A stretch of DNA of 64,000 nt, taken from a bacterium (GTDB taxonomy: Bacteria; Vulcanimicrobiota; Vulcanimicrobiia; Vulcanimicrobiales; Vulcanimicrobiaceae). The notes below the pieces were generated by a model. It worked only from the letters and a program-made list of their open reading frames with translations, did no database searches and had not been told where the DNA came from. The stretch spans positions 1-64,000 of the forward strand of contig JAJYCL010000009.1 of the NCBI GenBank assembly GCA_021778415.1, in the 5' to 3' direction. Below, piece by piece: positions 1 to 64,000 of the stretch. The position numbers were made by a program, and so were the translations under genes. Positions within the stretch are counted from its first letter, which is position 1. Each line of letters begins with the position of its first letter.

Positions 1-1
1 C

Positions 2-40
2 CATGCCATCGCTTCTGTTGCGGTGCTCACTCGCTGGTGA
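2..40 (+). CDS. fliQ: C-terminal tail of a FliQ-like export protein (partial)
   Basis: An open frame runs in from the window edge and ends in TGA at 38-40, giving only twelve residues (HAIASVAVLTRW). The stop overlaps the GTG start of fliR as GTGA, the four-base overlap also used by the next genes. FliQ (a two-helix inner-membrane export-gate protein) is expected here because the usual order is fliP-fliQ-fliR-flhB-flhA. The identity rests on gene order; the visible residues are too few to confirm it. Confidence 0.4.
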   Translation, partial: HAIASVAVLTRW

Positions 41-744
41 GCACATTTGCATTAGTGCTTGCGCGGATACTTGGATTCGTTTTTCGTGCGCCGGGCATTT
101 CGCATCCATCGGTTCCACCGATCTTGCGCGTCGGGTTTGCACTGGCTCTCGCCACACTTGTGAGCGGCCTGCTCAAGGCTCGTTATCATGAAAGCGAAGC
201 ACTCTTTCTCGTGGCCGTCGTTGGCGAGTTCTGCATTGGAGGCGCGATCGGTTTTGGTGCAGCGATTCTCTACGATGCTGCATACGCGGCCGGGAGAACC
301 ATCGACGACTACGTTGGTATCCGCGTTATGGCACCGAATGCCGCCGAATTTATGTCTTCCGGGTTTGGGCGGTTATGGTCGTTAGTCTTTACCGGCGGTT
401 TTTTCATGCTCGGCGCGTACCGGCTCGTACTCACGGCGATCGTGACGTCGTTTCGCACGATTGCGCCGGGCACCGTCGTGGGCGCACATTCTCTGCGGAG
501 TTTTGCCTTACACATTCCTACGGCCGTGTTGCATGCGGCGATCATGATTGCGGCCCCGTCGATTGCGTTAGCGTTCTCGGTGCAAATCGCGCTCGCCGGA
601 TTATCGCGCATCATTCCGCGGTTGGCAACGTTTTCGCTGTCGTTTCCCCTCGCATTCGCGGCGGCGCTGAGCGGTACGATGCTCGCCGTTGTCGTCTTTT
701 ATGGGGCAAGCGCTCATCCGTGGATCCTCCGCCTTGGACGATAA
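37..744 (+). CDS. fliR: FliR, flagellar-type III export gate protein
   Basis: A 235-residue, strongly hydrophobic protein. FliR (SctT in injectisomes) is an inner-membrane part of the FliPQR export gate that passes flagellar subunits across the membrane. The start LVLARILGFVFRAPG and the repeated long hydrophobic segments fit the family, and the length is slightly short of the usual 250-260. The GTG at 37 is chosen because it overlaps the preceding stop as GTGA, which suggests translational coupling. FlhB starts inside its 3' end and FlhA follows, so this is one export operon. An injectisome origin cannot be excluded from this protein alone. Confidence 0.85.
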   Translation: MSTFALVLARILGFVFRAPGISHPSVPPILRVGFALALATLVSGLLKARYHESEALFLVAVVGEFCIGGAIGFGAAILYDAAYAAGRTIDDYVGIRVMAPNAAEFMSSGFGRLWSLVFTGGFFMLGAYRLVLTAIVTSFRTIAPGTVVGAHSLRSFALHIPTAVLHAAIMIAAPSIALAFSVQIALAGLSRIIPRLATFSLSFPLAFAAALSGTMLAVVVFYGASAHPWILRLGR

Positions 745-1747
745 CGCCGCGGAGAAATCCTTCGAACCAACCTCGTCGCGCTTGGCTAAAGCGCGTGAAG
801 ATGGAAATATTGCGCGCTCGGTCGATCTTGCGACGAATGCATCGTTTGTTGGAGCGACGCTGGCAGTCGTTGCGGTCCTTCCTTCTATTACCCAGATGCT
901 CTCGTTCGCGCTGCGACGTGCAAGCGACGGAAGCATCTCGCTGCGTAGCATTGGAATGGCCTTGCTCTTGTCGTGCGCACCACTGCTCGGTGCGGGGACA
1001 CTCGCGGTTTGTGCGGGGCTCGCTCAATCCAAAGGCCTGCTGATCACTGCGCTCAAGGTTGATGTTTCGCGTTTGAATCCGGTGAACGGTTTTCAGCGTA
1101 TGTTCTCGCGGGAAACGTTGACGCAACTCGCTCGCGCCGGTAGTGCATTTCTCTTGGCGGCCGTCGTGGTAGGCATTGGATTACGGAATCTCATGAGCGT
1201 GGCTCTGCATCTTGCACCGCTTTCATCAATTGCGCAAGCCGTCTACTCGACGATTCGCCTCACGATAGGCTCGCTGGTGCTGCTCGGACTCCTGTTTGCG
1301 GCAGTGGATTATGGTGTTGCTCATAAGCATTGGATGAAAAAATTGCGCATGAGTTTTGCCGACATCAAACGGGAGTCGCGAGAGCACGACGGGGATCCGC
1401 ATCAGCGAGGGCGACGGAGATCGTTGGCGCGAGCGCTGCTAAAAGGATCGGTGCGCTCGGTTTCCGATGCTGCGTTCGTCATCGTCAATCCGACGCATGT
1501 CGCCGTGGCCTTGGCGTATGCGCCGCCGACAACGCCTGTTCCACGCGTTCTCGTACGCGCGATCGACGAGGCTGCGCTTCGCGTTCGAGTTCTGGCCGAG
1601 GAGCTAGCCATTCCGATCATCGAGCATCGTGCGTTAGCGCGAGCGCTGTATGCGCAAACGAACGTTGGAGCAGAAGTTCCGAGTATGCATTTCCTCGCTT
1701 TGGCCCAGATTGTCGCCGAGCTCTCGGCGCAAGGGCTCTTGCGATGA
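701..1747 (+). CDS. flhB: FlhB, export apparatus substrate-specificity switch
   Basis: About 348 residues, normal for FlhB. The N-terminal half holds four hydrophobic segments. The cytoplasmic half carries the autocleavage motif NPTH (about residue 260) in the context VIVNPTHVAVALAY. Family knowledge: cleavage between Asn and Pro switches export from hook-rod to filament substrates. A TTG at 689 is also in frame, but the ATG at 701 better fits the usual short polar N-terminus before the SRLAKAREDG motif. The gene overlaps fliR by 44 bases and flhA by four (ATGA). A charged linker with EHDGDPHQRGRRR precedes the cleavage domain, as expected. Confidence 0.92.
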   Translation: MGQALIRGSSALDDNAAEKSFEPTSSRLAKAREDGNIARSVDLATNASFVGATLAVVAVLPSITQMLSFALRRASDGSISLRSIGMALLLSCAPLLGAGTLAVCAGLAQSKGLLITALKVDVSRLNPVNGFQRMFSRETLTQLARAGSAFLLAAVVVGIGLRNLMSVALHLAPLSSIAQAVYSTIRLTIGSLVLLGLLFAAVDYGVAHKHWMKKLRMSFADIKRESREHDGDPHQRGRRRSLARALLKGSVRSVSDAAFVIVNPTHVAVALAYAPPTTPVPRVLVRAIDEAALRVRVLAEELAIPIIEHRALARALYAQTNVGAEVPSMHFLALAQIVAELSAQGLLR

Positions 1748-3753
1748 TGCAACGCGCGCCGACCTATCTTTTTGCGGCGATGCTCCTCGGGATCGTTGCC
1801 ATGCTGATTGTTCCGCTGGCGCCATCGCTGTTGGATTGCTTGCTCGGGTTGGATATCTTGGCCTCGGCTTCGATCTTATTGCTCAGCGTGACAATCGACG
1901 AGCCGCTCCAATTTTCCACGTTTGCCCCGGCGTTACTCATTGCGACGCTCTTTCGGTTGGCCTTGGATGTATCGGCGACACGTTTGATTTTAACCCAGGG
2001 TGCGATACCGGGCGGCGTGGGAGCGGTTATTCCGGCGTTCGGCGATTTCGTCGTCCGTGGAAATCTCGTCGTTGGAATGATCGTTTTTATTATTTTAGTG
2101 ACCATTCAATTTTTGGTCATTGCTGCAGGTTCGCAACGCGTTGCCGAGGTTGCGGCGAGATTCACTCTCGACGCAATGCCCGGAAAACAAATGGCCATCG
2201 ATGCCGATGTGCATGCGGGTGTCGTCGATGCATCGACGGCGCGTCGCAAACGCGATGATGTGCAGCGAGAAGCGGATTTTTATGGCGCGATGGACGGAGC
2301 CGGGAAATTCGTCAAGGGCGATGCCATCGCCGCAATCGTCATTGTGGTGCTCAACCTTATCGGCGGCGTGATCGTCGGGGTTCTTTACGACGGCCTTTCG
2401 CCGCTGCAAGCATTGAATACGTTTGCTTTGCTGACCATCGGTAACGCGTTGGTTACGACGCTCCCTGCGTTTTTGATTTCGACGGCGATGGGGATGATGG
2501 TGACGCGCGTCGCCTCCGAAGGCGCGTTAGGCAGCGATCTTGCGACGCAACTTCTCGCCCGACCGGAGATCCTGCGGTTGAGCGGCGCACTGCTCCTCGC
2601 CCTCGGATTCGTTCCGGCGCTTCCGCATGTCGTCTTTTGGGCGTTGGGGCTCTGTGCGTTGGCAATTGCACAGGTTGCGGCTCGTCGTCATGCGCAGGGG
2701 GCACTCGTGCGAACGGGGATCGAGCGGGAGGCGAAGCGACGCGCGATGCGTCGTCCGGAACTCGCTCTCACGCTCGTCGGCGTGGATGCGCTGTCACTGG
2801 AATTCGGCTGCGATCTTGCAGCCATGCTGACGCCGCCGCTGAGCGATGCGCTGCTCGATCGCGTCGGTGAAGTGCGTCGCGCGTTGGCGACGGAGATCGG
2901 TGTGGTGATTCCCGGCGTGCGCGTTCGCGACGATCTCACCCGCGATCCGTCATCGTATGCTATTCGGGTGAGAGATCGAGTCGTCGCATCCGGCAGTGTG
3001 CAGCTACGGGCCCAACTCGCCGTTGGTGAAGCCGAAATCTTGCATCGTTTGGGGTATGCCGTCGATGTCGAACCCGTCTATGGCCTTCCGGCGGCGTGGA
3101 TTGCGCCCGGCGAGCGTGAGCGCGCGCTCAACGCGGGATGCTTGGTTTTCGATTCGGTTTCGGTGATCGGCTCGCACATTGCGGAAATTGCGCGCGTTCA
3201 CGCGCATGAATTACTCGGACGTCAGGAGTTTGCAACACTGATCGAACATTTGCGCGCATCGGTTCCAACCCTCATCAAAGATGTTGGAGAGCTTTTAGCG
3301 CCGATGCATCGCGCATTTACGTTGCTCCTGCGAGAACACGTTTGGCCGCGAGATCCCGTGTTGCTCCTGGAGTGCATGCTCGAATCGGGTTTTCGCGATG
3401 CTGCGTCGCTTGCCGAAGTCGCCCGGCGACTTGCCGTTCCGGCACAGTTGCATGCTCGCGAACGAATCGCCCCGCTCGTGCTTGATCCGGTTTTTGAGCG
3501 GGCCCTTCAGACGACGTGGAGCGAGGGTCGTCAGCCGGATCCGGAGTTGGCCATGCGTTTACGGGAGGCGATGGCGGCTCACGCGGCTCGCCACGCCCCT
3601 CAGGTAGCGACCGTCCTTTGCACGGGGAGTCTGCGTCCGCTCCTAGCGGAATTTAGCCTGAAATCCGGCCTTCGGCTCGAAATTCTTGGGTACGGCGAAA
3701 TCCCGCCCGAGATTCCGGTTCACCCGGAGCAGATTTTCTCGGTTGCCGCATGA
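1744..3753 (+). CDS. flhA: FlhA, flagellar-type III export gate protein
   Basis: A 669-residue protein. The N-terminal half has about eight membrane segments and the family signatures FRLALDVSATRLIL, RFTLDAMPGKQMAIDAD and ADFYGAMDGAGKFVKGDA. The C-terminal half is the cytoplasmic ring domain, ending near LGYGEIPPEIPV. FlhA forms the nonameric ring that docks chaperone-substrate complexes. The ATG at 1744 overlaps the flhB stop. The open frame extends further upstream, but that stretch lies inside flhB in another frame. Usual flagellar and injectisome homologues read TIGDGLVSQIPAL in the region after the FHIPEP loop; this protein reads TIGNALVTTLPAF. FlhA directly after FlhB favours flagellar over injectisome. 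Confidence 0.92.
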   Translation: MMQRAPTYLFAAMLLGIVAMLIVPLAPSLLDCLLGLDILASASILLLSVTIDEPLQFSTFAPALLIATLFRLALDVSATRLILTQGAIPGGVGAVIPAFGDFVVRGNLVVGMIVFIILVTIQFLVIAAGSQRVAEVAARFTLDAMPGKQMAIDADVHAGVVDASTARRKRDDVQREADFYGAMDGAGKFVKGDAIAAIVIVVLNLIGGVIVGVLYDGLSPLQALNTFALLTIGNALVTTLPAFLISTAMGMMVTRVASEGALGSDLATQLLARPEILRLSGALLLALGFVPALPHVVFWALGLCALAIAQVAARRHAQGALVRTGIEREAKRRAMRRPELALTLVGVDALSLEFGCDLAAMLTPPLSDALLDRVGEVRRALATEIGVVIPGVRVRDDLTRDPSSYAIRVRDRVVASGSVQLRAQLAVGEAEILHRLGYAVDVEPVYGLPAAWIAPGERERALNAGCLVFDSVSVIGSHIAEIARVHAHELLGRQEFATLIEHLRASVPTLIKDVGELLAPMHRAFTLLLREHVWPRDPVLLLECMLESGFRDAASLAEVARRLAVPAQLHARERIAPLVLDPVFERALQTTWSEGRQPDPELAMRLREAMAAHAARHAPQVATVLCTGSLRPLLAEFSLKSGLRLEILGYGEIPPEIPVHPEQIFSVAA

Positions 3754-3784
3754 GGAAATCGGCCGGAAAGGGTAGTCCTGGTGT

Positions 3785-3813
3785 TTGACTCTGCCTCAAC
3801 TCGCTGATAGACT
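3785..3813 (+). promoter_or_regulatory. Candidate sigma-70-type promoter upstream of secD
   Basis: TTGACT at 3785-3790 and TAGACT at 3808-3813 are separated by 17 bases. They lie in the 122-base gap between flhA and secD and would start transcription about 55 bases before the secD ATG. The -35 box matches the consensus at five of six positions, the -10 box at four of six. Sequence-based call only. Confidence 0.45.
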
Positions 3814-3875
3814 CTGATAGTTTGACGCCGGGCTACGCGCGCCGCGATGTGCCCTTTCCCCCGAAGAAGTAATCA

Positions 3876-5225
3876 ATGCGCTGGAAACAACTCAAAAACC
3901 CAATCAAATCGCTCGTGGTGCTGGGCATCATCGGTTTGAGCCTCTGGCTAGTGCTCCCGATTCAATCCAAGATTCGTCTTGGGCTGGATCTTCAGGGCGG
4001 TTCGAGCCTGCTGTTGCAACTGTATCCCACGGCCGAGGTCCCGCAGATCACGCCGCAGATTCAAGAGCAAACCAAAGAGGTCATCGATCGCCGTATTAAC
4101 GGTCTCGGCGTACTTGAACCGACGATTACGAAAGTCGGGGGCAATCGCATCCTTGTAGAGTTACCGGCAGTGAAAAACTCGACCGAAGCCGAGAACGTGC
4201 TCAAGCAAGTCGCCGTGCTCGAATACAAGATCGTTCCGCCCGAGATCGTACCGAAGGCCGAGGCTGCCTTAGCTGCCTGTAATGCCAATCCGAAGGACGT
4301 TAAGGCGTGCGACTTCGTGAACATCGGTGCCTATAACGCCTCCGGCAAGGTGGTGTATCAGGGCAAGGATCTCAAAGGCGCGCAGCCGGGCTACAGCCAG
4401 AACAATGAACCGGATATTCTCTTTCAAACGAAAGACCCGGCGAAATTCGGTAAGCTGACGACAGCGAACTTGGGCAAGCCGCTTGGCATCTTCCTTGATA
4501 AGCGGTACGTCTCTGCGCCGACGATCAACGGCGCAATTTTCGGCAGCGGAGAGATTACCGGACAGTTTACGCAGCAGCAGGCAATCGAACTGGCCAATGA
4601 ACTCAATGCCGGCGCCTTGCCGGTGACGGTCAAGATCATTGAAAAAGATACGATCGGACCGACGCTCGGGAAGCTCGATTTGTTAGCATCGCTCAAAGCA
4701 TCGATGCTCGGCCTCGCCCTGGTTCTCATCTTCATGATTGCCATGTATCGCTTCCCAGGATTGCTTGCCGATCTTGCCTTGGTGATCTATGTGTTGATGA
4801 TGTTGGGATTGCTTGCGCTCTCGAAAGCCTCGTTGACCTTACCGGGGATCGCGGGTTTCGTGCTGTCGATCGGTATGGCCGTCGACGCAAACGTGCTGAT
4901 TTTCGAACGTATCAAGGAAGAGCTGTGGGCGGGTAAATCCATGCGCCTCGCGGTGAAAGTCGGCTTCGAACGTGCCTTCTCAGCCGTATGGGATAGCCAT
5001 TTCACGACGATCGTCGGCGCCTTCGTGCTCTTCTCATTAGGAACGGGCACGGTCAAAGGCTTTGCCTTCACGCTGGTGTGGGGAACGATTTTCTCACTCG
5101 TCACCGCCGTTTTTATCACGCGATTTTTCGTGGATCTCTTTGTCGACAGCGGTCGATTCATCTCGCCTGAACTCTATGGCGTGAAATCGTCGGATGTCGG
5201 CATCTTCTCGAAGGTTGAGGGCTAA
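3876..5225 (+). CDS. secD: SecD, protein translocase accessory subunit
   Basis: A 449-residue inner-membrane protein that, with SecF, uses proton motive force to help pull secreted proteins through SecYEG. It begins with one membrane helix, then LGLDLQGGSSLLLQL (the conserved D-L-Q-G-G entry to the periplasmic P1 domain). A periplasmic region follows to about residue 265, and the last 180 residues form the RND-type membrane bundle. The motif GMAVDANVLIFERIKEEL lies in the fourth membrane segment. It lies three bases upstream of secF, so the two are co-transcribed. The periplasmic part is shorter than in E. coli SecD (615 residues), as in many non-proteobacteria. Confidence 0.96.
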   Translation: MRWKQLKNPIKSLVVLGIIGLSLWLVLPIQSKIRLGLDLQGGSSLLLQLYPTAEVPQITPQIQEQTKEVIDRRINGLGVLEPTITKVGGNRILVELPAVKNSTEAENVLKQVAVLEYKIVPPEIVPKAEAALAACNANPKDVKACDFVNIGAYNASGKVVYQGKDLKGAQPGYSQNNEPDILFQTKDPAKFGKLTTANLGKPLGIFLDKRYVSAPTINGAIFGSGEITGQFTQQQAIELANELNAGALPVTVKIIEKDTIGPTLGKLDLLASLKASMLGLALVLIFMIAMYRFPGLLADLALVIYVLMMLGLLALSKASLTLPGIAGFVLSIGMAVDANVLIFERIKEELWAGKSMRLAVKVGFERAFSAVWDSHFTTIVGAFVLFSLGTGTVKGFAFTLVWGTIFSLVTAVFITRFFVDLFVDSGRFISPELYGVKSSDVGIFSKVEG

Positions 5226-5228
5226 GCG

Positions 5229-6533
5229 ATGTTTTTCCGTAAGCTCAATTGGAATATCGTTAGCTGGTTCCGCATCGTTTCGCTTATTTCGTATCTCATT
5301 ATCGGCGCCGGTGTCGCGTCGATGCTCTACAATGCTGCATCGGCACCGGGAGGCTTCCAAGCCTCGCATCTCTTGCGCCTTGGCCTTTCATTTGCCGGCG
5401 GCACGGATATTCGCGTCGCCTTTACCAAGCCGACGACCACCGATGCCGTTCGCGCCGCGCTTGCTCCGTTGCATCTCGCCGATGAGAAAGTGACGACAGT
5501 CGGCAATAAAGGGCTACGCTTCTCGATCGAGACGCAAACGTCGTATTCAAATGATTCCACTCCCGTGTGGTCGGCACTTGGCACGATCATGCCGGTCGAT
5601 CGCGCAGCATCACGGATAACGGCAGTCGGCCCATCGCTTGGACGTGAGTATCTGATGAAGGCGCTGCTTGCGCTCGTCATTGCTCTCGGCATTCAGTTTC
5701 TCTATATCGCCTTCCGTTTTGGTTGGAACTACATCTTCGGGCTCGTGACTGTTGTTGCGTTGTTGCGCGACGGCTTAATGATGGTCGGCATCTATTCGTT
5801 GGCCGGACGTCGCGCAGACGATGCGTTCCTCGCCGCAGTGCTAACGGTTATCGGTTACTCGGTCATGGATACCATCGTCATTCTCGACCGTATCCGAGAG
5901 AATACCCGATTGATGGCGGGCAAACCCTACGATGTGATCGTCAACGAATCGATCAAGCAAACAATGAATCGTTCGCTGAACACCTTAGCAACGGTGTTCA
6001 TCACGCTTGTTGCCTTGCTTGCCCTCGGTGGTGCGAGCCTGAAAAACTTCGCATTTGCCTTGCTCGTCGGCATCTGCTCGGGCGGCTATCACTCGATCTT
6101 CTTCTCGGCACCGTTGGTGTTGGTGTTCCGTAAACGCCAATTAGCAGCGGCCGCAAAGAAGCGTCAGCTTGGCCTTTCGGATCGCACGGTTTCCTCGCGT
6201 TCGAAGGCTGAAGCCGGTGCTCTGCATAGTACGTCGGGCATGGCTCGCGAAGAAATCATCGCGGCTCGTAAAGAGCGTCGCGCCAAACAGAAGGACACCC
6301 GGCCACCGACGGCTGCCACGCCTGTGAAGTACAAGCGTCAGCGGCCGGAGTCGACATCGGCGGTTGCTTTGGCGGATGATGAACACGACATCGATCCGTT
6401 GGATGCGCAGACATCGGGACTTCATGACGAAGCGTTCGATGCCGGCCATGAAACCGTGACGTTGAATCTCGATGCCTTCGACGTGGTGCATCCGGCACCC
6501 GAGGGTAATGCCGAACACACCACGCACGAATAA
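5229..6533 (+). CDS. secF: SecF, translocase accessory subunit with a long C-terminal tail
   Basis: A 434-residue protein. Residues 1-310 are a normal SecF: LRLGLSFAGGTDIRV early, six hydrophobic segments, and GYSVMDTIVILDRIRENTR with the conserved Asp and Arg. Family members usually stop near residue 300-320. Here about 120 further residues follow: first a basic stretch (KERRAKQKDTRPP, about 345-375), then an acidic one (ALADDEHDIDPLDAQ). The tail should be cytoplasmic. I do not recognise a domain in it. The gene overlaps the following helicase start by 26 bases. Confidence 0.94.
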   Translation: MFFRKLNWNIVSWFRIVSLISYLIIGAGVASMLYNAASAPGGFQASHLLRLGLSFAGGTDIRVAFTKPTTTDAVRAALAPLHLADEKVTTVGNKGLRFSIETQTSYSNDSTPVWSALGTIMPVDRAASRITAVGPSLGREYLMKALLALVIALGIQFLYIAFRFGWNYIFGLVTVVALLRDGLMMVGIYSLAGRRADDAFLAAVLTVIGYSVMDTIVILDRIRENTRLMAGKPYDVIVNESIKQTMNRSLNTLATVFITLVALLALGGASLKNFAFALLVGICSGGYHSIFFSAPLVLVFRKRQLAAAAKKRQLGLSDRTVSSRSKAEAGALHSTSGMAREEIIAARKERRAKQKDTRPPTAATPVKYKRQRPESTSAVALADDEHDIDPLDAQTSGLHDEAFDAGHETVTLNLDAFDVVHPAPEGNAEHTTHE

Positions 6534-8475
6534 GCTGCCCCTTCCGACATCGTCGGAGGCAGCGTTCGAACGTGTTCTTGCGGAGTATGAAACGACCGTA
6601 CCTTCGGGTGCGGTCGTTTCTCCATTACGAAGCTGGATCGATTCTGCATTTGCCAGTGCCGCGACGTATGCTCAAGATCGCTACGCAAGTATCGGTGATG
6701 CGTCGGCATTCAATACCAAAGTGGCCGGCGTTTCATTCAATGATCGTCAGCATATTCTCGCGGGAATCGTTCCGGGATCCGCCCTGTCGCTCGTGCGCGA
6801 ACCGGAAAATGCCTTTGATGCAAATGCGATTGCCGTGAAATTCGGTGCGTTGCAATTAGGGTATGTGAAAAGAGATATTGCCAAGCATATCGCGCCCCAT
6901 ATCGATAACGGCGCCAGCTATCGTGCGGTTGTCAAACATATCACCGGGGGTGGAGATCGTGGGCATTATGGTCTCAATGTCTACATCGAGCGCATGAGCG
7001 ATGGATTCGATGCGCCGCTTCTGGAAAATATCCAGGGCAGTCGCGATGCGGATCCGCAAACGATACGCGAAGCACTCATTGGCGATCATCGCCCGCACGA
7101 CGCGCAACGTCAGGCTCTCTCGCGAATCGATCATGGCGCCAACACCTTGCTTTTGATGGGCACGGGCCGCGGAAAATCATTTTGTTTTTCCTATCCGGCG
7201 GTTGTGCGCGCCCTGGGCTCATCGCAGAAAACGATCGTGGTGTATCCCTTGCGAGCGTTGGCAAACGATCAGTTCGAAGCGTTACATCGTCGCCTTGAGC
7301 CACTCGGTGTACGCGTCTTGCGTGCAAACGGTTCGATTACTCCCGATGAGCGTGAGCATCTCACTGCGGCGCTGCAAAGCGGGGCCTGGGATATCGTCTT
7401 AGCGACGCCGGAATTCCTGACGTATCACTGCGATGCGTTTTCCGGAGTGAGCAAGCCAAGCTTTCTGGTTGTCGATGAGGCTCATCATCTGTTCGAATCG
7501 CGACATCGTAAGGCGTATCAGAGTCTTGGCCAGACGATCGCCAGGCTAGGAAAACCTCAGATATTGGCGTTAAGCGCAACACTGCACGATGATGCATTCG
7601 CTCATCTCGTCTCGACGCTTGGCATTACTGCGTGGGTGATCGATCCCACCATGCGAGAAAATCTCGATGTTATCGATGCACGCGGGACGCGCGATAAAAT
7701 TGAGTATCTCAAACGATTGGGCGACGGGGATGAAAAGTGCATCGTCTATGTGAATTCGCGCAAAGAGGCCGGAAAAATTGCCGAAGAGTTACGCGCTCGG
7801 CTAGGCGATATTGCGATGTTCTATCACGCAGGGATGCCAAGTGCATTACGAGCTGAAGTTGAAGGGCACTTTCGCCGGGGCGATCTGCGGATCATTATCG
7901 CGACATCGGCATTTGGCGAGGGAATCGATCTTCCCGATGTCCGGCATGTCGTGCATTACCATCTTAATTTCGATCTCACCGAGTTTAATCAGCAATCGGG
8001 ACGTGCAGGTCGCGATGGCGCACCGGCATTTGTTCACCTTTTGTATGGAGATCGCGATCGCGGGATCAACGAGTTTATTCTCGACCGAGAGAATCCGCGA
8101 CTCGAAACGCTCCGCTTGATTTACCGGGGGCTTCGAGCTCTCGCTCGCAATGATCGCATTGTTGGCAGCGAGGATGATTTGGTCCGCGAACTCCAGCTCA
8201 AGGCCGTCGATGCAGCGACTATTCGCGCGGCGCTGCGAATTTTCGTTGATGAGAAATTGCTCGCGATCGAAGAAGACGACGAAGGGCGGTCGCTCGTGCT
8301 TCTTCCCGTCGTCGAGAAGATCGATCTCGAAAGGAACGAGCGCTTTGCCGAAGGTGAGGCGATCCGCGAGGCCTTCGGGCAATTCTGCGAGTTGGCCCTC
8401 CGCGCCGACGGGCCGACGCTCCGGCGCATCATCGATCGTCCGATCTACCCCCAACACATCGCCCACCTTCGCTAA
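6508..8475 (+). CDS. HIRAN domain-superfamily 2 helicase fusion
   Basis: About 655 residues. A HIRAN domain occupies roughly residues 68-160 (FNTKVAGVSF, then VREPENAFDANAIAVKF and GYVKRDIAKHI). HIRAN binds DNA 3' ends or damaged DNA in HLTF/RAD5-type proteins. A RecQ/DEAH-like helicase core follows: TGRGKS (Walker A), VVDEAHHLF (motif II), ALSATL (III), ATSAFGEGIDLPDVRHVVHY (V), QQSGRAGRDG (VI). No zinc or HRDC domain of RecQ is visible. The ATG at 6508 lies inside secF; no better start is in frame, and a GAGGG lies just upstream, though very close. It probably acts in DNA repair or replication restart. Confidence 0.85.
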   Translation: MPNTPRTNKLPLPTSSEAAFERVLAEYETTVPSGAVVSPLRSWIDSAFASAATYAQDRYASIGDASAFNTKVAGVSFNDRQHILAGIVPGSALSLVREPENAFDANAIAVKFGALQLGYVKRDIAKHIAPHIDNGASYRAVVKHITGGGDRGHYGLNVYIERMSDGFDAPLLENIQGSRDADPQTIREALIGDHRPHDAQRQALSRIDHGANTLLLMGTGRGKSFCFSYPAVVRALGSSQKTIVVYPLRALANDQFEALHRRLEPLGVRVLRANGSITPDEREHLTAALQSGAWDIVLATPEFLTYHCDAFSGVSKPSFLVVDEAHHLFESRHRKAYQSLGQTIARLGKPQILALSATLHDDAFAHLVSTLGITAWVIDPTMRENLDVIDARGTRDKIEYLKRLGDGDEKCIVYVNSRKEAGKIAEELRARLGDIAMFYHAGMPSALRAEVEGHFRRGDLRIIIATSAFGEGIDLPDVRHVVHYHLNFDLTEFNQQSGRAGRDGAPAFVHLLYGDRDRGINEFILDRENPRLETLRLIYRGLRALARNDRIVGSEDDLVRELQLKAVDAATIRAALRIFVDEKLLAIEEDDEGRSLVLLPVVEKIDLERNERFAEGEAIREAFGQFCELALRADGPTLRRIIDRPIYPQHIAHLR

Positions 8476-8629
8476 GTGCTATGATGAGAACTCATCATGC
8501 CGGTCATCAAGGGAGAGGCTCACCTACCGGGCCTGTTTGCTAGACTCGAATCCTGGTCGTCGCAGAATGCCTGCGATCGAAGGGAGCCTGGGCGTGTTGG
8601 CGCTTGCCGTCGGAAAAGAATCGAGGACC

Positions 8630-11600
8630 ATGGAGCGCGCTGAGCACGCCACCCTACGGCACGGATATTCGCCGATGTCGGCGATGGGGGCAGTCTCGCG
8701 TGAACGCCTCGAAGGGCTCTCATCAAAGGTACTCGACGTTCCGGTTACGCTAGTGACGGCGTCGGGCGGTTTTGGGAAGACAACGCTCTTATTGGCCTGG
8801 ATGGGGCGACTTCGCGCTACGGTGAAGACGGCGTGGGTCTCGATGTCGGCCTCCGATACGAGCGTCCAATCCGTCACGGAATCGTTAGTTCTCGCGCTTC
8901 GACGGACGATTCCCGATATCGCCGGTGCCGTAAAGTTGCTCCTTGCCGAGCGCAACGTCGATGCGGCGCGACTTGGAACGACGCTCGGCAACGAATTGTT
9001 CGTCTGGTCGACCGAGACCGGAGGGCGCCTCGTTATCGTTCTCGACGACGTTCATCTCGCGCTGGCCGAAAGCGGTCCACGGGCATTATTCGGTGCGTTT
9101 CTTCAGGCATTGCCGCCACGCGTCCATCTCGTTTTTGGATCGCGCAGTTTACCTGATTTTGCTCCTATTGGGAAATTACGGATCGGCCACCAGCTCTTCG
9201 AGATTAACGAAGATGATCTGCGTTTTCGTGCCGATGAAGCCGAAGGGCTTGTCCCCGACAGCCGTTTGGCCCGCGAAATCGTGGAACGCACCGAAGGCTG
9301 GCCAATCGCCGTCCACTTCACCGCCTCGCTCGCGCAAGAACGAGGAGCATCCGTTGCGCAAGCGCTCCCGAAAGCGTCCGCGGCCATTTTTGCGTTTCTT
9401 GCACAAGAAGTCTTTGCGCTTTTGGACCGCTCGGCGCGTATGCAACTATCGCTGCTTGCGCTTCCCGTTACGCTCACCGGGGAATTAGTCGATTTCCTTT
9501 TCGAGCGAAGCGGCGGTGAGGAAGCGCTCAATGATTTTGCTCAACGCGGTCTATATCTGCAGCGTGACAGTGATGGAACCTGGCGCATGCACGATCTTTT
9601 CCGGGCCTTTCTGCTCTCGCAGCTCAAACGATCCTATCAACACGAAGAGCGAGAAATGCGTCGCCGTCTTGCACGCTGGTATCGCGATCATGGCGATAAG
9701 CTTGCAGCGCTCGAGCAAATTGTCGAAGCTGGCGATCTCGTTGAGGTAGTCGAATACGTTCACGAAACGCTTGCAACAATTATTCTTACCGATACCTACA
9801 AGCGGCTCCTAGGCTCGCTTGCAGCGTTGCCCGATGAGGTAAAGCGGCAAAAGCCGATGCTCTCGCGCTTTTATGCCATCGCCCTGCAGCGTGCCGGCCG
9901 CTTCGATGAAGTCGATGCGCAATTAGCCATTTGTTATCGCGATGCAGTGGCCATCAAAGATGACGCAACGGCATGTATGGCATTGATTGAACGCGGTATC
10001 AATACAGGCTATTTTCGCTTTCGCGCTCAAACGGATCATCGGCAAGCGATTGAATTTTTCCGTTCTGCGCTTGAAATCAGCGAATGCCCCGCGTTGCAGT
10101 CGCGTCATGGCTATAAAAAATTGGCGAGTCTTGTCCTTGGCCTTGCCTTAGCACTTTCGGGTGATTTCCAAGAGGCGTTTGCCCACCTTCATATTGCCGA
10201 AGCGCTGGAGCGGCAAGAAACCGTTCATACGGAACTTGTTTTCGTTGAAATAGGGAATGCCCATGGAATGCAAGGCGATTGGCGCCAAGCCCTTGCCTAC
10301 GGCGAACTAGCGGAAGAATGTTTTCGAATCGACGCTCCCTATCATGTTGCCTATGCGTTCATGTTGCAAGCTCGTGCTCGCTTGGAACTGCGGGATGATA
10401 TTTCTCAGGCGCGTCAATTGTGTGAACAAGCCCTTGATTCGCTGGCGGCAAGTTTTGATGAAAACGAACTTGGGAACGCGTGGTTGCTGTATGCCGGTAT
10501 ATTGCTTGCAGAAGATCACATCGATCATATAGGCGTCGAACGAGCGATAGCCGAGGCCATGCGCACCCTTTTGCCCGCCGATGCCGTAGCGCGGGCCGAG
10601 GCCGAGCTTGTCTCGGCCCGATACTCGCTCGCATCAAATCGTTCTGTCGGCGCACGAGCAGCACTTGCTCGTTCTCGCCGACTGCTCAACGTCTGTCCGG
10701 ATCGACGACTGTTAGCGCAGGCGCAATACCTCGAAGGTTGTACGGAAGTCCTCGATGGGAATACGCAAGATGCCTATGTTCAATTTTTAGGTGCGCGCGA
10801 CGCCTCACTTGCCATACACGACGTTCATCATGCAGCCATTGCGTGGCTTGAGCTGGCATCGCTTACCATTCGCGCCGGGCAACCGGAAGAGCGCGAAATT
10901 CTTGCGTTGTTAGCGTTTCTTGCCGCCCACCCGGAGTCGCGCGCCGTCGACCACGCTCCACGTGCTGCGTCGCAATTGTTGCTCTGGTCGGTGCGGAATG
11001 GAACGCCCGATCGATCTGCCGAGACGCTTCTTAAACGCCTTGCCGTTGATGTCGTCGACGATCTTCGAGCGATTTCCGGGGACACACACGTGTCTTCAGA
11101 GACTCGAACGAATGCGTTACGACTCTATGTTGCGTCTTGCGATCACGACGTTCGGCCTCTTTTACTAGCGTTGCAGCGGGATGTCGATGCGAATGTCGCG
11201 GCCACCGCGAGGATGCTCGTGGACGATTTGCCGCAAACGGAACTCACGCCGTTGCATCTTGAGGTTGTCGGAACACTAAAAATCAGCGCCGCCGATGAAG
11301 TGCTCATCGAAACCGATTCGCGGTTCGGGCGTAAGAAAGCGGTGGAGCTCCTACGTTTTCTTGCCATTTCGGGGGGACCGATGCAGAAGACGGCGGTGAT
11401 GGCCGCCCTCTGGCCCGATTCGCAAGCCGGAAGCGACGTTACGTTGCGGGTCACCTTGCATGCATTGCGTCGGGCACTCGATGCTTTTGGCAATCGTGGT
11501 GACGAGATGATCTCCTTTGACGGAGTGACCATTTCTTTGCAACGGGCATGGATTGGAAGTATCGATACGGAGCTTGCGATCGACGACATTCGTCGGGGCA

Positions 11601-12232
11601 AGACATTTGCTGCAAATGGCAATAGAGCGGATGCCCGTGAACATTTAGAACGGGCCATCGAACGATTGTTACACGCGCCAAAGGAGAGTGCTGCGCCGCT
11701 TTGGATGCAACCTCATTTGGTGCGTTGGCGTTCGTTGGCTCTCGATGCTTTGCTCGCCTTGGCGCAGACGCATCGCATGGACCGGCATCGCGATGAGGCG
11801 ATGCTCGCATTGCGTCGTGCGCTCGAACTCGATCCTATTTTTGAACCGGCGATCAAGGCATTGCTTGAGGTGTGTATCGAAGCGGTGGATATTACGCGCG
11901 GACGCGATGCATTTGCAGCATATCGAAAGCGATTATTGGAATCCGTTGGGAGCGTTCCCGGTTCCGATGTCGTGGAACGCTACTCGCAACTGCTATCGAT
12001 GGCAACGCAGGTGACCAAGCATACGCTTTCGGCGCGAGAAGTCGAAGTCTTAACGCTCGTCGCGAGCGGAAAATCGTCACGACAAATCGCCGCGCAACTC
12101 TCGCTTTCCGAAGCGACAATCAACAATCATGTTGGCAGAATCTTAAAGAAACTTTCGCTCGAAAGCCGGACGGCAGCCGTTGCCTATGCGTTAGCAAATG
12201 GTATTATTTCTCACGGAAGGGTGGATCAATGA
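8630..12232 (+). CDS. MalT-like STAND ATPase regulator with SARP and LuxR DNA-binding domains
   Basis: About 1200 residues. The N-terminal STAND ATPase has Walker A ASGGFGKTTLL (about residue 43) and Walker B LVIVLDDVH. A long TPR-like helical region fills roughly 350-860. A SARP-type winged helix (KKAVELLRFLAISG, then MAALWPDSQ and LHALRRALD, about 890-960) with a BTAD-like helical region extends to about 1115. A C-terminal LuxR helix-turn-helix follows (LSAREVEVLTLVASGKS, about 1130-1195). Members of this class bind an inducer, oligomerise with ATP and activate transcription. ATG 8630 has a close GAGG upstream; ATG 8567 is an alternative. The stop overlaps the next lipoprotein start (ATGA), which marks that gene as a likely functional partner. 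Confidence 0.9.
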   Translation: MERAEHATLRHGYSPMSAMGAVSRERLEGLSSKVLDVPVTLVTASGGFGKTTLLLAWMGRLRATVKTAWVSMSASDTSVQSVTESLVLALRRTIPDIAGAVKLLLAERNVDAARLGTTLGNELFVWSTETGGRLVIVLDDVHLALAESGPRALFGAFLQALPPRVHLVFGSRSLPDFAPIGKLRIGHQLFEINEDDLRFRADEAEGLVPDSRLAREIVERTEGWPIAVHFTASLAQERGASVAQALPKASAAIFAFLAQEVFALLDRSARMQLSLLALPVTLTGELVDFLFERSGGEEALNDFAQRGLYLQRDSDGTWRMHDLFRAFLLSQLKRSYQHEEREMRRRLARWYRDHGDKLAALEQIVEAGDLVEVVEYVHETLATIILTDTYKRLLGSLAALPDEVKRQKPMLSRFYAIALQRAGRFDEVDAQLAICYRDAVAIKDDATACMALIERGINTGYFRFRAQTDHRQAIEFFRSALEISECPALQSRHGYKKLASLVLGLALALSGDFQEAFAHLHIAEALERQETVHTELVFVEIGNAHGMQGDWRQALAYGELAEECFRIDAPYHVAYAFMLQARARLELRDDISQARQLCEQALDSLAASFDENELGNAWLLYAGILLAEDHIDHIGVERAIAEAMRTLLPADAVARAEAELVSARYSLASNRSVGARAALARSRRLLNVCPDRRLLAQAQYLEGCTEVLDGNTQDAYVQFLGARDASLAIHDVHHAAIAWLELASLTIRAGQPEEREILALLAFLAAHPESRAVDHAPRAASQLLLWSVRNGTPDRSAETLLKRLAVDVVDDLRAISGDTHVSSETRTNALRLYVASCDHDVRPLLLALQRDVDANVAATARMLVDDLPQTELTPLHLEVVGTLKISAADEVLIETDSRFGRKKAVELLRFLAISGGPMQKTAVMAALWPDSQAGSDVTLRVTLHALRRALDAFGNRGDEMISFDGVTISLQRAWIGSIDTELAIDDIRRGKTFAANGNRADAREHLERAIERLLHAPKESAAPLWMQPHLVRWRSLALDALLALAQTHRMDRHRDEAMLALRRALELDPIFEPAIKALLEVCIEAVDITRGRDAFAAYRKRLLESVGSVPGSDVVERYSQLLSMATQVTKHTLSAREVEVLTLVASGKSSRQIAAQLSLSEATINNHVGRILKKLSLESRTAAVAYALANGIISHGRVDQ

Positions 12233-14388
12233 ACAATCGTGGCTTGATTCCGGCGGGTGTCGCGCTGGCGATTGTCGCGCTCAGTGCCTGCGGCGGAGGC
12301 GGCGCAGGTGGCTCTAAGGGGACGGTTCCGGGCCCATCGACAACGCCCACGCCGGTCCCATCGACTGCTCCGCAGGTAACGCCAACGCCGGCGGCCGTGG
12401 GCAGTTATGCTTTTCATATCATTTCGCTCGTTGCCGGCGTTTCCACCACGAGCGTCGGACTTTTTCCGGTGGCGAATCCCACATTGCCGGCTGGACAAAC
12501 CCTCGGCGCCCCTGCGGCGAATGCCGTGATTACCTATCCTGATGGGAGTTCTCAGATCGCCAATGCGAACGGTTTCTTTCAGGCCGCGGCGTCGAGCTAC
12601 GTTCAATCCCACGCACAGGTCATCGAAACGAATCCATTGAGCATTCCGTATGTGCGTGTTTCCGATGCGACGGGCGCGGCACAACCGGGAGGCGCAAACG
12701 TCGTTGCCGTCTCGGCGTCCGTTCCCAGCAATCGCATTGTCGGCTTGACCGTCGCTCCGGCAGGCTCTGAAATATTTGCCAACGGTTCGGTGCTGTTGAT
12801 TGCGCAGGGAACAAGCGTTGATGATCTTGTCGCGACTCCGGGTTCGAGCATTCATTGGAGCGATACGGCCAATGGGACGTTTACACAGGTTGGACCGGAT
12901 TCCACCCAACAGATTTTTACTCCGTCGGCAAACACGAACACAACGACCGTCGATACGGTCGTGGCGACAATGTCGGCGCCCGGCGTCGCAAAGCCGTACT
13001 CTGCAAGTGCCCAGGTGACTATTCTTCCCACCTCGCAAGCCGCGACGGTGAGCGGGACGGTCTCGGGATCGCCTCTCAATGCAAGCGCGGATTTCATTCT
13101 TGACGATTCGCCGCATCTATTTCCGTCGTACAACTTCCTCGGCCTAACGGACGTCAACGGAAACTATTCGGTGACGCTCCCTGCAAATCAACAATTTGCG
13201 GCAGCAATTCTGTCGCCGAGCAACGTATCGCAATCGTTTATTGCGGCGATGATCAATGGTGCAAATTCCTATACGTCCGGCAACGCCGGTAGTTCGTCTG
13301 CGGGTGTTTCGCTCGTGCCGCAAACGACGAGCGAGGACGATTCGCGCGACGACGCAAGTAATGCCGCACCAGATCCGATTGTCAGTGTACGCGATGCATG
13401 GCAAGCGGCAATGCTTCTGGCGCCAGCGCCGTGGTGGGCGGATTCCGGTGTGCTCGGGTTGGTTGGCGGAAGTACGGTGACGCAAGCGCCTGCCGTCGTG
13501 GGAAGCGGTCTTTTGGCTGATTGGTGTTATCAATGGACGACATCAAGTGGAACGGCATCGCTGACGCTTGTTGAGAACACGGCGACAAGCTGTGCGTCAT
13601 CATCGTCATCGGGAAATATCGCGTACGTCATCACCCCGCAGGGTGTCGCCGGAACGTTTTCCTATGTGGAGTATCGTAGCATCTCGGGAGGCTATCTCCT
13701 CGGGACGACGCTGGCGCCGGGACAAAACGCCGTCTTAGTCGCAACGGGGCAGTGGACGCAAACTCTCAACCAAACCGGTGGTGCGATCTCGTCCGATAAT
13801 GCGACGATTACGCAAACGCTCTTTGGACCCACGAGCCAAATCGCAACGAATGGGCTTTCTTCCGCGACATTTACGTACGCCTATACGCTATCCGGATCGA
13901 ATGCAACGGTGACGATCGGGAATCTCGCATGGACCGACCCGATGACGTCGCTTCCGTTAGGATCGGCGAGTAGTATCGTCTTGGCGCGCACTGCGTCGGC
14001 GAGTAGTTGCGTTGGATCCGCTGCGCCGTGCTACAGCGCAACCGGAACGATCAACCGAACATACGGTGTGGCTACCGGCCCGGTGCAGGTTGCGTACAGT
14101 CTTACGGATGGTTTGAACGGCGACGGATCATCGAACATCATTTTGGCGTTGGCAAATGCTCACTCGTACACGAGTTTGCCGATTGCATCGGCACTCCAGC
14201 GGTCGGCCGGGTCATGCGTGGTGTGCGCCTCCGATCTCGGCGTCTTGTTTGATACCGATGGAAGTTCACAAATTGGAAGTTACAGCGTCGATGCGCAGCA
14301 ATTCGTCACCTATCAACTTCTCGGCACCTCGGAAGCCCAAGGAGGCGCCGTTGGAGCGCCGATTGGCGTGCGCGTTTTTGGATTGTAG
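12229..14388 (+). CDS. Large lipoprotein coupled to the regulator
   Basis: A 719-residue predicted lipoprotein. The signal peptide ends at the lipobox ALSAC, followed by a Gly-rich stretch and a Pro/Thr linker (TTPTPVPSTAPQVTPTP). Around residue 275-330 the segment TVSGTVSGSPLNASADFILD ... LTDVNGNYSVTLP resembles a carboxypeptidase-regulatory-like beta-sandwich. The rest is Ser/Thr/Gly-rich and probably all-beta; I do not recognise it. The ATG overlaps the regulator stop by four bases, so the start is firm and expression is coupled to the upstream regulator. Likely anchored in a membrane facing the cell exterior or periplasm. Confidence 0.8.
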   Translation: MNNRGLIPAGVALAIVALSACGGGGAGGSKGTVPGPSTTPTPVPSTAPQVTPTPAAVGSYAFHIISLVAGVSTTSVGLFPVANPTLPAGQTLGAPAANAVITYPDGSSQIANANGFFQAAASSYVQSHAQVIETNPLSIPYVRVSDATGAAQPGGANVVAVSASVPSNRIVGLTVAPAGSEIFANGSVLLIAQGTSVDDLVATPGSSIHWSDTANGTFTQVGPDSTQQIFTPSANTNTTTVDTVVATMSAPGVAKPYSASAQVTILPTSQAATVSGTVSGSPLNASADFILDDSPHLFPSYNFLGLTDVNGNYSVTLPANQQFAAAILSPSNVSQSFIAAMINGANSYTSGNAGSSSAGVSLVPQTTSEDDSRDDASNAAPDPIVSVRDAWQAAMLLAPAPWWADSGVLGLVGGSTVTQAPAVVGSGLLADWCYQWTTSSGTASLTLVENTATSCASSSSSGNIAYVITPQGVAGTFSYVEYRSISGGYLLGTTLAPGQNAVLVATGQWTQTLNQTGGAISSDNATITQTLFGPTSQIATNGLSSATFTYAYTLSGSNATVTIGNLAWTDPMTSLPLGSASSIVLARTASASSCVGSAAPCYSATGTINRTYGVATGPVQVAYSLTDGLNGDGSSNIILALANAHSYTSLPIASALQRSAGSCVVCASDLGVLFDTDGSSQIGSYSVDAQQFVTYQLLGTSEAQGGAVGAPIGVRVFGL

Positions 14389-14508
14389 GATGCCCAGCCA
14401 CCTGCAGTGCAAAGAATTCATCAAGATGTCGGTTCGGCTGGTAACGCATCTGAACGAGCTTTGATCATATCCTCGCTCTAAGGCATCGAATGCAGAAGGA
14501 GGGCCGAG

Positions 14509-14538
14509 ATGATTCGAATTCCGCTGACGATACCCTAA
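14509..14538 (+). CDS. Possible leader mini-ORF (MIRIPLTIP)
   Basis: Nine codons, ATG at 14509 and TAA at 14536-14538. AAGGAGGG at 14496-14503 is a near-perfect ribosome-binding site with good spacing, better than most real genes in the window. Three of the nine codons are Ile (ATT, ATT, ATA). A terminator hairpin starts 30 bases after the stop. It may be a leader peptide, or chance. Confidence 0.25.
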   Translation: MIRIPLTIP

Positions 14539-14567
14539 TCTCGCAACGCGACTATTGCCGAGATTCA

Positions 14568-14606
14568 AACGACCGAGATGGCGAGTCACCTCGGTCGTTT
14601 TTTTTT
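14568..14606 (+). terminator. Intrinsic terminator
   Basis: AACGACCGAG (14568-14577) pairs perfectly with CTCGGTCGTT (14590-14599), followed by an uninterrupted run of T to 14606. It is 180 bases after the upstream lipoprotein stop and about 110 bases before the next start. It could end the upstream operon or act as a conditional terminator behind the mini-ORF at 14509. Confidence 0.8.
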
Positions 14607-14719
14607 GCGATGCGAATCTCATAAGTCATCAACGGACGCAAGAATCGGAAACGAGGAAGATCGCCCGCAGCGATTACCGTGTTGCTACCATCCTCGTTAT
14701 GTCCCCAAGGAGAATCCCT

Positions 14720-15649
14720 ATGATGAGTCCACGACAGGTAGCCCCGGCACTTCTTGCATGTCTCCTCGTTACCGTCAGCGCGTGCGGTGGCGGCGCGGGC
14801 TCCACATCCTCTCCGGGTATTCTGCCCGGTTCAACGCAAACCGGGCAACGTCTCGGCGTGACGCTCACTCCGTCCGGCGGATCCGTCTTGCCGTTTAGCA
14901 CTTCGCGGCACACGATGACGGCAACGTCTGCGTCCGGGCAACCGGTGACGGTAACCTACCAGGGCACAACGGTTGCAACCGGCACGCTTGACGGAAATGC
15001 GTTCGTAGAACTTAGCTTTACGCAAGCCGTTCCCGCCGGTGCGACCGTAACGGTCACCGTCGGTACCGGTGCGACGGCGGTTGTCGCGTCGGTCACACTC
15101 TCGCAAGCAATCAAAGCGACCGCTTCGGATATCGTTTATTCCGCAGGTCCTCCGCCGGTCATTACGGTGCAAACGGGTGATGACACGAGCGGAACCGGCA
15201 CTGTGACGTCGGGCGATGAGAATCAAGCGACCGATACCGAAAATCCGAGCGACGGACAAATCGAAGATGTGAACTCGAGCACAAGCACAACCTTGCCCGC
15301 AAATCTCCCGGTTGCGATCACGAGTTGCGGTTCGACCATCACCATTACCCCGACGCTTTCGGCGGCTGGTCCGATCGGATTGCAATTCGAAGAAAAGACC
15401 AGTGACGCAAGCGGTTCCGCTCAGTACGAGTTTGCAGCAAATCCGTTTTCCACGCCGCTGACGTTCCCGATCCTTTCTTCCGCCGCGCGCGTCGATATGA
15501 CCATCACCCAAAATGGCGCGACGCTCGTCACGATTGAAGCACCGCTGTCGTCGCTGCTGACGACGGGATCGGGAGGCGCCTCGCCCTCACCTTCCCCGTC
15601 GGCCTCGCCAAGTGCGTGCCCAACACTCAGTCCGAACGTTCCGTCGTAG
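14720..15649 (+). CDS. Lipoprotein, first of two tandem paralogues
   Basis: A 309-residue predicted lipoprotein; lipobox near VTVSAC, then GGG. The start ATG 14720 (ATGATG) has AAGGAG seven bases upstream. It is clearly paralogous to the next gene. Shared landmarks in the same order: GQPVTVTY(Q/N)G, GTLD, VTVTVG(T/S)G, ASDIVY or ASEIVY, GPPP(V/S)ITV, ENPS(D/S)GQ, VNSS, LP.NLPV.IT.CG and the FEEK.SD motif. The family is unknown to me; composition suggests an all-beta extracytoplasmic protein. It ends in a short PSPSPSASPS tail and has its own terminator. Confidence 0.75.
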   Translation: MMSPRQVAPALLACLLVTVSACGGGAGSTSSPGILPGSTQTGQRLGVTLTPSGGSVLPFSTSRHTMTATSASGQPVTVTYQGTTVATGTLDGNAFVELSFTQAVPAGATVTVTVGTGATAVVASVTLSQAIKATASDIVYSAGPPPVITVQTGDDTSGTGTVTSGDENQATDTENPSDGQIEDVNSSTSTTLPANLPVAITSCGSTITITPTLSAAGPIGLQFEEKTSDASGSAQYEFAANPFSTPLTFPILSSAARVDMTITQNGATLVTIEAPLSSLLTTGSGGASPSPSPSASPSACPTLSPNVPS

Positions 15650-15678
15650 ACACCTCGCCGGCAAATCGGACTGACCTC

Positions 15679-15717
15679 GCGACCGGGATGATGAGCCGTC
15701 ATCCCGGTCGCATTTTT
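15679..15717 (+). terminator. Intrinsic terminator
   Basis: GCGACCGGGATGA (15679-15691) pairs perfectly over 13 bases with TCATCCCGGTCGC (15699-15711) around a seven-base loop, followed by ATTTTT. It lies 30 bases after the preceding stop and so separates the two paralogues into different transcripts. Confidence 0.9.
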
Positions 15718-15837
15718 CCTCAACGCGCACGACACTTTTAGTGGAAGTCATCAATGCCGGGTAGCCTCTGAGAACGTTTCCGCTTGCCAACGATGGCTAG
15801 ATTAGGGACATCCCATTACTTCGCAAGGAGAAGCACT

Positions 15838-17073
15838 ATGTTGACCCCTCGACGGACACTTCCGGCCCTACTCGCCACCATCATTGTCGCCACAAGTGCT
15901 TGCGGCGGTGGTGGTTCGGCCTCCGCGCCGGGAGGCGCGTCGTTGCTTCCGGTTGCTCCGAGTGGACCGACCGTCGCGGCGAGCACGAAACTCGGCGTGA
16001 AAATCGCGGCCGCGCCCGGCGGGGCACTCCCGTTTGTCGCGAAGCGCTCGTCGCAGGCTGCCAATCAAACCGCTGCCGGCCAGCCGGTAACGGTGACCTA
16101 TAATGGAGCGGTCGTCGGAACGGGAACTCTCGATAGCAATGGTTTCGTCGATCTCACGTTCACGCAGAATGTTCCCGCCGGAGCGACCGTGACCGTCACG
16201 GTCGGAAGTGGTGCCGGTGCGATTACCGCAACAGTGACGCTTGCCACAGCCTCGAGTTCAACGGCGTCAGAAATTGTCTATAATCCCGGTCCGCCGCCGA
16301 GCATTACCGTCACCAGTGCAGGCGACGTGACGGGGTCCGGCGCGATTACGCCCGGTGCACCGCAAGAAGTGAGCGAGAACGAGAACCCATCATCGGGGCA
16401 GCCGACTTCGGTGAATAGCTCAAGTGACGATCAGCTTCCGACGAATTTACCGGTTTCGATCACAACGTGTGGCGGAAGCGTCATCACCATTGCGCCGAAC
16501 GGCACGCAGACGAATGGCCCATGGACCTTATCGTTCGAAGAAAAAGTGAGCGATTCGGATAACTCGCCGAAATTCGAATATGAGACGGCAGCATTTAGCG
16601 GCCCGCTTACCTTCCCGGAGCTGGCATCGGCCGCACGCATCGAACTCGTCATCACCGATAGCACGGGTGCGCTCATCCTCGCACTTGAAGCGCCGCTGAA
16701 TGCGGTAACGAACGGATCGCCGACGGCTGTCGCGTCGCCAACGCCTGGTGCATCGGCCACTCCCTCGGCGGCACCATCAGCCGTTCCATCGGGATCTCCG
16801 GCACCAACGGCAACGCCGTCCGCTGCTCCGTCGCCGACGGCATGTCCGACGCTCTCTCCGAGCGCTCCAGGCGGACCAACCGGTGGTCCGACCATGCCGC
16901 CAATGCCGACGCCCCCGGCCGAACCCACGGATACTCCTGAGCCGACCGATTCTCCGGAGCCGACTGACACACCGATGCCCACGGCCGCGCCAAGTCCGGC
17001 GCCATCGGCAAGCCCAACGGCAAGTCCGTCGTCAAGTCCGTCGTCGGGCCCATCAGCTAGCCCAACGCCGTAA
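15838..17073 (+). CDS. Lipoprotein, second tandem paralogue with mucin-like tail
   Basis: A 411-residue predicted lipoprotein; lipobox ATSAC, then GGGG. AAGGAG at 15825-15830 lies seven bases before the ATG. The first 300 residues align with the preceding gene. The last 100 residues are a Pro/Ser/Thr/Ala-rich tail with repeats such as PEPTDSPEPTD and SPSSSPSSGPSASPTP, absent from its neighbour. Such tails usually act as flexible spacers or glycosylated stalks in surface proteins. It probably arose by tandem duplication and then gained the tail by repeat expansion. Function unknown. Confidence 0.75.
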   Translation: MLTPRRTLPALLATIIVATSACGGGGSASAPGGASLLPVAPSGPTVAASTKLGVKIAAAPGGALPFVAKRSSQAANQTAAGQPVTVTYNGAVVGTGTLDSNGFVDLTFTQNVPAGATVTVTVGSGAGAITATVTLATASSSTASEIVYNPGPPPSITVTSAGDVTGSGAITPGAPQEVSENENPSSGQPTSVNSSSDDQLPTNLPVSITTCGGSVITIAPNGTQTNGPWTLSFEEKVSDSDNSPKFEYETAAFSGPLTFPELASAARIELVITDSTGALILALEAPLNAVTNGSPTAVASPTPGASATPSAAPSAVPSGSPAPTATPSAAPSPTACPTLSPSAPGGPTGGPTMPPMPTPPAEPTDTPEPTDSPEPTDTPMPTAAPSPAPSASPTASPSSSPSSGPSASPTP

Positions 17074-17099
17074 GCTGCACATCGCAGAGTTACGCAGAG

Positions 17100-17140
17100 C
17101 CAAAAGGCTCGTCACGCAAAACGCGCGACGAGCCTTTTGG
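17100..17140 (+). terminator. Terminator-like hairpin
   Basis: CCAAAAGGCTCGTC (17100-17113) pairs perfectly with GACGAGCCTTTTGG (17127-17140), 14 base pairs. It lies 27 bases after the lipoprotein stop. The T-rich part lies inside the stem rather than after it. Confidence 0.7.
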
Positions 17141-17212
17141 CATCGTCGCATGAAAGAGAATGGTCAATGCAGCGCAGACATTGCGCGCAGTGTGCTCTAG
17201 CATAGGGGAACT

Positions 17213-18268
17213 ATGCTAACACTCAAACGAATTGCCGGGATTTTCTCGGCGTGCGCGATCATTGCGGGTCTCGTAGCTCTTCCTGTGGTTGCTGCGACTG
17301 TGAGCGTCGTCGTCAACGGCCAGACGGTCGCTTTCGATCAGCCCCCAATTCAGCAATCCGGTCGCGTGTTCGTGCCGCTCCGCGGTGTTTTTGAGCGGCT
17401 TGGCGCAAGTGTCGTCTATGATAATGGAGCCATCAACGCGCAAGGGAACGGTCGCAGCATTTCGTTGCACATTGGTTCGACGCAGGCGACGGTGAACGGA
17501 CAAATCGTCTATATGGATGTTGCCCCATTTCTTGTCGGCGCGCGGACCCTAGTGCCGTTACGTTTCGTGGCGCAGGCCCTTGGTGCCGGCGTTCAGTGGA
17601 GTCAATCGAATTCGACGGTCTACATCTCGGGTTCGGGAAGTCAAAATCCACCCGCTACCAATCCGCCATCGACGAATGCGTCGTTTTATCTCAAGAATCA
17701 GCGTCCGATAAATGTGGTTTCGACCCTTCGCCCGGCTCTTCACGCGAATTTTAGCGAGAGCGTTAATCGCGATTCGGTGCGCGTTTCTTTGGATGGGCGC
17801 GATATCACTTCGGATGTTTATGCCAACGCAAACGGCTTCGATGTCACCCCGCCGTTCCAATTAAACGCCGGAAATCACACCGTTAATGTTAGTGGGACGA
17901 CCCAAGCTGGGCCATCGTTTACCGCGCAGTGGTCGTTTCAAACGCAGAATGGTTCTGCGAGTGAAAACTACATCCGGAATATCAGCCCGAACGCAAACAC
18001 GACGGTCGGTAGTTCATTTACCGTGAGCGGCGTGACGTTGCCGGGATCGAGTGTTCACATCGTCGCATCGGGTGAAGCAAGTGCGTTTGGCGGCCTGCTC
18101 CAGATTGGCACAGGGACGTTCCAAACCGATGTGCGCGCCGACGGGAACGGCTATTTCAACGCATCGATTTCTCTAACGGCAACCGCCGGCGGACACGTGC
18201 GCGTTATCCTGCAGTCAGTCGCTCCCAGTGGCGCCTCGATCGAACAACAAATCACCTATGCGATGTAA
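17213..18268 (+). CDS. Secreted protein with copper amine oxidase-like N-terminal (stalk) domain
   Basis: 351 residues. A signal peptide (about 1-27, ending VVAA) is followed by a copper-amine-oxidase-like N-terminal domain at about 30-145: VVVNGQTVAF, VFVPLRGVFERLGASV, VNGQIVYMDV, TLVPLRFVAQALGAGVQW. Despite the name, such domains carry no oxidase activity and usually serve as cell-surface modules. Residues 150-350 are unrecognised: probably two Ig-like beta domains (FSESVNRDSVRVSLDGRDI; FTVSGVTLPGSSVHI). A decayed copy of its 3' part lies at 21520-21880. GGGGAA just before the ATG supports the start. Confidence 0.82.
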   Translation: MLTLKRIAGIFSACAIIAGLVALPVVAATVSVVVNGQTVAFDQPPIQQSGRVFVPLRGVFERLGASVVYDNGAINAQGNGRSISLHIGSTQATVNGQIVYMDVAPFLVGARTLVPLRFVAQALGAGVQWSQSNSTVYISGSGSQNPPATNPPSTNASFYLKNQRPINVVSTLRPALHANFSESVNRDSVRVSLDGRDITSDVYANANGFDVTPPFQLNAGNHTVNVSGTTQAGPSFTAQWSFQTQNGSASENYIRNISPNANTTVGSSFTVSGVTLPGSSVHIVASGEASAFGGLLQIGTGTFQTDVRADGNGYFNASISLTATAGGHVRVILQSVAPSGASIEQQITYAM

Positions 18269-18285
18269 CATCGACATTGCTTCCA

Positions 18286-19656
18286 TTATGAGTTCGTTCT
18301 GCCAAAATTTCGGACTTTGCCGTTAGCATCGAATTCGACATAGATATTGTTAGCGGGTTGGTCATCATAGGTCCAATAGGAGAGTTGATTAATTTCGCTC
18401 AATGGTCTTCGGTATGGGGGAAACCCTAGCGCCCAGGCAACCATCTCGTGCGTCATTCCTATGCGAACCCTACCATGCTTGATTGCATCGACCATAGCGG
18501 GGGGCCAATTCGGATGAGCCTCGCTGACGGATTTGGTACTCAACGCTCGCTGCAAGTCCCAGGCGTCTGCGAAAAATGAGAATCGATCGGCACAATGTGC
18601 GTTACCTGCTTCTTTATTGTCAGGTGCGAACGTAACCAAAAGTGGTGATGAGGTTTCGAAGCCCGAATCGCGCCCAAAGCCGGAGGCGCCAATGTGATGA
18701 CCGAGAGCAAGTTCGAAAAAAGGCACGTCAACACGATAGATGTGTTGTATGCGCGCGGTATGGGTATCTGGCCAATCAAGATCAAGCCCCGGTTCACTTG
18801 CGCAGAGGTTTTGTAGACCACCTCGTATCCAAACGCGTTTTCCGGCATACCACGATTCCATTGATTGCTGCGCCGGATCCTCGAGAATAGGAACAAGACC
18901 TAGTAGCGCTGGCGAATTGCCGGAACGGGATTCGCGAAGCCTATAGTGCGTCTGCGCAACAGCTAGCGTTACATGTGTGGCATTGAGCGAGATAATTCGT
19001 GCAACGTGCAGTGAGATTGCTGGAAACGGGATAGCCCCTAGTGCCGAATCTTCATAGGTGATATTGCGTTCCTTTACCCCGGCATCGCTGGGCGGAGGAA
19101 GCACAAGATATCTCTGGCCGATTCGTAACGACGGCGGCGCATTCGGCTTTGGCGCAACGTAAACCGGAATGAATCTACTAGGGACATAAGGAGAATGCCG
19201 AGCGCTTTCTGCGATTTTGTAGAAGCCTTGGGCGAGGTGGGATTCGTCCAGTTTGTACAGATAGGTTACGCCGCCATCCTCGGGTCGGCAATACTGTTCG
19301 AGCGCGGGAGGTAATCCCGAACGGCCAAGCTCCCGGATGGGTGAGGGCTTTATTCTCTTCCCTGCGCGTTGCAGCACGACTCGTACCGCAGATTGTGGAA
19401 GCTGCAACGGTTGAGGAATTCCGGGCCGACTAATCCAGCCGCGGCTGAAGTGAAGCGCAAATACATGCGGAGTCTGGCTAGGTGCGAAATTCATATAAAT
19501 GTCAACGGTCTGTAGCGGTTGGTCCGAGGATGCTCGCGGACAAACGGGACTTGGTGTGGGTTCGACCCGGGTTACCGCTTGAATTTGCGCGGCTTTCATT
19601 GAGCATGCAAGGAGCATCGCGGATATCGTCACGGCCATTAGCGCTCGTACAAACAT
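18286..19656 (-). CDS. Lipoprotein with a BamE/SmpA-like C-terminus
   Basis: A 456-residue predicted lipoprotein (lipobox MLLAC, near residue 18). The body has no motif I know. The last 60 residues (HGRVRIGMTHEMVAWALGFP ... YWTYDD ... YVEFDANGKVRNF) have the pattern seen in BamE/SmpA-type domains: a helix with G-M-T, then a short sheet ending in a Gly-Lys-Val strand. That similarity is inferred by eye. It converges with the stalk-protein gene across a 17-base gap and diverges from the next lipoprotein across 134 bases. Confidence 0.7.
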   Translation of the reverse strand: MFVRALMAVTISAMLLACSMKAAQIQAVTRVEPTPSPVCPRASSDQPLQTVDIYMNFAPSQTPHVFALHFSRGWISRPGIPQPLQLPQSAVRVVLQRAGKRIKPSPIRELGRSGLPPALEQYCRPEDGGVTYLYKLDESHLAQGFYKIAESARHSPYVPSRFIPVYVAPKPNAPPSLRIGQRYLVLPPPSDAGVKERNITYEDSALGAIPFPAISLHVARIISLNATHVTLAVAQTHYRLRESRSGNSPALLGLVPILEDPAQQSMESWYAGKRVWIRGGLQNLCASEPGLDLDWPDTHTARIQHIYRVDVPFFELALGHHIGASGFGRDSGFETSSPLLVTFAPDNKEAGNAHCADRFSFFADAWDLQRALSTKSVSEAHPNWPPAMVDAIKHGRVRIGMTHEMVAWALGFPPYRRPLSEINQLSYWTYDDQPANNIYVEFDANGKVRNFGRTNS

Positions 19657-19790
19657 GAACTGGCCTTCGTTAGCTATTTTTATCGTCCTTTGCTAAACGT
19701 GACCAGGTACGACTTTTCGCTCGGCGAACTGCCCGTGGGTAACCCTGTAATCACAAAGTCTTTACTACTGACTCTGCGAGGTTTTGCATT

Positions 19791-21425
19791 GTGAAAAGAT
19801 TAGGCATATTTATTTTCTGTGGCCTACTGGCTGCATGTTCTCATAATAGTAATGTCATTCCATCTGTTTCTAACCCGATGCCACAATCAGGGAGCGCAGC
19901 GGGTTCTGCGTCATCGACTGGTTCGCAACTTCAGCCGCTTACGGCCAGCGATGCCTTCGTATCAAACGGTGGAACGTTACGTAGTTTCGGCCAGGCGCAA
20001 CATTTTGCGTTGCATTCCGACGCCGACTACGGTCGATTCGTCGACGCGTCGATCTCAGGTAGCGCCCGCAAACGCGCGATCGGTCTCATGGAACTTATGC
20101 CACCCGGCATGCGCGGCGATTTTATCGAGATTCATTCCGATGGGTCGGTCACGTCGAATCGCGTAGATCTCCCTGCCATGGCGAGATTTCAACCATCGAA
20201 ACTTCCCGTCATCGCTTCTGGCGCTCGTCAAGCGCAAAATTATCCTCCGACAGGTGGCCAAGGTGGACCATATATTCGGCTCTATTCCTCTCAGGGAATC
20301 AATGCGGCCTACGGGGTAGCGACCCCACCATGCGACGTCAATCTCTCGCAAAATAATCACGACACAGGCGACATGTACTTTAACGCATATTCAGGCTCGG
20401 GCAGTGGCAGTCTTACCGACGCCGGCATTGGTGCCGACGAATACCCGGGGCATGATGGCAATCCAAGCGATGTCTTCTCCTTTGTGAGTTCGGGGGGAAA
20501 TTGGGATCCCAGTCAGGTCAGTGGTGTGTATCAGAACACATACGAAAGCTGGTCGTGCGGACAGCCATTGGTCATCGTGTATGGTACCTTGCCGAGCCCC
20601 TACAACGGAACTTCCATGTTGGCCGTTGGGCCACCGGACTACGATCCAAACCAATTTACGCTTCCGCCCTCGGTCGTCACGCTGCAAAATCCCGCATGGA
20701 CCTTCTTTACAACCCCTTCATCGCTGAATTCCGGGCCATTTCAGTTTGGAGGAAATATTGCGAGCAACTGTCAGTATTGCTCCGTTGCTTCCATGTTCAC
20801 TATCGGCGAGCCATTTGCTGACGGCGCTTGCTACGGAATGTGTACGAGCTCATACGGCGTCGCGGATGCGACGTGGAGTAATCTCGTCATGGGAGAGTTG
20901 GTCGCGCCTTGTGGACCCAATAGCTTTGGTTTGTCAAACCCTTGCACATTGGAATATGAAACCTCAAATAATTGGTACGCTGGCAGCGACGTGTGTAACG
21001 GAACAGGCGCATCCAACGGCTGTAATTACGTGTTCGGGTCCCCGACAGGGAGCGGCGACGAAAAAATTGTCGAGGGAATATCGGATGTATCATACTCCCC
21101 GCAAGCATTGCATCGGCAGGTCTCGGCCCAAACCCTAAGTCTTCCCGTTGCACCCTCAACTGCGTGTACGCCCGACGCTCGGGGGTATTGTATGGTCATG
21201 ATCACTGGTGGGTTCTGCTCGTTTAGGAGACTACCGCCACTGAGTGATCCGACATTCATCGCCGTGTCTCACCCCGCAATTTACTACGTGTTTAAAAAAC
21301 AAAAAATGTTGGAGCTACAAGGGACCTATACGAAGTCATGGGATACGTCTCAAGATTCGTGTGGACCGATTTCATGGTCTCCGGGGGATCCGAGAGTGGT
21401 CTTTGGAGACTCTAGCCTCCCATAA
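19791..21425 (+). CDS. Cys-rich lipoprotein of unknown function
   Basis: 544 residues, GTG start with GAGG ten bases upstream. The signal peptide ends at LLAAC. The N-terminal 200 residues contain QHFALHSDADYGRFVDAS and a proline-containing linker. The C-terminal 340 residues are rich in Cys, Gly, Asn, Ser and aromatics (CQYCSVASMFTIGEPF, CYGMCTSSYGVADATW), which suggests a disulphide-stabilised extracytoplasmic beta fold. No family recognised. A strong terminator follows 18 bases after the stop. Confidence 0.7.
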   Translation: MKRLGIFIFCGLLAACSHNSNVIPSVSNPMPQSGSAAGSASSTGSQLQPLTASDAFVSNGGTLRSFGQAQHFALHSDADYGRFVDASISGSARKRAIGLMELMPPGMRGDFIEIHSDGSVTSNRVDLPAMARFQPSKLPVIASGARQAQNYPPTGGQGGPYIRLYSSQGINAAYGVATPPCDVNLSQNNHDTGDMYFNAYSGSGSGSLTDAGIGADEYPGHDGNPSDVFSFVSSGGNWDPSQVSGVYQNTYESWSCGQPLVIVYGTLPSPYNGTSMLAVGPPDYDPNQFTLPPSVVTLQNPAWTFFTTPSSLNSGPFQFGGNIASNCQYCSVASMFTIGEPFADGACYGMCTSSYGVADATWSNLVMGELVAPCGPNSFGLSNPCTLEYETSNNWYAGSDVCNGTGASNGCNYVFGSPTGSGDEKIVEGISDVSYSPQALHRQVSAQTLSLPVAPSTACTPDARGYCMVMITGGFCSFRRLPPLSDPTFIAVSHPAIYYVFKKQKMLELQGTYTKSWDTSQDSCGPISWSPGDPRVVFGDSSLP

Positions 21426-21443
21426 ATCGGATCATGCGATGAG

Positions 21444-21478
21444 AATGAAAGCCGCGTCGAGGCGACGCGGCTTTCATT
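21444..21478 (+). terminator. Intrinsic terminator
   Basis: AATGAAAGCCGCGTC (21444-21458) pairs perfectly with GACGCGGCTTTCATT (21464-21478), a 15-base-pair stem with a tiny loop, just after the Cys-rich lipoprotein. Being symmetrical, it may work in both directions. Confidence 0.75.
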
Positions 21479-21519
21479 TGCTTATGCATTGTCGGACTAT
21501 ACGATTTTTTCTCTGCCGT

Positions 21520-21880
21520 CACGCAAATTGTTTTTCCGAGTGCGTTAACCGAGATTCTGTTCGCGTATCGTTCGATGTCACACCGCCGTTTTACCACCTA
21601 AGCAGGCCCATTGTTTAATGCGCAATCGAAATATTAGAGCGAACGCAAACACCAACGTTGGCAGTCCGTTCGCCGTCAGCGGCGTGACATTACCGGGATC
21701 GCGTGTTCACGTCGTTGCATCCGGTGAGACCCGTGCGTTTGGCGGATTGCTCCAGATTGCTACGAAAACGTTCCATCCGGTTCTCTAACGGCAACGGCCG
21801 GCGGACACGTGCGCGTTATCCTGCAGTCGGTCGCTCCCAGCGGTGCCTCGATCGAACAACAAATCACTTACGCGATGTAA
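21520..21880 (+). pseudogene. Decayed copy of the 3' half of the stalk-domain protein gene
   Basis: The stretch aligns in blocks with 17740-18268. Examples: GCGTTAACCGAGATTC here against GCGTTAATCGCGATTC, TTCGATGTCACACCGCCGTT against TTCGATGTCACCCCGCCGTT, and the final 100 bases through the TAA almost unchanged. Even the 13 bases after the stop (CATCGACATTG and neighbours) are the same. Internal deletions have destroyed the frame; for instance the part matching 18123-18168 is nearly absent. Start codon, signal peptide and amine-oxidase-like domain are missing. It is a relic of a dispersed duplication. Confidence 0.85.
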
Positions 21881-21949
21881 CATCGACATTGGAGCGGAGC
21901 GACGATTGCCCTAGGGCGCGGAGCGAATGCGCAAGAGCGCGAGCCGACG

Positions 21950-22336
21950 TTAGGCGAATACCGGAACCGTGTAGCGCATAATTTTCTCATCAACGGTGAT
22001 CAGCGTCGCGTTTTCAATCATCGCTTGAGCGATGAGTATGCGGTCGAACGGATCGCTATGATGCATTGGGAGATTCGCCGCTGCCAGTGTGTGCGCAACG
22101 CTAATGGGCAAGATATCGAAATGCGATCGCGCAATTCCAGTTGGGACCAGGTCGTCGGGTGGGAGCGGAAGTTCGAGTTTCCCGGCGCGCCATTTTATCG
22201 CGATTTCCCACGTGGTTGCAGCGGAGACGAAAACGGAATGCCTGCGGTCTTCGATTGCTTTTCGCACCCGAGCTGTTAGGCGATCATCATCAGAGATTGC
22301 CCAAAGGAAGATGTGGGTATCTAAAAGCAGCCTCAT
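21950..22336 (-). CDS. vapC: VapC-family PIN-domain toxin
   Basis: A 128-residue PIN ribonuclease, the toxin of a type II toxin-antitoxin pair. The acidic residues expected at the active site are visible: Asp in LLLDTHIFLW, Glu in TTWEIAIK, Asp in SDPFDRILIAQA, Asp in ITVDEKI. Family members cleave tRNA or rRNA until the antitoxin binds them. The ATG overlaps the antitoxin stop by four bases (ATGA), so the toxin is made from the same message after the antitoxin. Confidence 0.93.
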   Translation of the reverse strand: MRLLLDTHIFLWAISDDDRLTARVRKAIEDRRHSVFVSAATTWEIAIKWRAGKLELPLPPDDLVPTGIARSHFDILPISVAHTLAAANLPMHHSDPFDRILIAQAMIENATLITVDEKIMRYTVPVFA

Positions 22337-22560
22337 CGGTTGAACAGGGCCTCGATTTCCGGATCCTCGTTGTCAAAATCATCAGGGACGGTAAAGAGCC
22401 CTTTGAAGTGTCCGAGATTGCGAGCAGGGAGCGCGGAGATCGGTACAAGCCGAACGGCGGGCTCCCCATTGCGGGCGATGATCACTTCCTCGCCTGCCTG
22501 CGCCATGGCGATGAGCTTCGAGAGCTGGTTCTTCGCCTCGTAAATGTTCACGTGTCCCAT
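22333..22560 (-). CDS. vapB: Phd/YefM-family antitoxin
   Basis: 75 residues. The N-terminus MGHVNIYEAKNQLSKLI is the dimerising DNA-binding Phd/YefM fold, then AGEEVIIARNGEPAVRLVPI. The C-terminal 25 residues (FDNEDPEIEALFNR) are acidic and should wrap the toxin. A long in-frame extension upstream exists but overlaps the neighbouring peptidase gene. The ATG at 22560 matches family length and sits just downstream of a perfect inverted repeat that can serve as operator. Confidence 0.93.
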   Translation of the reverse strand: MGHVNIYEAKNQLSKLIAMAQAGEEVIIARNGEPAVRLVPISALPARNLGHFKGLFTVPDDFDNEDPEIEALFNR

Positions 22561-22574
22561 CCGAAAAACATAAC

Positions 22575-22601
22575 ATAGCCTAGCCAATATGGCTAGGCTA
22601 T
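22575..22601. promoter_or_regulatory. Perfect 12-bp inverted repeat, candidate VapBC operator
   Basis: ATAGCCTAGCCA (22575-22586) and TGGCTAGGCTAT (22590-22601) are perfect inverted arms around ATA, 15 bases before the antitoxin ATG. Toxin-antitoxin operons of this type repress themselves through such palindromes. It also lies just after the end of the C11 peptidase gene, so a terminator role is possible, though there is no T run. Confidence 0.7.
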
Positions 22602-22606
22602 CTGCA

Positions 22607-23818
22607 TTACGCAATGGCCCGGGTAAGTTTGTCCTCGTCGACGGCCTTATAGAAGGCGTTGTGCGTCTCACTAATTTTTGGGGCCCATGGATCGATCTGT
22701 GACGCATTGATGGGGGCGTGAATGGTGGGCCCGACGGCGTCTTGGTAATCGGATCCGTCGAAGGGTGCAAAGTGTTTGCTTTCGCCGTGCGCGAGCACGA
22801 GATTCCCAACTGCTTTTGCCGCGTCTCGTGCGTCATCGCGCAGCGATTGATCGATGTGCGAATCCGATGCAACGGCGTTGTAGAGCGCGATTGCCGGGCG
22901 ATCCGCGTGCCATGGCATATCGGGCGTCGCTGCCGAAAAACGCACCATGCCGGGCACCGATTCGACATCCGCTTTCAGCTCTTTTTTGACGGAAGCATTG
23001 CTCGCCGCAGCTGCATCGTTGAAGCGCTTGATCGCGGCTTCTGCCTTGGCGATCGGCGCGTGCGTTGTATCGAGCACGTCGAACGCAGCCGCCGGCCCCG
23101 ATCCATACCCATAGCGTGCTTGCATGACATCGCGAACCACCGCTTGCGACATCGCTTTGGGATCCCCGATGTGCGCAGCTATCGCATGCGCAACACCCGA
23201 GGGAACACCCGGTGAGACCATCGTTTCCGGGGAAGCTGCAAGATATTTGACGCCAACGCGGGAGAGCGCATCGGAAAATCCTAACGTCGACATGAGGCAT
23301 TGGTTGGCGACGACGCCGTCGATGCCGCGATGCGCGTCTTCCGGATGCGCTTGCGCATGGATGGCAACGCCGTCGGCGATTGCTTTGGCAATATCCGGCA
23401 TCGACATCACAGCGCCCGTATGCGTTTCCAATCCGCCGCCATCGCCGCCGCCATGATCGACAAGATCGATCCAGGTTTGCTTGGCCCCGGTTGCCTCGGC
23501 GTTATCGAGCGTATGGGCAACGAATTGAGCGAGATTTTTCGGGTTGGACATCGTGTGCGGTTTGCCGATACTGGCTTGCCCGATCTGGCCGTCGGCGATC
23601 GTAAATGCGTCGGTACGCATCTTGCCTTCAAACACGTCACCGTGGGAAACGCGCAAGCCCGTGGTGTCTTGAACGGTGAACTCGATCGTGGAATCCGCAG
23701 CGCTCGTCTTGAGCGCTTGGGCCAAGGCGATGCTTTGCGAAGCATCGAGATTGTTATCGCCGTCGCGGTAGATACCGAATTCCACATTGCGTCGCGCCGG
23801 GATGAATTGCGTCTGCAT
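22607..23818 (-). CDS. Clostripain-like (C11 family) cysteine peptidase
   Basis: 403 residues. Clostripain-type landmarks appear in order: FGIYRDGDNNLDASQ near the start, WIDLVDHGGGDGGG (catalytic His) around residue 135, and GVVANQCLMSTLGFSDAL (catalytic Cys) around residue 190, then LAASPETMVSPGVPSG. C11 enzymes cut after Arg or Lys. The start at 23818 is set by AGAGGAG just upstream; the longer frame has no such site. No signal peptide is visible, so the protein should be cytoplasmic or exported by another route. The 3' end abuts the VapBC operator. Confidence 0.83.
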   Translation of the reverse strand: MQTQFIPARRNVEFGIYRDGDNNLDASQSIALAQALKTSAADSTIEFTVQDTTGLRVSHGDVFEGKMRTDAFTIADGQIGQASIGKPHTMSNPKNLAQFVAHTLDNAEATGAKQTWIDLVDHGGGDGGGLETHTGAVMSMPDIAKAIADGVAIHAQAHPEDAHRGIDGVVANQCLMSTLGFSDALSRVGVKYLAASPETMVSPGVPSGVAHAIAAHIGDPKAMSQAVVRDVMQARYGYGSGPAAAFDVLDTTHAPIAKAEAAIKRFNDAAAASNASVKKELKADVESVPGMVRFSAATPDMPWHADRPAIALYNAVASDSHIDQSLRDDARDAAKAVGNLVLAHGESKHFAPFDGSDYQDAVGPTIHAPINASQIDPWAPKISETHNAFYKAVDEDKLTRAIA

Positions 23819-23889
23819 CGTTCTCTCCTCTGTGAATGCTGATGTCACAGGGTCTGATGCGACAAGACAGCCCGGCGGCAAGACTGCGG

Positions 23890-23960
23890 TGCGCGATTTC
23901 ACCACAAAATTGCCGAAAGGAAGAGAAATGCGAATGTTCGTTATTGGTGCCGCCGTCGCG
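23890..23960 (+). pseudogene. Relic of the 5' end of a GH114-type lipoprotein gene
   Basis: The 54 bases at 23890-23943 match 27137-27190 at about 47 positions, covering the start region and first codons of the GH114 lipoprotein. After MRMFV the two diverge. The relic keeps a ribosome-binding site (GGAAGAG) before ATGCGAATG, which helps place the real GH114 start at 27176. No long frame follows. Confidence 0.65.
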
Positions 23961-24050
23961 AGCTGCCCTTTGCAGGGGTCAGGCACAACAGGCAGTAAGG
24001 TGGCGCTTCCCTGCGGCCATTGGTGAACCAGCCGCGCATTGAAAGGTACG

Positions 24051-24860
24051 ATGCGACGTAATCTTGTTTTCTCTGCCGTTGCAGTGGCCGTCGCCATGGC
24101 CGCGTGCTCCGCTTCCAGCAGCACGCCCAACAACTCTTCCGTTACGATCTCGATGCCCGGCGGCGCTTCCTCGCTCGTGCTCTTGCGTATCGGCGCGACT
24201 GCAACGGTGACGGTGAGTGAAAGCGGTTACGCGGGTCAGTTCGTCGCTGTGTCATCAAACCCGAACATCGCGACGGTTTCGCCTGTCAACGTGCAAGCCA
24301 GCGCGCGCGATCGCGCGGTGCACCCCGATACCGGCGGTACGTTATTCACGATCGTGGGCACCGGCTATGGCACCGCGCAGATCTCCATCGGCGACCAGTT
24401 CGGCAACACCTCGAGATTCAATGCGACGGTTACATCGCCAACGCCGAGCCCATCGCCAACGCCGAGCCCATCGCCAACGCCAACGCCAACGCCAACGCCA
24501 ACGCCAACGCCAACGCCAACGCCAACGCCAACGCCAACGCCAACGCCAACGCCAACGCCAACGCCAACGCCAATGCCGACGCCTGGTGCAGTCATGCTGA
24601 CGTCGCCGGCGCTCAACTTCACCGCTACCGGTGCGGCGTATGCGCAAACGACGACGGCTTCACAAACGAATTACAGTGGTTCCTTTACCGCCTCGACGAC
24701 GACGTGCAGCGGTATCGCAACGATTTCGCCGAGCAGCGCAACGGCCTTCACCGTGACGCCGGTTGCGGCCGGGAACTGCACGTTCATCATCACCGGCGGT
24801 AACGGTCAGACCGCGGTGCTAACGGTCGGAGTGACGACTACCGGCGTAGGAGGTTCATGA
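24051..24860 (+). CDS. Lipoprotein with a 16-copy Pro-Thr repeat linker
   Basis: 269 residues. The signal peptide ends at MAAC. Residues 30-125 form an Ig-like (bacterial Big-type) beta domain: [38 protein letters not shown] linker of about 50 residues follows, made of SPTPSPSP then sixteen Pro-Thr pairs, and then a second beta domain ([18 protein letters not shown]-like, about 190-269). AAAGG lies before the ATG at 24051. Its stop overlaps the ATG of the next lipoprotein (ATGA), so the two are co-expressed. Confidence 0.75.
24474..24569 (+). repeat. CCAACG hexanucleotide tandem repeat, 16 perfect copies
   Basis: Sixteen uninterrupted CCAACG units, in frame, encode (Pro-Thr)16. Degenerate SPTP-coding units precede it. 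Copy-number change would alter linker length without breaking the frame. Confidence 0.95.
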
Positions 24861-27079
24861 ACGTGAAAATCGTTCGCGCAGTAGCATGTATCGGTACGGT
24901 AGCTCTCCTCGCCGGATGCGGCGGGTCGGGATCGTCGAATCTTCCCACGCACCCGGTTTCGCAGCCGCCCGGGTACGGTACGCAAACCACGGGTGTCACA
25001 TTCTCCATTGTCGTGCCCTCGAAGACGTCAGCACTCCGCCCCGCATACATTTCGCCAAGTACGCAATCCGTGTCGATTACCGTGACGCCTAGTGGCGGAA
25101 GCGTGGGAACGCCGGTCATGGTGAACTGTACGAGCGTATGCAGCGGAACAATCGCCGCTCCGGTGGGCAACGACACATTCGCGGTCAAACTCTACAGCGG
25201 ACAGAACGCCGCGGGTAATCTGCTTTCAACCGGCAGTCTCGCGCAAACGATTGTCGCCAATCAAGCCAACAGCGTGAACGTCACGTTCAACGGCGTTGTC
25301 GCGTCGCTCGCGGTATCGATTCCGACGATAACGCCGGGCACGCAAGGCTCCGCAGTCGTTACCGTCAATGCTATCGATGCGTCAGGCAACACGATCGTGG
25401 GGCCGGGCAGGTACGTCGATGCAAACGGAAACCCGCTGACGATCGCGCTGAGTGACTCCGATACATCGGGAAATTCGTCGTTCTCTCAAACGAACGTTAC
25501 GCAGCCGACAAACAGCATCACGCTGAACTACACGGCGGCATTTGATGCAAATCCGATAATTACCGCGTCTGCAAGCGGATTGACGAGCGCGAGTGCAACG
25601 GTCCATTTCTCCGCGCCGACGCTCGCGAAGTTGAGCACATGGTCGACGACTGCGGGCGCAACGCTCACGGAAACGCTGAGCGGTACGAATTTCGTTGCCG
25701 GCCAAACAACGGTTGCAGCCGGATCGGGCGTGACCGTAAGTAGCGTGAACGTGACGAGTTCAACGACGCTGACCGCAACATTCGCCGCATCGGCCGGTGC
25801 CGCGTTTGGCACGCAGAACGTCTCGGTGACGACGAGCAACGGCACAAGCGGAACGCAGCCGTTTTCTGTCGCGACGGGATCGACGCTGTCGGTGACCGTC
25901 TTCACCGATACGAACGCGGGAGTCCCTGTGGGTACGGGCAGCGGAAGTGCAGGCGATCTGCGCAGCGCGATCCTCGCTGCGAACGCGGCACCGGGAAGTT
26001 TGATTACGTTTAGCGGCTGTACACCGTCCGCCCCATGTACGATCGCGCTCAACGGGCCGCTGCCGCCGATCGCTGCAAATACGATCATCGACGGTGGCGC
26101 GTATGGCAGCGTGACCGTCAGCGGACAGAATCTCTATCGTGCATTCTGGGTGAGTTCGGGGGCGGTCACGCTGGCGAACTTGCAGATCGCAAATGTGAGT
26201 GCCATAGGCGGCAACGGCGGAAGCGGCGGTTCCAACGATGGCGGTGGCGGCGGTGCCGGTCTGGGATCCGGAGTGTTCGTCTACGGGGGTAACGCGAGTC
26301 TCATCAACGATTACTTCAGCAACAATGCCGCGAGAGGCGGAGTGGGCGGCGGCCCAGGAACCGGCCCCGGTGGGTGGGGCGACCCGGGCGCCGGAGGTGG
26401 TGGCGGGCTCGGAGGCAACGGCGGTAACGAGGACCTTTCCAGCGGTGGCGGCGGCGGCCTACTGAGCAATGGTCAGTTGGGCAGCAGCTCGAGCGGCGGC
26501 AACGGTGGTGACGGCTTCAGCGGCGGCGGCGGAAGCGGAAGCGCGACCGGAAACGGCGCGCCCGGAGGCGTCGGCGGCGGTGGTGGCGGGGCGTTTTATA
26601 CCCGTGGTCCGTCGGCCGGTGGTGCGGGCGGCTTCGGAGGCGGCGGCGGTGGCGGCGAAACGGTCGGCGGCACTGGTGGCTTTGGCGGTGGCGGCGGAGG
26701 CGTCGACTTTGGTGCCGGGTCAACCGGGGGGGCTGGCGGCGGCGGCAGTGGTAGCAGCGTGTATAGCAGTGCGCCGGCGGGTACGGGAGGCGCACTCTCG
26801 GCGATGCTTTCGGGCGGGAGCGGCGATACGAACGGGTACGGCGGCGGCGGTGCGGCGGCAGGTCCGGCAGTCTTCGTGTATGCCGGCACCGTAACCACGC
26901 TGAACTCCGGCTCGACCGGGTGCAGCGCGACGCCGGGAAATGCCGGCGGCGGCAGTGCGACGAACGGCGGCGCGGACGCCACACCGGTTTTCAACTACGG
27001 CGGAACGGTGAACGGCGCAACGGTGACGGCAGGCGCGGGCGGCCCGGTCGCAACTGCGCTTGGTACGTCAGTACCGTAA
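24857..27079 (+). CDS. Large lipoprotein: shared N-module, IPT-like domain, Gly-rich tail
   Basis: 740 residues; lipobox LLAGC. Residues 40-190 hold the module shared with the genes at 38876 and 40621 ([39 protein letters not shown]). Residues about 255-340 look like an IPT/TIG domain ([21 protein letters not shown]). Then comes a segment with [11 protein letters not shown] and [15 protein letters not shown], like the start of a pectate-lyase-type beta-helix. The last 290 residues are extremely Gly-rich ([11 protein letters not shown] and similar), comparable in composition to PGRS-type proteins. The ATG overlaps the upstream stop. Probably a surface protein; function unknown. Confidence 0.75.
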
Positions 27080-27101
27080 CTACGCTTAGACTGCACACTA
27101 T

Positions 27102-27190
27102 CAAACACGTCACCGTGGGAAACGCGCAATCCCGTCGTGCGCGATTTCACCATGAAGTTGCCGAAAGTACAAGATATGCGAATGTTCGTT
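27102..27190. repeat. Composite duplicated scar
   Basis: Bases 27102-27135 match 23629-23662 (inside the C11 peptidase gene) at 33 of 34 positions. Bases 27137-27190 match 23890-23943 at about 47 of 54. The two source blocks lie 227 bases apart but are adjacent here, so a duplicated block lost its middle in one copy. Confidence 0.75.
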
Positions 27191-28042
27191 GCGTGCGTCG
27201 CGGCATTGATGCTTGTTTCGTGCGGAGGCGGCTCAGCGGGTCAAGCATCGACTCCTCAAACGCCCGTTCCGTCAACCCCTGTGGCGACGCCGACTGCGAT
27301 ACCGTCGCCGAATTCGGGAGCTTTCTGGAAGCCATCGCTAACCGATAGTTTTCAGTGGATTTTGAGCACTGCGTTTGATACAAGCGTGAACGCAAGCGTG
27401 TACGACGTTGATATGTTCGGAACGACGGCTGCGCAGGTTGCGCAGTTACATGCGCTCGGCCGCCACGCCGTATGCTACATCGATGTAGGATCCTACGAAA
27501 ATTTCCGCCCCGATGCGTCCGCGTTTCCCGCTGCGGTCTTAGGGAATGTCTACGTTGGATTCCCGAATGAGCGATGGCTCGATATCCGCCGCATCGATCT
27601 TCTTTCGCCCATTATGACGGCGCGTTTTGATCTCTGTAAGAGCAAAGGCTTTGATGCTGTGGAGCCGGATAACGTAGACGGCTATCAAAATGCGACCGGA
27701 TTTCCCCTCAGCGCAAGCGATCAAATTACGTATAACACGTGGATTGCGTCGCTCGCGCATCAACGTGGGCTCTCCGTTGCGCTCAAAAATGATAGCGATC
27801 AAGTGTCATCGCTTGAACCGATTTTTGATTTTGCGCTAGAAGAGAGTTGTTGGGTCGGCGGAACGTGCGCGGCATTATCGCCCTTTCATGCCGACGGCAA
27901 AGCGGTCATTACGGTGGAATACACCGACGCCACATCGTCGAATACGTTTCTTACGCAATATTGCCCGCAGGCGAAAGCCCTGGGTTTTTATGCTCTGCTC
28001 AAAAATCCAATTCTTGATACGTGGGCGGAGCCGTGTCCGTAG
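27176..28042 (+). CDS. GH114-family (TM1410-like) lipoprotein, candidate polygalactosaminidase
   Basis: 288 residues. The lipobox LMLVSC lies about residue 14, followed by a short Pro/Thr linker. The GH114 landmarks are clear: FQWILSTAFD, YDVDMFGT, HAVCYIDVGSYENFRPDASA, ERWLDIRRID, DAVEPDNVDGYQN, SVALKNDSDQV. GH114 enzymes are TIM-barrel endo-alpha-1,4-polygalactosaminidases; the Asp residues of YIDVGS and VEPDNVDG are the likely acids. Starts at 27137 and 27152 are in frame, but the relic at 23890 keeps a ribosome-binding site only before the position equal to 27176. The 3' end overlaps pheA convergently by 44 bases. Confidence 0.88.
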   Translation: MRMFVACVAALMLVSCGGGSAGQASTPQTPVPSTPVATPTAIPSPNSGAFWKPSLTDSFQWILSTAFDTSVNASVYDVDMFGTTAAQVAQLHALGRHAVCYIDVGSYENFRPDASAFPAAVLGNVYVGFPNERWLDIRRIDLLSPIMTARFDLCKSKGFDAVEPDNVDGYQNATGFPLSASDQITYNTWIASLAHQRGLSVALKNDSDQVSSLEPIFDFALEESCWVGGTCAALSPFHADGKAVITVEYTDATSSNTFLTQYCPQAKALGFYALLKNPILDTWAEPCP

Positions 28043-28856
28043 ATTTTTCATAAGCTCCGAGCACGTGCGCGCGGCCGTCAAATGCCTGCAAAAAGTGATC
28101 GACAGCTATGGGCTCGCTACTTTGACACTCGATATAAAAGGTGTACTCAAATGGTCGAATGCGGCTTGGCCGTGCAACGAGCGACCGCACATTGATCTGA
28201 AGTTTGGCAAAAACACCCAACGCTTCGTGTAAAGAACCGGGGCGATGGTGAAGGTGGAGGGCTACGCAAAAGCGCGTTGCCGATTTTACCGATTGCACCG
28301 TGCCGGCAACGATGAAGAAGCGAGTGACGTTGGGTTCCTCGTCGTTGACGGTGGCTCTGAGAATCTCTCCGCCATAGAGTTTTGCCGCAGCGGCCGGGCC
28401 GATGGCGGCAACATGGCGATCACCGTTTGCGATCATTTCACGAATGGCACCCGCGGTATCGTGCGCAGCCTGCACTTCGAGATGAGACTCTTGGGTGAAG
28501 AACGTTCGACATTGTTCGAGCGCAACGGGATGTGATCGCACCGTCGTAATCTCCTCAAAGGCGACTCCCGGAAGGCCGACAAGCGTTTGCACGATCGTTT
28601 CCTCGGTTTCGTCGATGATCGTGATCCCGTCGTAGGCGAGCAGCAGATCATAGGCACGTGAGATCGAACCGTGCAATGAATTTTCGCAGGGAAGAATTGC
28701 CGCGGCAATCGTTCCGTCAGCGACCGCTGCAATCAGCGCATCAAAGCTGGTGAATCCTCGTGAGCGGGCAGCGGGAAACACGCGCCGTGCGACGGAGTCG
28801 CTAAAGGCGCCAGGCTCTCCCTGAAACCCGATGATCGCGGATTCGAGCGGCTTCAC
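27999..28856 (-). CDS. pheA: Prephenate dehydratase (stand-alone, PDT-ACT)
   Basis: 285 residues. It converts prephenate to phenylpyruvate, the Phe branch. All usual catalytic motifs are present: GEPGAFSDSVA, LPCENSLHGSI, RSHPVALEQC, AAHDTAGA, AAIGPAAAAKLYG and NVTRFFIV with the essential Thr. An ACT domain follows (about 190-270), but where homologues read ESRP this one reads SLVARPSR, so phenylalanine feedback may be weakened. The GTG start overlaps the tyrA stop (GTGA). It is the last gene of the aromatic operon and overlaps GH114 convergently. Confidence 0.94.
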   Translation of the reverse strand: MKPLESAIIGFQGEPGAFSDSVARRVFPAARSRGFTSFDALIAAVADGTIAAAILPCENSLHGSISRAYDLLLAYDGITIIDETEETIVQTLVGLPGVAFEEITTVRSHPVALEQCRTFFTQESHLEVQAAHDTAGAIREMIANGDRHVAAIGPAAAAKLYGGEILRATVNDEEPNVTRFFIVAGTVQSVKSATRFCVALHLHHRPGSLHEALGVFAKLQINVRSLVARPSRIRPFEYTFYIECQSSEPIAVDHFLQAFDGRAHVLGAYEKSTDTAPPTYQELDF

Positions 28857-29647
28857 GTGCTGAAGAGCGCTTCTATGGTGGCATCATCGCCGCTTTGAAG
28901 CGCGTCGGCGATATGTTCCAGTTCGCGTGAAAAATCGCGCAAAAGCGGTTCGATCTCCGAGCGATTGCTCGAGAGAATTGGCCCCCACATTGCGTAACGC
29001 GATGCACTCAGACGTAAGAACTCGCGCGCCGTCGGCCCGCAAAGCGCCGCGGCGCTCTGATGCGGGGCGAGGCGTGAAAACGCGCGCGAGAAGACGCTGG
29101 CACAAATCTGCGGAAGATGCGACGTTGTTGCAACGAGCCGGTCGTGTTCTTGCGCATCCAGTGCGAACGGGATGCCACCTTGCGATGTAATAAACGTCCG
29201 GAGCCGCGCAACCAAATCGTCACGATCACTTGGGAGATACGCCCAGGTTCGCTCCTCGAAGAGCGTCGCGCTCGCGCCGTTTGGACCGTTTCGCTCGTTC
29301 CCCGCCATCGGATGGGTGGCGATGAATTGCGGGATCTCGCGTGCCGCTTGCCATACCTGCAATTTTGTTGACGCTATATCGCAGATCAACAGTTCATCGG
29401 GTAGGCAGACATTGCATAATCGCCTCACTTCGGCGAGCGTTCCATCCAGGTGCGCGGCGATCACGACAAGTGCACTGCGTGTATAGAGATCGTCTCGCGA
29501 TACCGCCGCGTCGATGGCACCACAGGCTAACGCCGATTGGAGCGCTGCGGCATCGTGGTCGTAGCCGATCACGTAGTCGCCATTCCTTCGTGATCGCAAG
29601 CCAATGGACGAACCCATCATGCCGGTTCCAAAAATTCCGAGGATCAC
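28853..29647 (-). CDS. tyrA: Prephenate dehydrogenase
   Basis: 264 residues. It oxidises prephenate to 4-hydroxyphenylpyruvate with NAD(P), the Tyr branch. The N-terminal Rossmann motif GIFGTGMMGSSIGL is clear. ICDIASTK and IATHPMAGNE carry the conserved Ser and His of the active site. The C-terminal helical dimerisation domain follows, with no ACT domain. GTG start overlapping the aroH stop (GTGA), and GTGA overlap into pheA. At 264 residues it is close to the minimal single-domain form. Confidence 0.94.
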   Translation of the reverse strand: MILGIFGTGMMGSSIGLRSRRNGDYVIGYDHDAAALQSALACGAIDAAVSRDDLYTRSALVVIAAHLDGTLAEVRRLCNVCLPDELLICDIASTKLQVWQAAREIPQFIATHPMAGNERNGPNGASATLFEERTWAYLPSDRDDLVARLRTFITSQGGIPFALDAQEHDRLVATTSHLPQICASVFSRAFSRLAPHQSAAALCGPTAREFLRLSASRYAMWGPILSSNRSEIEPLLRDFSRELEHIADALQSGDDATIEALFST

Positions 29648-30024
29648 GATGCGTGAAGTTTGCTTAAATCAGGGCGTAAGACGACGGCACCGTCCAGATA
29701 GACGTGGTCAATCTCGTCTTGAGCCGATGTGGTCGTAACGTGCATGAGGACGCGTATGCATTGCGCCAATCCACCGTGCACATCTATTTCCGTGAAGTGC
29801 AACATCGGAATGTGAACCCAGCCCATTTCACGCGCGCCGAGTGCCGGGAATGCGGCGTGCAGATCCGGCGTAAGGCTGAAGAGGACGGAAGCGATATCAT
29901 CGAGAGCGATGCCGTTGCGGGCGACGATTTCGCGAAGAAGGCGTTGCGTCGCGCAAATGATGTCATTCGTCGTATCGGCGTCCACCGTGATGGCCCCGCG
30001 AATACCGCGTAACTTTGCGCTCAT
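29644..30024 (-). CDS. aroH: AroH-type chorismate mutase
   Basis: 126 residues. It rearranges chorismate to prephenate, feeding both following genes. The AroH fold is recognisable by RGIRGAITVDADT, FSLTPDLHAAFPALGAREMGW, LHFTEIDVHGGLAQCIRVL and HVYLDGAVVLRPDL. The Arg in GAREMGW and the Arg-Val-Leu segment are active-site positions of the family. The ATG is fixed by the four-base overlap with the stop of the upstream fusion gene. The family is less common than AroQ. Confidence 0.94.
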   Translation of the reverse strand: MSAKLRGIRGAITVDADTTNDIICATQRLLREIVARNGIALDDIASVLFSLTPDLHAAFPALGAREMGWVHIPMLHFTEIDVHGGLAQCIRVLMHVTTTSAQDEIDHVYLDGAVVLRPDLSKLHAS

Positions 30025-31784
30025 ACCGTCATCCCTGCACGATGTGAGAGTGGAATGGATGCGAGATCGTCCACGATATCGGCGAAATCGCCAAACGTGA
30101 GCGCTTGCTCTTTGTCGCATTTCGCCTCCGCCGGATTTGGATGGACTTCGATGAGCAGCCCATGCGCACCAACTGCTTTGGCCGCTCTGCACAATGGGCG
30201 AATCCAGCGTCGCACGCCGACGGCGTGACTCGGATCGACGAAGACCGGCAAGTGCGTGCGTTCGCGCAAGACGGGAATTGCCGAAAGATCCAGCGTGTTC
30301 CGCGTCGCGTTTTCAAACGTTCGAATACCCCGTTCGCACAGCATGACGTTAGGATTGCCCTCCGAGAGTATGTACTCTGCAGCCGCAAGAAGTTCATCGA
30401 TTGTTGCCGAGAGCCCACGTTTAAGCAAAACCGGATGCCCGGTCCGTCCCACAGCTTTGAGGAGATCGAAATTTTGCATATTGCGAGCGCCGATTTGCAA
30501 GACATCGATCTGCCCGGTGAGGCGCTCGACTTGATCGATGGTCATCACTTCACTCACCGTCGGAAGGCCGGTTGCTCGGCCGGCTTCCGCAAGCAAACCG
30601 ATGCCTTCCCAGCCAAGGCCCTGAAATGCGTAGGGACTCGTTCGCGGCTTGAATGCGCCGCCGCGAAGCATCAGTGCTCCGTTGCTCTGCACCGAGCGTG
30701 CGGTTTCCATGATTTGTTCGCGCGATTCGACGGAACACGGTCCGGCGATAATGACGAATTCGCCGTCGCCGATGCGTACACCACCGATATCAAATGTGCT
30801 TCCCTGCGGGCGCGCAGCCCGTGTAACGCGCGGGATGTGCGAATTTTCGTATACGGCGATGCTTTGCGGCGCACGTACTTCTTGGGCTTGTGCGACCGGA
30901 GAAACAACCTCGTTGGTACGATGCGGTGCGCCTACATGCGCATCATAACTTCCCAAGAGCGAAAATGCGTTGGCTTCCGATGAGATGGCGGCAAGCGCCG
31001 ATTCCACCTGCGGATCGCCTACGTCGCCATCGAGATCGAGATAGAAACCATGGTCGCTTCCGTGGCCCAAGCGCGGCTTGGATTCGAGCTTATGAACGTT
31101 GATGTCGCGGCGTGCAAATTCGGTGAGACACGTCGCGAGTTTCCCCGGAGCATCGGCCAAGCTGAAGATGAGCGAGGTCTTCTTGCGAGTTCCGCGCTCT
31201 GGTTGCGCGAGCGGATGGTCGGAAGCGATGTTGGGGGAGCGAACGAGAAGAAAGCGCGAAAACGTCTCCGGATCGTCGGCGCAGTGCGCGGCGAGTTCCT
31301 TGAGCCCATAAATGTCGGCGGCTGCGGATGATGCGAGGGCGGCGACGGTGGGATTGCCGCCACGCGCAACTTCGCGCGCAGCAACGCCCGTATCTTCGCA
31401 CGGAATGACACGAGCATTGGGCAAACTCGCCAGAAATTGTCCGCATTCGGCGATGACCAATGGATGCGCAAGAATTTCACGGACGTCGCGCAGCTCTGAA
31501 CCGCGGATACCGAGCAAACGATGATCGGTATGCCAGAGCACCTCGCGTATGGGGACAAGGCCGAATGCTACGACGATGTCATAACATTCGCGAACGGTGC
31601 CGGCGATGGCGTTCTCAATCGGCAGTACGCCGATATCGGCGCGCAGTGCGCTCACGGTCGTGGCAACATTGGCATAGCGCGGCACGCCGATCGTTGTCGC
31701 CTCGAATCCACGTTCTCGCAGAAAATGATCGATGACCAATTGCGAGTATGCGCCTGCGACGCCCTGATACGCCCCGATAACCAT
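30021..31784 (-). CDS. Fusion: prephenate dehydratase-like - ACT - DAHP synthase (type I-beta)
   Basis: About 587 residues. Residues 1-180 are prephenate-dehydratase-like (GAYQGVAGAYSQ, LPIENAIAGTV, ALASSAAADIYGL). Residues 205-285 are an ACT domain (DAPGKLATCLTEFARRDINV, then HKLESKPRLG). From about 330 to the end comes a KDO8P-synthase-like DAHP synthase: IIAGPCSVES, LRGGAFKPRTSPYAFQG, QIGARNMQNF, LLKRGLS, MLCERGIRTFE, VFVDPSHAVG. DAHP synthase catalyses the first shikimate step. In the dehydratase part, SHP...Q is AHP...E and TRF is SRF, so catalysis is doubtful and a regulatory role is likely. The ATG at 31784 has GAGGA upstream; the longer frame runs through the leader terminator. Confidence 0.9.
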   Translation of the reverse strand: MVIGAYQGVAGAYSQLVIDHFLRERGFEATTIGVPRYANVATTVSALRADIGVLPIENAIAGTVRECYDIVVAFGLVPIREVLWHTDHRLLGIRGSELRDVREILAHPLVIAECGQFLASLPNARVIPCEDTGVAAREVARGGNPTVAALASSAAADIYGLKELAAHCADDPETFSRFLLVRSPNIASDHPLAQPERGTRKKTSLIFSLADAPGKLATCLTEFARRDINVHKLESKPRLGHGSDHGFYLDLDGDVGDPQVESALAAISSEANAFSLLGSYDAHVGAPHRTNEVVSPVAQAQEVRAPQSIAVYENSHIPRVTRAARPQGSTFDIGGVRIGDGEFVIIAGPCSVESREQIMETARSVQSNGALMLRGGAFKPRTSPYAFQGLGWEGIGLLAEAGRATGLPTVSEVMTIDQVERLTGQIDVLQIGARNMQNFDLLKAVGRTGHPVLLKRGLSATIDELLAAAEYILSEGNPNVMLCERGIRTFENATRNTLDLSAIPVLRERTHLPVFVDPSHAVGVRRWIRPLCRAAKAVGAHGLLIEVHPNPAEAKCDKEQALTFGDFADIVDDLASIPLSHRAGMTV

Positions 31785-31804
31785 TCGTTCGTCCTCGTGT
31801 GATA

Positions 31805-31842
31805 AAAGCAAAGAAAAAGCCCCCGCCGGATCGGCGAGGGCT
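31805..31842 (-). terminator. Intrinsic terminator in the aromatic operon leader (attenuator)
   Basis: Read on the minus strand: AGCCCTCGCCG, loop ATC, CGGCGGGGGCT (one G-T wobble), then TTTTTCTTTG. It lies about 20-30 bases before the fusion gene start and 26 bases after the leader peptide stop, the classic place for an attenuator. An upstream segment at 31880-31891 (CGGCTCGGGGTT) can pair with the left arm and so could form the antiterminator. Confidence 0.85.
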
Positions 31843-31867
31843 TGCGTGTTTTTCATTTGTGACTTCG

Positions 31868-31945
31868 TTACGCGCAAACAACCCCGAGCCGACCCAGCGG
31901 GCCGCCGAAATAAAATGAATATGCGTACGAAAACATGCGATTCAT
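31868..31945 (-). CDS. Phe/Tyr-rich leader peptide
   Basis: A 25-codon ORF, starting MNRMFSYAYSFYFGG. Six of residues 5-13 are aromatic: Phe, Tyr, Tyr, Phe, Tyr, Phe. This is the hallmark of transcription attenuation leaders such as those of pheA and pheST in enterobacteria: ribosome stalling at Phe or Tyr codons when charged tRNA is scarce prevents the downstream terminator from forming. A second ATG lies at 31936. No good ribosome-binding site is visible, and the best promoter would start transcription within a few bases of the ATG, so translation may be leaderless. Confidence 0.78.
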   Translation of the reverse strand: MNRMFSYAYSFYFGGPLGRLGVVCA

Positions 31946-31954
31946 GTGGAGGCC

Positions 31955-31984
31955 ACTAAAGCACGCATCAGGTGCTATTGTCAA
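31955..31984 (-). promoter_or_regulatory. Candidate promoter of the aromatic operon
   Basis: On the minus strand a perfect TTGACA (31979-31984) is followed after 18 bases by TTTAGT (31955-31960). Transcription would begin near 31948, right at the leader peptide ATG (31945). Confidence 0.55.
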
Positions 31985-32127
31985 GTCTCCGAATCGCGCC
32001 ATGGTAAATCTTACCGGCGGCGGTATCGTCGCGCCGCAGGCAATTGTCATGATAAACGTTCTTTATCGCGATGAGCTGCGACTGATGCTCGACTATTTTT
32101 AGCCGCGCGTTTAGGATTTTTTTCGCT

Positions 32128-32235
32128 ATGGGCCGCGTGAATCGTGCTCAAAAAATGGCCAAAACTCATAGAGAGTTCCGTCGTCAGCTACGGCAGGGCC
32201 AGCGCCGCAAACGATGTGAGTCGGTTGAGGAATGA
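32128..32235 (+). CDS. Possible 35-residue basic peptide ending in the IS terminus
   Basis: ATG at 32128; the peptide is very rich in Arg, Lys and Gln (HREFRRQLRQGQRRKR). Its TGA stop at 32233-32235 is formed by the first three bases of the IS3 left terminal repeat. It may be the 5' part of a small gene truncated by the insertion, or chance. No strong ribosome-binding site. Confidence 0.25.
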   Translation: MGRVNRAQKMAKTHREFRRQLRQGQRRKRCESVEE

Positions 32236-32286
32236 AGCTGGCCCGATTCCGTGGACATTTTCCGCCTTGCATAGAAAGGTCCATCC

Positions 32287-32604
32287 ATGCCTCAAAAATA
32301 TACCCGGGCCTACCCGGCCGATTTTCGGCAAAAGATTGTTGAGCTTGCTCGCGTAGGCCGTGGTGCCGACGATTTAGCTGCCGAGTTCAAGCTCGCAAGA
32401 CAAACCGTTCGGACTTGGATCAAGCAAGCCGATCTTGACGCGGGACGCCGCACGGGCGGCCTCACAAGCGCCGACCACGAAGAAGTCGCGCGATTGCGTA
32501 AACGCGTTCGACAACTCGAAACCGAGCGCGATATTTTGTCAAAAGCCGCGGCGTGGTTTGCTCGCGAGACCGATTCGATCCCATCAAAGTCTTCGAATTC
32601 GTGA
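32287..32604 (+). CDS. IS3-family transposase OrfA
   Basis: 105 residues. A helix-turn-helix at about 10-50 (FRQKIVELARVGRGADDLAAE, FKLARQTVRTWIKQ) is followed by a leucine-zipper-like coiled coil (EVARLRKRVRQLETERDILSKAAAWF). OrfA binds the IS ends. The frame ends at 32604, inside orfB, consistent with a -1 programmed frameshift producing OrfAB; CAAAAGC near 32540 is a possible slip site, which is inference. Confidence 0.92.
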   Translation: MPQKYTRAYPADFRQKIVELARVGRGADDLAAEFKLARQTVRTWIKQADLDAGRRTGGLTSADHEEVARLRKRVRQLETERDILSKAAAWFARETDSIPSKSSNS

Positions 32605-33448
32605 GAGCTTATCACGCCCTATGGCCCGTTACTACGCAATGCCGCGTGCTGGATGTCTCGACCAGCGGCTACTATGCGTGGCTCAAACGCCCGCTCTCGA
32701 AACATGGTCAACGTGATTGTGTGCTTGGCGATCGGATTGTGGCGTTGCATCGCGCCGCACGAGAAGTGTACGGTCGCCCGCGCATTCAAGCAGATCTTCG
32801 TGACGAAAATATCTTTACGAGTGACAAGCGTGTTGCGCGACTGATGCGAGAACGTCATATTCAAGGAGCAAGCCGCCGCAAGGGCTTCATGACGACAGTG
32901 CGTGACAAAGAAGCGCGTCCCGCTCCCGACTTGGTTCACCGGCAATTTACAGCTTCGGAACCGAATAAACTTTGGGTCGCCGACATCACGTACGTGCCGA
33001 CATGGTCGGGATTCTTGTTTCTCGCGGTCGTACTCGACGTATTCAGCCGCCGTATTGTCGGGTGGTCGATGGCAAACCACATGCGTGCCGATCTCGTCGT
33101 TGATGCACTGAACATGGCAATTCACAATCGGAAACCGGAGAATGTGATTCACCACTCGGACCAAGGTTCGCAATACACGTCTATTGCGTTTAGTAAACGA
33201 TGCGAAGCAAGCGGCGTTCGCACTTCGATGGGATCAGTCGGCGATTGTTACGACAACGCCATGTGCGAGAGCTTCAACGCAATTCTCGAATGCGGCTGCT
33301 CGTCAAGCATCGGTTCCGAACGCAGCGCGAAGCGGCACTCGCGGTCTTCGATTTCATCGAGGGCTTCTATAACTTGCGCCGCCGCCACACCTCGATTGGC
33401 AACATCTCGCCGGCGGAATTCGAGCGGCGCATGAGTCAAGCCGCTTGA
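32553..33448 (+). pseudogene. IS3-family transposase OrfB, frameshifted near its C-terminus
   Basis: The rve-type integrase core is intact in one frame: LWVADITYVPT (first Asp), VIHHSDQGSQYTS (second Asp) and CYDNAMCESFNAILE (Glu). After about 33292 the family C-terminus (HRFRTQREAALAVFDFIEGF, then RRRHTSIGNISPAEF) continues only in another frame, ending at 33448. One base appears to be lost near GAATGCGGCTGC. The unshifted frame runs on to 33434 with meaningless sequence. The element is therefore probably immobile unless complemented. Confidence 0.85.
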
Positions 33449-33510
33449 TGTCTAACCAAAAACTCTCCGCGAAAGCGGGCCAGCTTCACTATGTCACAGT
33501 GGGATCCAAA

Positions 33511-33744
33511 ATGAGTGCGATAAGTACGCTGCCGACCGATTCTGCAAGCGCGGGTAGGATCAGAGAGCAGCCTTGCTGGGCGGCCAAGCTACTATTAATT
33601 GCGCCCGTCGCTGATCTTGTGACCGCAACTGTTGTGGCGGGCGGAGAGCTGGGATTGAACCCTCTCGCCGATATAGGCTTCTATAGTGCGTACGTCGGAG
33701 TTCTCGGGGCAAACTATGATGTCCAGCATGCGTGTGCATTGTAA
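33511..33744 (+). CDS. Small hypothetical membrane protein
   Basis: 77 residues starting at ATG 33511, 23 bases after the IS right end. There are one or two hydrophobic segments (AAKLLLIAPVADLVTATVV; IGFYSAYVGVLGA). The stop overlaps the next ATG by one base (TAATG). No family recognised. It lies between two inverted IS ends, so it may be passenger DNA. It could also be the first half of one gene split by a frameshift with the following ORF. Confidence 0.4.
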   Translation: MSAISTLPTDSASAGRIREQPCWAAKLLLIAPVADLVTATVVAGGELGLNPLADIGFYSAYVGVLGANYDVQHACAL

Positions 33745-33953
33745 TGGCCGCCTTGTTCTTCTGGCTTCCGCAGTTAATCGTCCTAGGAACCGTGGTCTTT
33801 GTCTGGTCAACCTTGCGTAGGCAAAATCGGGCTGGCCAATCGGCGGAAGTTCATAAGGGAATGACGCCATTTCTCGGGGCTAGCTTAATCTTTTCGTCGT
33901 TGGTCATAGCCTTTTCCGTAACCGGTATTCTGGAACACTACTTCTTGCCGTAG
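33744..33953 (+). CDS. Small hypothetical two-helix membrane protein
   Basis: 69 residues, with hydrophobic segments ALFFWLPQLIVLGTVVFVW and ASLIFSSLVIAFSVTGIL separated by a polar loop (RRQNRAGQSAEVHKG). ATG 33744 overlaps the previous stop; a GTG at 33732 is also possible. Followed by a strong terminator at 33969. Unknown function. Confidence 0.45.
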   Translation: MAALFFWLPQLIVLGTVVFVWSTLRRQNRAGQSAEVHKGMTPFLGASLIFSSLVIAFSVTGILEHYFLP

Positions 33954-33968
33954 CACCTAGCATACAAC

Positions 33969-34004
33969 ACAAAGAGCCCGGCGTTTGTGCGCCGGGCTCT
34001 TTGT
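33969..34004 (+). terminator. Intrinsic terminator
   Basis: ACAAAGAGCCCGGCG (33969-33983) pairs perfectly over 15 bases with CGCCGGGCTCTTTGT (33990-34004) around a six-base loop. Confidence 0.8.
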
Positions 34005-34027
34005 TAAAGCGCGTCTTTTTACGAGAT

Positions 34028-34049
34028 TGAAGCTGGCCCGCTTTCGCGG
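34028..34049. repeat. Orphan IS3-type terminal inverted repeat
   Basis: The 22 bases starting TGAAGCTGGCCCGCTTTCG are the exact reverse complement of the IS right end at 33467-33488. Inward sequence soon diverges from both ends of the IS. It may be the remnant of a second copy, or the outer end of a 583-base unit carrying the two small membrane genes. Confidence 0.8.
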
Positions 34050-34093
34050 GAGGTCGAACCGAATTTCGTGGTGTCGGCGATGACGCTCTTTGA

Positions 34094-34873
34094 TTATTCC
34101 TTCATTGCACTTGGACAAGTCTGCAGCAACGTGTATCCGTCTGCGTTGGTGTGCGCGAGAACGTAGGCAACGAGTGGCGGTTCGTTACCGGCGCGATCGG
34201 CCGGCGGGCGCTGCAATGGAATCTTCATGGATCGCGACATATTGATTGCGGAGAACGGATTGCTCGCTTCATCGGGATAGTGGAATGGGTAATCCAGCCG
34301 CGTCGAGGCGGCTTTGCCATCGGGGAAATGGACGGTCATGAGGATGTTCACGTCGATTCCGCCGTTGGAGTTGAGGTGATCGGGCGGAATATTCTGAAAC
34401 GCCACGTAGCCGCAAGGGACATTCCCGCCGCTGCCGTTTCCGCTTCCCGCGGTCCCGCTGCCGGTTCCACTGCTGCCGAGCCCCGGGCTTCCTACTCTGG
34501 CTTGCCCGGCTCCGGCGCTCTGCACCGGTGGACCGGAGTGCGCCGGGCTCGCGAGCGGCGAGGCAACCTTGGGAGCGGCTAGCGTCTTGATGCGAGCGGG
34601 CGCTGCCGAGCGCCCTTGCGGCCTCCCGATCCGTCGTGGGGCGGAGGTTGGAACGGGCGTCGGGCTAGGTGTCGGCTTCGGAAGCATGCGGATCGAAAAC
34701 GTAGATTCGCAGGGGGACTCAAACCATTCTTTCGATGGCGGTTGTGGTTTCCAGAATAAGCTGGCAGCGATACCATGGATGGTAAGTGCGATGATCACGG
34801 CGAGAAGAAGCCGAAATCGCCAGTCATCCATGAGCTTTTCGCGGAGCCACAACACGAATTTTACGTTTCGCAT
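34094..34873 (-). CDS. TonB-like envelope protein
   Basis: 259 residues. One N-terminal membrane helix (about 18-42, FRLLLAVIIALTIHGIAASLF) is followed by a Pro-rich spanning region (KPTPSPTPVPTSAPRR) and a Gly/Ser-rich linker (GSSGTGSGTAGSGNGSGG). A C-terminal domain of about 100 residues follows, with GIDVNILMTVHFPDGKAAS. The layout is that of TonB-type energy transducers that span the periplasm; the C-terminal part is not clearly a canonical TonB domain. No ExbBD gene is near. It diverges from apt across 59 bases. Confidence 0.6.
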   Translation of the reverse strand: MRNVKFVLWLREKLMDDWRFRLLLAVIIALTIHGIAASLFWKPQPPSKEWFESPCESTFSIRMLPKPTPSPTPVPTSAPRRIGRPQGRSAAPARIKTLAAPKVASPLASPAHSGPPVQSAGAGQARVGSPGLGSSGTGSGTAGSGNGSGGNVPCGYVAFQNIPPDHLNSNGGIDVNILMTVHFPDGKAASTRLDYPFHYPDEASNPFSAINMSRSMKIPLQRPPADRAGNEPPLVAYVLAHTNADGYTLLQTCPSAMKE

Positions 34874-34932
34874 GTGCGCGCGCCTAGTCCCACGGAGGCC
34901 GTCATGCAGCAGAAAACGAACCCGCGTCCCTC

Positions 34933-35445
34933 GTGGATATTGAAAAACTTATTCGTGCGATTCCGGATTTTCCGATTCCCGGAATTCTGTTTCGCGATAT
35001 CACCCCATTGCTCAAGGATAAAGATGGCTTTCGTGCCACGATCGATCTGTTTGTCGAGAAATTCAAAGGTCGGCAGATCGATTATGTGATCGGGATTGAA
35101 GCCCGCGGGTATATGCTCGGCGCTCCGCTTGCCTGCGAAATCGGCGCCGGATTCGTTCCGGTGCGCAAGCCCGGGAAGCTCCCTTACAGCCGACTGTCCG
35201 AATCGTATGCGCTCGAATATGGCACGAATTCGCTGGAGATCCATGAGGATGCTTTGGGCCACGGAGATCGCGTGGTGATTATCGACGATTTGCTGGCGAC
35301 CGGAGGCACGGCCAAAGCGACCCGTCGTTTGATCGAGCGTCTCGGCGCCACCATCGATTCGTTTGGATTTCTTATCGAACTTGAAGCGTTGCATGGACGT
35401 GAGGCGCTAACGGGTATCGATGTTGTTTCGTTCTTAAAATACTAA
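34933..35445 (+). CDS. apt: Adenine phosphoribosyltransferase
   Basis: 170 residues, GTG start. It salvages adenine to AMP using PRPP. Landmarks: IPDFPIPGILFRDITPLL, GIEARGYMLGAPLA, VPVRKPGKLP and the PRPP-binding loop VVIIDDLLATGGTA. Length and motifs are typical. It lies in a salvage/stringent-response neighbourhood with rel two genes downstream. Confidence 0.97.
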   Translation: MDIEKLIRAIPDFPIPGILFRDITPLLKDKDGFRATIDLFVEKFKGRQIDYVIGIEARGYMLGAPLACEIGAGFVPVRKPGKLPYSRLSESYALEYGTNSLEIHEDALGHGDRVVIIDDLLATGGTAKATRRLIERLGATIDSFGFLIELEALHGREALTGIDVVSFLKY

Positions 35446-35446
35446 G

Positions 35447-35914
35447 ATGAAGAAACTTTTTTTTGCCATCGCCTGCGTGGTTGCCGTTTTCGGCTTCGGC
35501 TTGATCAGCCACGGTGTCGCGAGCGCGCGACCGCATGCCACGCCGACCCCGGCTCCGACGCCCAATGCCGCACCTGAAAATCAGCGGGCGACGGCGATCG
35601 CCCGGCGAGAGTTTATTGCGTGGCAACTTGGTGTCGTCAATCACGCGCACTATAACGCAGATTTTGCCGCGCTCCTGACGCCCGAAAAAGTCGCCAAAAC
35701 GGCCAATGAGCTCTCCTCGCTCGGCGCGCTCCAAAGCGTCGTCTGGGTGGGCTACTTTACGGACCCGGATATCGCAAACGGTCAGCCCGTCTATCTTTAC
35801 CACATGATCTGCGCGGGCGGGGCGGTCTATGCGGAGTTCGGCTTTGACACCGACGGTAAGGTTGCCGGCGTCCTGTTCCGCGACGTTCTCCCGACCATCG
35901 CCCCGAAAACGTAG
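35447..35914 (+). CDS. Small secreted protein of unknown function
   Basis: 155 residues. The signal peptide (KKLFFAIACVVAVFGFGLIS, cleavage near ASA-RP) is followed by a Pro/Thr linker (HATPTPAPTPNAAP) and a domain of about 110 residues: FIAWQLGVVNHAHYNADFAA, LGALQSVVWVGYFTD, VYLYHMICAGGAVYAEFGFD. This resembles small alpha-beta (NTF2-like) folds, by eye only. It begins one base after the apt stop, so it is in the same operon. Confidence 0.65.
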   Translation: MKKLFFAIACVVAVFGFGLISHGVASARPHATPTPAPTPNAAPENQRATAIARREFIAWQLGVVNHAHYNADFAALLTPEKVAKTANELSSLGALQSVVWVGYFTDPDIANGQPVYLYHMICAGGAVYAEFGFDTDGKVAGVLFRDVLPTIAPKT

Positions 35915-35952
35915 CGTCGCCTCCCCGGTTATGGCACTATGGGGAGATATCG

Positions 35953-38112
35953 ATGACCATTAGCGAACTCGTTACGGCAGTACAGGCCTACGACCCGTCG
36001 TGCGACGGCTCGTTGATCGTGCGCGCCTATGAGGTCGCTGCCGGTGCCCATGAGGGCCAACGGCGGGCATCCGGTGAGTCGTACATTGAGCATCCTTTGG
36101 CTGTTGCCGGTATTCTCGCCGAGCTTGAGATGGACCAGAACACCATCGCTGCTGCGATCCTCCATGACGTTGTCGAAGATACCACGATTACCGCCGAAGG
36201 CGTTGCGGCTCAATTCGGCGATGAGATCGCCGCCCTCGTCGACGGCGTCACAAAACTCACGCGCATTCCGTATCAATCGAAAGAAGATGCGCAGGTCGAA
36301 AACCTGCGTAAAATGTTTATGGCGATGGCTCGCGATATTCGCGTCATCATCATCAAGCTCGCCGACCGCCTGCATAATATGCGTACGCTCGAAAGTCTCC
36401 CGGTGGCTAAACGCCAATCGATTGCGCGCGAGACGATCGATATCTATGCGCCGATCGCTCATCGGCTAGGAATCTGGAAGGTGAAGTTCGAGATGGAAGA
36501 TCTCTGCTTGCGCTATCTCGATCCTGTTGCCTATCAAGATATTGTCGATCGCGTTGCAAAGACTCGTCGCGAGCGCGAATCCGATGTCCAAACCGTCATG
36601 GCTGCGCTGCGCAGCGAATTTGCGAGCTTAGGAGTCAAGGCTGAGATTCAAGGGCGTCCAAAACATTTTTATTCCATCTGGAATAAAATGCGTAAGGGAC
36701 GCGAATTTTCGACTATTTACGATCTTATTGCCATTCGCATTATCGTCGATTCGCTCAAAGATTGTTACGCTGCCTTAGGCGCCGTTCACGCATTATGGAC
36801 ACCGCTGCCCGGGCGGTTTAAAGATTATATCGCGATGCCAAAACCGAACATGTATCAATCGTTACATACGACGGTCGTCGGCCCCAATGGCGATCCGCTG
36901 GAAATTCAGATTCGCACACTTGAAATGCATCGCACCTGCGAGTATGGCATCGCCGCGCATTGGCGATATAAAGAAGGCGGCAAGGCCGATCAGTTCGAGA
37001 ACAAGCTCACCTGGCTGCGTTCGCTGCTTGAGTGGCAAAAAGATATGCGCGATTCGCGCCTCTTCATGGAAAATCTTAAACTCGATCTTTTCGATAGCCA
37101 AGTGTTCATCTTCTCACCGCGCGGGGATGTTTTTTCGATGCCGGCCGGAGCGACGCCGGTGGATTTTGCGTATACCGTTCATACGGATGTGGGTAACCAT
37201 TGCGTCGGTGCAAAGGTTAATGGACGGATCGTTCCGTTTGATTCAACGCTCGCAAACGGCGATATTTGCGAGATTCTCGTAAATAAATCGACGGGGCATC
37301 CGTCGCTCGATTGGATCGGTATTGTCAAGACGAGTGGCGCGAAACACAAAATTAAATCGTGGTTCCGTAAAGAGCGTCGTGATGAAAACGTCCTCGCCGG
37401 GCAGGGTGCTCTTGAAGCTGAGCTCGTACGGATGGGACTGCGTTCGGAATTATCGCGTGGCAGCGTTCTTGAAAAAATTGCCAATCGACTGAATTACGCC
37501 TCGCCAAGTGATTTGTTTGCGGCGATCGGCTTTGGCGACCAATCTGCGCAATCGATCGCGAATAGACTTCGCGAAGAAGTCAAGACCGAATCGGTCATCG
37601 ATATTTCAAAACTCACCCGGCCGACTCCGCGGCGGGCGACGCGTAAACGTTCGCCGATTCGCGTCGCCGGCGTCGACGACGTACTCGTTCGCTTATCGAA
37701 ATGCTGTAGCCCCGTTCCGGGCGACCCGATCATGGGGTACGTGACAATTGGTCGCGGTGTCTCGGTGCATCGCGCAGATTGCCCGAATGTGGCCTTTATG
37801 AATGCGACTCCGGAACGCATTCTACAGGCAAGTTGGGTGGCCGATGCCGAGCAAACGCATGCCGTCGATATCGAAATCGAAGCGAGTGATCGCGCACAAT
37901 TACTGCAAGATATTATGGGCGTTTTCGCCGAGTACAAGACGCCGGTCAACTCCGTTACCGCGCGCACGAGGCGCGACCACAGCGCGATGACGGCCATTTC
38001 CGTGCAGATTCGTGATCTCGATCAATTGCATAAACTCATCACAAAGTTGGAATCGCTGAAGGACGTTCGTCGGGTCTATCGCGTGACCAAACGCGAACGG
38101 GCCAGCGGCTAA
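35953..38112 (+). CDS. rel: Rel, bifunctional (p)ppGpp synthetase/hydrolase
   Basis: 719 residues. It makes and degrades (p)ppGpp, the stringent-response alarmone. Domains in order: HD hydrolase (HEGQRRASGESYIEHPLAVA, ILHDVVEDT, LADRLHNMRTLES; about 30-180), synthetase (IYDLIAIRIIVDS, GRFKDYIAMPKPNMYQSLHT, EIQIRT, EYGIAAHWRYKEG; about 235-350), TGS (VFIFSPRGDVFSMPAGATPV; about 385-445), zinc-finger/helical region (LSKCCSPVPGD) and C-terminal ACT. Both catalytic sites look intact. GGGGAG lies seven bases before the ATG. Confidence 0.97.
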   Translation: MTISELVTAVQAYDPSCDGSLIVRAYEVAAGAHEGQRRASGESYIEHPLAVAGILAELEMDQNTIAAAILHDVVEDTTITAEGVAAQFGDEIAALVDGVTKLTRIPYQSKEDAQVENLRKMFMAMARDIRVIIIKLADRLHNMRTLESLPVAKRQSIARETIDIYAPIAHRLGIWKVKFEMEDLCLRYLDPVAYQDIVDRVAKTRRERESDVQTVMAALRSEFASLGVKAEIQGRPKHFYSIWNKMRKGREFSTIYDLIAIRIIVDSLKDCYAALGAVHALWTPLPGRFKDYIAMPKPNMYQSLHTTVVGPNGDPLEIQIRTLEMHRTCEYGIAAHWRYKEGGKADQFENKLTWLRSLLEWQKDMRDSRLFMENLKLDLFDSQVFIFSPRGDVFSMPAGATPVDFAYTVHTDVGNHCVGAKVNGRIVPFDSTLANGDICEILVNKSTGHPSLDWIGIVKTSGAKHKIKSWFRKERRDENVLAGQGALEAELVRMGLRSELSRGSVLEKIANRLNYASPSDLFAAIGFGDQSAQSIANRLREEVKTESVIDISKLTRPTPRRATRKRSPIRVAGVDDVLVRLSKCCSPVPGDPIMGYVTIGRGVSVHRADCPNVAFMNATPERILQASWVADAEQTHAVDIEIEASDRAQLLQDIMGVFAEYKTPVNSVTARTRRDHSAMTAISVQIRDLDQLHKLITKLESLKDVRRVYRVTKRERASG

Positions 38113-38118
38113 CACGGT

Positions 38119-38874
38119 TTGCCCGAACATCTCACTATAGCAACGTTTGTGTTGCTAGCGGGTGCTGCGTTTTTAGCCGGGGCTATGAATGCCGTTGCCG
38201 GCGGCGGTGCATTTGTCGTGGTGCCGACGCTGATTTTCTCGGGTGTCTCCCCGATCATTGCCAACGCGACATCGAATACGGCACTGTGGTTCGGCGTTCT
38301 CGGCGGCGCGCGGGGCTTTCGGCGCGAGATTTTCGCTCACAGGCGCTTGCTGCCAAGGCTCTTGGTGGTCAGCATTTGTGGCGCAATCATCGGTGCCTTA
38401 CTCTTGCTGCTCACCCCTCCGATCTTTTTTCAGCGATTGCTTCCATGGCTATTATTGTTTGCGGTGCTGTTGTTTTCGTTTTCGGGCCGACTGACAAAAC
38501 GCGCGTTTGAACATCCGCATCAGGCGCACTGGCAGTTACTCGCACAATTTCTCGTCGCGATCTATGGCGGGTATTTCGGCGGAGGTCAAGGCATTTTGAT
38601 GCTGGCGATTCTTGCTTTCTCGGGATTGCCGTCGTTATCGGCGGCGAATGGCATCAAAAATTTACTTTCCGTCGCGATCAACGGCGTGGCGATTATTCCG
38701 TTTGCCATCGCGCATATCATCGACTGGCCGCTCGCCCTGATGATGGCGATATCGGCGCCGATTGGCGGCTATCTCGGGGCAAAAGCCTTTCGGCATGTGC
38801 CAACGCCGATTGCCCGCGGAATCATTATCGCCATCGGTGCCTCGATGACGATTGCGCTGTTTCTACGCGCGTAG
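38119..38874 (+). CDS. TauE/SafE-family permease
   Basis: 251 residues with seven to eight membrane helices. The family hallmark GAMNAVAGGGAFVVVPTLI lies at the start, with its repeat GGYFGGGQGILMLAILAFSG near residue 150. Such proteins export or import sulphur-containing organic anions. TTG start six bases after the rel stop; no ATG gives a full first helix. The substrate cannot be told from sequence. Confidence 0.9.
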   Translation: MPEHLTIATFVLLAGAAFLAGAMNAVAGGGAFVVVPTLIFSGVSPIIANATSNTALWFGVLGGARGFRREIFAHRRLLPRLLVVSICGAIIGALLLLLTPPIFFQRLLPWLLLFAVLLFSFSGRLTKRAFEHPHQAHWQLLAQFLVAIYGGYFGGGQGILMLAILAFSGLPSLSAANGIKNLLSVAINGVAIIPFAIAHIIDWPLALMMAISAPIGGYLGAKAFRHVPTPIARGIIIAIGASMTIALFLRA

Positions 38875-38875
38875 G

Positions 38876-40621
38876 TTACGGCGTCACTATGGCAGCAGAA
38901 GCCGTCCCGGGAGTCGAGAGTGTGCCGAATGGGCCGGTTCCGAGCGTGCATGTTGGGGTACAAGCGAGCGTAAATCCGTAATAACTTGGAGCAACATATT
39001 GTGTCGGTATCCAGGCATCGATGGTGGTACTCGTGCGGTTGCCCGTAAAGCCGAAACTGAAGCTGCCCAAGCTAATGGACGTGCTCACTTGTGCGATTGG
39101 CGAACTCGAGAGGGTTGCCGAAGTCGATGTTCCGGTGACGGAGTACACGTAGACATGGGATGCATCCGTCATCCAAAGGTGCCCGGCGGGATCGAAGCCC
39201 AGCCCTTGAATCGCGGCCGTCGGGGGATTCGTTATCGTGAGTGCCGTCATTCCGTTCGCAACGGACGTGAGGGCCCCAATCGCGGTGCCGTTTGTGTACC
39301 AAATGCTATCTTGGAGCGCCCCGTCGGCGGCTGGCGCGATCGCGAGCGATGTCATTCCTGAAAGCGCGGCCGTTGCCGAAGCAAGGGGAGTGCTTGTGGC
39401 TCCGGTGCCTGGATAGGCTTCTACTTTGTTGATTGCACTTACGCCGACGATAAGATGCCCGATTGAGTCGAAAGCGATGGCGTTTTCTGCCCCGGCCCCC
39501 GTCGGCAGGGTAACCGTTGCTGCGGGGTTTTGCGCTGGCGGGACCGAGAATTGCGTCGGCGTAAACTCAACGACGGTATATGGCGCGACACATTGAGCGA
39601 TCCATATATTGCCCGCAGCATCGATGGCGACGCTTTCGTAGTTCAGATTCCCGGAATCATTGATGGTATCAATCGGGTTCGTCGGCACGGTGTGTGCAGT
39701 ATAGAGCGGATATCCGTACACGGCATACGGCGATGCCCCAAAATCTTGCACCGTCCAGAGTTCTTCGATGGTGGAGAACATTGTTGTCAGAGAAATAGGG
39801 GAGAGTCCGCTGCCGGACGGAGGCAACGCGGTAACGAGAACACCGATGGGAGAGGGTGCAAACGACTGGGCTTTAATCGTGAATGCATTTGACGAGGTTG
39901 GGGAGATCGTAAACGTATTGCTCGGATCGGTTGCCGATAACGTCGGAGCTCCTGGTCCGGTGATAAACGATCCATCGGCATCCAGCGCAACAAGACTCCA
40001 GACGGTCGGCGCATTCCCAATGATATCGAAGCCGGTTCCATCCAAAGCCACATGCGTTTGTCCGGAGTTTGGAATGAGGGCAAGGCGAGTGGGAATGCCA
40101 TTGAGGGTGAACGGGATTGTCGCCGCGCCGGAACCTCCGCTGACGTTGAGGGGAACGATGATTTTCGAGAGTTCGTTCGCGCTTGCGGCGAACGTCGGAG
40201 GAGCAAGTGACGACGGTGCTTGATCGAAGGTCACGAGATCGAGATTGTAACTTCCCGGCGTGATATCGAGCGTGATGACGAAACTTTTAGAGCCGTCGGG
40301 GAGCGTCGTGCAATTATTGGTAGCGGTGCAGGTCGAAAGACTGACGGCGTAGGTCGGTGCGTATTCTTGCGTCGTCGTAAACGACGGCGATGACGAACTT
40401 CCAACGACGACGCCAAATCCTTGCGTGCTCGGAGAAACGTAGTTCGGCCTGCGGATAACGGCCTGTTTGCTCAGGGGTGGAACGCGAAGCGAAAGGGTCA
40501 CGCTTTGTAGTGTTTTGGGGCTGGTCGATGCGGGCGTAAAGGCACCGCTACCACCGCCGCATGCAGTCAGGCTGATCAGCGCGATGCATGAAAGCAGTCG
40601 CGAACGTCGCGTGCATTGCAT
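38876..40621 (-). CDS. Lipoprotein: shared N-module plus propeller-like repeats
   Basis: 581 residues. The start at 40621 is set by a one-base TAATG overlap with the preceding stop; the lipobox is SLTAC. Residues 35-260 hold the module also seen in the genes at 24857 and 40621 (VTLSLRVP, RRPNYVSPSTQG, CTATNNCT, ALDADGSFITGPG). Residues 285-580 are six or so NHL/SMP-30-like strands (YESVAIDAAGNIWIAQC, AIAFDSIGHLIVGV, GLGFDPAGHLWMTDASHVYV), consistent with a beta-propeller. No catalytic residues recognised. Likely surface or periplasmic. Confidence 0.75.
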   Translation of the reverse strand: MQCTRRSRLLSCIALISLTACGGGSGAFTPASTSPKTLQSVTLSLRVPPLSKQAVIRRPNYVSPSTQGFGVVVGSSSSPSFTTTQEYAPTYAVSLSTCTATNNCTTLPDGSKSFVITLDITPGSYNLDLVTFDQAPSSLAPPTFAASANELSKIIVPLNVSGGSGAATIPFTLNGIPTRLALIPNSGQTHVALDGTGFDIIGNAPTVWSLVALDADGSFITGPGAPTLSATDPSNTFTISPTSSNAFTIKAQSFAPSPIGVLVTALPPSGSGLSPISLTTMFSTIEELWTVQDFGASPYAVYGYPLYTAHTVPTNPIDTINDSGNLNYESVAIDAAGNIWIAQCVAPYTVVEFTPTQFSVPPAQNPAATVTLPTGAGAENAIAFDSIGHLIVGVSAINKVEAYPGTGATSTPLASATAALSGMTSLAIAPAADGALQDSIWYTNGTAIGALTSVANGMTALTITNPPTAAIQGLGFDPAGHLWMTDASHVYVYSVTGTSTSATLSSSPIAQVSTSISLGSFSFGFTGNRTSTTIDAWIPTQYVAPSYYGFTLACTPTCTLGTGPFGTLSTPGTASAAIVTP

Positions 40622-42855
40622 TAGTGAAGCACCACCTCTCCGATAGCATTTGCATTTGGTTCGGTGAACCACATATTTCCGTCGGGGCCGCGAATAATGT
40701 TCTGTGCTACGTTTCCGCTGGGAATTGCATACTCGTGGGTGGTACATGCTGCGGCGCAAGTCGAGAGAACAATGACGCCAATTTTCCCTTGCCCGATAAC
40801 GGGATCGGCATACCACACGTTGCCGTCCGATCCAAGCGCTAAGCCGAACACGCTTCCGCTTGTCGGAATCGTCTGCTGCACCGTGCAGGTCGCAGCAACG
40901 CCAACACCGGTGCAATTCGCCGGTAAAATACGAGCAATTGCGTTACTGGCGCCTTCACTGACATAGAGATAGCCGTCGGGCGCGGCAACAAGGCCAAAAG
41001 TGCCTTTGCTGCCGAGCCCGCCAAAGTATTCGGTTGCCGCGCAGGTGTTCACCGTGCAGGTGACCGTTCCGATACCGCCGCCCGCCGCGGAATCCGTAAA
41101 CCACATGTTGCGATCGGGTCCGACCGCCATGACGTTCCTGTTGGGTTGCGTTGCCGGCGCTATTGTGGGAAGCGGCATGGAAAGCGATGGCGCGGTGCTC
41201 GCCGACGCAAGGGGAGCATTGATCGCGCCCACTCCCGGGGGGTAGTATCCCAACTGATCCACATATGCATAGTAAAGATTTGCATCGGTTCCCGTTGCAA
41301 GACCGGTAAATTCGGCCGTCGCCGTGGACGTCGAAATGAGTGGCAGTGGTGTGCTTACCGGGCACGTGAGGCTTGTCATCGTTGCGCAAGACGAATTCGT
41401 GGCTACGCGTTCGATCGATCCCGCTGCGCCGCCGATGCCCGAAACGGAAACCCAAATATTGCCGTCGGAACCCGTCGCAATGTCGTTTGCCGTGACGGAG
41501 CCCTGTAAGGGCTCATCGACGATGGGGCACGTGTACGGAGCCACCGTCGTGCAATTCTGAACAAAAAGTTTTCCGACTCTCCCGACGGTATTTTCCGAGA
41601 ACCATAAACTGTTTCCGGCTGGGCCGACGGTCATTGCCGTTGGAGCCGATGAGGCTGTGGGAACGATGAACTCGCGAATCGGAAGCGTCGGCGGTACCGT
41701 GATACCACCAGATGTTGGGCCCGTCACGATGACGTTAACTCCAAGGGAGATGCCCGATGCGTCGGCGATAGTCAGGACACCGTTGCCGCTTGACCCCGTC
41801 GCCGCAACTGGGGTCACGGTTATCGTGACAATGCCGCCGGATGTGCTAGGCGCACACGAGACCGGCGAGCAGGTGACCGATGCAAAGCTTCCCGGGCCGA
41901 CAAGACTGAATGCGCCGGTATTTCCGAATTCTTGCACGCCAATGGATGACGATGCCCCGCCGTTGATCAACGTTGTGAGCCCGTTTGCCGAGGTGACGAG
42001 GTTTAATGGGTTGATCGTCAGAGATCCAATCGTATTTCCGCCGACGGATGCCACTAGCGAAACCGACGTAAGCTGTGTTGTAAGCGATGCGGGTGCATAG
42101 AAGATCGAAAACGTCGTTGCTCCGCCGGCCGATCCGGGCGCGGTAATCGTGGCAGTCGAGAGGCTTAAATCGTGACTCGGATCTCCGGTCATCGTCAGCG
42201 TAATGGGTGACGAATACGGGATGGACGGCGTCGATCCGATGATCGTTGCGTTCGAGGCATCAAGAGCAATGACATGAAGTTGTATCGGGATAGCCGTTGA
42301 AATCGAAGCCGACGTGCTCGGCGTTGTCGATGTTCCAATCGTAAAAATAACCGATTTCGGTGTTCCACCGAGCGACGCCCGAAACGTTGGATTCGGCAAC
42401 GTTGTGTTCACCGGCGGCGTAAGACCAGTCGATAGCGGCGTTCCTGTGCCGTTGGTTGAGGCAAACGCGGAGATGGTGAGGACGACGTTCGTTGCGGACG
42501 GCACGCCGAACGTGAAGGTGCAGGTGATCGGAGCCGTTGTCGTGCAGGCGGGCGCGGCGATCGCAAAGACCGTCGGGGTCGGCAACGGAACCGGTGCGAC
42601 GCCGTTAACGCTGGCGAGCGCGATAGTGATTGATTGCGTATTCGGGGAAACATATTGCGGCTTGCGCGCGGCGCTTTGCGGCGTGTTTCCCGGTATGCCG
42701 AGAGTAACGGTGACCGTCTTTTGCGCCTGCCCGGGACCGGGAGCGGGCAAAGACCCAGGGGCCGAAACCGTTCCGCCCGAGCCGCCGCAGGCCGCCAACA
42801 GTGCGGCAGCCGCAAACCCAATGGCCATGCCCGAAATCGCAAATCGTGATGTCAC
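40621..42855 (-). CDS. Lipoprotein: shared N-module plus Vgb-like propeller
   Basis: 744 residues; lipobox LLAAC, then GGSGG. Residues 45-240 carry the shared module (VTVTLGIP, RKPQYVSPNTQS, ACTTTAPITC, ALDASNATIIGS). A probable Ig-like stretch follows (FGNTGAFSLVGPGSF and GIVTITVTPVAATGSSG). The C-terminal 340 residues repeat units such as AMTVGPAGNSLWFSENTVGRVG, DIATGSDGNIWVSVSG and NIIRGPDGNMWFTEPNANAIG, the pattern of virginiamycin B lyase-type seven-bladed propellers. It is the first gene of a two-gene operon (TAATG overlap). Lyase activity is not implied. Confidence 0.78.
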   Translation of the reverse strand: MTSRFAISGMAIGFAAAALLAACGGSGGTVSAPGSLPAPGPGQAQKTVTVTLGIPGNTPQSAARKPQYVSPNTQSITIALASVNGVAPVPLPTPTVFAIAAPACTTTAPITCTFTFGVPSATNVVLTISAFASTNGTGTPLSTGLTPPVNTTLPNPTFRASLGGTPKSVIFTIGTSTTPSTSASISTAIPIQLHVIALDASNATIIGSTPSIPYSSPITLTMTGDPSHDLSLSTATITAPGSAGGATTFSIFYAPASLTTQLTSVSLVASVGGNTIGSLTINPLNLVTSANGLTTLINGGASSSIGVQEFGNTGAFSLVGPGSFASVTCSPVSCAPSTSGGIVTITVTPVAATGSSGNGVLTIADASGISLGVNVIVTGPTSGGITVPPTLPIREFIVPTASSAPTAMTVGPAGNSLWFSENTVGRVGKLFVQNCTTVAPYTCPIVDEPLQGSVTANDIATGSDGNIWVSVSGIGGAAGSIERVATNSSCATMTSLTCPVSTPLPLISTSTATAEFTGLATGTDANLYYAYVDQLGYYPPGVGAINAPLASASTAPSLSMPLPTIAPATQPNRNVMAVGPDRNMWFTDSAAGGGIGTVTCTVNTCAATEYFGGLGSKGTFGLVAAPDGYLYVSEGASNAIARILPANCTGVGVAATCTVQQTIPTSGSVFGLALGSDGNVWYADPVIGQGKIGVIVLSTCAAACTTHEYAIPSGNVAQNIIRGPDGNMWFTEPNANAIGEVVLH

Positions 42856-42896
42856 TGTAGACCTCCACGCCCTTAGCCCATCGATACCGTGGGCAC

Positions 42897-43445
42897 TTAT
42901 CGTGCAGTGCCAGGAGCCCCTTCTTGCCCGGGCAGGTCGGCACTGGCGAAAAGAGCGCGGACATCGATGCGGAGTTTCGGAAGAAGCGGAAGCGTGAAAA
43001 TGTCGCCCTCGCGTAGGGTGCGTACTCCCGACGCATCATGGCAGGTCATGCTTCGTTCCAATGGGTCAACATCGAGTACGCTGAGGGAGCCATGTCGCAA
43101 ATAAATGCCGATTTTTTCGTTGATAGTGCGCGTTCGATCACCAGGTGAGCGAATTTCGATTGCGATTTCCGGGGCAAATGGGGGCTGCTCCCGATCTTCA
43201 TCGCTAAGGGGCCTGAGGCGATCATGTGCGACGAATGCCACATCGGGGACAAGCGTCGTTCGACGCGGTTCACCCGGCATAGTAAATCGCCACTCGGTTG
43301 CAACGGTGCCAAAGTTCGCGCTTGCGTCGGACAGTAAACGAGCGAGCGTGTACTGTAGTACTCCGTGGCGACGTTTCGGACTCACCTTGCGTACCGCCCG
43401 ACCACGCAGAATCTCAGTATACGGTTTTTCGTCGATTGCGAACAT
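42897..43445 (-). CDS. Uma2-family (DUF820) PD-(D/E)xK nuclease-like protein
   Basis: 182 residues. The Uma2 pattern is present: an early helix and sheet, then TLVPDVAFVAHDRL, then APEIAIEIRSPGDR, which supply the Asp and Glu of a PD-(D/E)xK core, and INEKIGIYLRHGSLSVLDVDP. Such genes are widespread in cyanobacteria and related phyla, with unclear roles, often mobile. It stands alone between a lipoprotein operon and the RND pump on the same strand. Confidence 0.85.
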   Translation of the reverse strand: MFAIDEKPYTEILRGRAVRKVSPKRRHGVLQYTLARLLSDASANFGTVATEWRFTMPGEPRRTTLVPDVAFVAHDRLRPLSDEDREQPPFAPEIAIEIRSPGDRTRTINEKIGIYLRHGSLSVLDVDPLERSMTCHDASGVRTLREGDIFTLPLLPKLRIDVRALFASADLPGQEGAPGTAR

Positions 43446-43498
43446 CGTCTGTCCCTCACACCTAGTGTATCACGCTGATACTCAAGCGTGGAGAGGTA

Positions 43499-46400
43499 CT
43501 AGGCCCTCGTCACCAGTTCCGGAGGCATCTCCGGTTGCGCGCTTTCGTTGCCATCGGCACGTGGGCCGCCGCCGAAACGTGGTTCGATGTGGTTTGCCGT
43601 CCAGAGATAGAGCGTCGGGACGACGATGAGCGAGAGCGTGGTGGAGACGAGAAGCCCGCCGATGACGACCGTGCCCAGCGGTGCCTGCGTTTGCGATCCG
43701 GCTTCCAATCCGAGGGCAATCGGTAACATGCCGCCGACCGTTGCCAGCGTCGTCATCAGAATCGGACGTAAGCGTAGAGGGGCGGCATGAAGGAGCGCGT
43801 CGCGAGCGCTATAGCCTTCGCGCCGCAGTTGATTGGTGAATTCAACGACGAGAATGGCGTTCTTGACGACAATACCGACGAGCATCAAAACGCCGATAAA
43901 TGCCGTGAGCCCGAACGAGCGATGCGTGATGAGTAGTGCGCCGATAATACCGGCAAGCGACAGTGGAACGGCAACCATAATCACGAGCGGATGCAAGAGC
44001 GATTCGAACTGTGATGCGAGCAACATGTAGATGAGGATGATTGCGAGGATAACGATGAGACCTAAGCTACCGAAGGTATCGGCTTGATCGCTTACGCTTT
44101 GCCCGAATTGCCAGTGGTAACCCGCCGGAAGCGTGATGGCATTCATGACTTTCGTCGATTCGGCGACGGCTTGACCGAGTGGAACGCCCAAGAGCGTCGC
44201 TGAAATATCGATTTCGCGCTGTTTGTTTTCGCGCGTGATCTCCGATGGGCCGGCGCCGATAGCGATATTTGCGACCTCGCCGAGCGCGACGGTATTGAGC
44301 GTATACGCTTGCGATGGCGATGGTGTTGCGTTCACGACAAGGCTGGTCGGCGTACTAGCGTTGGGAATAGCGAGGCCGGCGATCGTTGCAAACGTCCGTC
44401 GCTGATCCGGCGGAAGTTGGACGACGATAGGATATTGCGTTCCGTTGATCTGCAGATAGGATGCGATACTTCCATTCGTTGCCGTGGCGATCGTGTTCGA
44501 TATGGCTTCGGTGGAGAGACCGAGCTGCGCGGCCTTGGTTCGATCGATTTTGACATCAAGTTCGGGTTGTGACGGAAGAATCGAGGTATCGGGCCGGGAG
44601 ATGCCATGAATTGCCGCGATTTTCGGAAGCGCCACATCGTGCGCAAGATGGTAGAGCGTCGTAATGTCGGGGCCGTAAATTTGAATGTCGAGATCATTTT
44701 GCCCGCGGGAAATGATATTCGAGACGATATCGACGGTGTGGCCGAAACTCGCTAAGCCGGGAATCGCACTGAGTTTTTTATCCCATTGGTTCACGAATAA
44801 TGCTGCAGCGTTGCCCTGCACGTTGGATTTTAACGTCACGGAAAGCGTGGCTTGGTTGGTGACCGGCGTGGAATTGAAAAGGCCTTGGGTGCCGATCGTT
44901 GAGCCGACATTTGCAACGCGTGGATCCTTGCCCATCGCGGCTTCGATGCGTGCGACCGTTGCATTGGTAATTGCCAATGCCGTGCCGTTGGGCGTCCGTA
45001 GAAAGAAACGAACGAAACGTGAATTCGAAGGCGGGAATGTTTCCGTGCCGACGACACCGGTCTTGATGACGACCAACGTCACGACGAGCACCAAGGCCGC
45101 GAAAGCGAAAATAATCATTGGGCGATCGATGGCACGGGCTAAGGTTCGTGCATACCATGCAGCAAAGCGTTCGTACACGGCATCGAAACGGCGGACGAAA
45201 CGCGCGTAGGGCCCACCATTTGTCGAGCCGTTCAGAGTACCGTTGCTTGCGCCGTTGATACTTGGGGTATTTTTTGCCCACAACAGCGTTGATAACATCG
45301 GTACCGTCGTTAGCGCGACAACAAGCGATAATGCGACGGCAACCATCACCATGACGGCAAACGGTGTAAAAATTAAGCCTTGCAAGCCCGGGATAAGCAC
45401 AAGCGGTAAAAAAACGGTGATAACGGTGACGGACGAAGCGAGTACGGCGCTAAAAATTTCGGCCGTTGCGCCTTTGGCCGCTTGTAAAGCCGTGCCGCCG
45501 CGCGCTCGCCATCGAGCAATATTTTCGATAACGACGATCGCATCATCGACGATCAGACCCACCGCTAAGGCTAACCCGCCGAGGGTCATGATGTTAAGCG
45601 AGTAACCGAGAATATACGCTGCAAACAGCGTGCCCATCACCGAGATCGGTAACGATATCGCGACGATAAGCGTCGAACGCCAAGAATGTAAAAACAGTAA
45701 GATGACGATGATTGCCAGCAGCGCACCATAAAACGCCGTATGTTCGAGCGCGCTGACGGCTTCAAGAATGAAGCCTTCCTGATCGAAGACAACGCCGATG
45801 CTCATGCCGGGGTAACGATTTTCAATCTGCTTAATTTTTTGATAGACGCCGATGGAGGTTGCAACAACATTGGCATCGGGTTGCGCGTTGATGACCAGGC
45901 CGAGTGCCGGTTTGCCGCCGAGGCGTTCAAACGAGCGCTCTTCGGTGATGGCATCTCGAACCGAGGCGATATCGTGCAAGAAGACGGGTGCGCCGTTTTT
46001 CGTGGCGACGACGAGATCGGCGATCTGCGAAGCGGATGTAAAGAGTGCGTCCGTGCGCACTTGAAATTCGTTGGTTCCGATGCGCACGATGCCGGCGGGA
46101 AGGTTGACGTTCTCTTGCGAGATGCGAGTGACAATTTGCGACATCGTCAAGCCGTAAGCCGCGAGTTTGTTCGCGTCGGGTTCAACCATAATGGCGCGTT
46201 GTTGATCGACGGTCGCGGTCACCGCAGCGACGCCGTCCACGGATGAGAATTCGTCGGCAAGTTGGTTTGTGAAGAGATCGCCGAGATTGCGCAACGTCAT
46301 GTTCGGGTCGGTCACATAGGCGCGCACGATGGGCAGCGAGTTTGCATCGAATTTAAAAATCTGCGGCTGTTGTAACGTCGGATCGTTAGGCAGGCTCGAA

Positions 46401-46747
46401 CGGACGCGATCGACTTGTTGTTGCACATCGACTGCCGCCGTATCGATATTCACACCGTAGTGGAAGGTCGCCCGAACTTGGCTCTGCCCTTGCGTCGAGG
46501 TCGAATCGATGACCGAAATCCCGTTGACGCGGCTGACGGCGTTCTCGATCTGCCGGGTGACGAGCGCTTCCATCTGCTCCGGGCCGACGTTGGGGTAGTT
46601 CACGGTCACCGTGATAACCGGTGGCGAGAATGAGGGCAGCAACGAGACGGGCAGGCGCGGGATGGCGAAGAAACCCAGCACAAGAATCGCGCAGGCAATC
46701 ATAGCCACGGTGACGCGGCGAGTTACGGCAAAATTGGCAATCGACAC
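43499..46747 (-). CDS. RND-family (AcrB/MdtB-like) efflux transporter
   Basis: About 1082 residues. It starts SIANFAVTRRVTVAMIACAI, then RLPVSLLPSFSPP and VTVNYPNVGPEQMEALVTRQIE, followed by the large periplasmic loops. The membrane motif GLALAVGLIVDDAIVVIENIAR has the paired Asp residues of proton relay, and GVLMLVGIVVKNAILVVEF appears in the second half. Such pumps need a membrane-fusion protein and an outer-membrane channel, neither of which is in this window. The GTG at 46747 is preferred over the longer frame (TTG 46792) because homologues begin just before SIANF. It diverges from the rpsF operon. Confidence 0.93.
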   Translation of the reverse strand: MSIANFAVTRRVTVAMIACAILVLGFFAIPRLPVSLLPSFSPPVITVTVNYPNVGPEQMEALVTRQIENAVSRVNGISVIDSTSTQGQSQVRATFHYGVNIDTAAVDVQQQVDRVRSSLPNDPTLQQPQIFKFDANSLPIVRAYVTDPNMTLRNLGDLFTNQLADEFSSVDGVAAVTATVDQQRAIMVEPDANKLAAYGLTMSQIVTRISQENVNLPAGIVRIGTNEFQVRTDALFTSASQIADLVVATKNGAPVFLHDIASVRDAITEERSFERLGGKPALGLVINAQPDANVVATSIGVYQKIKQIENRYPGMSIGVVFDQEGFILEAVSALEHTAFYGALLAIIVILLFLHSWRSTLIVAISLPISVMGTLFAAYILGYSLNIMTLGGLALAVGLIVDDAIVVIENIARWRARGGTALQAAKGATAEIFSAVLASSVTVITVFLPLVLIPGLQGLIFTPFAVMVMVAVALSLVVALTTVPMLSTLLWAKNTPSINGASNGTLNGSTNGGPYARFVRRFDAVYERFAAWYARTLARAIDRPMIIFAFAALVLVVTLVVIKTGVVGTETFPPSNSRFVRFFLRTPNGTALAITNATVARIEAAMGKDPRVANVGSTIGTQGLFNSTPVTNQATLSVTLKSNVQGNAAALFVNQWDKKLSAIPGLASFGHTVDIVSNIISRGQNDLDIQIYGPDITTLYHLAHDVALPKIAAIHGISRPDTSILPSQPELDVKIDRTKAAQLGLSTEAISNTIATATNGSIASYLQINGTQYPIVVQLPPDQRRTFATIAGLAIPNASTPTSLVVNATPSPSQAYTLNTVALGEVANIAIGAGPSEITRENKQREIDISATLLGVPLGQAVAESTKVMNAITLPAGYHWQFGQSVSDQADTFGSLGLIVILAIILIYMLLASQFESLLHPLVIMVAVPLSLAGIIGALLITHRSFGLTAFIGVLMLVGIVVKNAILVVEFTNQLRREGYSARDALLHAAPLRLRPILMTTLATVGGMLPIALGLEAGSQTQAPLGTVVIGGLLVSTTLSLIVVPTLYLWTANHIEPRFGGGPRADGNESAQPEMPPELVTRA

Positions 46748-46822
46748 AGGGCAAGACCTTACCACATCCCCCTGGGCCGTCGCTGAAACCAAGCAGTCAG
46801 GAGGACGGCCGCCCTAAGTGGC

Positions 46823-46851
46823 TTGCCGGGGGCGGTAGAACCCTGTATACT
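46823..46851 (+). promoter_or_regulatory. Promoter of the rpsF operon
   Basis: TTGCCG (46823-46828) and TATACT (46846-46851) with exactly 17 bases between. The -10 box matches five of six consensus positions. Transcription would begin near 46858, leaving about 90 bases of leader before rpsF. Confidence 0.65.
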
Positions 46852-46914
46852 GCCGTTCGTTATCGGCGGCCACATAGGCCGACCGTCACCCGCTGCCCGT
46901 CGCGCCAGGCGGGC

Positions 46915-46930
46915 CTCCGGTCCTCCGGAG
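46915..46930 (+). promoter_or_regulatory. GC-rich hairpin in the rpsF leader
   Basis: CTCCGG (46915-46920) pairs with CCGGAG (46925-46930) 20 bases before rpsF. In other bacteria an S6:S18 complex binds a CCG-containing hairpin in this leader to repress translation. This hairpin is a candidate for that site; the match to the known motif is not tested. Confidence 0.35.
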
Positions 46931-46949
46931 TCCGTAGTTGGGAAGATCC

Positions 46950-47303
46950 ATGGTCGATTACGAGATCACCTATATTTTGCGCCCGTCCCTGGAGGACGCG
47001 GCAGTCGATGAGCGGAGTGCCTCCGTGGCCGAGCTCATCACCAAGGCCGGCGGAACGATCGTCCACCTTGAAAAATTCGGAAAAAAGCGCCTCGCGTATG
47101 AAATCAAGGACCTGCGTGAAGGTCACTATGTGACCATGCAGTTCCGTAGCGAAGTCGCCGCCTGCAAAGAACTCGACCGCCAACTCTCGCTCGATGAGAA
47201 CGTGCTGCGCACGCTCGTCGTCAAGCTGGATAAGCACGAGCTTGCCGCCCTCGCCATCGCTCGCGCCGAAGTGCCGGAGCTCTCGCTCCAACCCCAGGTC
47301 TAG
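46950..47303 (+). CDS. rpsF: Ribosomal protein bS6
   Basis: 117 residues. It binds 16S rRNA with bS18 in the platform of the small subunit. VDYEITYILRPSLEDAAVDE opens the protein; EKFGKKRLAYEIKDLREGHYV is the conserved core and ends in a short tail (ELSLQPQV). ATG 46950 is chosen over an in-frame TTG at 46938 because it fits the family N-terminus and follows GGGAAG. First gene of the rpsF-ssb-rpsR-rplI block. Confidence 0.97.
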   Translation: MVDYEITYILRPSLEDAAVDERSASVAELITKAGGTIVHLEKFGKKRLAYEIKDLREGHYVTMQFRSEVAACKELDRQLSLDENVLRTLVVKLDKHELAALAIARAEVPELSLQPQV

Positions 47304-47310
47304 ACGAAGT

Positions 47311-47334
47311 ACTGTGCCCGCGTGATGGCACAGT
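47311..47334 (+). promoter_or_regulatory. Hairpin between rpsF and ssb
   Basis: ACTGTGCC (47311-47318) pairs perfectly with GGCACAGT (47327-47334). There is no T run after it, so partial attenuation or mRNA processing is as likely as termination. Confidence 0.4.
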
Positions 47335-47391
47335 GCCTGCTGTACCATCGGCGGGTCAACGTTTTTACCACTCGTTTAGGAGAGCACTAGC

Positions 47392-47826
47392 ATGGCCGGT
47401 TCATACAATCGCATTATCCTCGTCGGGAATCTCACCCGGGATCCTGAAATTCGCTATACGCAGACGGGCAAATCCGTGACGAAATTCACGCTTGCCGTCA
47501 ACAATCCACGCAACAAAGAAGAAGTCACGTACGTCGATATTGTTGCTTGGGATAAGCTCGGCGAAACCTGTAACACCTATCTCAAAAAAGGGTCCAACAC
47601 TCTCATTGAGGGGCGCCTTGTCATCCGGTCGTACGACGATAAAGATGGCAATAAGCGCAAAGCCACCGAGGTCGTTGCAGATAACATGCAGATGCTCGGC
47701 TCGCGCATGGGTGGAAACGACGATGGTGGCGGTTACGGCGGCGGTGCAACGGCTGCACGGAGCAACGCCGGTGCTCCACTCGACGATCGCTCCGATGCCG
47801 ATCTCGATGATGAAATTCCGTTTTAA
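47392..47826 (+). CDS. ssb: Single-stranded DNA-binding protein
   Basis: 144 residues. OB-fold at 1-110 (YNRIILVGNLTRDPEIRYT, KFTLAVNN, TYVDIVAWDKLGETC, LIEGRLVIRSYDD), then a Gly-rich linker and the acidic tip DLDDEIPF that recruits repair and replication partners. AGGAGAG precedes the ATG. Confidence 0.97.
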   Translation: MAGSYNRIILVGNLTRDPEIRYTQTGKSVTKFTLAVNNPRNKEEVTYVDIVAWDKLGETCNTYLKKGSNTLIEGRLVIRSYDDKDGNKRKATEVVADNMQMLGSRMGGNDDGGGYGGGATAARSNAGAPLDDRSDADLDDEIPF

Positions 47827-47844
47827 GGTGAAAGGACTCTAAAA

Positions 47845-48093
47845 ATGCCCCCTGTCAAAACCAAAAAATCCACGAAGGAACGTCGCGTCAAGAAAAAACC
47901 GTGTTCATTCTGCACGGAAAAGACGCCTCACGTGTCCTATCTCGAAGTCAACAAACTCAAAAAGTACGTTTCCGAGCGCGGGAAGATCGTCCCACGTCGT
48001 ATTTCCGGAACGTGTGCCTTGCATCAGCGTATGGTCACGGTCGCCGTTAAACGCGCCCGCGTCATTGCGTTCCTGCCGTTCGTCGCCGAATAA
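47845..48093 (+). CDS. rpsR: Ribosomal protein bS18
   Basis: 82 residues. A basic N-terminus with [10 protein letters not shown], the core [21 protein letters not shown] with [20 protein letters not shown], and an ending in IAFLPF. The Cys pairs CSFC and C...H resemble zinc-binding (C+) S18 forms. AAAGGA lies upstream of the ATG. Confidence 0.97.
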
Positions 48094-48111
48094 GCGGGGC
48101 GTAGCAAACAC

Positions 48112-48558
48112 GTGAAAGTTATTCTCACCGAAGACGTCAAGACGCTCGGGAAAGTTGGCGATATCGCCGATGTCGCCGAAGGCTACGCACGGAATTTTCT
48201 GTTGCCCCGTAACCTTGCCGTAGAGGCAAGCGCTGGCGCAATGGCCGTGCTCCAACAGAAAAAGAAAGCTGCCGCTCGCAAAGAAGCGCTCGCGCTTTCC
48301 GAGGCAAAAGATCTGGCCGATAAGCTTTCGCAAACGAAGCTTACCGTCAAAGCCAAGGCCGGCGGGAACGGCAAACTCTTTGGTGCCGTCACCAACGGTG
48401 ATGTTGCCGATGCAATCCACCATGCCTTATCGACGAGCGTCGATAAGCATAAAATCGAAATCAAAGCGTCGATTAAGGCGGTCGGCTCCTACCCGGTGGA
48501 GATCAAACTTCACAAGGGTGTCATCGCTCAGGCGACGCTGTCCGTCATCGCAGCGTAA
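48112..48558 (+). CDS. rplI: Ribosomal protein bL9
   Basis: 148 residues, GTG start. MKVILTEDVKTLGKVGDIAD and EGYARNFLLPRNLAVEA form the N-terminal rRNA-binding domain. A long Ala/Lys helix connects it to the C-terminal domain (GKLFGAVTNGDVADAI, YPVEIKLHKGV). Standard length and place. Confidence 0.97.
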   Translation: MKVILTEDVKTLGKVGDIADVAEGYARNFLLPRNLAVEASAGAMAVLQQKKKAAARKEALALSEAKDLADKLSQTKLTVKAKAGGNGKLFGAVTNGDVADAIHHALSTSVDKHKIEIKASIKAVGSYPVEIKLHKGVIAQATLSVIAA

Positions 48559-48576
48559 GCTGCGATGTGAGCTGAC

Positions 48577-50547
48577 GTGGCGACGAGTGCTCGCGATTCT
48601 TCAACCCAACGCTTCCGACGGAAGTTCGGCGTTGAAGACGAGCTCACGCGCTACGTTGCGTCGCTCTACGATACCCTTGGGGATGTCTTAGGCACCGATA
48701 AACTCGTCTTGCGGGCGGGTAAGGTGAGCGCGCTCAAGATGTTGCGTTCACAGACGCTTTCGGATCGCATCTGCGGCCTTGCGCGTCTTGTCTTCGAAGA
48801 TCCCACCTATGAAAAGCCGACGACGCGCGCGCAACAGCGTCGCATTTTGGCGGAAGTCGAAGATGCGATGGCTGATCTTGTCGCGCAAAAAAACGTCGAA
48901 GATTCAATCACACGCAAAGTCGATGCCAAGATGGCGCGTCGCCATGCCGAGTATCTCAACGATCTCAAAATCGAGGCCCTGCGCGAAGATGGCGGCCCAG
49001 AGACGCCGGCAACGATCGCCAAGCTGGCAGAAATCGAATCGCTCTCGAATCGGAGTCTCGCCGCAACGGCCTTGGCAAAACTGCGCCCAGCGCATCTGCG
49101 TGAGGTGATCGGCCAGGAGAACGCCATTCGTGCGCTCGTCGCCAAGCTGGCCTCTCCGTATCCGCAACACGTGATCCTGTACGGGCCGCCGGGCGTCGGG
49201 AAAACCTCCGTTGCTCGCCTGGTGCTGGATGCGGTAAAGGCGCGGAGCCATTCTGCGTTCGCCAAAGAGGCGCCATTCGTTGAGGCCAGCGGGACGACGT
49301 TGCGTTGGGACCCTCGTGAAACCGTCAATCCGTTGCTCGGCTCCGTTCATGATCCGATCTATCAGGGCGGTCGCCGCGAACTCTCCGAATCGGGGATCCC
49401 GGAGCCCAAGCTCGGCTTGGTGAGTAAGGCGCACGGCGGCGTGCTCTTCATCGATGAGATCGGTGAGCTCGATCCGATGATGCAGACTCGGCTGCTCAAA
49501 GTGCTCGAAGACAAGCGCGTGAGTTTTGAATCATCGTATTACGATGAGTCGCTGCCGAATGTGCCCGCCTACGTGCGAAAATTGTTTCGCGAAGGTGCGC
49601 CCGCCGATTTCGTTTTGATCGGCGCAACGACGCGGGACCCTGACGAGATCGATCCGGCGATTCGATCGCGTTGCGCCGAAGTGTATTTTGCACCGCTAAC
49701 GCAAGAACAGATCGTTGCCGTCGTGCAGGGTGCGATTCGCAGACTCGGAACGCGCGCAGCGCGCGGTGTTGCCCAGTTGATTGCCACCTACACCAACGAA
49801 GGCCGTAAAGCGGCGCAAATCGTCGCCGATGCGTATGGGCAAGCGTTGATGCGCGCGGGAAAACACGAGACGCAGAGTATCGCCGAAGAAGATGTGCAAG
49901 CCGTCGTCCAGGCGAGCCGTTTAGTGCAGCAAACCTTGGTGCGGGCGCGTAAGGCGCGCGAAATCGGCAAGGCATTTGGCCTTGGCGTTTTGCATCACGT
50001 CGGCTCAATCGTTGAAGTCGAAGCGATTGCCTTCGCCGGTTCGCTCGCCGGCAAGGGCACCGTGCGCTTTAACGAGACGGCGGGCTCGATGGCGCGCGAT
50101 AGCGTCTTTAATGCCATGGCCGTCGTGCGCGCCGTTGCCGGGATCGATCCGGCCGATTTCGATATTCACGCCAATGTCGTCGGAGGTGGCAACATTGACG
50201 GCCCGTCCGCCGGACTGGCGCTTTTTTTGGCGATGTATTCCGCGCTGACCAAGACGCCGCTGCCTCAAGATGTCGCCGTCACCGGGGAGATCTCCATCAA
50301 TGGCAAGGTGCGGGCGGTCGGCGGCATCGCCGAAAAACTGTACGCCGCACGCCAGGCCGGTATGCGTATGTTGATCATTCCCAAAGAAAATGTGCGAGAA
50401 ATTAACACACGAGGCCTGGGTATTGAGATCGTTGCGGTAAGCGATGTGAGTCAAGTCTTTCGTGCACTTCGAATCCACAGGAAGTCCACCGTTTCACCCA
50501 CAAGGCGCAGCACCGCATCGCGTCGCAAAACGTCGTCCCGCTCATGA
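48577..50547 (+). CDS. lonC: LonC-type ATP-dependent protease
   Basis: 656 residues, GTG start. No classic Lon N-terminal domain; instead a coiled-coil region (about 60-170), then an AAA+ module: VIGQENAIRALVAKLASPYP, LYGPPGVGKTSVARL (Walker A), TLRWDPRETVNPLLGSVHDP, GGVLFIDEIGELDP (Walker B), and DFVLIGATTRDPDEIDPAIR. The C-terminal Lon protease domain has the catalytic Ser in NIDGPSAGLALFL and Lys in INGKVRAVGGIAEKLYAARQ. The sequence follows the spore-type LonC pattern known from clostridia and some thermophiles. Its stop overlaps the dnaB ATG. Confidence 0.92.
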   Translation: MATSARDSSTQRFRRKFGVEDELTRYVASLYDTLGDVLGTDKLVLRAGKVSALKMLRSQTLSDRICGLARLVFEDPTYEKPTTRAQQRRILAEVEDAMADLVAQKNVEDSITRKVDAKMARRHAEYLNDLKIEALREDGGPETPATIAKLAEIESLSNRSLAATALAKLRPAHLREVIGQENAIRALVAKLASPYPQHVILYGPPGVGKTSVARLVLDAVKARSHSAFAKEAPFVEASGTTLRWDPRETVNPLLGSVHDPIYQGGRRELSESGIPEPKLGLVSKAHGGVLFIDEIGELDPMMQTRLLKVLEDKRVSFESSYYDESLPNVPAYVRKLFREGAPADFVLIGATTRDPDEIDPAIRSRCAEVYFAPLTQEQIVAVVQGAIRRLGTRAARGVAQLIATYTNEGRKAAQIVADAYGQALMRAGKHETQSIAEEDVQAVVQASRLVQQTLVRARKAREIGKAFGLGVLHHVGSIVEVEAIAFAGSLAGKGTVRFNETAGSMARDSVFNAMAVVRAVAGIDPADFDIHANVVGGGNIDGPSAGLALFLAMYSALTKTPLPQDVAVTGEISINGKVRAVGGIAEKLYAARQAGMRMLIIPKENVREINTRGLGIEIVAVSDVSQVFRALRIHRKSTVSPTRRSTASRRKTSSRS

Positions 50548-51905
50548 CAGTTTTAGCACCGCAGATCGACCGCGTTCCGCCGCATAATCTCGAAGCCGAG
50601 ATGGCCGTGCTTGGATCAGGCCTTGTCGATCGCGAAATCATGGGCGTGGTCGGCGAAATCCTGAAACCGGCAGATTTTTACGCGCATATTCACGAGACGA
50701 TCTTCCGCGTGATGTATGCGCTATTCGATCGCGGTGAGCCGCTCGATAAGATCACCGTCGCTGAAGAATTGCGGCAACGCGACTTGCTTGATCGCGTCGG
50801 CGGGATGTCGTATTTGAGCATGCTCATGGACACCGTGCAAACTGCCGGTTCTGCCACATATTACGCCAACATCGTGCGCGAAAAGGCCGTGCTTCGGGCC
50901 CTTATTCGGGCGGGAACGCAAATCACGCAGCTCGGGTATGAAGCGGAAGAAGATGTCGATCAGGCGCTAGATCAGGCGCAACAAACCGTCTTTCAGATCG
51001 GCGAGCGACAGCTCAATGGCGATTTCACTCCCATTAAGGGCTTGATGAAAGATGCGTTCGATCAGATCAATCGGAGCTTTAGTTCGCGGGGAGAACGCAC
51101 CGGGCTAACATCGGGTTATCGGGATATCGATGCGATGACCACGGGTTTCCAACCGGGCAATTTTATTATCATTGCCGCGAGGCCGGGTATGGGCAAAACC
51201 TCGTTTGCGTTAAACGCCGCCGTTGCGGCCGCGCGCGAATCCGGTCAGCCGATTGCCTTTTTCTCCTTGGAAATGTCGAACAACGAGTTGATTCAACGTC
51301 TGATTTGCAGCGAAGCCCATATCTCGATGCACGATATGCGTCGCGGCAACATACGTGATCGTCAGTGGGATGAGATTGCCCAGGCGATGGGGCGCTTGGG
51401 AGAATTGCAAATGTATCTGGATGATACAGGCGGCCTTTCCGTCACCGAAGTGCGTAGCCGCTGCCGACGCTTGAAATCCTCGAGTGGGTTGAGCGCGGTG
51501 TTTATTGATTATTTGCAGTTGCTTCGCCCGGGCGTGCTTTCGCGCAACGCGAATCGCAACGAAGAGCTTTCGGAGATTTGCCGCACGCTCAAAGTGACGG
51601 CAAAAGATCTCGGGGTGCCTATTTTTGCGCTCGCGCAGCTCAATCGCGGCGTGGAAACGCGCAATGATAAGCGGCCGATGCTGGCCGATCTGCGCGATTC
51701 AGGATCGTTGGAACAAGAATCCGATATCGTCGCTTTTTTGTATCGTGAAGGCTATTACAACAAAGAAGCACCGGAGCACGATTTGACCGAATTCATCATC
51801 TCAAAGCATCGCAACGGGCCGACGGGCGTCGTGAAGTTGCGCTTCTTAGAACAGTTCACGCTCTTTGTCCCCTACGCCGACGATGCTCAATATCCGGCAC
51901 AATAG
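50544..51905 (+). CDS. dnaB: Replicative DNA helicase DnaB
   Basis: 453 residues. A hexameric helicase that unwinds DNA at the fork. The N-terminal domain starts PPHNLEAEMAVLGSGL; the RecA-like core has IIAARPGMGKTSFALNAA (Walker A), PIAFFSLEMSNNELIQRLIC, SSGLSAVFIDYLQLLRP (Walker B), and ALAQLNRGVETRNDKRPMLA with DLRDSGSLEQESDIV. No intein. ATG overlaps the lonC stop (ATGA). Confidence 0.97.
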   Translation: MTVLAPQIDRVPPHNLEAEMAVLGSGLVDREIMGVVGEILKPADFYAHIHETIFRVMYALFDRGEPLDKITVAEELRQRDLLDRVGGMSYLSMLMDTVQTAGSATYYANIVREKAVLRALIRAGTQITQLGYEAEEDVDQALDQAQQTVFQIGERQLNGDFTPIKGLMKDAFDQINRSFSSRGERTGLTSGYRDIDAMTTGFQPGNFIIIAARPGMGKTSFALNAAVAAARESGQPIAFFSLEMSNNELIQRLICSEAHISMHDMRRGNIRDRQWDEIAQAMGRLGELQMYLDDTGGLSVTEVRSRCRRLKSSSGLSAVFIDYLQLLRPGVLSRNANRNEELSEICRTLKVTAKDLGVPIFALAQLNRGVETRNDKRPMLADLRDSGSLEQESDIVAFLYREGYYNKEAPEHDLTEFIISKHRNGPTGVVKLRFLEQFTLFVPYADDAQYPAQ

Positions 51906-51917
51906 GAGTCGATTCGC

Positions 51918-52286
51918 ATGATGCTCACCACGATGCCGAGATTGGCGCGTTGTACGCTCGGAGTCGCAAATATGGATCGGTCCGAAGCCTATTACCGCGA
52001 TGTGTTAGGCCTGGCGACGCAACGCGTTGCCGATGCCGTCATTGTGCAGTGGCCCGGCCTCGATCTTGAGTTGCATGCAGAGCCGCCGGCATCGCGGGCG
52101 AAAGTTCGACTCTATTTTCTCGTTGCGACACGTGCCGATGTCGATGCGCTGGCTGAAACGTTGCGTTCGTCGGGCCAACAATTGGTGCGCGGTCCGGCAC
52201 TCTCCGAGCGCGGAGAGTGGGCCGTTGGAACGATCGACCCCGATGATTACGAATTGGTGTTTTATTCCGAGGCAGGCTCGTCGTAA
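51918..52286 (+). CDS. VOC-superfamily (glyoxalase-like) protein
   Basis: 122 residues. RLARCTLGVANMDRSEAYYRDVLGL is the first beta-alpha-beta unit, and WAVGTIDPDDYELVFYSE is the closing strand with the metal-ligand-like Glu. The function of such single-domain VOC proteins (isomerase, dioxygenase or resistance) cannot be told from sequence. ATGATG start; the 3' end overlaps the convergent YbjN-like gene by 25 bases. Confidence 0.85.
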   Translation: MMLTTMPRLARCTLGVANMDRSEAYYRDVLGLATQRVADAVIVQWPGLDLELHAEPPASRAKVRLYFLVATRADVDALAETLRSSGQQLVRGPALSERGEWAVGTIDPDDYELVFYSEAGSS

Positions 52287-52684
52287 TCGGTGCGGATTCC
52301 CGCGAAAAATTCGCCGACGCAATCGCGTAGGGCATCAAGAATGCGGGAAAGCGTCTCGCCAATTTCCGAGCCGTCATCCATCGGCAATTCCACGGTGAAC
52401 AACACATCGCGTTGTTCCTCCCAAACAGCGACTTTGACGAATTTTTTGCGCGCGTTTAAGACATTCGCCAGCGCAATGGCATTGGCCAGATCGACGCCAT
52501 CGGCAATAGCCCAGCCCGTGCCGACCATGGCAAACTGCGGATCGTTGCGGTAGACCACGACAAAATAGCGGTCCCCTTCGCTTTTAAAGGTGACGCGAAA
52601 TGTCTGATCATCGTCTTCCCGCTCGTGAACGAGGCCTTCTTCATCGAGCGCAACTTCGAAGACTTCCATAAGTTGCTCGCTCAA
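52262..52684 (-). CDS. YbjN-like protein, downstream member of a pair
   Basis: 140 residues, single alpha-beta domain: RVTFKSEGDRYFVVVYRNDP, FAMVGTGWAIADG, ALANVLNARKKFVKVAVWEE, FTVELPMDDGSEIGETLSRI. This is the pattern of the YbjN / type III secretion chaperone-like fold. Such proteins are linked to stress and motility regulation, without a known activity. The ATG overlaps the stop of the upstream gene (ATGA). Confidence 0.7.
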   Translation of the reverse strand: MSEQLMEVFEVALDEEGLVHEREDDDQTFRVTFKSEGDRYFVVVYRNDPQFAMVGTGWAIADGVDLANAIALANVLNARKKFVKVAVWEEQRDVLFTVELPMDDGSEIGETLSRILDALRDCVGEFFAGIRTDYDEPASE

Positions 52685-53154
52685 TTGCCGCCCCGCCCTT
52701 TCATGAAATCGTTGATGAATTTATCTGCTGCAGCCTTGGTTTCGCTGTGGTCGATGATACGTTCGAGGGCGGCGTTTGCTCCGTCGCGGACGATTGAAAC
52801 GAGACGCCAAAATTGCGAACAGAATTCCGTGGCATCGCTGCTGATTTGTTCGACGGCGGCAACAATTGCTGCGCCGTTATCGGTGTAAAAAAATTTGATC
52901 GATTTATAGATCGACTGAAGTTCGACAAGGACCGGCGCGCTTTGCGCCTCATCTCGCGCCCAATCCGGTAGATCGTAGGTTGATGAGATGCTAAAAAAAT
53001 GCGGGTCGCGTTCGGAAACGACGACGGTAAATGTGCGGCCGCGCGCGCGAAAATGAATGGCAGTCAATCCGTTTTCCGGATCGATATCATCGACGCGTGC
53101 TTTATGCCCTTCTTCTAAAAGGAAGGCTGCGATTTGATCGGAGGATGCGGACAT
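52681..53154 (-). CDS. YbjN-like protein, upstream member of a pair
   Basis: 157 residues. The same layout as the gene after it: a short N-terminal helix (SDQIAAFLLEEGHKARVDDI), strand pairs (LTAIHFRARGRTFTVVVSER, HFFSISSTYDLPDW), then a long helix-rich half (AVEQISSDATEFCSQFWRLV). Probably a divergent paralogue or a heterodimer partner. Separated by three bases from the gamma-carbonic anhydrase gene on the same strand. Confidence 0.6.
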   Translation of the reverse strand: MSASSDQIAAFLLEEGHKARVDDIDPENGLTAIHFRARGRTFTVVVSERDPHFFSISSTYDLPDWARDEAQSAPVLVELQSIYKSIKFFYTDNGAAIVAAVEQISSDATEFCSQFWRLVSIVRDGANAALERIIDHSETKAAADKFINDFMKGRGGN

Positions 53155-53157
53155 CGG

Positions 53158-53694
53158 CTACGAGCCTGCTGCCATGTCGAGATCACGCCCGATGCCGTGT
53201 GCAAGATATGCGCGCGAAAGTTCGACGTACTCATCGGCGGCAATCTTGATCCACTTCGCTGCCTCGCCTTCGATCTGTTTTTTTATTTTTGCGGGTACGC
53301 CGGCGGCGAGGACGTGATCGGGAATTTCGACCCGCTCACCCACGACGCTGCCGGCGGCAACGAGCGAGCCCTCGCCGACGACGCTCCCATTGAGCAGGAC
53401 TGCGTTGCTCCCGATGAGCGCGTGGTTTTTCACATGGCAGTCTTCCATGACCGCTGCATGGCCGATGGTGACATCATCATCGATCTGCGTTCGAATGGTG
53501 ACATGGAGCACGGCGTTATCTTGTATCGACGTTCGGGCCCCAACGCGAATGGGACCATTATCCCCGCGAAGTACGGCGCCAAACCAAATTGATGATTGCT
53601 CACCGACTTCCACATCGCCGATCAGCACGGCCGTTGGCGCGATAAAGGCTGTGGGGTGAACACGAGGGGTTTTGCCATTAAAGGTGATGAACAC
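53158..53694 (-). CDS. Gamma-class carbonic anhydrase-like (PaaY/YrdA) protein
   Basis: 178 residues of left-handed beta-helix hexapeptide repeats: VHPTAFIAPTAVLIGDVEVG, SSIWFGAVLRGDNGPIRVGA, SIQDNAVLHV, VTIGHAAVMEDCHVKNHALI. The metal-ligand pattern (His in VLHV, His in GHAA, His in VKNHA) is present. GGAGG six bases before GTG 53694 fixes the start; the longer frame reaches into the divergent gene. It may hydrate CO2 or be an acyl/thioester-related relative. Confidence 0.9.
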   Translation of the reverse strand: MFITFNGKTPRVHPTAFIAPTAVLIGDVEVGEQSSIWFGAVLRGDNGPIRVGARTSIQDNAVLHVTIRTQIDDDVTIGHAAVMEDCHVKNHALIGSNAVLLNGSVVGEGSLVAAGSVVGERVEIPDHVLAAGVPAKIKKQIEGEAAKWIKIAADEYVELSRAYLAHGIGRDLDMAAGS

Positions 53695-53719
53695 GCTAAT
53701 CCTCCGCACGAGAGGTTCC

Positions 53720-53977
53720 ATGCATCGCCATAACACCCCGCTGCGCGGCGTAAAAGCCGTTCCGCGCCCAAAACCCGACGATCCGAGTTATGTCGCCGTG
53801 AATTATGCCTACGCCGGGAAATCCGGCCATATTCACGAGGTTGTGACGATCGGCGGTCGACAGCTTGCAAAAGTGGGATTCGACGATCGCAAGATTGTGT
53901 ACTACTTGCTCGATGATTTGGAACTCGATTATGATTCCAAACGCGGAACATTCCATGACACCGATGTGAAAGGGTAG
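53720..53977 (+). CDS. Small conserved-looking protein of unknown function
   Basis: 85 residues starting at ATG 53720, with AGAGG upstream. It contains YVAVNYAYAGKSGHIHEVVT, IGGRQLAKVGFDDRKIVYYL and LDDLELDYDSKRGTFHDT, which suggests a compact beta barrel. Only 25 bases separate it from the divergent carbonic anhydrase start, so their promoters must overlap or lie inside each other. Three bases from the next gene. Confidence 0.6.
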   Translation: MHRHNTPLRGVKAVPRPKPDDPSYVAVNYAYAGKSGHIHEVVTIGGRQLAKVGFDDRKIVYYLLDDLELDYDSKRGTFHDTDVKG

Positions 53978-53980
53978 CCG

Positions 53981-54886
53981 ATGCCGATTCTCCCAGTCGC
54001 TCCGCCCGTGACAATCACGCCACCGGGCGGTTTTGATTACGTGACCGTCGACGCCGTTCGGCGTCGCGCCTATGCTGCTCAACCCGGAGCGCAGACGCTT
54101 GTCGTCATCGATATGAAAACCGGAGACGTGCTTAAAAAAATTCATGTTGGGCACGCGCACGGCGTTGCCGTGAATCCGGCCAATGGGCATGTCTTTACCG
54201 GTAATGGTATCGATGATTCGGTGAGCGAAATCGATCCCGTCGCCGGAAAAGTTTTGCGCACCGTCAAGGTCGACGGCCATGTCGATGCCATCGCCTACGA
54301 TGCAAGGTTAGGTCGCGTCTATGCTGACGAAGATGATGGTACGCGAATGTTTGTCGTCGACACGAAGACCTTCAAAGTGCGCAAAAACGTCGCGTTGCCG
54401 GGGCATAAGCCGGAGTATCTCGTGATCGATCCTACGACGCATATCGTCTATCAGAATATCGATGACAAAAGTGAAATTGCGGTCATCGATCCGACGTCGC
54501 TGACGGTCGTGCGGACGATTCCTACGCCGGAACTCATCCATAACCATCCGCTGCAGTTCGATGCCGCGAATAACGCGCTGCTGGTTGCCGGTGAGAATCA
54601 TGTGCTCTCGGTGTACGGCACGGATGGAAAACTGCGGGCCAAAGCGGCGATGCCCACCGGTATCGATCAATGCAGTTGGGATCCGCAGCATCGACGCCTC
54701 GCGTGTGCCGGCGGTAGCATCAGCGTTTTTTCCTACTCGGGAACCGGCGCTCCGGTGCTGATCGGGCAGAGTGCCGCCATTAAAGGTGCGCATACGCTCG
54801 CCGTTGACCCGGTGACGGGGACGATCTTTGTCGTTTGGACCGATAGGCTGGCCGCCCACACGGCCCGCTACAAGGTGGCTCCGTAA
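53981..54886 (+). CDS. YVTN-type beta-propeller protein
   Basis: 301 residues without a signal peptide. Propeller repeats: FDYVTVDAVRRRAYAAQPGAQ, HAHGVAVNPANGHVFTGNG, HVDAIAYDARLGRVYADEDD, KPEYLVIDPTTHIVYQNIDD, AHTLAVDPVTGTIFVVWTD. The VIDxKTG-type strands are typical of YVTN/surface-layer propellers, which are mostly extracytoplasmic; the missing signal is unusual. Binding target unknown. Confidence 0.85.
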   Translation: MPILPVAPPVTITPPGGFDYVTVDAVRRRAYAAQPGAQTLVVIDMKTGDVLKKIHVGHAHGVAVNPANGHVFTGNGIDDSVSEIDPVAGKVLRTVKVDGHVDAIAYDARLGRVYADEDDGTRMFVVDTKTFKVRKNVALPGHKPEYLVIDPTTHIVYQNIDDKSEIAVIDPTSLTVVRTIPTPELIHNHPLQFDAANNALLVAGENHVLSVYGTDGKLRAKAAMPTGIDQCSWDPQHRRLACAGGSISVFSYSGTGAPVLIGQSAAIKGAHTLAVDPVTGTIFVVWTDRLAAHTARYKVAP

Positions 54887-54901
54887 GCGATTTTTTAGCC
54901 T

Positions 54902-54947
54902 TTGGCTCCCCGGGGTGCGAGTTAGGTCCACGCCCCCGAGGAGCCAA
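54902..54947 (+). terminator. Terminator-like hairpin after the propeller gene
   Basis: TTGGCTCC (54902-54909) pairs with GGAGCCAA (54940-54947), extended inward by five pairs (CGGGG with CCCCG) after a mismatch. No T run follows. Confidence 0.45.
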
Positions 54948-55000
54948 GCCTGGTATCAAAAGGGGCGGTGTCCACGGCACCGAATCATCAGCCCTCGCGC

Positions 55001-55076
55001 GCCGACGTAGCTCAGTTGGTAGAGCAGTTGTTTCGTAAACAACAGGTCAGCGGTTCGAATCCGCTCGTCGGCTCCA
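55001..55076 (+). tRNA. tRNA-Thr (anticodon CGT)
   Basis: 76 bases fold as a complete cloverleaf: acceptor GCCGACG with CGTCGGC, D-arm GCTC/GAGC, anticodon stem GTTGT/ACAAC with loop TTCGTAA (anticodon CGT, reading ACG), T-arm AGCGG/CCGCT with TTCGAAT. The CCA end is encoded (55074-55076). A terminator follows at once. Confidence 0.97.
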
Positions 55077-55083
55077 TTTTGAA

Positions 55084-55115
55084 AAGCCCCGTGAAATATA
55101 AATTTCACGGGGCTT
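55084..55115 (+). terminator. Intrinsic terminator after tRNA-Thr
   Basis: AAGCCCCGTGAAAT (55084-55097) pairs perfectly over 14 bases with ATTTCACGGGGCTT (55102-55115), followed by the T-rich CGCTTTCTTTTTC. Confidence 0.85.
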
Positions 55116-55290
55116 CGCTTTCTTTTTCGTAATCACTGCAGCTCTGTGAGCTTGTCTATAGTTAAGGCACGTCTGATCAATTCAACGATCGTGGCAGAGA
55201 TCGAGGGTAATCGCGGATATCGGTCCCATCGACCGACACTTCGCCGACTTTTCTCGCTGGAAAGCGGCTAGTTTCGGAAAAATTTCGACA

Positions 55291-55836
55291 CTACGCCCCT
55301 GTAAGGCGCAATAATCTTCGTTTTTGAACGAACAAATTTGCGAGCGCGCAAAGTACGTTGACGACGTTTGTGTTTTTGGCAAGACCACGGTAGCGGACTT
55401 TACGAAAACCGAAGACGCCCTTGACCACGCCGAACACATGCTCAACTCGCGAACGGATCGATGACTTGCGACGATTGATTCTCCGCTCGGAACGCGAAAG
55501 CGGTTTCCCGCGATAGGCACGGACATTCGTAAAATCTCGCGCCTCGGCGCCGCACGTTGCCCGCGATAGGCTGAATCACCCCAAACGCGCGTCTCTTTTC
55601 CATGCAGAAGCTGGGGAAGCACCTGGCTGTCATGAACGTTGGCTGCCGTTGTTACGACGGAGTGCACGATCTTCTCCGCGCTATCGATGCCGATGTGCAT
55701 TTTCATCCCGAAGTACCACTGATTGCCCTTTTGGGTTTGATGCATCTCCGGATTGCGTTCGCCATACTGATTCTTGTGGATCTTGGCGCGGTAATGATCG
55801 ATGCGTCGACAATCGTACCGCCCGAATTTTTAGACT
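55291..55836 (-). pseudogene. IS5-family transposase, C-terminal fragment with frameshifts
   Basis: In one frame: GGTIVDASIITAP at the 5' end. In another: MHQTQKGNQWYFGMKMHIGI and VTTAANVHDSQVLPQLLHG with WGDSAYRGQ. In a third: YRGLAKNTNVVNVLCALANL ending at 55291. These are consecutive blocks of the IS5 DDE transposase, so at least two frameshifts have occurred. The preceding central block is missing. Confidence 0.85.
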
Positions 55837-57170
55837 GTGTCCGGAATTGTGTGTAACTGCGGTCGCAGGGTGATGTGAGCGTTTTCACGCTTGTAAGACG
55901 AGCTCCAGGCTTTCTGGCGTCATGTATCTTCGTTCCGTCATCCAGTCTTCGCTTTGCTCGATAAGAATCATTATGATGAGCCGAAACGCCGATTCCGGCG
56001 ATGGGAAAATGCCGATCGAACGGGTTCGCCGTCGGATCTCTTTGTTGAGATGCTCGATCGGATTATTGGATGAAATTTTCTTGTGATGTTCGAGCGGAAA
56101 TGCAAGGAACGCGAGCGCATCGTCGATGCCGACATCGAAGATCGTCATTGCCTTAGAAAGCGAGTCGGCAAAGCGTATTCGTACGTCGGCGATGGCGCGC
56201 TGAGCGCTCGCGAGCGAAACCTGCGAAAACACGACCTTCATTGCCGCAGCGAATTCAAGCTTGCGGCTTTGCGGTACATGGGCCAGCACGTTGCGGTAGA
56301 AATGGACCTTGCAGCGCTGCCAGCTCGCCCCTTGCATCGTCGTGGAGATCGCCGCCTTGAGGCCTTCATGCGCGTCGCTGATGACCAGCTTCGTGTCGGT
56401 AAGGCCACGCTTGCGCAGTCCACGCAGAAGCCCCGTCCAACTCTCCTTGCTCTCGGTATCAACGACATCGATGCCGACCACGTCCCGATAGCCGCTGGCG
56501 GCTACGCCGTAGGCGATGACGACGGCATTGCTCACGACGTGGCCGTCGAGGCGATCCTTTCCGTAGAGCGCGTCGAGCCACAAATACGGGTACTTCTCGG
56601 ACAGCGGACGATTTCGAAATTCTTCCGCGCGAGCATCGAGTTCGACACAAAGCTCGCTGATTTGCGATTTCGACAGTCGTTCGACCCCCATCGCCGCAAG
56701 CACGTCCTCCATCTTGCGCGTGCTGATGCCGCCAATGAACGCTTCCTGAATCACCGAGATCAATGCGCGTTCACTGCGCTTCAAATGCTCAATGACCGTC
56801 GGTTTAAAGTTGCTATTTCGCGCCCGTGGGATTTCCAGATCAAGGCTTCCAGCGCGCGTGTTGAGCCCACGGCTACGCGTACCGTTGCGCTGATCGCGTC
56901 GGTGTTCGCTTCGCTCGTGCGGATCGGCGCCGATGTGATCGTCGAATTGCGCCTGAATCGCCGCGTCGTAAACCAGCGAGAGCATGCTGCGCAAGACGTC
57001 GACGTCTTTTCTCCCAAGCAGATCGGCAAACGCCGCACGCTGCTCAGGACTGAGGTTGAGAGATTCCATTCGGTCCTTTCGTTTGCGCTTCATAGCGCGA
57101 TACTTGGACCGCAGAGGCCCCGCTCCTCGGCACGAGGCGGGAACCGATTCTACACACTTTTCCGGGCACT
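55837..57170 (-). mobile_element. IS256-family element nested in the IS5 element
   Basis: About 1334 bases. The ends are imperfect inverted repeats: the left reads GTGTCCGGAATTGTGTGTA from 55837; the right, read inward, shows GTGCCCGGAAAAGTGTGTA from about 57169. No 8-9 base direct repeat flanks it, in line with a deletion of neighbouring IS5 sequence. It carries one intact transposase gene. Confidence 0.85.
55885..57093 (-). CDS. IS256-family (mutator type) transposase
   Basis: 402 residues, apparently intact. DDE landmarks: LWLDALYGKDR (first Asp), KLVISDAHEGLKAAI (second Asp), WQRCKVHFYRNVLAHVP (the family Cys/His block) and NNPIEHLNKEIRRRTRSIGI (Glu). The start at 57093 is used; ATG 57069 is also possible. 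A long antisense frame at 56083-57177 is a shadow of this gene. Confidence 0.95.
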   Translation of the reverse strand: MKRKRKDRMESLNLSPEQRAAFADLLGRKDVDVLRSMLSLVYDAAIQAQFDDHIGADPHERSEHRRDQRNGTRSRGLNTRAGSLDLEIPRARNSNFKPTVIEHLKRSERALISVIQEAFIGGISTRKMEDVLAAMGVERLSKSQISELCVELDARAEEFRNRPLSEKYPYLWLDALYGKDRLDGHVVSNAVVIAYGVAASGYRDVVGIDVVDTESKESWTGLLRGLRKRGLTDTKLVISDAHEGLKAAISTTMQGASWQRCKVHFYRNVLAHVPQSRKLEFAAAMKVVFSQVSLASAQRAIADVRIRFADSLSKAMTIFDVGIDDALAFLAFPLEHHKKISSNNPIEHLNKEIRRRTRSIGIFPSPESAFRLIIMILIEQSEDWMTERRYMTPESLELVLQA

Positions 57171-57298
57171 ACCATGATAAATAGGCGCTTCCATTGCACG
57201 ATGCGTTCCATGTCGCGCAGGAACGCCTCTCGGCGCGTGACCTTCGTGTAGCGCTCGAACGGGTTCGTCGCAAGCGTCATTTGAAAATCTTTCGGCAT
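57171..57298 (-). pseudogene. IS5-family transposase, N-terminal fragment
   Basis: From an ATG at 57298 the frame reads FERYTKVTRREAFLRDMERI then VQWKRLF and stops matching at the IS256 end near 57170. This is the N-terminus typical of IS5-group transposases (a T-R-R-E-x-F-L, M-E-x-I-V-x-W pattern). It continues, after a gap of about 90 residues, in the fragment at 55291-55836. Confidence 0.8.
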
Positions 57299-57500
57299 CA
57301 CACGAATGGTAACATCGCGCCGCCGGAACTGCGACGATTTCAGACTTGCCTTAAGCACAAAAATTGTCACCGGAAGGAACCTGCGATTAACGACAAGAAA
57401 TTAAACCACGCCTCACCATATTTGGACCTTTTAATAGTATGATATGTTTGGCTTTTAAAATTACGTCGCTATTCCAATAGTTACGCGAGAGAAAGAGATA

Positions 57501-58313
57501 ATGAGTTCAATTAATCGGATTCAATTTTTGAAATCGAGTTCAATTGGTGCTATAGGGGCACTCTTGACTGCTTGCAGTTCTGGTTTACCCACGGGGCTGG
57601 GAAGCACGGCAAAACCACTGGCGAGGAACCACTTAAAGGTAACGACGTTTACACCAATCCAGCAGTTAGCAGGACAATCCAAAGAAATTTCGATCAGTGA
57701 TCTTGCGGCAGACATTTCGGGTTACTATGACGGGATTCAAAATACAAAATTCTTCAACCTTGATGCAATCGATACCGCTGGCAATAGGTATGCGACCGCT
57801 TCGACAACTCTCGACGCATCCGATATGTGGAATCTCCAATTATCTGCTCCCGACCTAGGGGTGAACGCTCATTTCAGCTTAAGCCGCCCGACAATTGCGA
57901 CTCCGGGAACAACCTTTTCGGTATGTGCTGGAACCTTTTTGAGTTTTGCAAATGACGGATCCGTATCGATGAATTTTCCGTCTAAACATACGCTCAAAGC
58001 TTGGTGGACGCAGTCGAATGACGCGATACTTTTGCTTACCGATCCGAATGGTAACTCGGCGTCGCAACTTCTACCACTTTCGAGAATGGTCGAACCCCAA
58101 GCCAATTCAGCTATGAGTTCGGAAATTACCCGCGAGTATACGTGCCAGGCCATGAAGGGTGGTCTTCTACTAGGGGATATGATTGCCGCAGCAGGAGGGG
58201 GTATTGCGGTCACTGGCATAGGGGCACCACTGGGGGCAGCGCTGCTGGTTATTGGTGGACTCGCGATTGTGGGTTATGGCGCGGCTGTCATTGCTAAAGG
58301 CTGTCCGCTCTAG
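57501..58313 (+). CDS. Lipoprotein-like protein with a Gly-rich hydrophobic C-terminus
   Basis: 270 residues; GAGAAAGAG precedes the ATG. The N-terminus NRIQFLKSSSIGAIGALLTAC resembles a weak Tat-like or ordinary lipoprotein signal with lipobox LLTAC. The middle (about 45-215) looks like an all-beta domain (FFNLDAIDTAGNRYATASTT, FSLSRPTIATPGTTFSVCAG). The last 50 residues are small-residue-rich and hydrophobic (GGGIAVTGIGAPLGAALLVI, then GGLAIVGYGAAVIAKGCPL), like pore-forming or bacteriocin-type helices. Base composition is more AT-rich than the neighbours. No family recognised. Confidence 0.65.
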   Translation: MSSINRIQFLKSSSIGAIGALLTACSSGLPTGLGSTAKPLARNHLKVTTFTPIQQLAGQSKEISISDLAADISGYYDGIQNTKFFNLDAIDTAGNRYATASTTLDASDMWNLQLSAPDLGVNAHFSLSRPTIATPGTTFSVCAGTFLSFANDGSVSMNFPSKHTLKAWWTQSNDAILLLTDPNGNSASQLLPLSRMVEPQANSAMSSEITREYTCQAMKGGLLLGDMIAAAGGGIAVTGIGAPLGAALLVIGGLAIVGYGAAVIAKGCPL

Positions 58314-58544
58314 TTGAAGAACCCCATCTTCAAAGCACTAGGCCAACGATTGACCAGGATTGCTACGGCGCGCACTTGGGCAGAAATTGGTTTAATACTG
58401 GGTACACTATCGCTAGCTTTAGCGACTTCTCTGCTTCTGTTACGTACATTTGAACTAGCCTGGATTCCGTTAGTGGTCTCGGCTGCATTAATACCGCTAT
58501 GTATTTTGCTTGCTGTCTGTAAATTTAGGAATGAGAAGGACTAA
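58314..58544 (+). CDS. Small two-helix membrane protein, partner of the preceding gene
   Basis: 76 residues, TTG start immediately after the preceding TAG. There are two hydrophobic segments: IGLILGTLSLALATSLLLL and WIPLVVSAALIPLCILLAV, with a basic N-terminus (NPIFKALGQRLTRIATAR). Size, topology and tight spacing resemble immunity or accessory proteins next to secreted toxins, but this is inference only. Confidence 0.5.
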   Translation: MKNPIFKALGQRLTRIATARTWAEIGLILGTLSLALATSLLLLRTFELAWIPLVVSAALIPLCILLAVCKFRNEKD

Positions 58545-58554
58545 GTGAGCGTGG

Positions 58555-58622
58555 ACCGGTTTCGCATGACACCTCATCGTCGGCATCGTCGCCGACGCTA
58601 TGCGAGCGTCCGGGAAACCGGT
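58555..58622 (+). promoter_or_regulatory. Nested hairpin element before the Cache gene
   Basis: ACCGGTTTC (58555-58563) pairs perfectly with GAAACCGGT (58614-58622). Inside, GCAT (58564-58567) pairs with ATGC (58600-58603), and CGTCGGC (58578-58584) with GCCGACG (58591-58597). The fold lies ten bases after the small membrane gene and 48 before the Cache gene. It may be a terminator without a T run or a structured leader. It does not match a riboswitch I know. Confidence 0.4.
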
Positions 58623-58670
58623 ACTGGCTCACATACGAAGCTGGCTGGCGAAAGTTTGAGGTAACCGGTA

Positions 58671-59426
58671 GTGAAAATTTTTTTACAATGCGCGGCTATT
58701 TTCGTGCTGTCACTCTTCGGTGTGGCGAGTTCGGCAAGTGCAGCGCCGTTAAGCATCAATGCGAATGTCGGCTTGCAAGCGTTCGTCTCGTTAAGTGATG
58801 CGCATATCGGCGCGACCTTGAATTCGCTCGTTGGATTTTCCGGGACGGCAGAAGCGAAATCAGGAGCCTGGAGCACGATCGAAGGCGGCCTACGCGCTGC
58901 CACGCACGGCAACGTCCCGGAGACGGTGTTCTATGCTGTTCCATCCGGAAAATACTGGGTTGTGGGCAAAGGAGCGCAAGCGCTTCCGATTGGCGATCGT
59001 CCGTATTTCGCGAAAGTATTTTCCGGTAAAAATGCCGTTGGGGATTTGGTGATCGGGCGTTCGACGGGTGCTGCAGTTGCTATCGTTGCCGTTCCAGTTC
59101 GTGGCGAAAACGGCACGGTCACCGGCCTTGTCGGCGCGGCAATCGATCTCTCGCAACTGAATGCGATGCTCATAAGGGAGCTGGGCTTGAGTGCCGGGAT
59201 GCTGTTCTGGGCGACCGATGCTCACGGGATTACCGCGTTACATAGCGATAAGGCGAACATCATGAACAATGCCATGAAGGATCCGTTCATCGCGAAAACC
59301 CTTCGGAAGATGATCGCAACTCCGTCGGGTGAAGAGACGTATAAGTTTCGCAATATCACGCGCACCGTCTTGTATCGCCATTCCTCACTTACCGGATGGA
59401 CGTACGGCTTCGGAATCATTCACTAA
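58671..59426 (+). CDS. Secreted Cache-domain sensor protein
   Basis: 251 residues, GTG start. The signal peptide ends at ASSASAAP. The remainder is a double-Cache-like sensor domain: PSGKYWVVGKGAQALPIGDR and PYFAKVFSGKNAVGDLVIGR are the classic ligand-pocket region; VVAIVAVPVRGENGTVTGLV-type strands follow. Usually such domains sit on histidine kinases or chemoreceptors; here it stands free, so it could bind a small ligand in the periplasm. The 3' end overlaps the convergent gene by 11 bases. Confidence 0.82.
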   Translation: MKIFLQCAAIFVLSLFGVASSASAAPLSINANVGLQAFVSLSDAHIGATLNSLVGFSGTAEAKSGAWSTIEGGLRAATHGNVPETVFYAVPSGKYWVVGKGAQALPIGDRPYFAKVFSGKNAVGDLVIGRSTGAAVAIVAVPVRGENGTVTGLVGAAIDLSQLNAMLIRELGLSAGMLFWATDAHGITALHSDKANIMNNAMKDPFIAKTLRKMIATPSGEETYKFRNITRTVLYRHSSLTGWTYGFGIIH

Positions 59427-60933
59427 GCCGAATCGCGCGCCATTGCTGTGGCGACGTTTCATCCCAAGAGAAAAAGCAGATTCCCAGCGCGCCGAGCCTT
59501 CGCGCTTGCATGATGCTGGTACGAATTTCTGCTGGAGTCGGGGGGCCATTGTGCCCCTCGCCTACCGTTTGCCCGCCAATGCTAATCGGCAGCTTGGCGA
59601 GTGCGCGTAACCTGCGATACGATGCGGTGAGATCTCGCGCAACGTCGTGCGGCGACGTTGGGTGTTTACTCATCATGCGCCAATAGGTCATCGGTTGCCA
59701 GACGCGTACATAGCGAGCAATGCTGCGATAGGTCGATGCGGCCGGCGGCGAGATTTCAAGGGCCGGATCTTCAATCGTTGCGATCAGCAACGGTTGCGGC
59801 CCGATAGCTTCGCGCACGTGGCGTATGTAGCGTTGCATCGCGTGTTCGCCGCTCGCTCCATCGCCCATAAAATCGTCACCACGCTCAAGGTCGAGCGCAA
59901 GTCCGGCAAAGCCATTTCCTTTGGCGGTGCGATACGCCAGTGTTTGCACACTCGCCGACAGATCGGAAAAATCATCGCGACGCGGGACGGTCCAGCCGAT
60001 TGTTGCGATGCCGTGTGCGGCAAGGCCGTCGATAATCGCATCGATGCGCGCGCGTGCCGTGGGGATGAGTTCCCAGTATGCGCCATAGGCGGTTCGGAGT
60101 TCGATATAGCGAAGATGCGCGCGCACCGCTTGCTCAATGATTGTTTTGGGATGAAGGGTGTCGATATCGATGGAATCTGCGGGATTATTGGTGAAATACA
60201 ACCACATCCCGATGCCGCGCATCGAGGTAATGCTTTGCTGCTGCATCGCATGCGGTGTGCGAACGTCTCTCGTGGAAGAAAATGCACTGCGTCGTTTGAG
60301 CGTATAGGTATAGGCCGTGTTTGCTTGCACGGTGTCGTCGCGAAACGTCGATGTGCCCGAAGCAAGGTTGAATGTACGACGCTTCCCGTCACCGATGCGA
60401 ACGAGGGTGCGAGGGTAACGTAGACGCGGGAAAAAACCGAGTTGCACCATGTGCGGTCCGAGCGCTTTGCCGACAAAGTGCGCGCCGAGCAGCCAATCCG
60501 AAACATCGCTCGTACGATGCATCGATGCAAGCGCCGGGATTCGCGGCGTGATCGTGATGCGGATGTTGCCCGGATCTCGGGAAGAAAAAATGGCGGATGG
60601 ATCGTCGAAGCGCATGCGCGTTTGCCATTGCACCTCACCGCGGCTCGCCTGCCACGTGATATCGCTCCCGTCGAAGACGCGAGTCGGTTTGCCCTGTGCA
60701 GTACGGAAATGCGCAATGACGAGGTATCGTGCCTCGCCGTCGGGTGAAAGACCGAGCATCCGGGTTTCCAAGACGATTCGCGTCGGCTTGCCGCCGCGAT
60801 AGAGCAGTCCATTTTTTGCTCGGATCAGGCGCGCGGTGTTGCTTCCCGAGCCTGGCGTTGAGCAGGCAATGAGGGACACCAGCATGCTGATCATGCAAAG
60901 AACGTGCAAACCCGTCCTCGTACGACGATTCAT
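59416..60933 (-). CDS. Lipoprotein with a TIM-barrel-like C-terminal half
   Basis: 505 residues. The signal peptide ends at SLIAC. Residues 35-215 look like beta domains (TRIVLETRMLGLSPDGEARY, LGAHFVGKALGPHMVQLGFF). Residues 230-500 follow a (beta/alpha)8 pattern: GIGMWLYFTNN, IIEQAVRAHLRYIELRTAYG, GIATIGWTVPRRDDF, GFAGLALDLERGDDF, LLIATIEDPA, RYVRVWQPMTYW, LPISIGGQTVGEG, LGALGICFFSWDET. Asp/Glu in LALDLERG and FFSWDE could be catalytic, as in glycoside hydrolases. I cannot name the family. Confidence 0.7.
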   Translation of the reverse strand: MNRRTRTGLHVLCMISMLVSLIACSTPGSGSNTARLIRAKNGLLYRGGKPTRIVLETRMLGLSPDGEARYLVIAHFRTAQGKPTRVFDGSDITWQASRGEVQWQTRMRFDDPSAIFSSRDPGNIRITITPRIPALASMHRTSDVSDWLLGAHFVGKALGPHMVQLGFFPRLRYPRTLVRIGDGKRRTFNLASGTSTFRDDTVQANTAYTYTLKRRSAFSSTRDVRTPHAMQQQSITSMRGIGMWLYFTNNPADSIDIDTLHPKTIIEQAVRAHLRYIELRTAYGAYWELIPTARARIDAIIDGLAAHGIATIGWTVPRRDDFSDLSASVQTLAYRTAKGNGFAGLALDLERGDDFMGDGASGEHAMQRYIRHVREAIGPQPLLIATIEDPALEISPPAASTYRSIARYVRVWQPMTYWRMMSKHPTSPHDVARDLTASYRRLRALAKLPISIGGQTVGEGHNGPPTPAEIRTSIMQARRLGALGICFFSWDETSPQQWRAIRLSE

Positions 60934-60998
60934 CCATCGCGAGTTTCTCGCTGTAGCAGCTTAATCTTGGCGATTAGCTGGCCGATTCTTGAAGAGAG

Positions 60999-62297
60999 AT
61001 GGCCGGGTATTCGTTATTCTGTGTGGCGTGCGGTCAAACGTACGCCGATGATGGGCTTCGCTTGCGCTGTGATGCGAGTCACGAGCCCGCTCTTTTGCGC
61101 ACGCGGTATGCGCAAACCCGGTTGACGACGGATCCTCAGGCCTCCGGCTTGGCGCGCTACGCCGCCTGGCTTCCGCTACGCCACGCACTACGCCCGATGC
61201 CGGCGTACAGCGTGACGTTTCGCAGTGATGGCCTCGCACGGGCCCTCGGATTGCGCGATCTCTGGATCGCTTTTAGCGGGCATTGGCCGGAACGGGGTGC
61301 GTTTGCGCCGACTGCGACGTTTAAAGATGTTGAAGCGGCGGCGATCACCGCTCGCTTTGCCAGCGAACAGCGCATCATGGTGACGGCGTCTGCCGGGAAT
61401 ACTGCGGCAGCGCTGGCCTTGGCGTGTAGCGACGCACATGTGCCGGTGCGCATCGTGACGCCGCGGCGTGCCTATGATCGTCTGCCGCTCACCCGCGAAC
61501 TTGCTCCGCACGTGCAATTCATCGTCCTGGATGGTGAGGCAACGTATGATGATGCGATCGAACTTGCACGCACGCTTGCACACGAAGCGCCGTTTGTGTT
61601 TGAGGGTGGCGTGTGGAATGTCGCTCGGCGCGATGGAATCGGAACGATTTTCTTACGCGCAGTTGAAGCGATGTCGACGATGCCGGATGTGTATGTCCAA
61701 GGAATCGGTAGCGGAGCGGGTGCTATCGCCGCCTTCGAAGCGGCATCGCGTTTGCTTGGCGACGGGCGCTTCGGGGCGAAATTCCCGGAATTGTTGCTCG
61801 TTCAAAATGCGCCGATGTCGCCGGTCGTCGATGCGTGGACCCGCGGGAGTGCTCAGCTCTTGGCGGCATCGTCGTCGGAACAACGAACTGCGGCCGCAGG
61901 CGTCGCCGCCCCGGTGCTGGCGACCTCCGGCCCACCCTATGCCGTGCGTGGCGGCCTGTTCGACGTGTTGACGGCGACATCTGGGCGAACGCTTGCCGTC
62001 GACAATGCGAAAGCGCAAAGCGCGATGGAGCTTTTTGCCGAGAGCGAAGGCATCGATGTTGAAGCCGCAGCCGGTGTTGCTCTTGCCGGATTGCAGAGCG
62101 ACATTCTTACTGGCACGATCGACCCGGATGCTCGCGTGCTCTTGCACGTCACCGGCGGCGGCCGTTTGCGTCTACCCGGAGAACGCCGCCTCGCTCCGAC
62201 CATTGCGGCGACACTGGCTGCATCGGATTTGCCCGCGACCCCGGATGTCTTGGCGAGTTTGCGGGAAAAACTGCTCCAACACGCGCAAGCTGCCTAA
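60999..62297 (+). CDS. Threonine-synthase-family PLP enzyme (possibly cysteate synthase-like)
   Basis: 432 residues. A PLP enzyme of fold type II: the N-terminal Cys-rich start (LFCVACGQTYADDGLRLRCD) and PTATFKDVEAAAI with the PLP Lys, then VTASAGNTAAALAL (phosphate/cofactor loop), GIGSGAGAIAAFEAA and LHVTGGGRL. Threonine synthase acts on O-phosphohomoserine. The opening C-x-x-C-G ... L-L-R-T-x-Y pattern recalls cysteate synthase, which acts on O-phosphoserine with sulphite. Which substrate is used cannot be settled from the sequence. Ends two bases before the SemiSWEET gene. Confidence 0.8.
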   Translation: MAGYSLFCVACGQTYADDGLRLRCDASHEPALLRTRYAQTRLTTDPQASGLARYAAWLPLRHALRPMPAYSVTFRSDGLARALGLRDLWIAFSGHWPERGAFAPTATFKDVEAAAITARFASEQRIMVTASAGNTAAALALACSDAHVPVRIVTPRRAYDRLPLTRELAPHVQFIVLDGEATYDDAIELARTLAHEAPFVFEGGVWNVARRDGIGTIFLRAVEAMSTMPDVYVQGIGSGAGAIAAFEAASRLLGDGRFGAKFPELLLVQNAPMSPVVDAWTRGSAQLLAASSSEQRTAAAGVAAPVLATSGPPYAVRGGLFDVLTATSGRTLAVDNAKAQSAMELFAESEGIDVEAAAGVALAGLQSDILTGTIDPDARVLLHVTGGGRLRLPGERRLAPTIAATLAASDLPATPDVLASLREKLLQHAQAA

Positions 62298-62299
62298 CT

Positions 62300-62557
62300 A
62301 TGGATTGGTGGAGTACCGTTATCGGCTTGATTGCCGGCGGTTTGACGACGGCCTCATTTATGCCGCAGGTGATCCGCATTTGGCGGCGCCGATCGGCAAA
62401 CGATCTTTCGTTGACGGCATCGGTGATGTTCACCGTCGGAATCACCTGCTGGTTAATTTATGGAATCCAATTGCACGCGTTACCGATCATCATTGCCAAT
62501 GCGGTGACGCTTGGCTTGAATCTTTCTATTCTCGGTCTTAAATTGCGGCACGGCTAA
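62300..62557 (+). CDS. SemiSWEET (PQ-loop) sugar transporter
   Basis: 85 residues, three membrane helices: STVIGLIAGGLTTASFMPQV (with the PQ motif), SLTASVMFTVGITCWLIYGI and ALPIIIANAVTLGLNLSILG. SemiSWEETs act as homodimers moving sugars down a gradient. RIWRRRSANDLS between the first two helices is typical. Start two bases after the previous stop. Confidence 0.93.
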   Translation: MDWWSTVIGLIAGGLTTASFMPQVIRIWRRRSANDLSLTASVMFTVGITCWLIYGIQLHALPIIIANAVTLGLNLSILGLKLRHG

Positions 62558-62565
62558 CACGCCGC

Positions 62566-63036
62566 TTATGCGGCGTGTCCGGGGACGAATCGCAAGCTCA
62601 AGCCATCGATGCAGTAGCGCCAACCAGTCGGTCTTGGGCCGTCATCAAAGCGATGCCCAAGGTGGCCGCCGCAGCGTGAACAATGCACTTCGGTGCGCAC
62701 TTCCCCGATGAGTTCGTGATCTGATTGATAATCGACCGCGTGCGGAAGGACCGTCCAGAATGACGGCCAGCCATCACCGCTATCGTATTTGACGCGCGAC
62801 GAAAAGAGCGCCTGATTGCAACCGTAGCAAGAATACGTTCCCTGCCGATGTTCGCCGATGAGCGGACTTGAGTTTGCCGGTTCCGTGCCGTTTTCGCGCA
62901 GGATCGCAAAGCGATCCGGCCCGAGAATGCGACGCCACTCGGCATCGCTATGCGTTACGGCGTAGCGCTTGGGCGCGAAGCCCGTCGTCGCAATGAGCGC
63001 GGCTGCTGCCGAAATGATAAAATGCGTGCGTTTCAT
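62566..63036 (-). CDS. msrB: Peptide methionine (R)-S-oxide reductase
   Basis: 156 residues. It reduces Met-R-sulphoxide. A signal-like N-terminus (RTHFIISAAAALIATTGFAP) suggests export. The zinc-binding pairs CYGC and CSRC, GWPSFW, CGGHLGHRFDDG and the catalytic Cys in WRYCIDGLSLRFVP are all present. The ATG at 63036 is set by the four-base overlap with msrA. Confidence 0.96.
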   Translation of the reverse strand: MKRTHFIISAAAALIATTGFAPKRYAVTHSDAEWRRILGPDRFAILRENGTEPANSSPLIGEHRQGTYSCYGCNQALFSSRVKYDSGDGWPSFWTVLPHAVDYQSDHELIGEVRTEVHCSRCGGHLGHRFDDGPRPTGWRYCIDGLSLRFVPGHAA

Positions 63037-63503
63037 CGAAGCACGTGACAGGCGACGTCGTGCGTTTCGAAATACCGTTGGTGGTACGCTTCGGCGGGCC
63101 AAAAATGCTCGGCCTTAACGATTTGCGTGGCAATCGGCGCGGAAAATTCCGCTTGAACTTCGGCGGTAATCGCGCGGGCGATTGCTTCTTGTTCCGGGGA
63201 GTGGAAAAAAATTGCGCTCCGATATTGCGTACCGATGTCGACACCTTGGCGATTCACCTGCGTCGGGTCGTGTAAGCGATAAAAATAGCGCACGAGTTCA
63301 TCGTAGGAGATGCGCGACGGATCAAACGTGACTTCGCAGGCCTCGGCGTGTCCGGTCGTGCCCGAGCAGACCTCACGGTAGGTTGGGTGTTGGGTATGCC
63401 CGCCGGTATAGCCGACCGGGGCGTCGATGATATCGAGTTGCCGAAACAGGCCTTCGACTCCCCAGAAGCAGCCGGCGGCAAAGGTTGCTTTTTGTGTACT
63501 CAC
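63033..63503 (-). CDS. msrA: Peptide methionine (S)-S-oxide reductase
   Basis: 156 residues, GTG start. It reduces Met-S-sulphoxide. ATFAAGCFWGVEGLFRQLDI carries the catalytic Cys; VGYTGGHTQHPTYREVCSGT, HAEACEVTFDP and the HDPTQVNRQGVDIGTQYRS block are diagnostic. No signal peptide, unlike msrB, so one of the pair may act in the cytoplasm and the other outside. The stop overlaps msrB (ATGA). Confidence 0.97.
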   Translation of the reverse strand: MSTQKATFAAGCFWGVEGLFRQLDIIDAPVGYTGGHTQHPTYREVCSGTTGHAEACEVTFDPSRISYDELVRYFYRLHDPTQVNRQGVDIGTQYRSAIFFHSPEQEAIARAITAEVQAEFSAPIATQIVKAEHFWPAEAYHQRYFETHDVACHVLR

Positions 63504-63557
63504 GTGAAATAGAACGCCGCAGATGGCCGTCCGGATGCATCGGCACCCGAAGCGACG

Positions 63558-64000
63558 TTAGCTCGAGGCCAGTGCCGAAAGAAAGGTGGTGTCGAGTGCG
63601 CGAAGGCTCGCTGCGTCGTCGGGCGTGCGCTCGACCCAGTCGTTGACGAGCAGAGAAAAAATGAGCATGCCGTGCGTGCGCGTACGGACATAGCCGGAAA
63701 TCGTTCGAACATGTTTGAGGGTGCCGGTCTTGGCAATGATGTTGCCGGCGGCTGGTGTTCCACTATACGAATCTCGCAACGTACCCGTCTCGCCAGCCAC
63801 CGGTAACGCTCCAAGAACGTCGCTTCGCCAAGGCGCGTTCCAATCTGCGGTTAAAATTGCGACAAGTACTCGTGGCGAGATGCGATCGTAGATAGAAAGG
63901 CCCGATCCGTCGGCAATATCGACGGTATCCGGATCGATGCCGATACTTTGCAGCCAGTGTCGTTCAACCTGAGCTCCTTTGGCGATACTTCCAGGCTCTC
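63558..64000 (-). CDS. dacB: D-alanyl-D-alanine carboxypeptidase, DacB/PBP4 type (partial)
   Basis: 147 residues of the C-terminal part; the gene runs off the window edge. IADGSGLSIYDRISPRVLVA, GALPVAGETGTLRDSYSGTP, then AAGNIIAKTGTLKHVRTISG carry the KTG motif of penicillin-binding class C. PBP4-type enzymes trim or cross-cut peptidoglycan peptides in the periplasm. The SxxK and SxN motifs lie upstream, outside the window. Confidence 0.93.
   Translation of the reverse strand, partial: EPGSIAKGAQVERHWLQSIGIDPDTVDIADGSGLSIYDRISPRVLVAILTADWNAPWRSDVLGALPVAGETGTLRDSYSGTPAAGNIIAKTGTLKHVRTISGYVRTRTHGMLIFSLLVNDWVERTPDDAASLRALDTTFLSALASS

Follow-up and report, generated by a model that had tools for sequence, protein, structure and literature searches.

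A probable ribosome-mediated transcription attenuator with a leaderless aromatic leader peptide, conserved ahead of a DAHP synthase fusion operon in Eremiobacterota

The window analysed here is a stretch of 64,000 nucleotides (positions 1 to 64,000 of contig JAJYCL010000009.1), and its minus strand carries a four-gene operon for the Phe/Tyr branch of aromatic amino acid synthesis. The first gene (31784–30021) encodes a 587-residue fusion protein that joins a prephenate dehydratase-like domain (PDT; PF00800, 2.2e-38), a weakly matching ACT domain and a DAHP synthase domain (PF00793, 1.5e-78), and is preceded by a Shine-Dalgarno motif GAGGA (31796–31792). It is followed by genes for an AroH-type chorismate mutase (30024–29644; PF07736, 2.4e-43), the probable ATG of which overlaps the stop codon of the fusion, a prephenate dehydrogenase (29647–28853; PF02153, PF20463) and a prephenate dehydratase with an ACT domain (28856–27999; PF00800, 7.4e-49). 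Each of the latter two overlaps the gene before it, and all of genes 2–4 overlap the respective preceding gene by 4 nt. The dehydratase domain within the fusion (30021–31784) has an SRF motif and the ACT motif ESKP, and the separate dehydratase (27999–28856) has TRF and VARP; SRF is common, not universal, among the fusion orthologs. A split into regulatory and catalytic copies is a possible explanation of this pair.

Upstream of the operon, a −35 box TTGACA (31984–31979) and a probable −10 box TTTAGT (31960–31955) are separated by 18 bp. The −10 box of the window is a poor match, and most of the clade-A relatives have TTNNAT in the aligned column. Nine bases past TTTAGT, an ATG (31945) opens a leader-peptide ORF of 25 codons, MNRMFSYAYSFYFGGPLGRLGVVCA, which ends with TAA at 31868. 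Both this ORF (31945–31868) and the TTGACA upstream of it can be read directly from the minus strand, as reported in the preliminary description of this DNA, and the count of three Phe and three Tyr codons given there is also right: all six are found among codons 5–13 (F S Y A Y S F Y F; 31933–31907). Under uniform codon use, six aromatic residues in codons 2–13 of the leader are expected with P = 1.8e-4. It is plausible from these codons that the window leader senses both Phe and Tyr. About 250 bp separate the leader promoter from the end of an IS3-like element lying upstream (32233–33488), which has two overlapping transposase ORFs and imperfect inverted repeats of 29 nt.

The leader ORF is followed by an intrinsic terminator hairpin, AAGCCCTCGCCG-ATC-CGGCGGGGGCTT (31843–31817; dG −22.2), and its T tract (31818–31810); TTTTTCTTT comes after the hairpin. 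The hairpin with a T tract had been recognized before, but its distance from the stop codon of the leader is 24 nt rather than the 26 given earlier. The ATG of the fusion gene (31784) lies about 32 nt beyond the hairpin. The leader RNA (162 nt) folds better than all of 200 shuffled versions (z = −3.2), and in its minimum-energy fold codons 16–25 are paired over a long stretch with the left arm and the loop of the terminator. The left arm of the antiterminator (31899–31870) is encoded by leader codons 16–25, and its right arm (31849–31824) spans the left arm, the loop and part of the right arm of the terminator. The antiterminator element CGGCTCGGGGTT of the preliminary description is exact in its letters (31891–31880) and in its pairing with the left arm of the terminator; the complete arm, however, measures about 30 nt instead of 12, and its pairing extends across the loop of the terminator and some way into the right arm.

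The named organisms most closely related to the window are Candidatus Eremiobacterota, so the window probably belongs to this phylum, of which Vulcanimicrobium alpinum is the cultivated member (PMC9758169). For comparison, 149 genomes of the phylum Eremiobacterota were used. The PDT-ACT-DAHP synthase fusion was found in 39 of them, all from the same family as the window, and the DNA upstream of the fusion was read for 37 genomes. An aromatic leader ORF and a terminator precede the fusion in 28 genomes belonging to 14 genera, and a counterpart of the terminator hairpin is present in 28/28 of these leaders. In one further genome (L113), the promoter and the start are there, but an assembly gap falls inside the leader. 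In genus g35 (eight genomes: L008, L011, L012, L014–L016, L117 and L118), the fusion is kept, and the leader ORF, the aromatic run and the terminator are lost. This genus is the only case of what had been named beforehand as evidence against attenuation, namely a fusion gene without the aromatic run and the paired stems; the device is kept in the 14 other genera. The same leader also occurs ahead of a DAHP synthase-chorismate mutase fusion in genus g31, and in genus g5 ahead of chorismate mutase and prephenate dehydrogenase genes without a DAHP synthase. Such fusions in Myxococcota, Actinomycetota, Chloroflexi and Krumholzibacteriota have no such leader upstream.

Within their first 16 codons, the 28 leaders contain from three to nine aromatic residues, and the aromatic fraction of this segment is 0.34 in the leader frame vs 0.07 and 0.08 in the two alternative frames. 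Most of the leaders combine Phe, Tyr and Trp codons (16 out of 28), while Phe and Tyr codons are found in seven, Tyr and Trp codons in four, and Phe codons only in one. In total, Trp codons occur in 20 of the 28, so what the leaders have in common is an aromatic content rather than Phe and Tyr codons in particular.

Pairing between the arms of the antiterminator is conserved as well: the segments homologous to the two arms form a duplex in 28/28 genomes. When arms were permuted between genera, with one sequence per genus and the kinship of the genera outside the model, cognate pairs proved to be more stable than permuted ones (mean −34.4 vs −28.9 kcal/mol, z = −5.3, p = 5e-5). The same test gave z = −3.5 for clade A alone, and its negative controls were null (leader start, z = 0.2; promoter DNA, z = −0.5; reversed segment, z = 1.3), so the concern over kinship is limited, though not removed. 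Compensatory changes are exemplified by GGGGAUUCG with CGAGUCCCC in L013 and by GGUGCG with CGCGCC in L028. Out of 1000 synonymous versions of the window arm, not one pairs as well as the native sequence (z = −4.1); over the 28 genomes, this control gave a mean z of −1.46, and some genomes fall short of significance (e.g., L007, L017 and L116). RNAalifold applied to a MAFFT alignment recovered the antiterminator only in fragments, because the spacer aligns badly, and pairwise duplex tests with permutation were used instead. Covariation, the synonymous-codon control and folding of the window RNA agree that the antiterminator excludes the terminator and sits where a stalled ribosome leaves the RNA free. 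The alignment of related leaders proposed in the preliminary description therefore yields conserved aromatic codons and stems with compensatory changes, and its main suggestion, attenuation in front of a DAHP synthase fusion operon, is supported by all of the comparative tests, in which a leader, aromatic codons, a terminator and a covarying antiterminator proved to be kept in 14 genera.

The position of the promoter is conserved together with the leader. A TTGAC[A/G/T] box is equally spaced from the leader start in 28/28 orthologous leaders, with 31, 32, 33 and 34 nt between the end of the −35 hexamer and the start codon in five, nine, 13 and one of them, respectively; the sequence of this spacer diverges while its length holds. 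With a normal promoter, such a distance places the start codon at about +1 to +3, so that translation of the leader would begin no more than about 3 nt from the transcript start. An SD-like motif was found in 2/28 leaders vs 20/28 structural genes, and the latter count is an underestimate, because a later start was taken in some clade-B genomes. The leaderless translation that had been suspected earlier is strongly suggested by the spacing in 28/28 leaders and the scarcity of SD-like motifs. It had also been called unusual, which does not hold, as leaderless leaders are usual among some other attenuators, e.g., those of Streptomyces (PMC8079986). Across the whole genome, the pattern TTGACA-N31–34-ATG matches 48 times vs 22 for the reversed pattern, which hints weakly that other leaderless starts may exist there.

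An attenuator whose leader is not leaderless, with an unseen upstream promoter providing a 5′ UTR and with TTGACA being secondary or a chance match, would fit the weak −10 box of the window. It is nevertheless improbable, given that the 31–34 nt spacing is kept throughout the 14 genera despite the diverging spacer, that the leaders are without Shine-Dalgarno sequences, and that a similar spacing (29–34 nt) is seen in Trp and other leaders described below.

Taken as a whole, the device very probably works by ribosome-mediated transcription attenuation, with a leader peptide that is translated from a leaderless start. Transcription would begin at the leader ATG or a few bases from it, and the ribosome would load directly at the 5′ end of the RNA and trail RNA polymerase. 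In a shortage of charged tRNA-Phe or tRNA-Tyr, the ribosome would stall in codons 5–13. Codons 16–25 would then be free to form the antiterminator with the just-transcribed left terminator arm, allowing read-through into all four genes of the operon. When aminoacyl-tRNAs are plentiful, the ribosome would reach the stop codon and mask the antiterminator arm, the terminator would form, and transcription would end. The geometry of the window was modelled with an assumed ribosome footprint of about 14 nt past the start of the A-site codon: with a stall anywhere in codons 5–13 the antiterminator arm is wholly or largely exposed, and a ribosome at the stop codon covers it. In modelled equilibrium folding of the window RNA, the probability of the terminator is 0.00–0.33 with a stalled ribosome vs 0.95 with a released one. 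In several relatives (e.g., L025, L026 and L013), equilibrium folding favours the terminator for every position of the ribosome, and the switch there must therefore be kinetic, i.e., depend on the order of co-transcriptional folding.

The conserved peptide might act in trans, as is reported for peTrpL of Sinorhizobium, besides or instead of attenuation. Roles in trans are possible for leader peptides (PMC7298713), and near relatives share similar C-terminal halves; however, RNA pairing accounts for the C-terminal half, and both the length and the C-terminus of the leader vary between genera while the pairing stays. A peptide role of this kind is improbable. Control of the terminator by a T-box, a metabolite riboswitch or a protein-binding attenuator, with the ORF being incidental, would also account for a terminator with an alternative fold. 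This is highly unlikely, as there is no Rfam match in the window leader or in its relatives, the aromatic enrichment is specific to one frame, and the codons of the leader shift with the downstream pathway. Short ORFs are common, but the view that this one arose by chance, with a promoter on one side and an ordinary terminator on the other, is contradicted by conservation and covariation in 14 genera and is of negligible probability.

Leaders of this form, with other sensor codons, were found elsewhere in the same genome and phylum. A second DAHP synthase gene of the same genome (G000, contig C41; locus L122; L153 about 1380–1580) is preceded by TTGACG, 30 nt and an ATG, which opens the apparently leaderless Trp-run leader MFSVRSISWWWHLTAICR, and by a terminator; Trp-rich leaders of this form precede the corresponding DAHP synthase paralog in about ten genera. 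The third DAHP synthase of the genome (C6) has no such leader; thus, the codon content of the leader follows the branch of the enzyme. In a search of this genome with a Trp-run pattern, the DAHP synthase paralog was found along with matches near the control level, and a His-run pattern gave one chance-like match.

A covariance model built on the aromatic leaders matches 78 of the 149 phylum genomes, some of them in other families, with part of the score coming from the GC-rich terminator, a shape that may be common in these genomes. The own-genome matches of the model other than the window leader were near noise. Among the best matches read, the distance from the −35 box to the start is 29–34 nt, and the sensor codons vary with the gene: leaders with Ile/Val/Leu runs precede ilvB and ilvC, and one with a Leu run precedes leuA; there are Thr/Ile/Met leaders before thrC and an amino-acid kinase gene, a Trp leader before trpD, a Cys run before a 1-Cys peroxiredoxin gene, and aromatic leaders before genes for EPSP synthase and for DAHP synthases of two other families. 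The apparently leaderless Ile/Val/Leu-type leaders before ilvB, ilvC and leuA, which occur in many Eremiobacterota (L233, L237–L239, L242, L243, L245, L249 and L250), have the same antiterminator design. The antiterminator test gave z = −5.3 for 14 leaders of mixed specificities and z = −2.5 for 12 Trp leaders, with null controls. In the genome of the window, a TPP_enzyme_N search revealed no acetolactate synthase, its single match being another TPP enzyme, which explains why an ilvB leader was not found there; branched-chain auxotrophy or an assembly gap is possible.

At L236 (492–1784), a Thr/Ile/Met-type leader precedes a protein joining an amino-acid kinase, an ACT and a Trans_reg_C winged-helix domain. 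A Tyr-run leader starting with MLVRTYAYGYYYYGYSAES is located before a protein family without a Pfam match (L240, L244 and L253), and at L252 (about 219–390) the Cys-run leader, MFETGRSAMCCCLCRPRTGRPGFSLA, and a terminator precede the gene for the 1-Cys peroxiredoxin, for which control by Cys attenuation is not usual.

There is a roughly even chance that the leaderless attenuators of the phylum, the window leader being one of them, share a single RNA scaffold, of which the sensor codons were exchanged in evolution. Such a scaffold would consist of an antiterminator encoded by the latter half of the leader and a CUCGCCG-type terminator, combined with Phe/Tyr/Trp codons before shikimate genes, Trp codons before the second DAHP synthase and trpD, Ile/Val/Leu codons before ilvB, ilvC and leuA, Thr/Ile/Met codons before thrC and the amino-acid kinase gene, and Cys codons before the peroxiredoxin gene.

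Ribosome-mediated attenuation is a classical mechanism. The device of the window shares with the pheA and trp leaders of Escherichia coli the logic of stalled ribosome, antiterminator and terminator, whereas the E. coli leaders have Shine-Dalgarno sites. The enterobacterial pheA, trp and his analogy drawn in the preliminary description concerns the mechanism; in sequence the device is not recognizable as such a leader, and covariance models of the Rfam leader families (Trp, Phe, His, Leu and Thr) gave no match at the window leader. Sub-threshold Rfam matches to the Thr and Leu leaders (25–27 bits; cut-off, 50–55) occur on both strands at 33948–34036 of the window, which is probably a simple palindromic stretch.

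A close counterpart by function, the level at which the two were compared, is aroR of Corynebacterium glutamicum, an aromatic (Phe-Tyr-Phe) leader located before the DAHP synthase gene aroF and acting by ribosome-mediated transcription attenuation (Neshat et al. 2014, as described in PMC11802643 and PMC4046766); according to the former, aroR responds to Phe limitation and not to Tyr availability. Compared with aroR, the device of the window belongs to a different phylum, has more aromatic codons, and its relatives often include Trp; in addition, its target is a PDT-ACT-DAHP synthase fusion heading a Phe/Tyr operon. Leaderless leader ORFs with sensor codons, downstream hairpins and a Rho-independent terminator are described for trpL1, ilvL and leuL2 of Streptomyces lividans (PMC8079986). 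These attenuators resemble that of the window in the leaderless ORF, the sensor codons and the terminator, and differ in being actinobacterial and specific to other amino acids, with no Phe/Tyr member given. In Mycobacterium, leaderless polycysteine sORFs also govern a downstream operon through sensor codons (Canestrari et al. 2020, cited in PMC13236596); they are Cys-specific and described in PMC13236596 as translation attenuation, whereas the device of the window has a transcription terminator.

Attenuators of the leaderless kind are known in Actinobacteria (Streptomyces trpL, Corynebacterium aroR) and, as far as found, not from Eremiobacterota; a literature search, which was short on subscription journals, revealed no reports linking Eremiobacterota with leader peptides or amino-acid attenuation. 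Judged by its codons, the aromatic sensor of the window is unusually mixed. The leaders described here indicate that leaderless leader peptides also occur outside Actinobacteria. With transcription and translation starting at the same point, such leaders would be compact sensors, the ribosome binding the nascent RNA immediately. The presence of leaders of the same architecture and differing specificity in one lineage would let the change of an attenuator's amino acid be followed.
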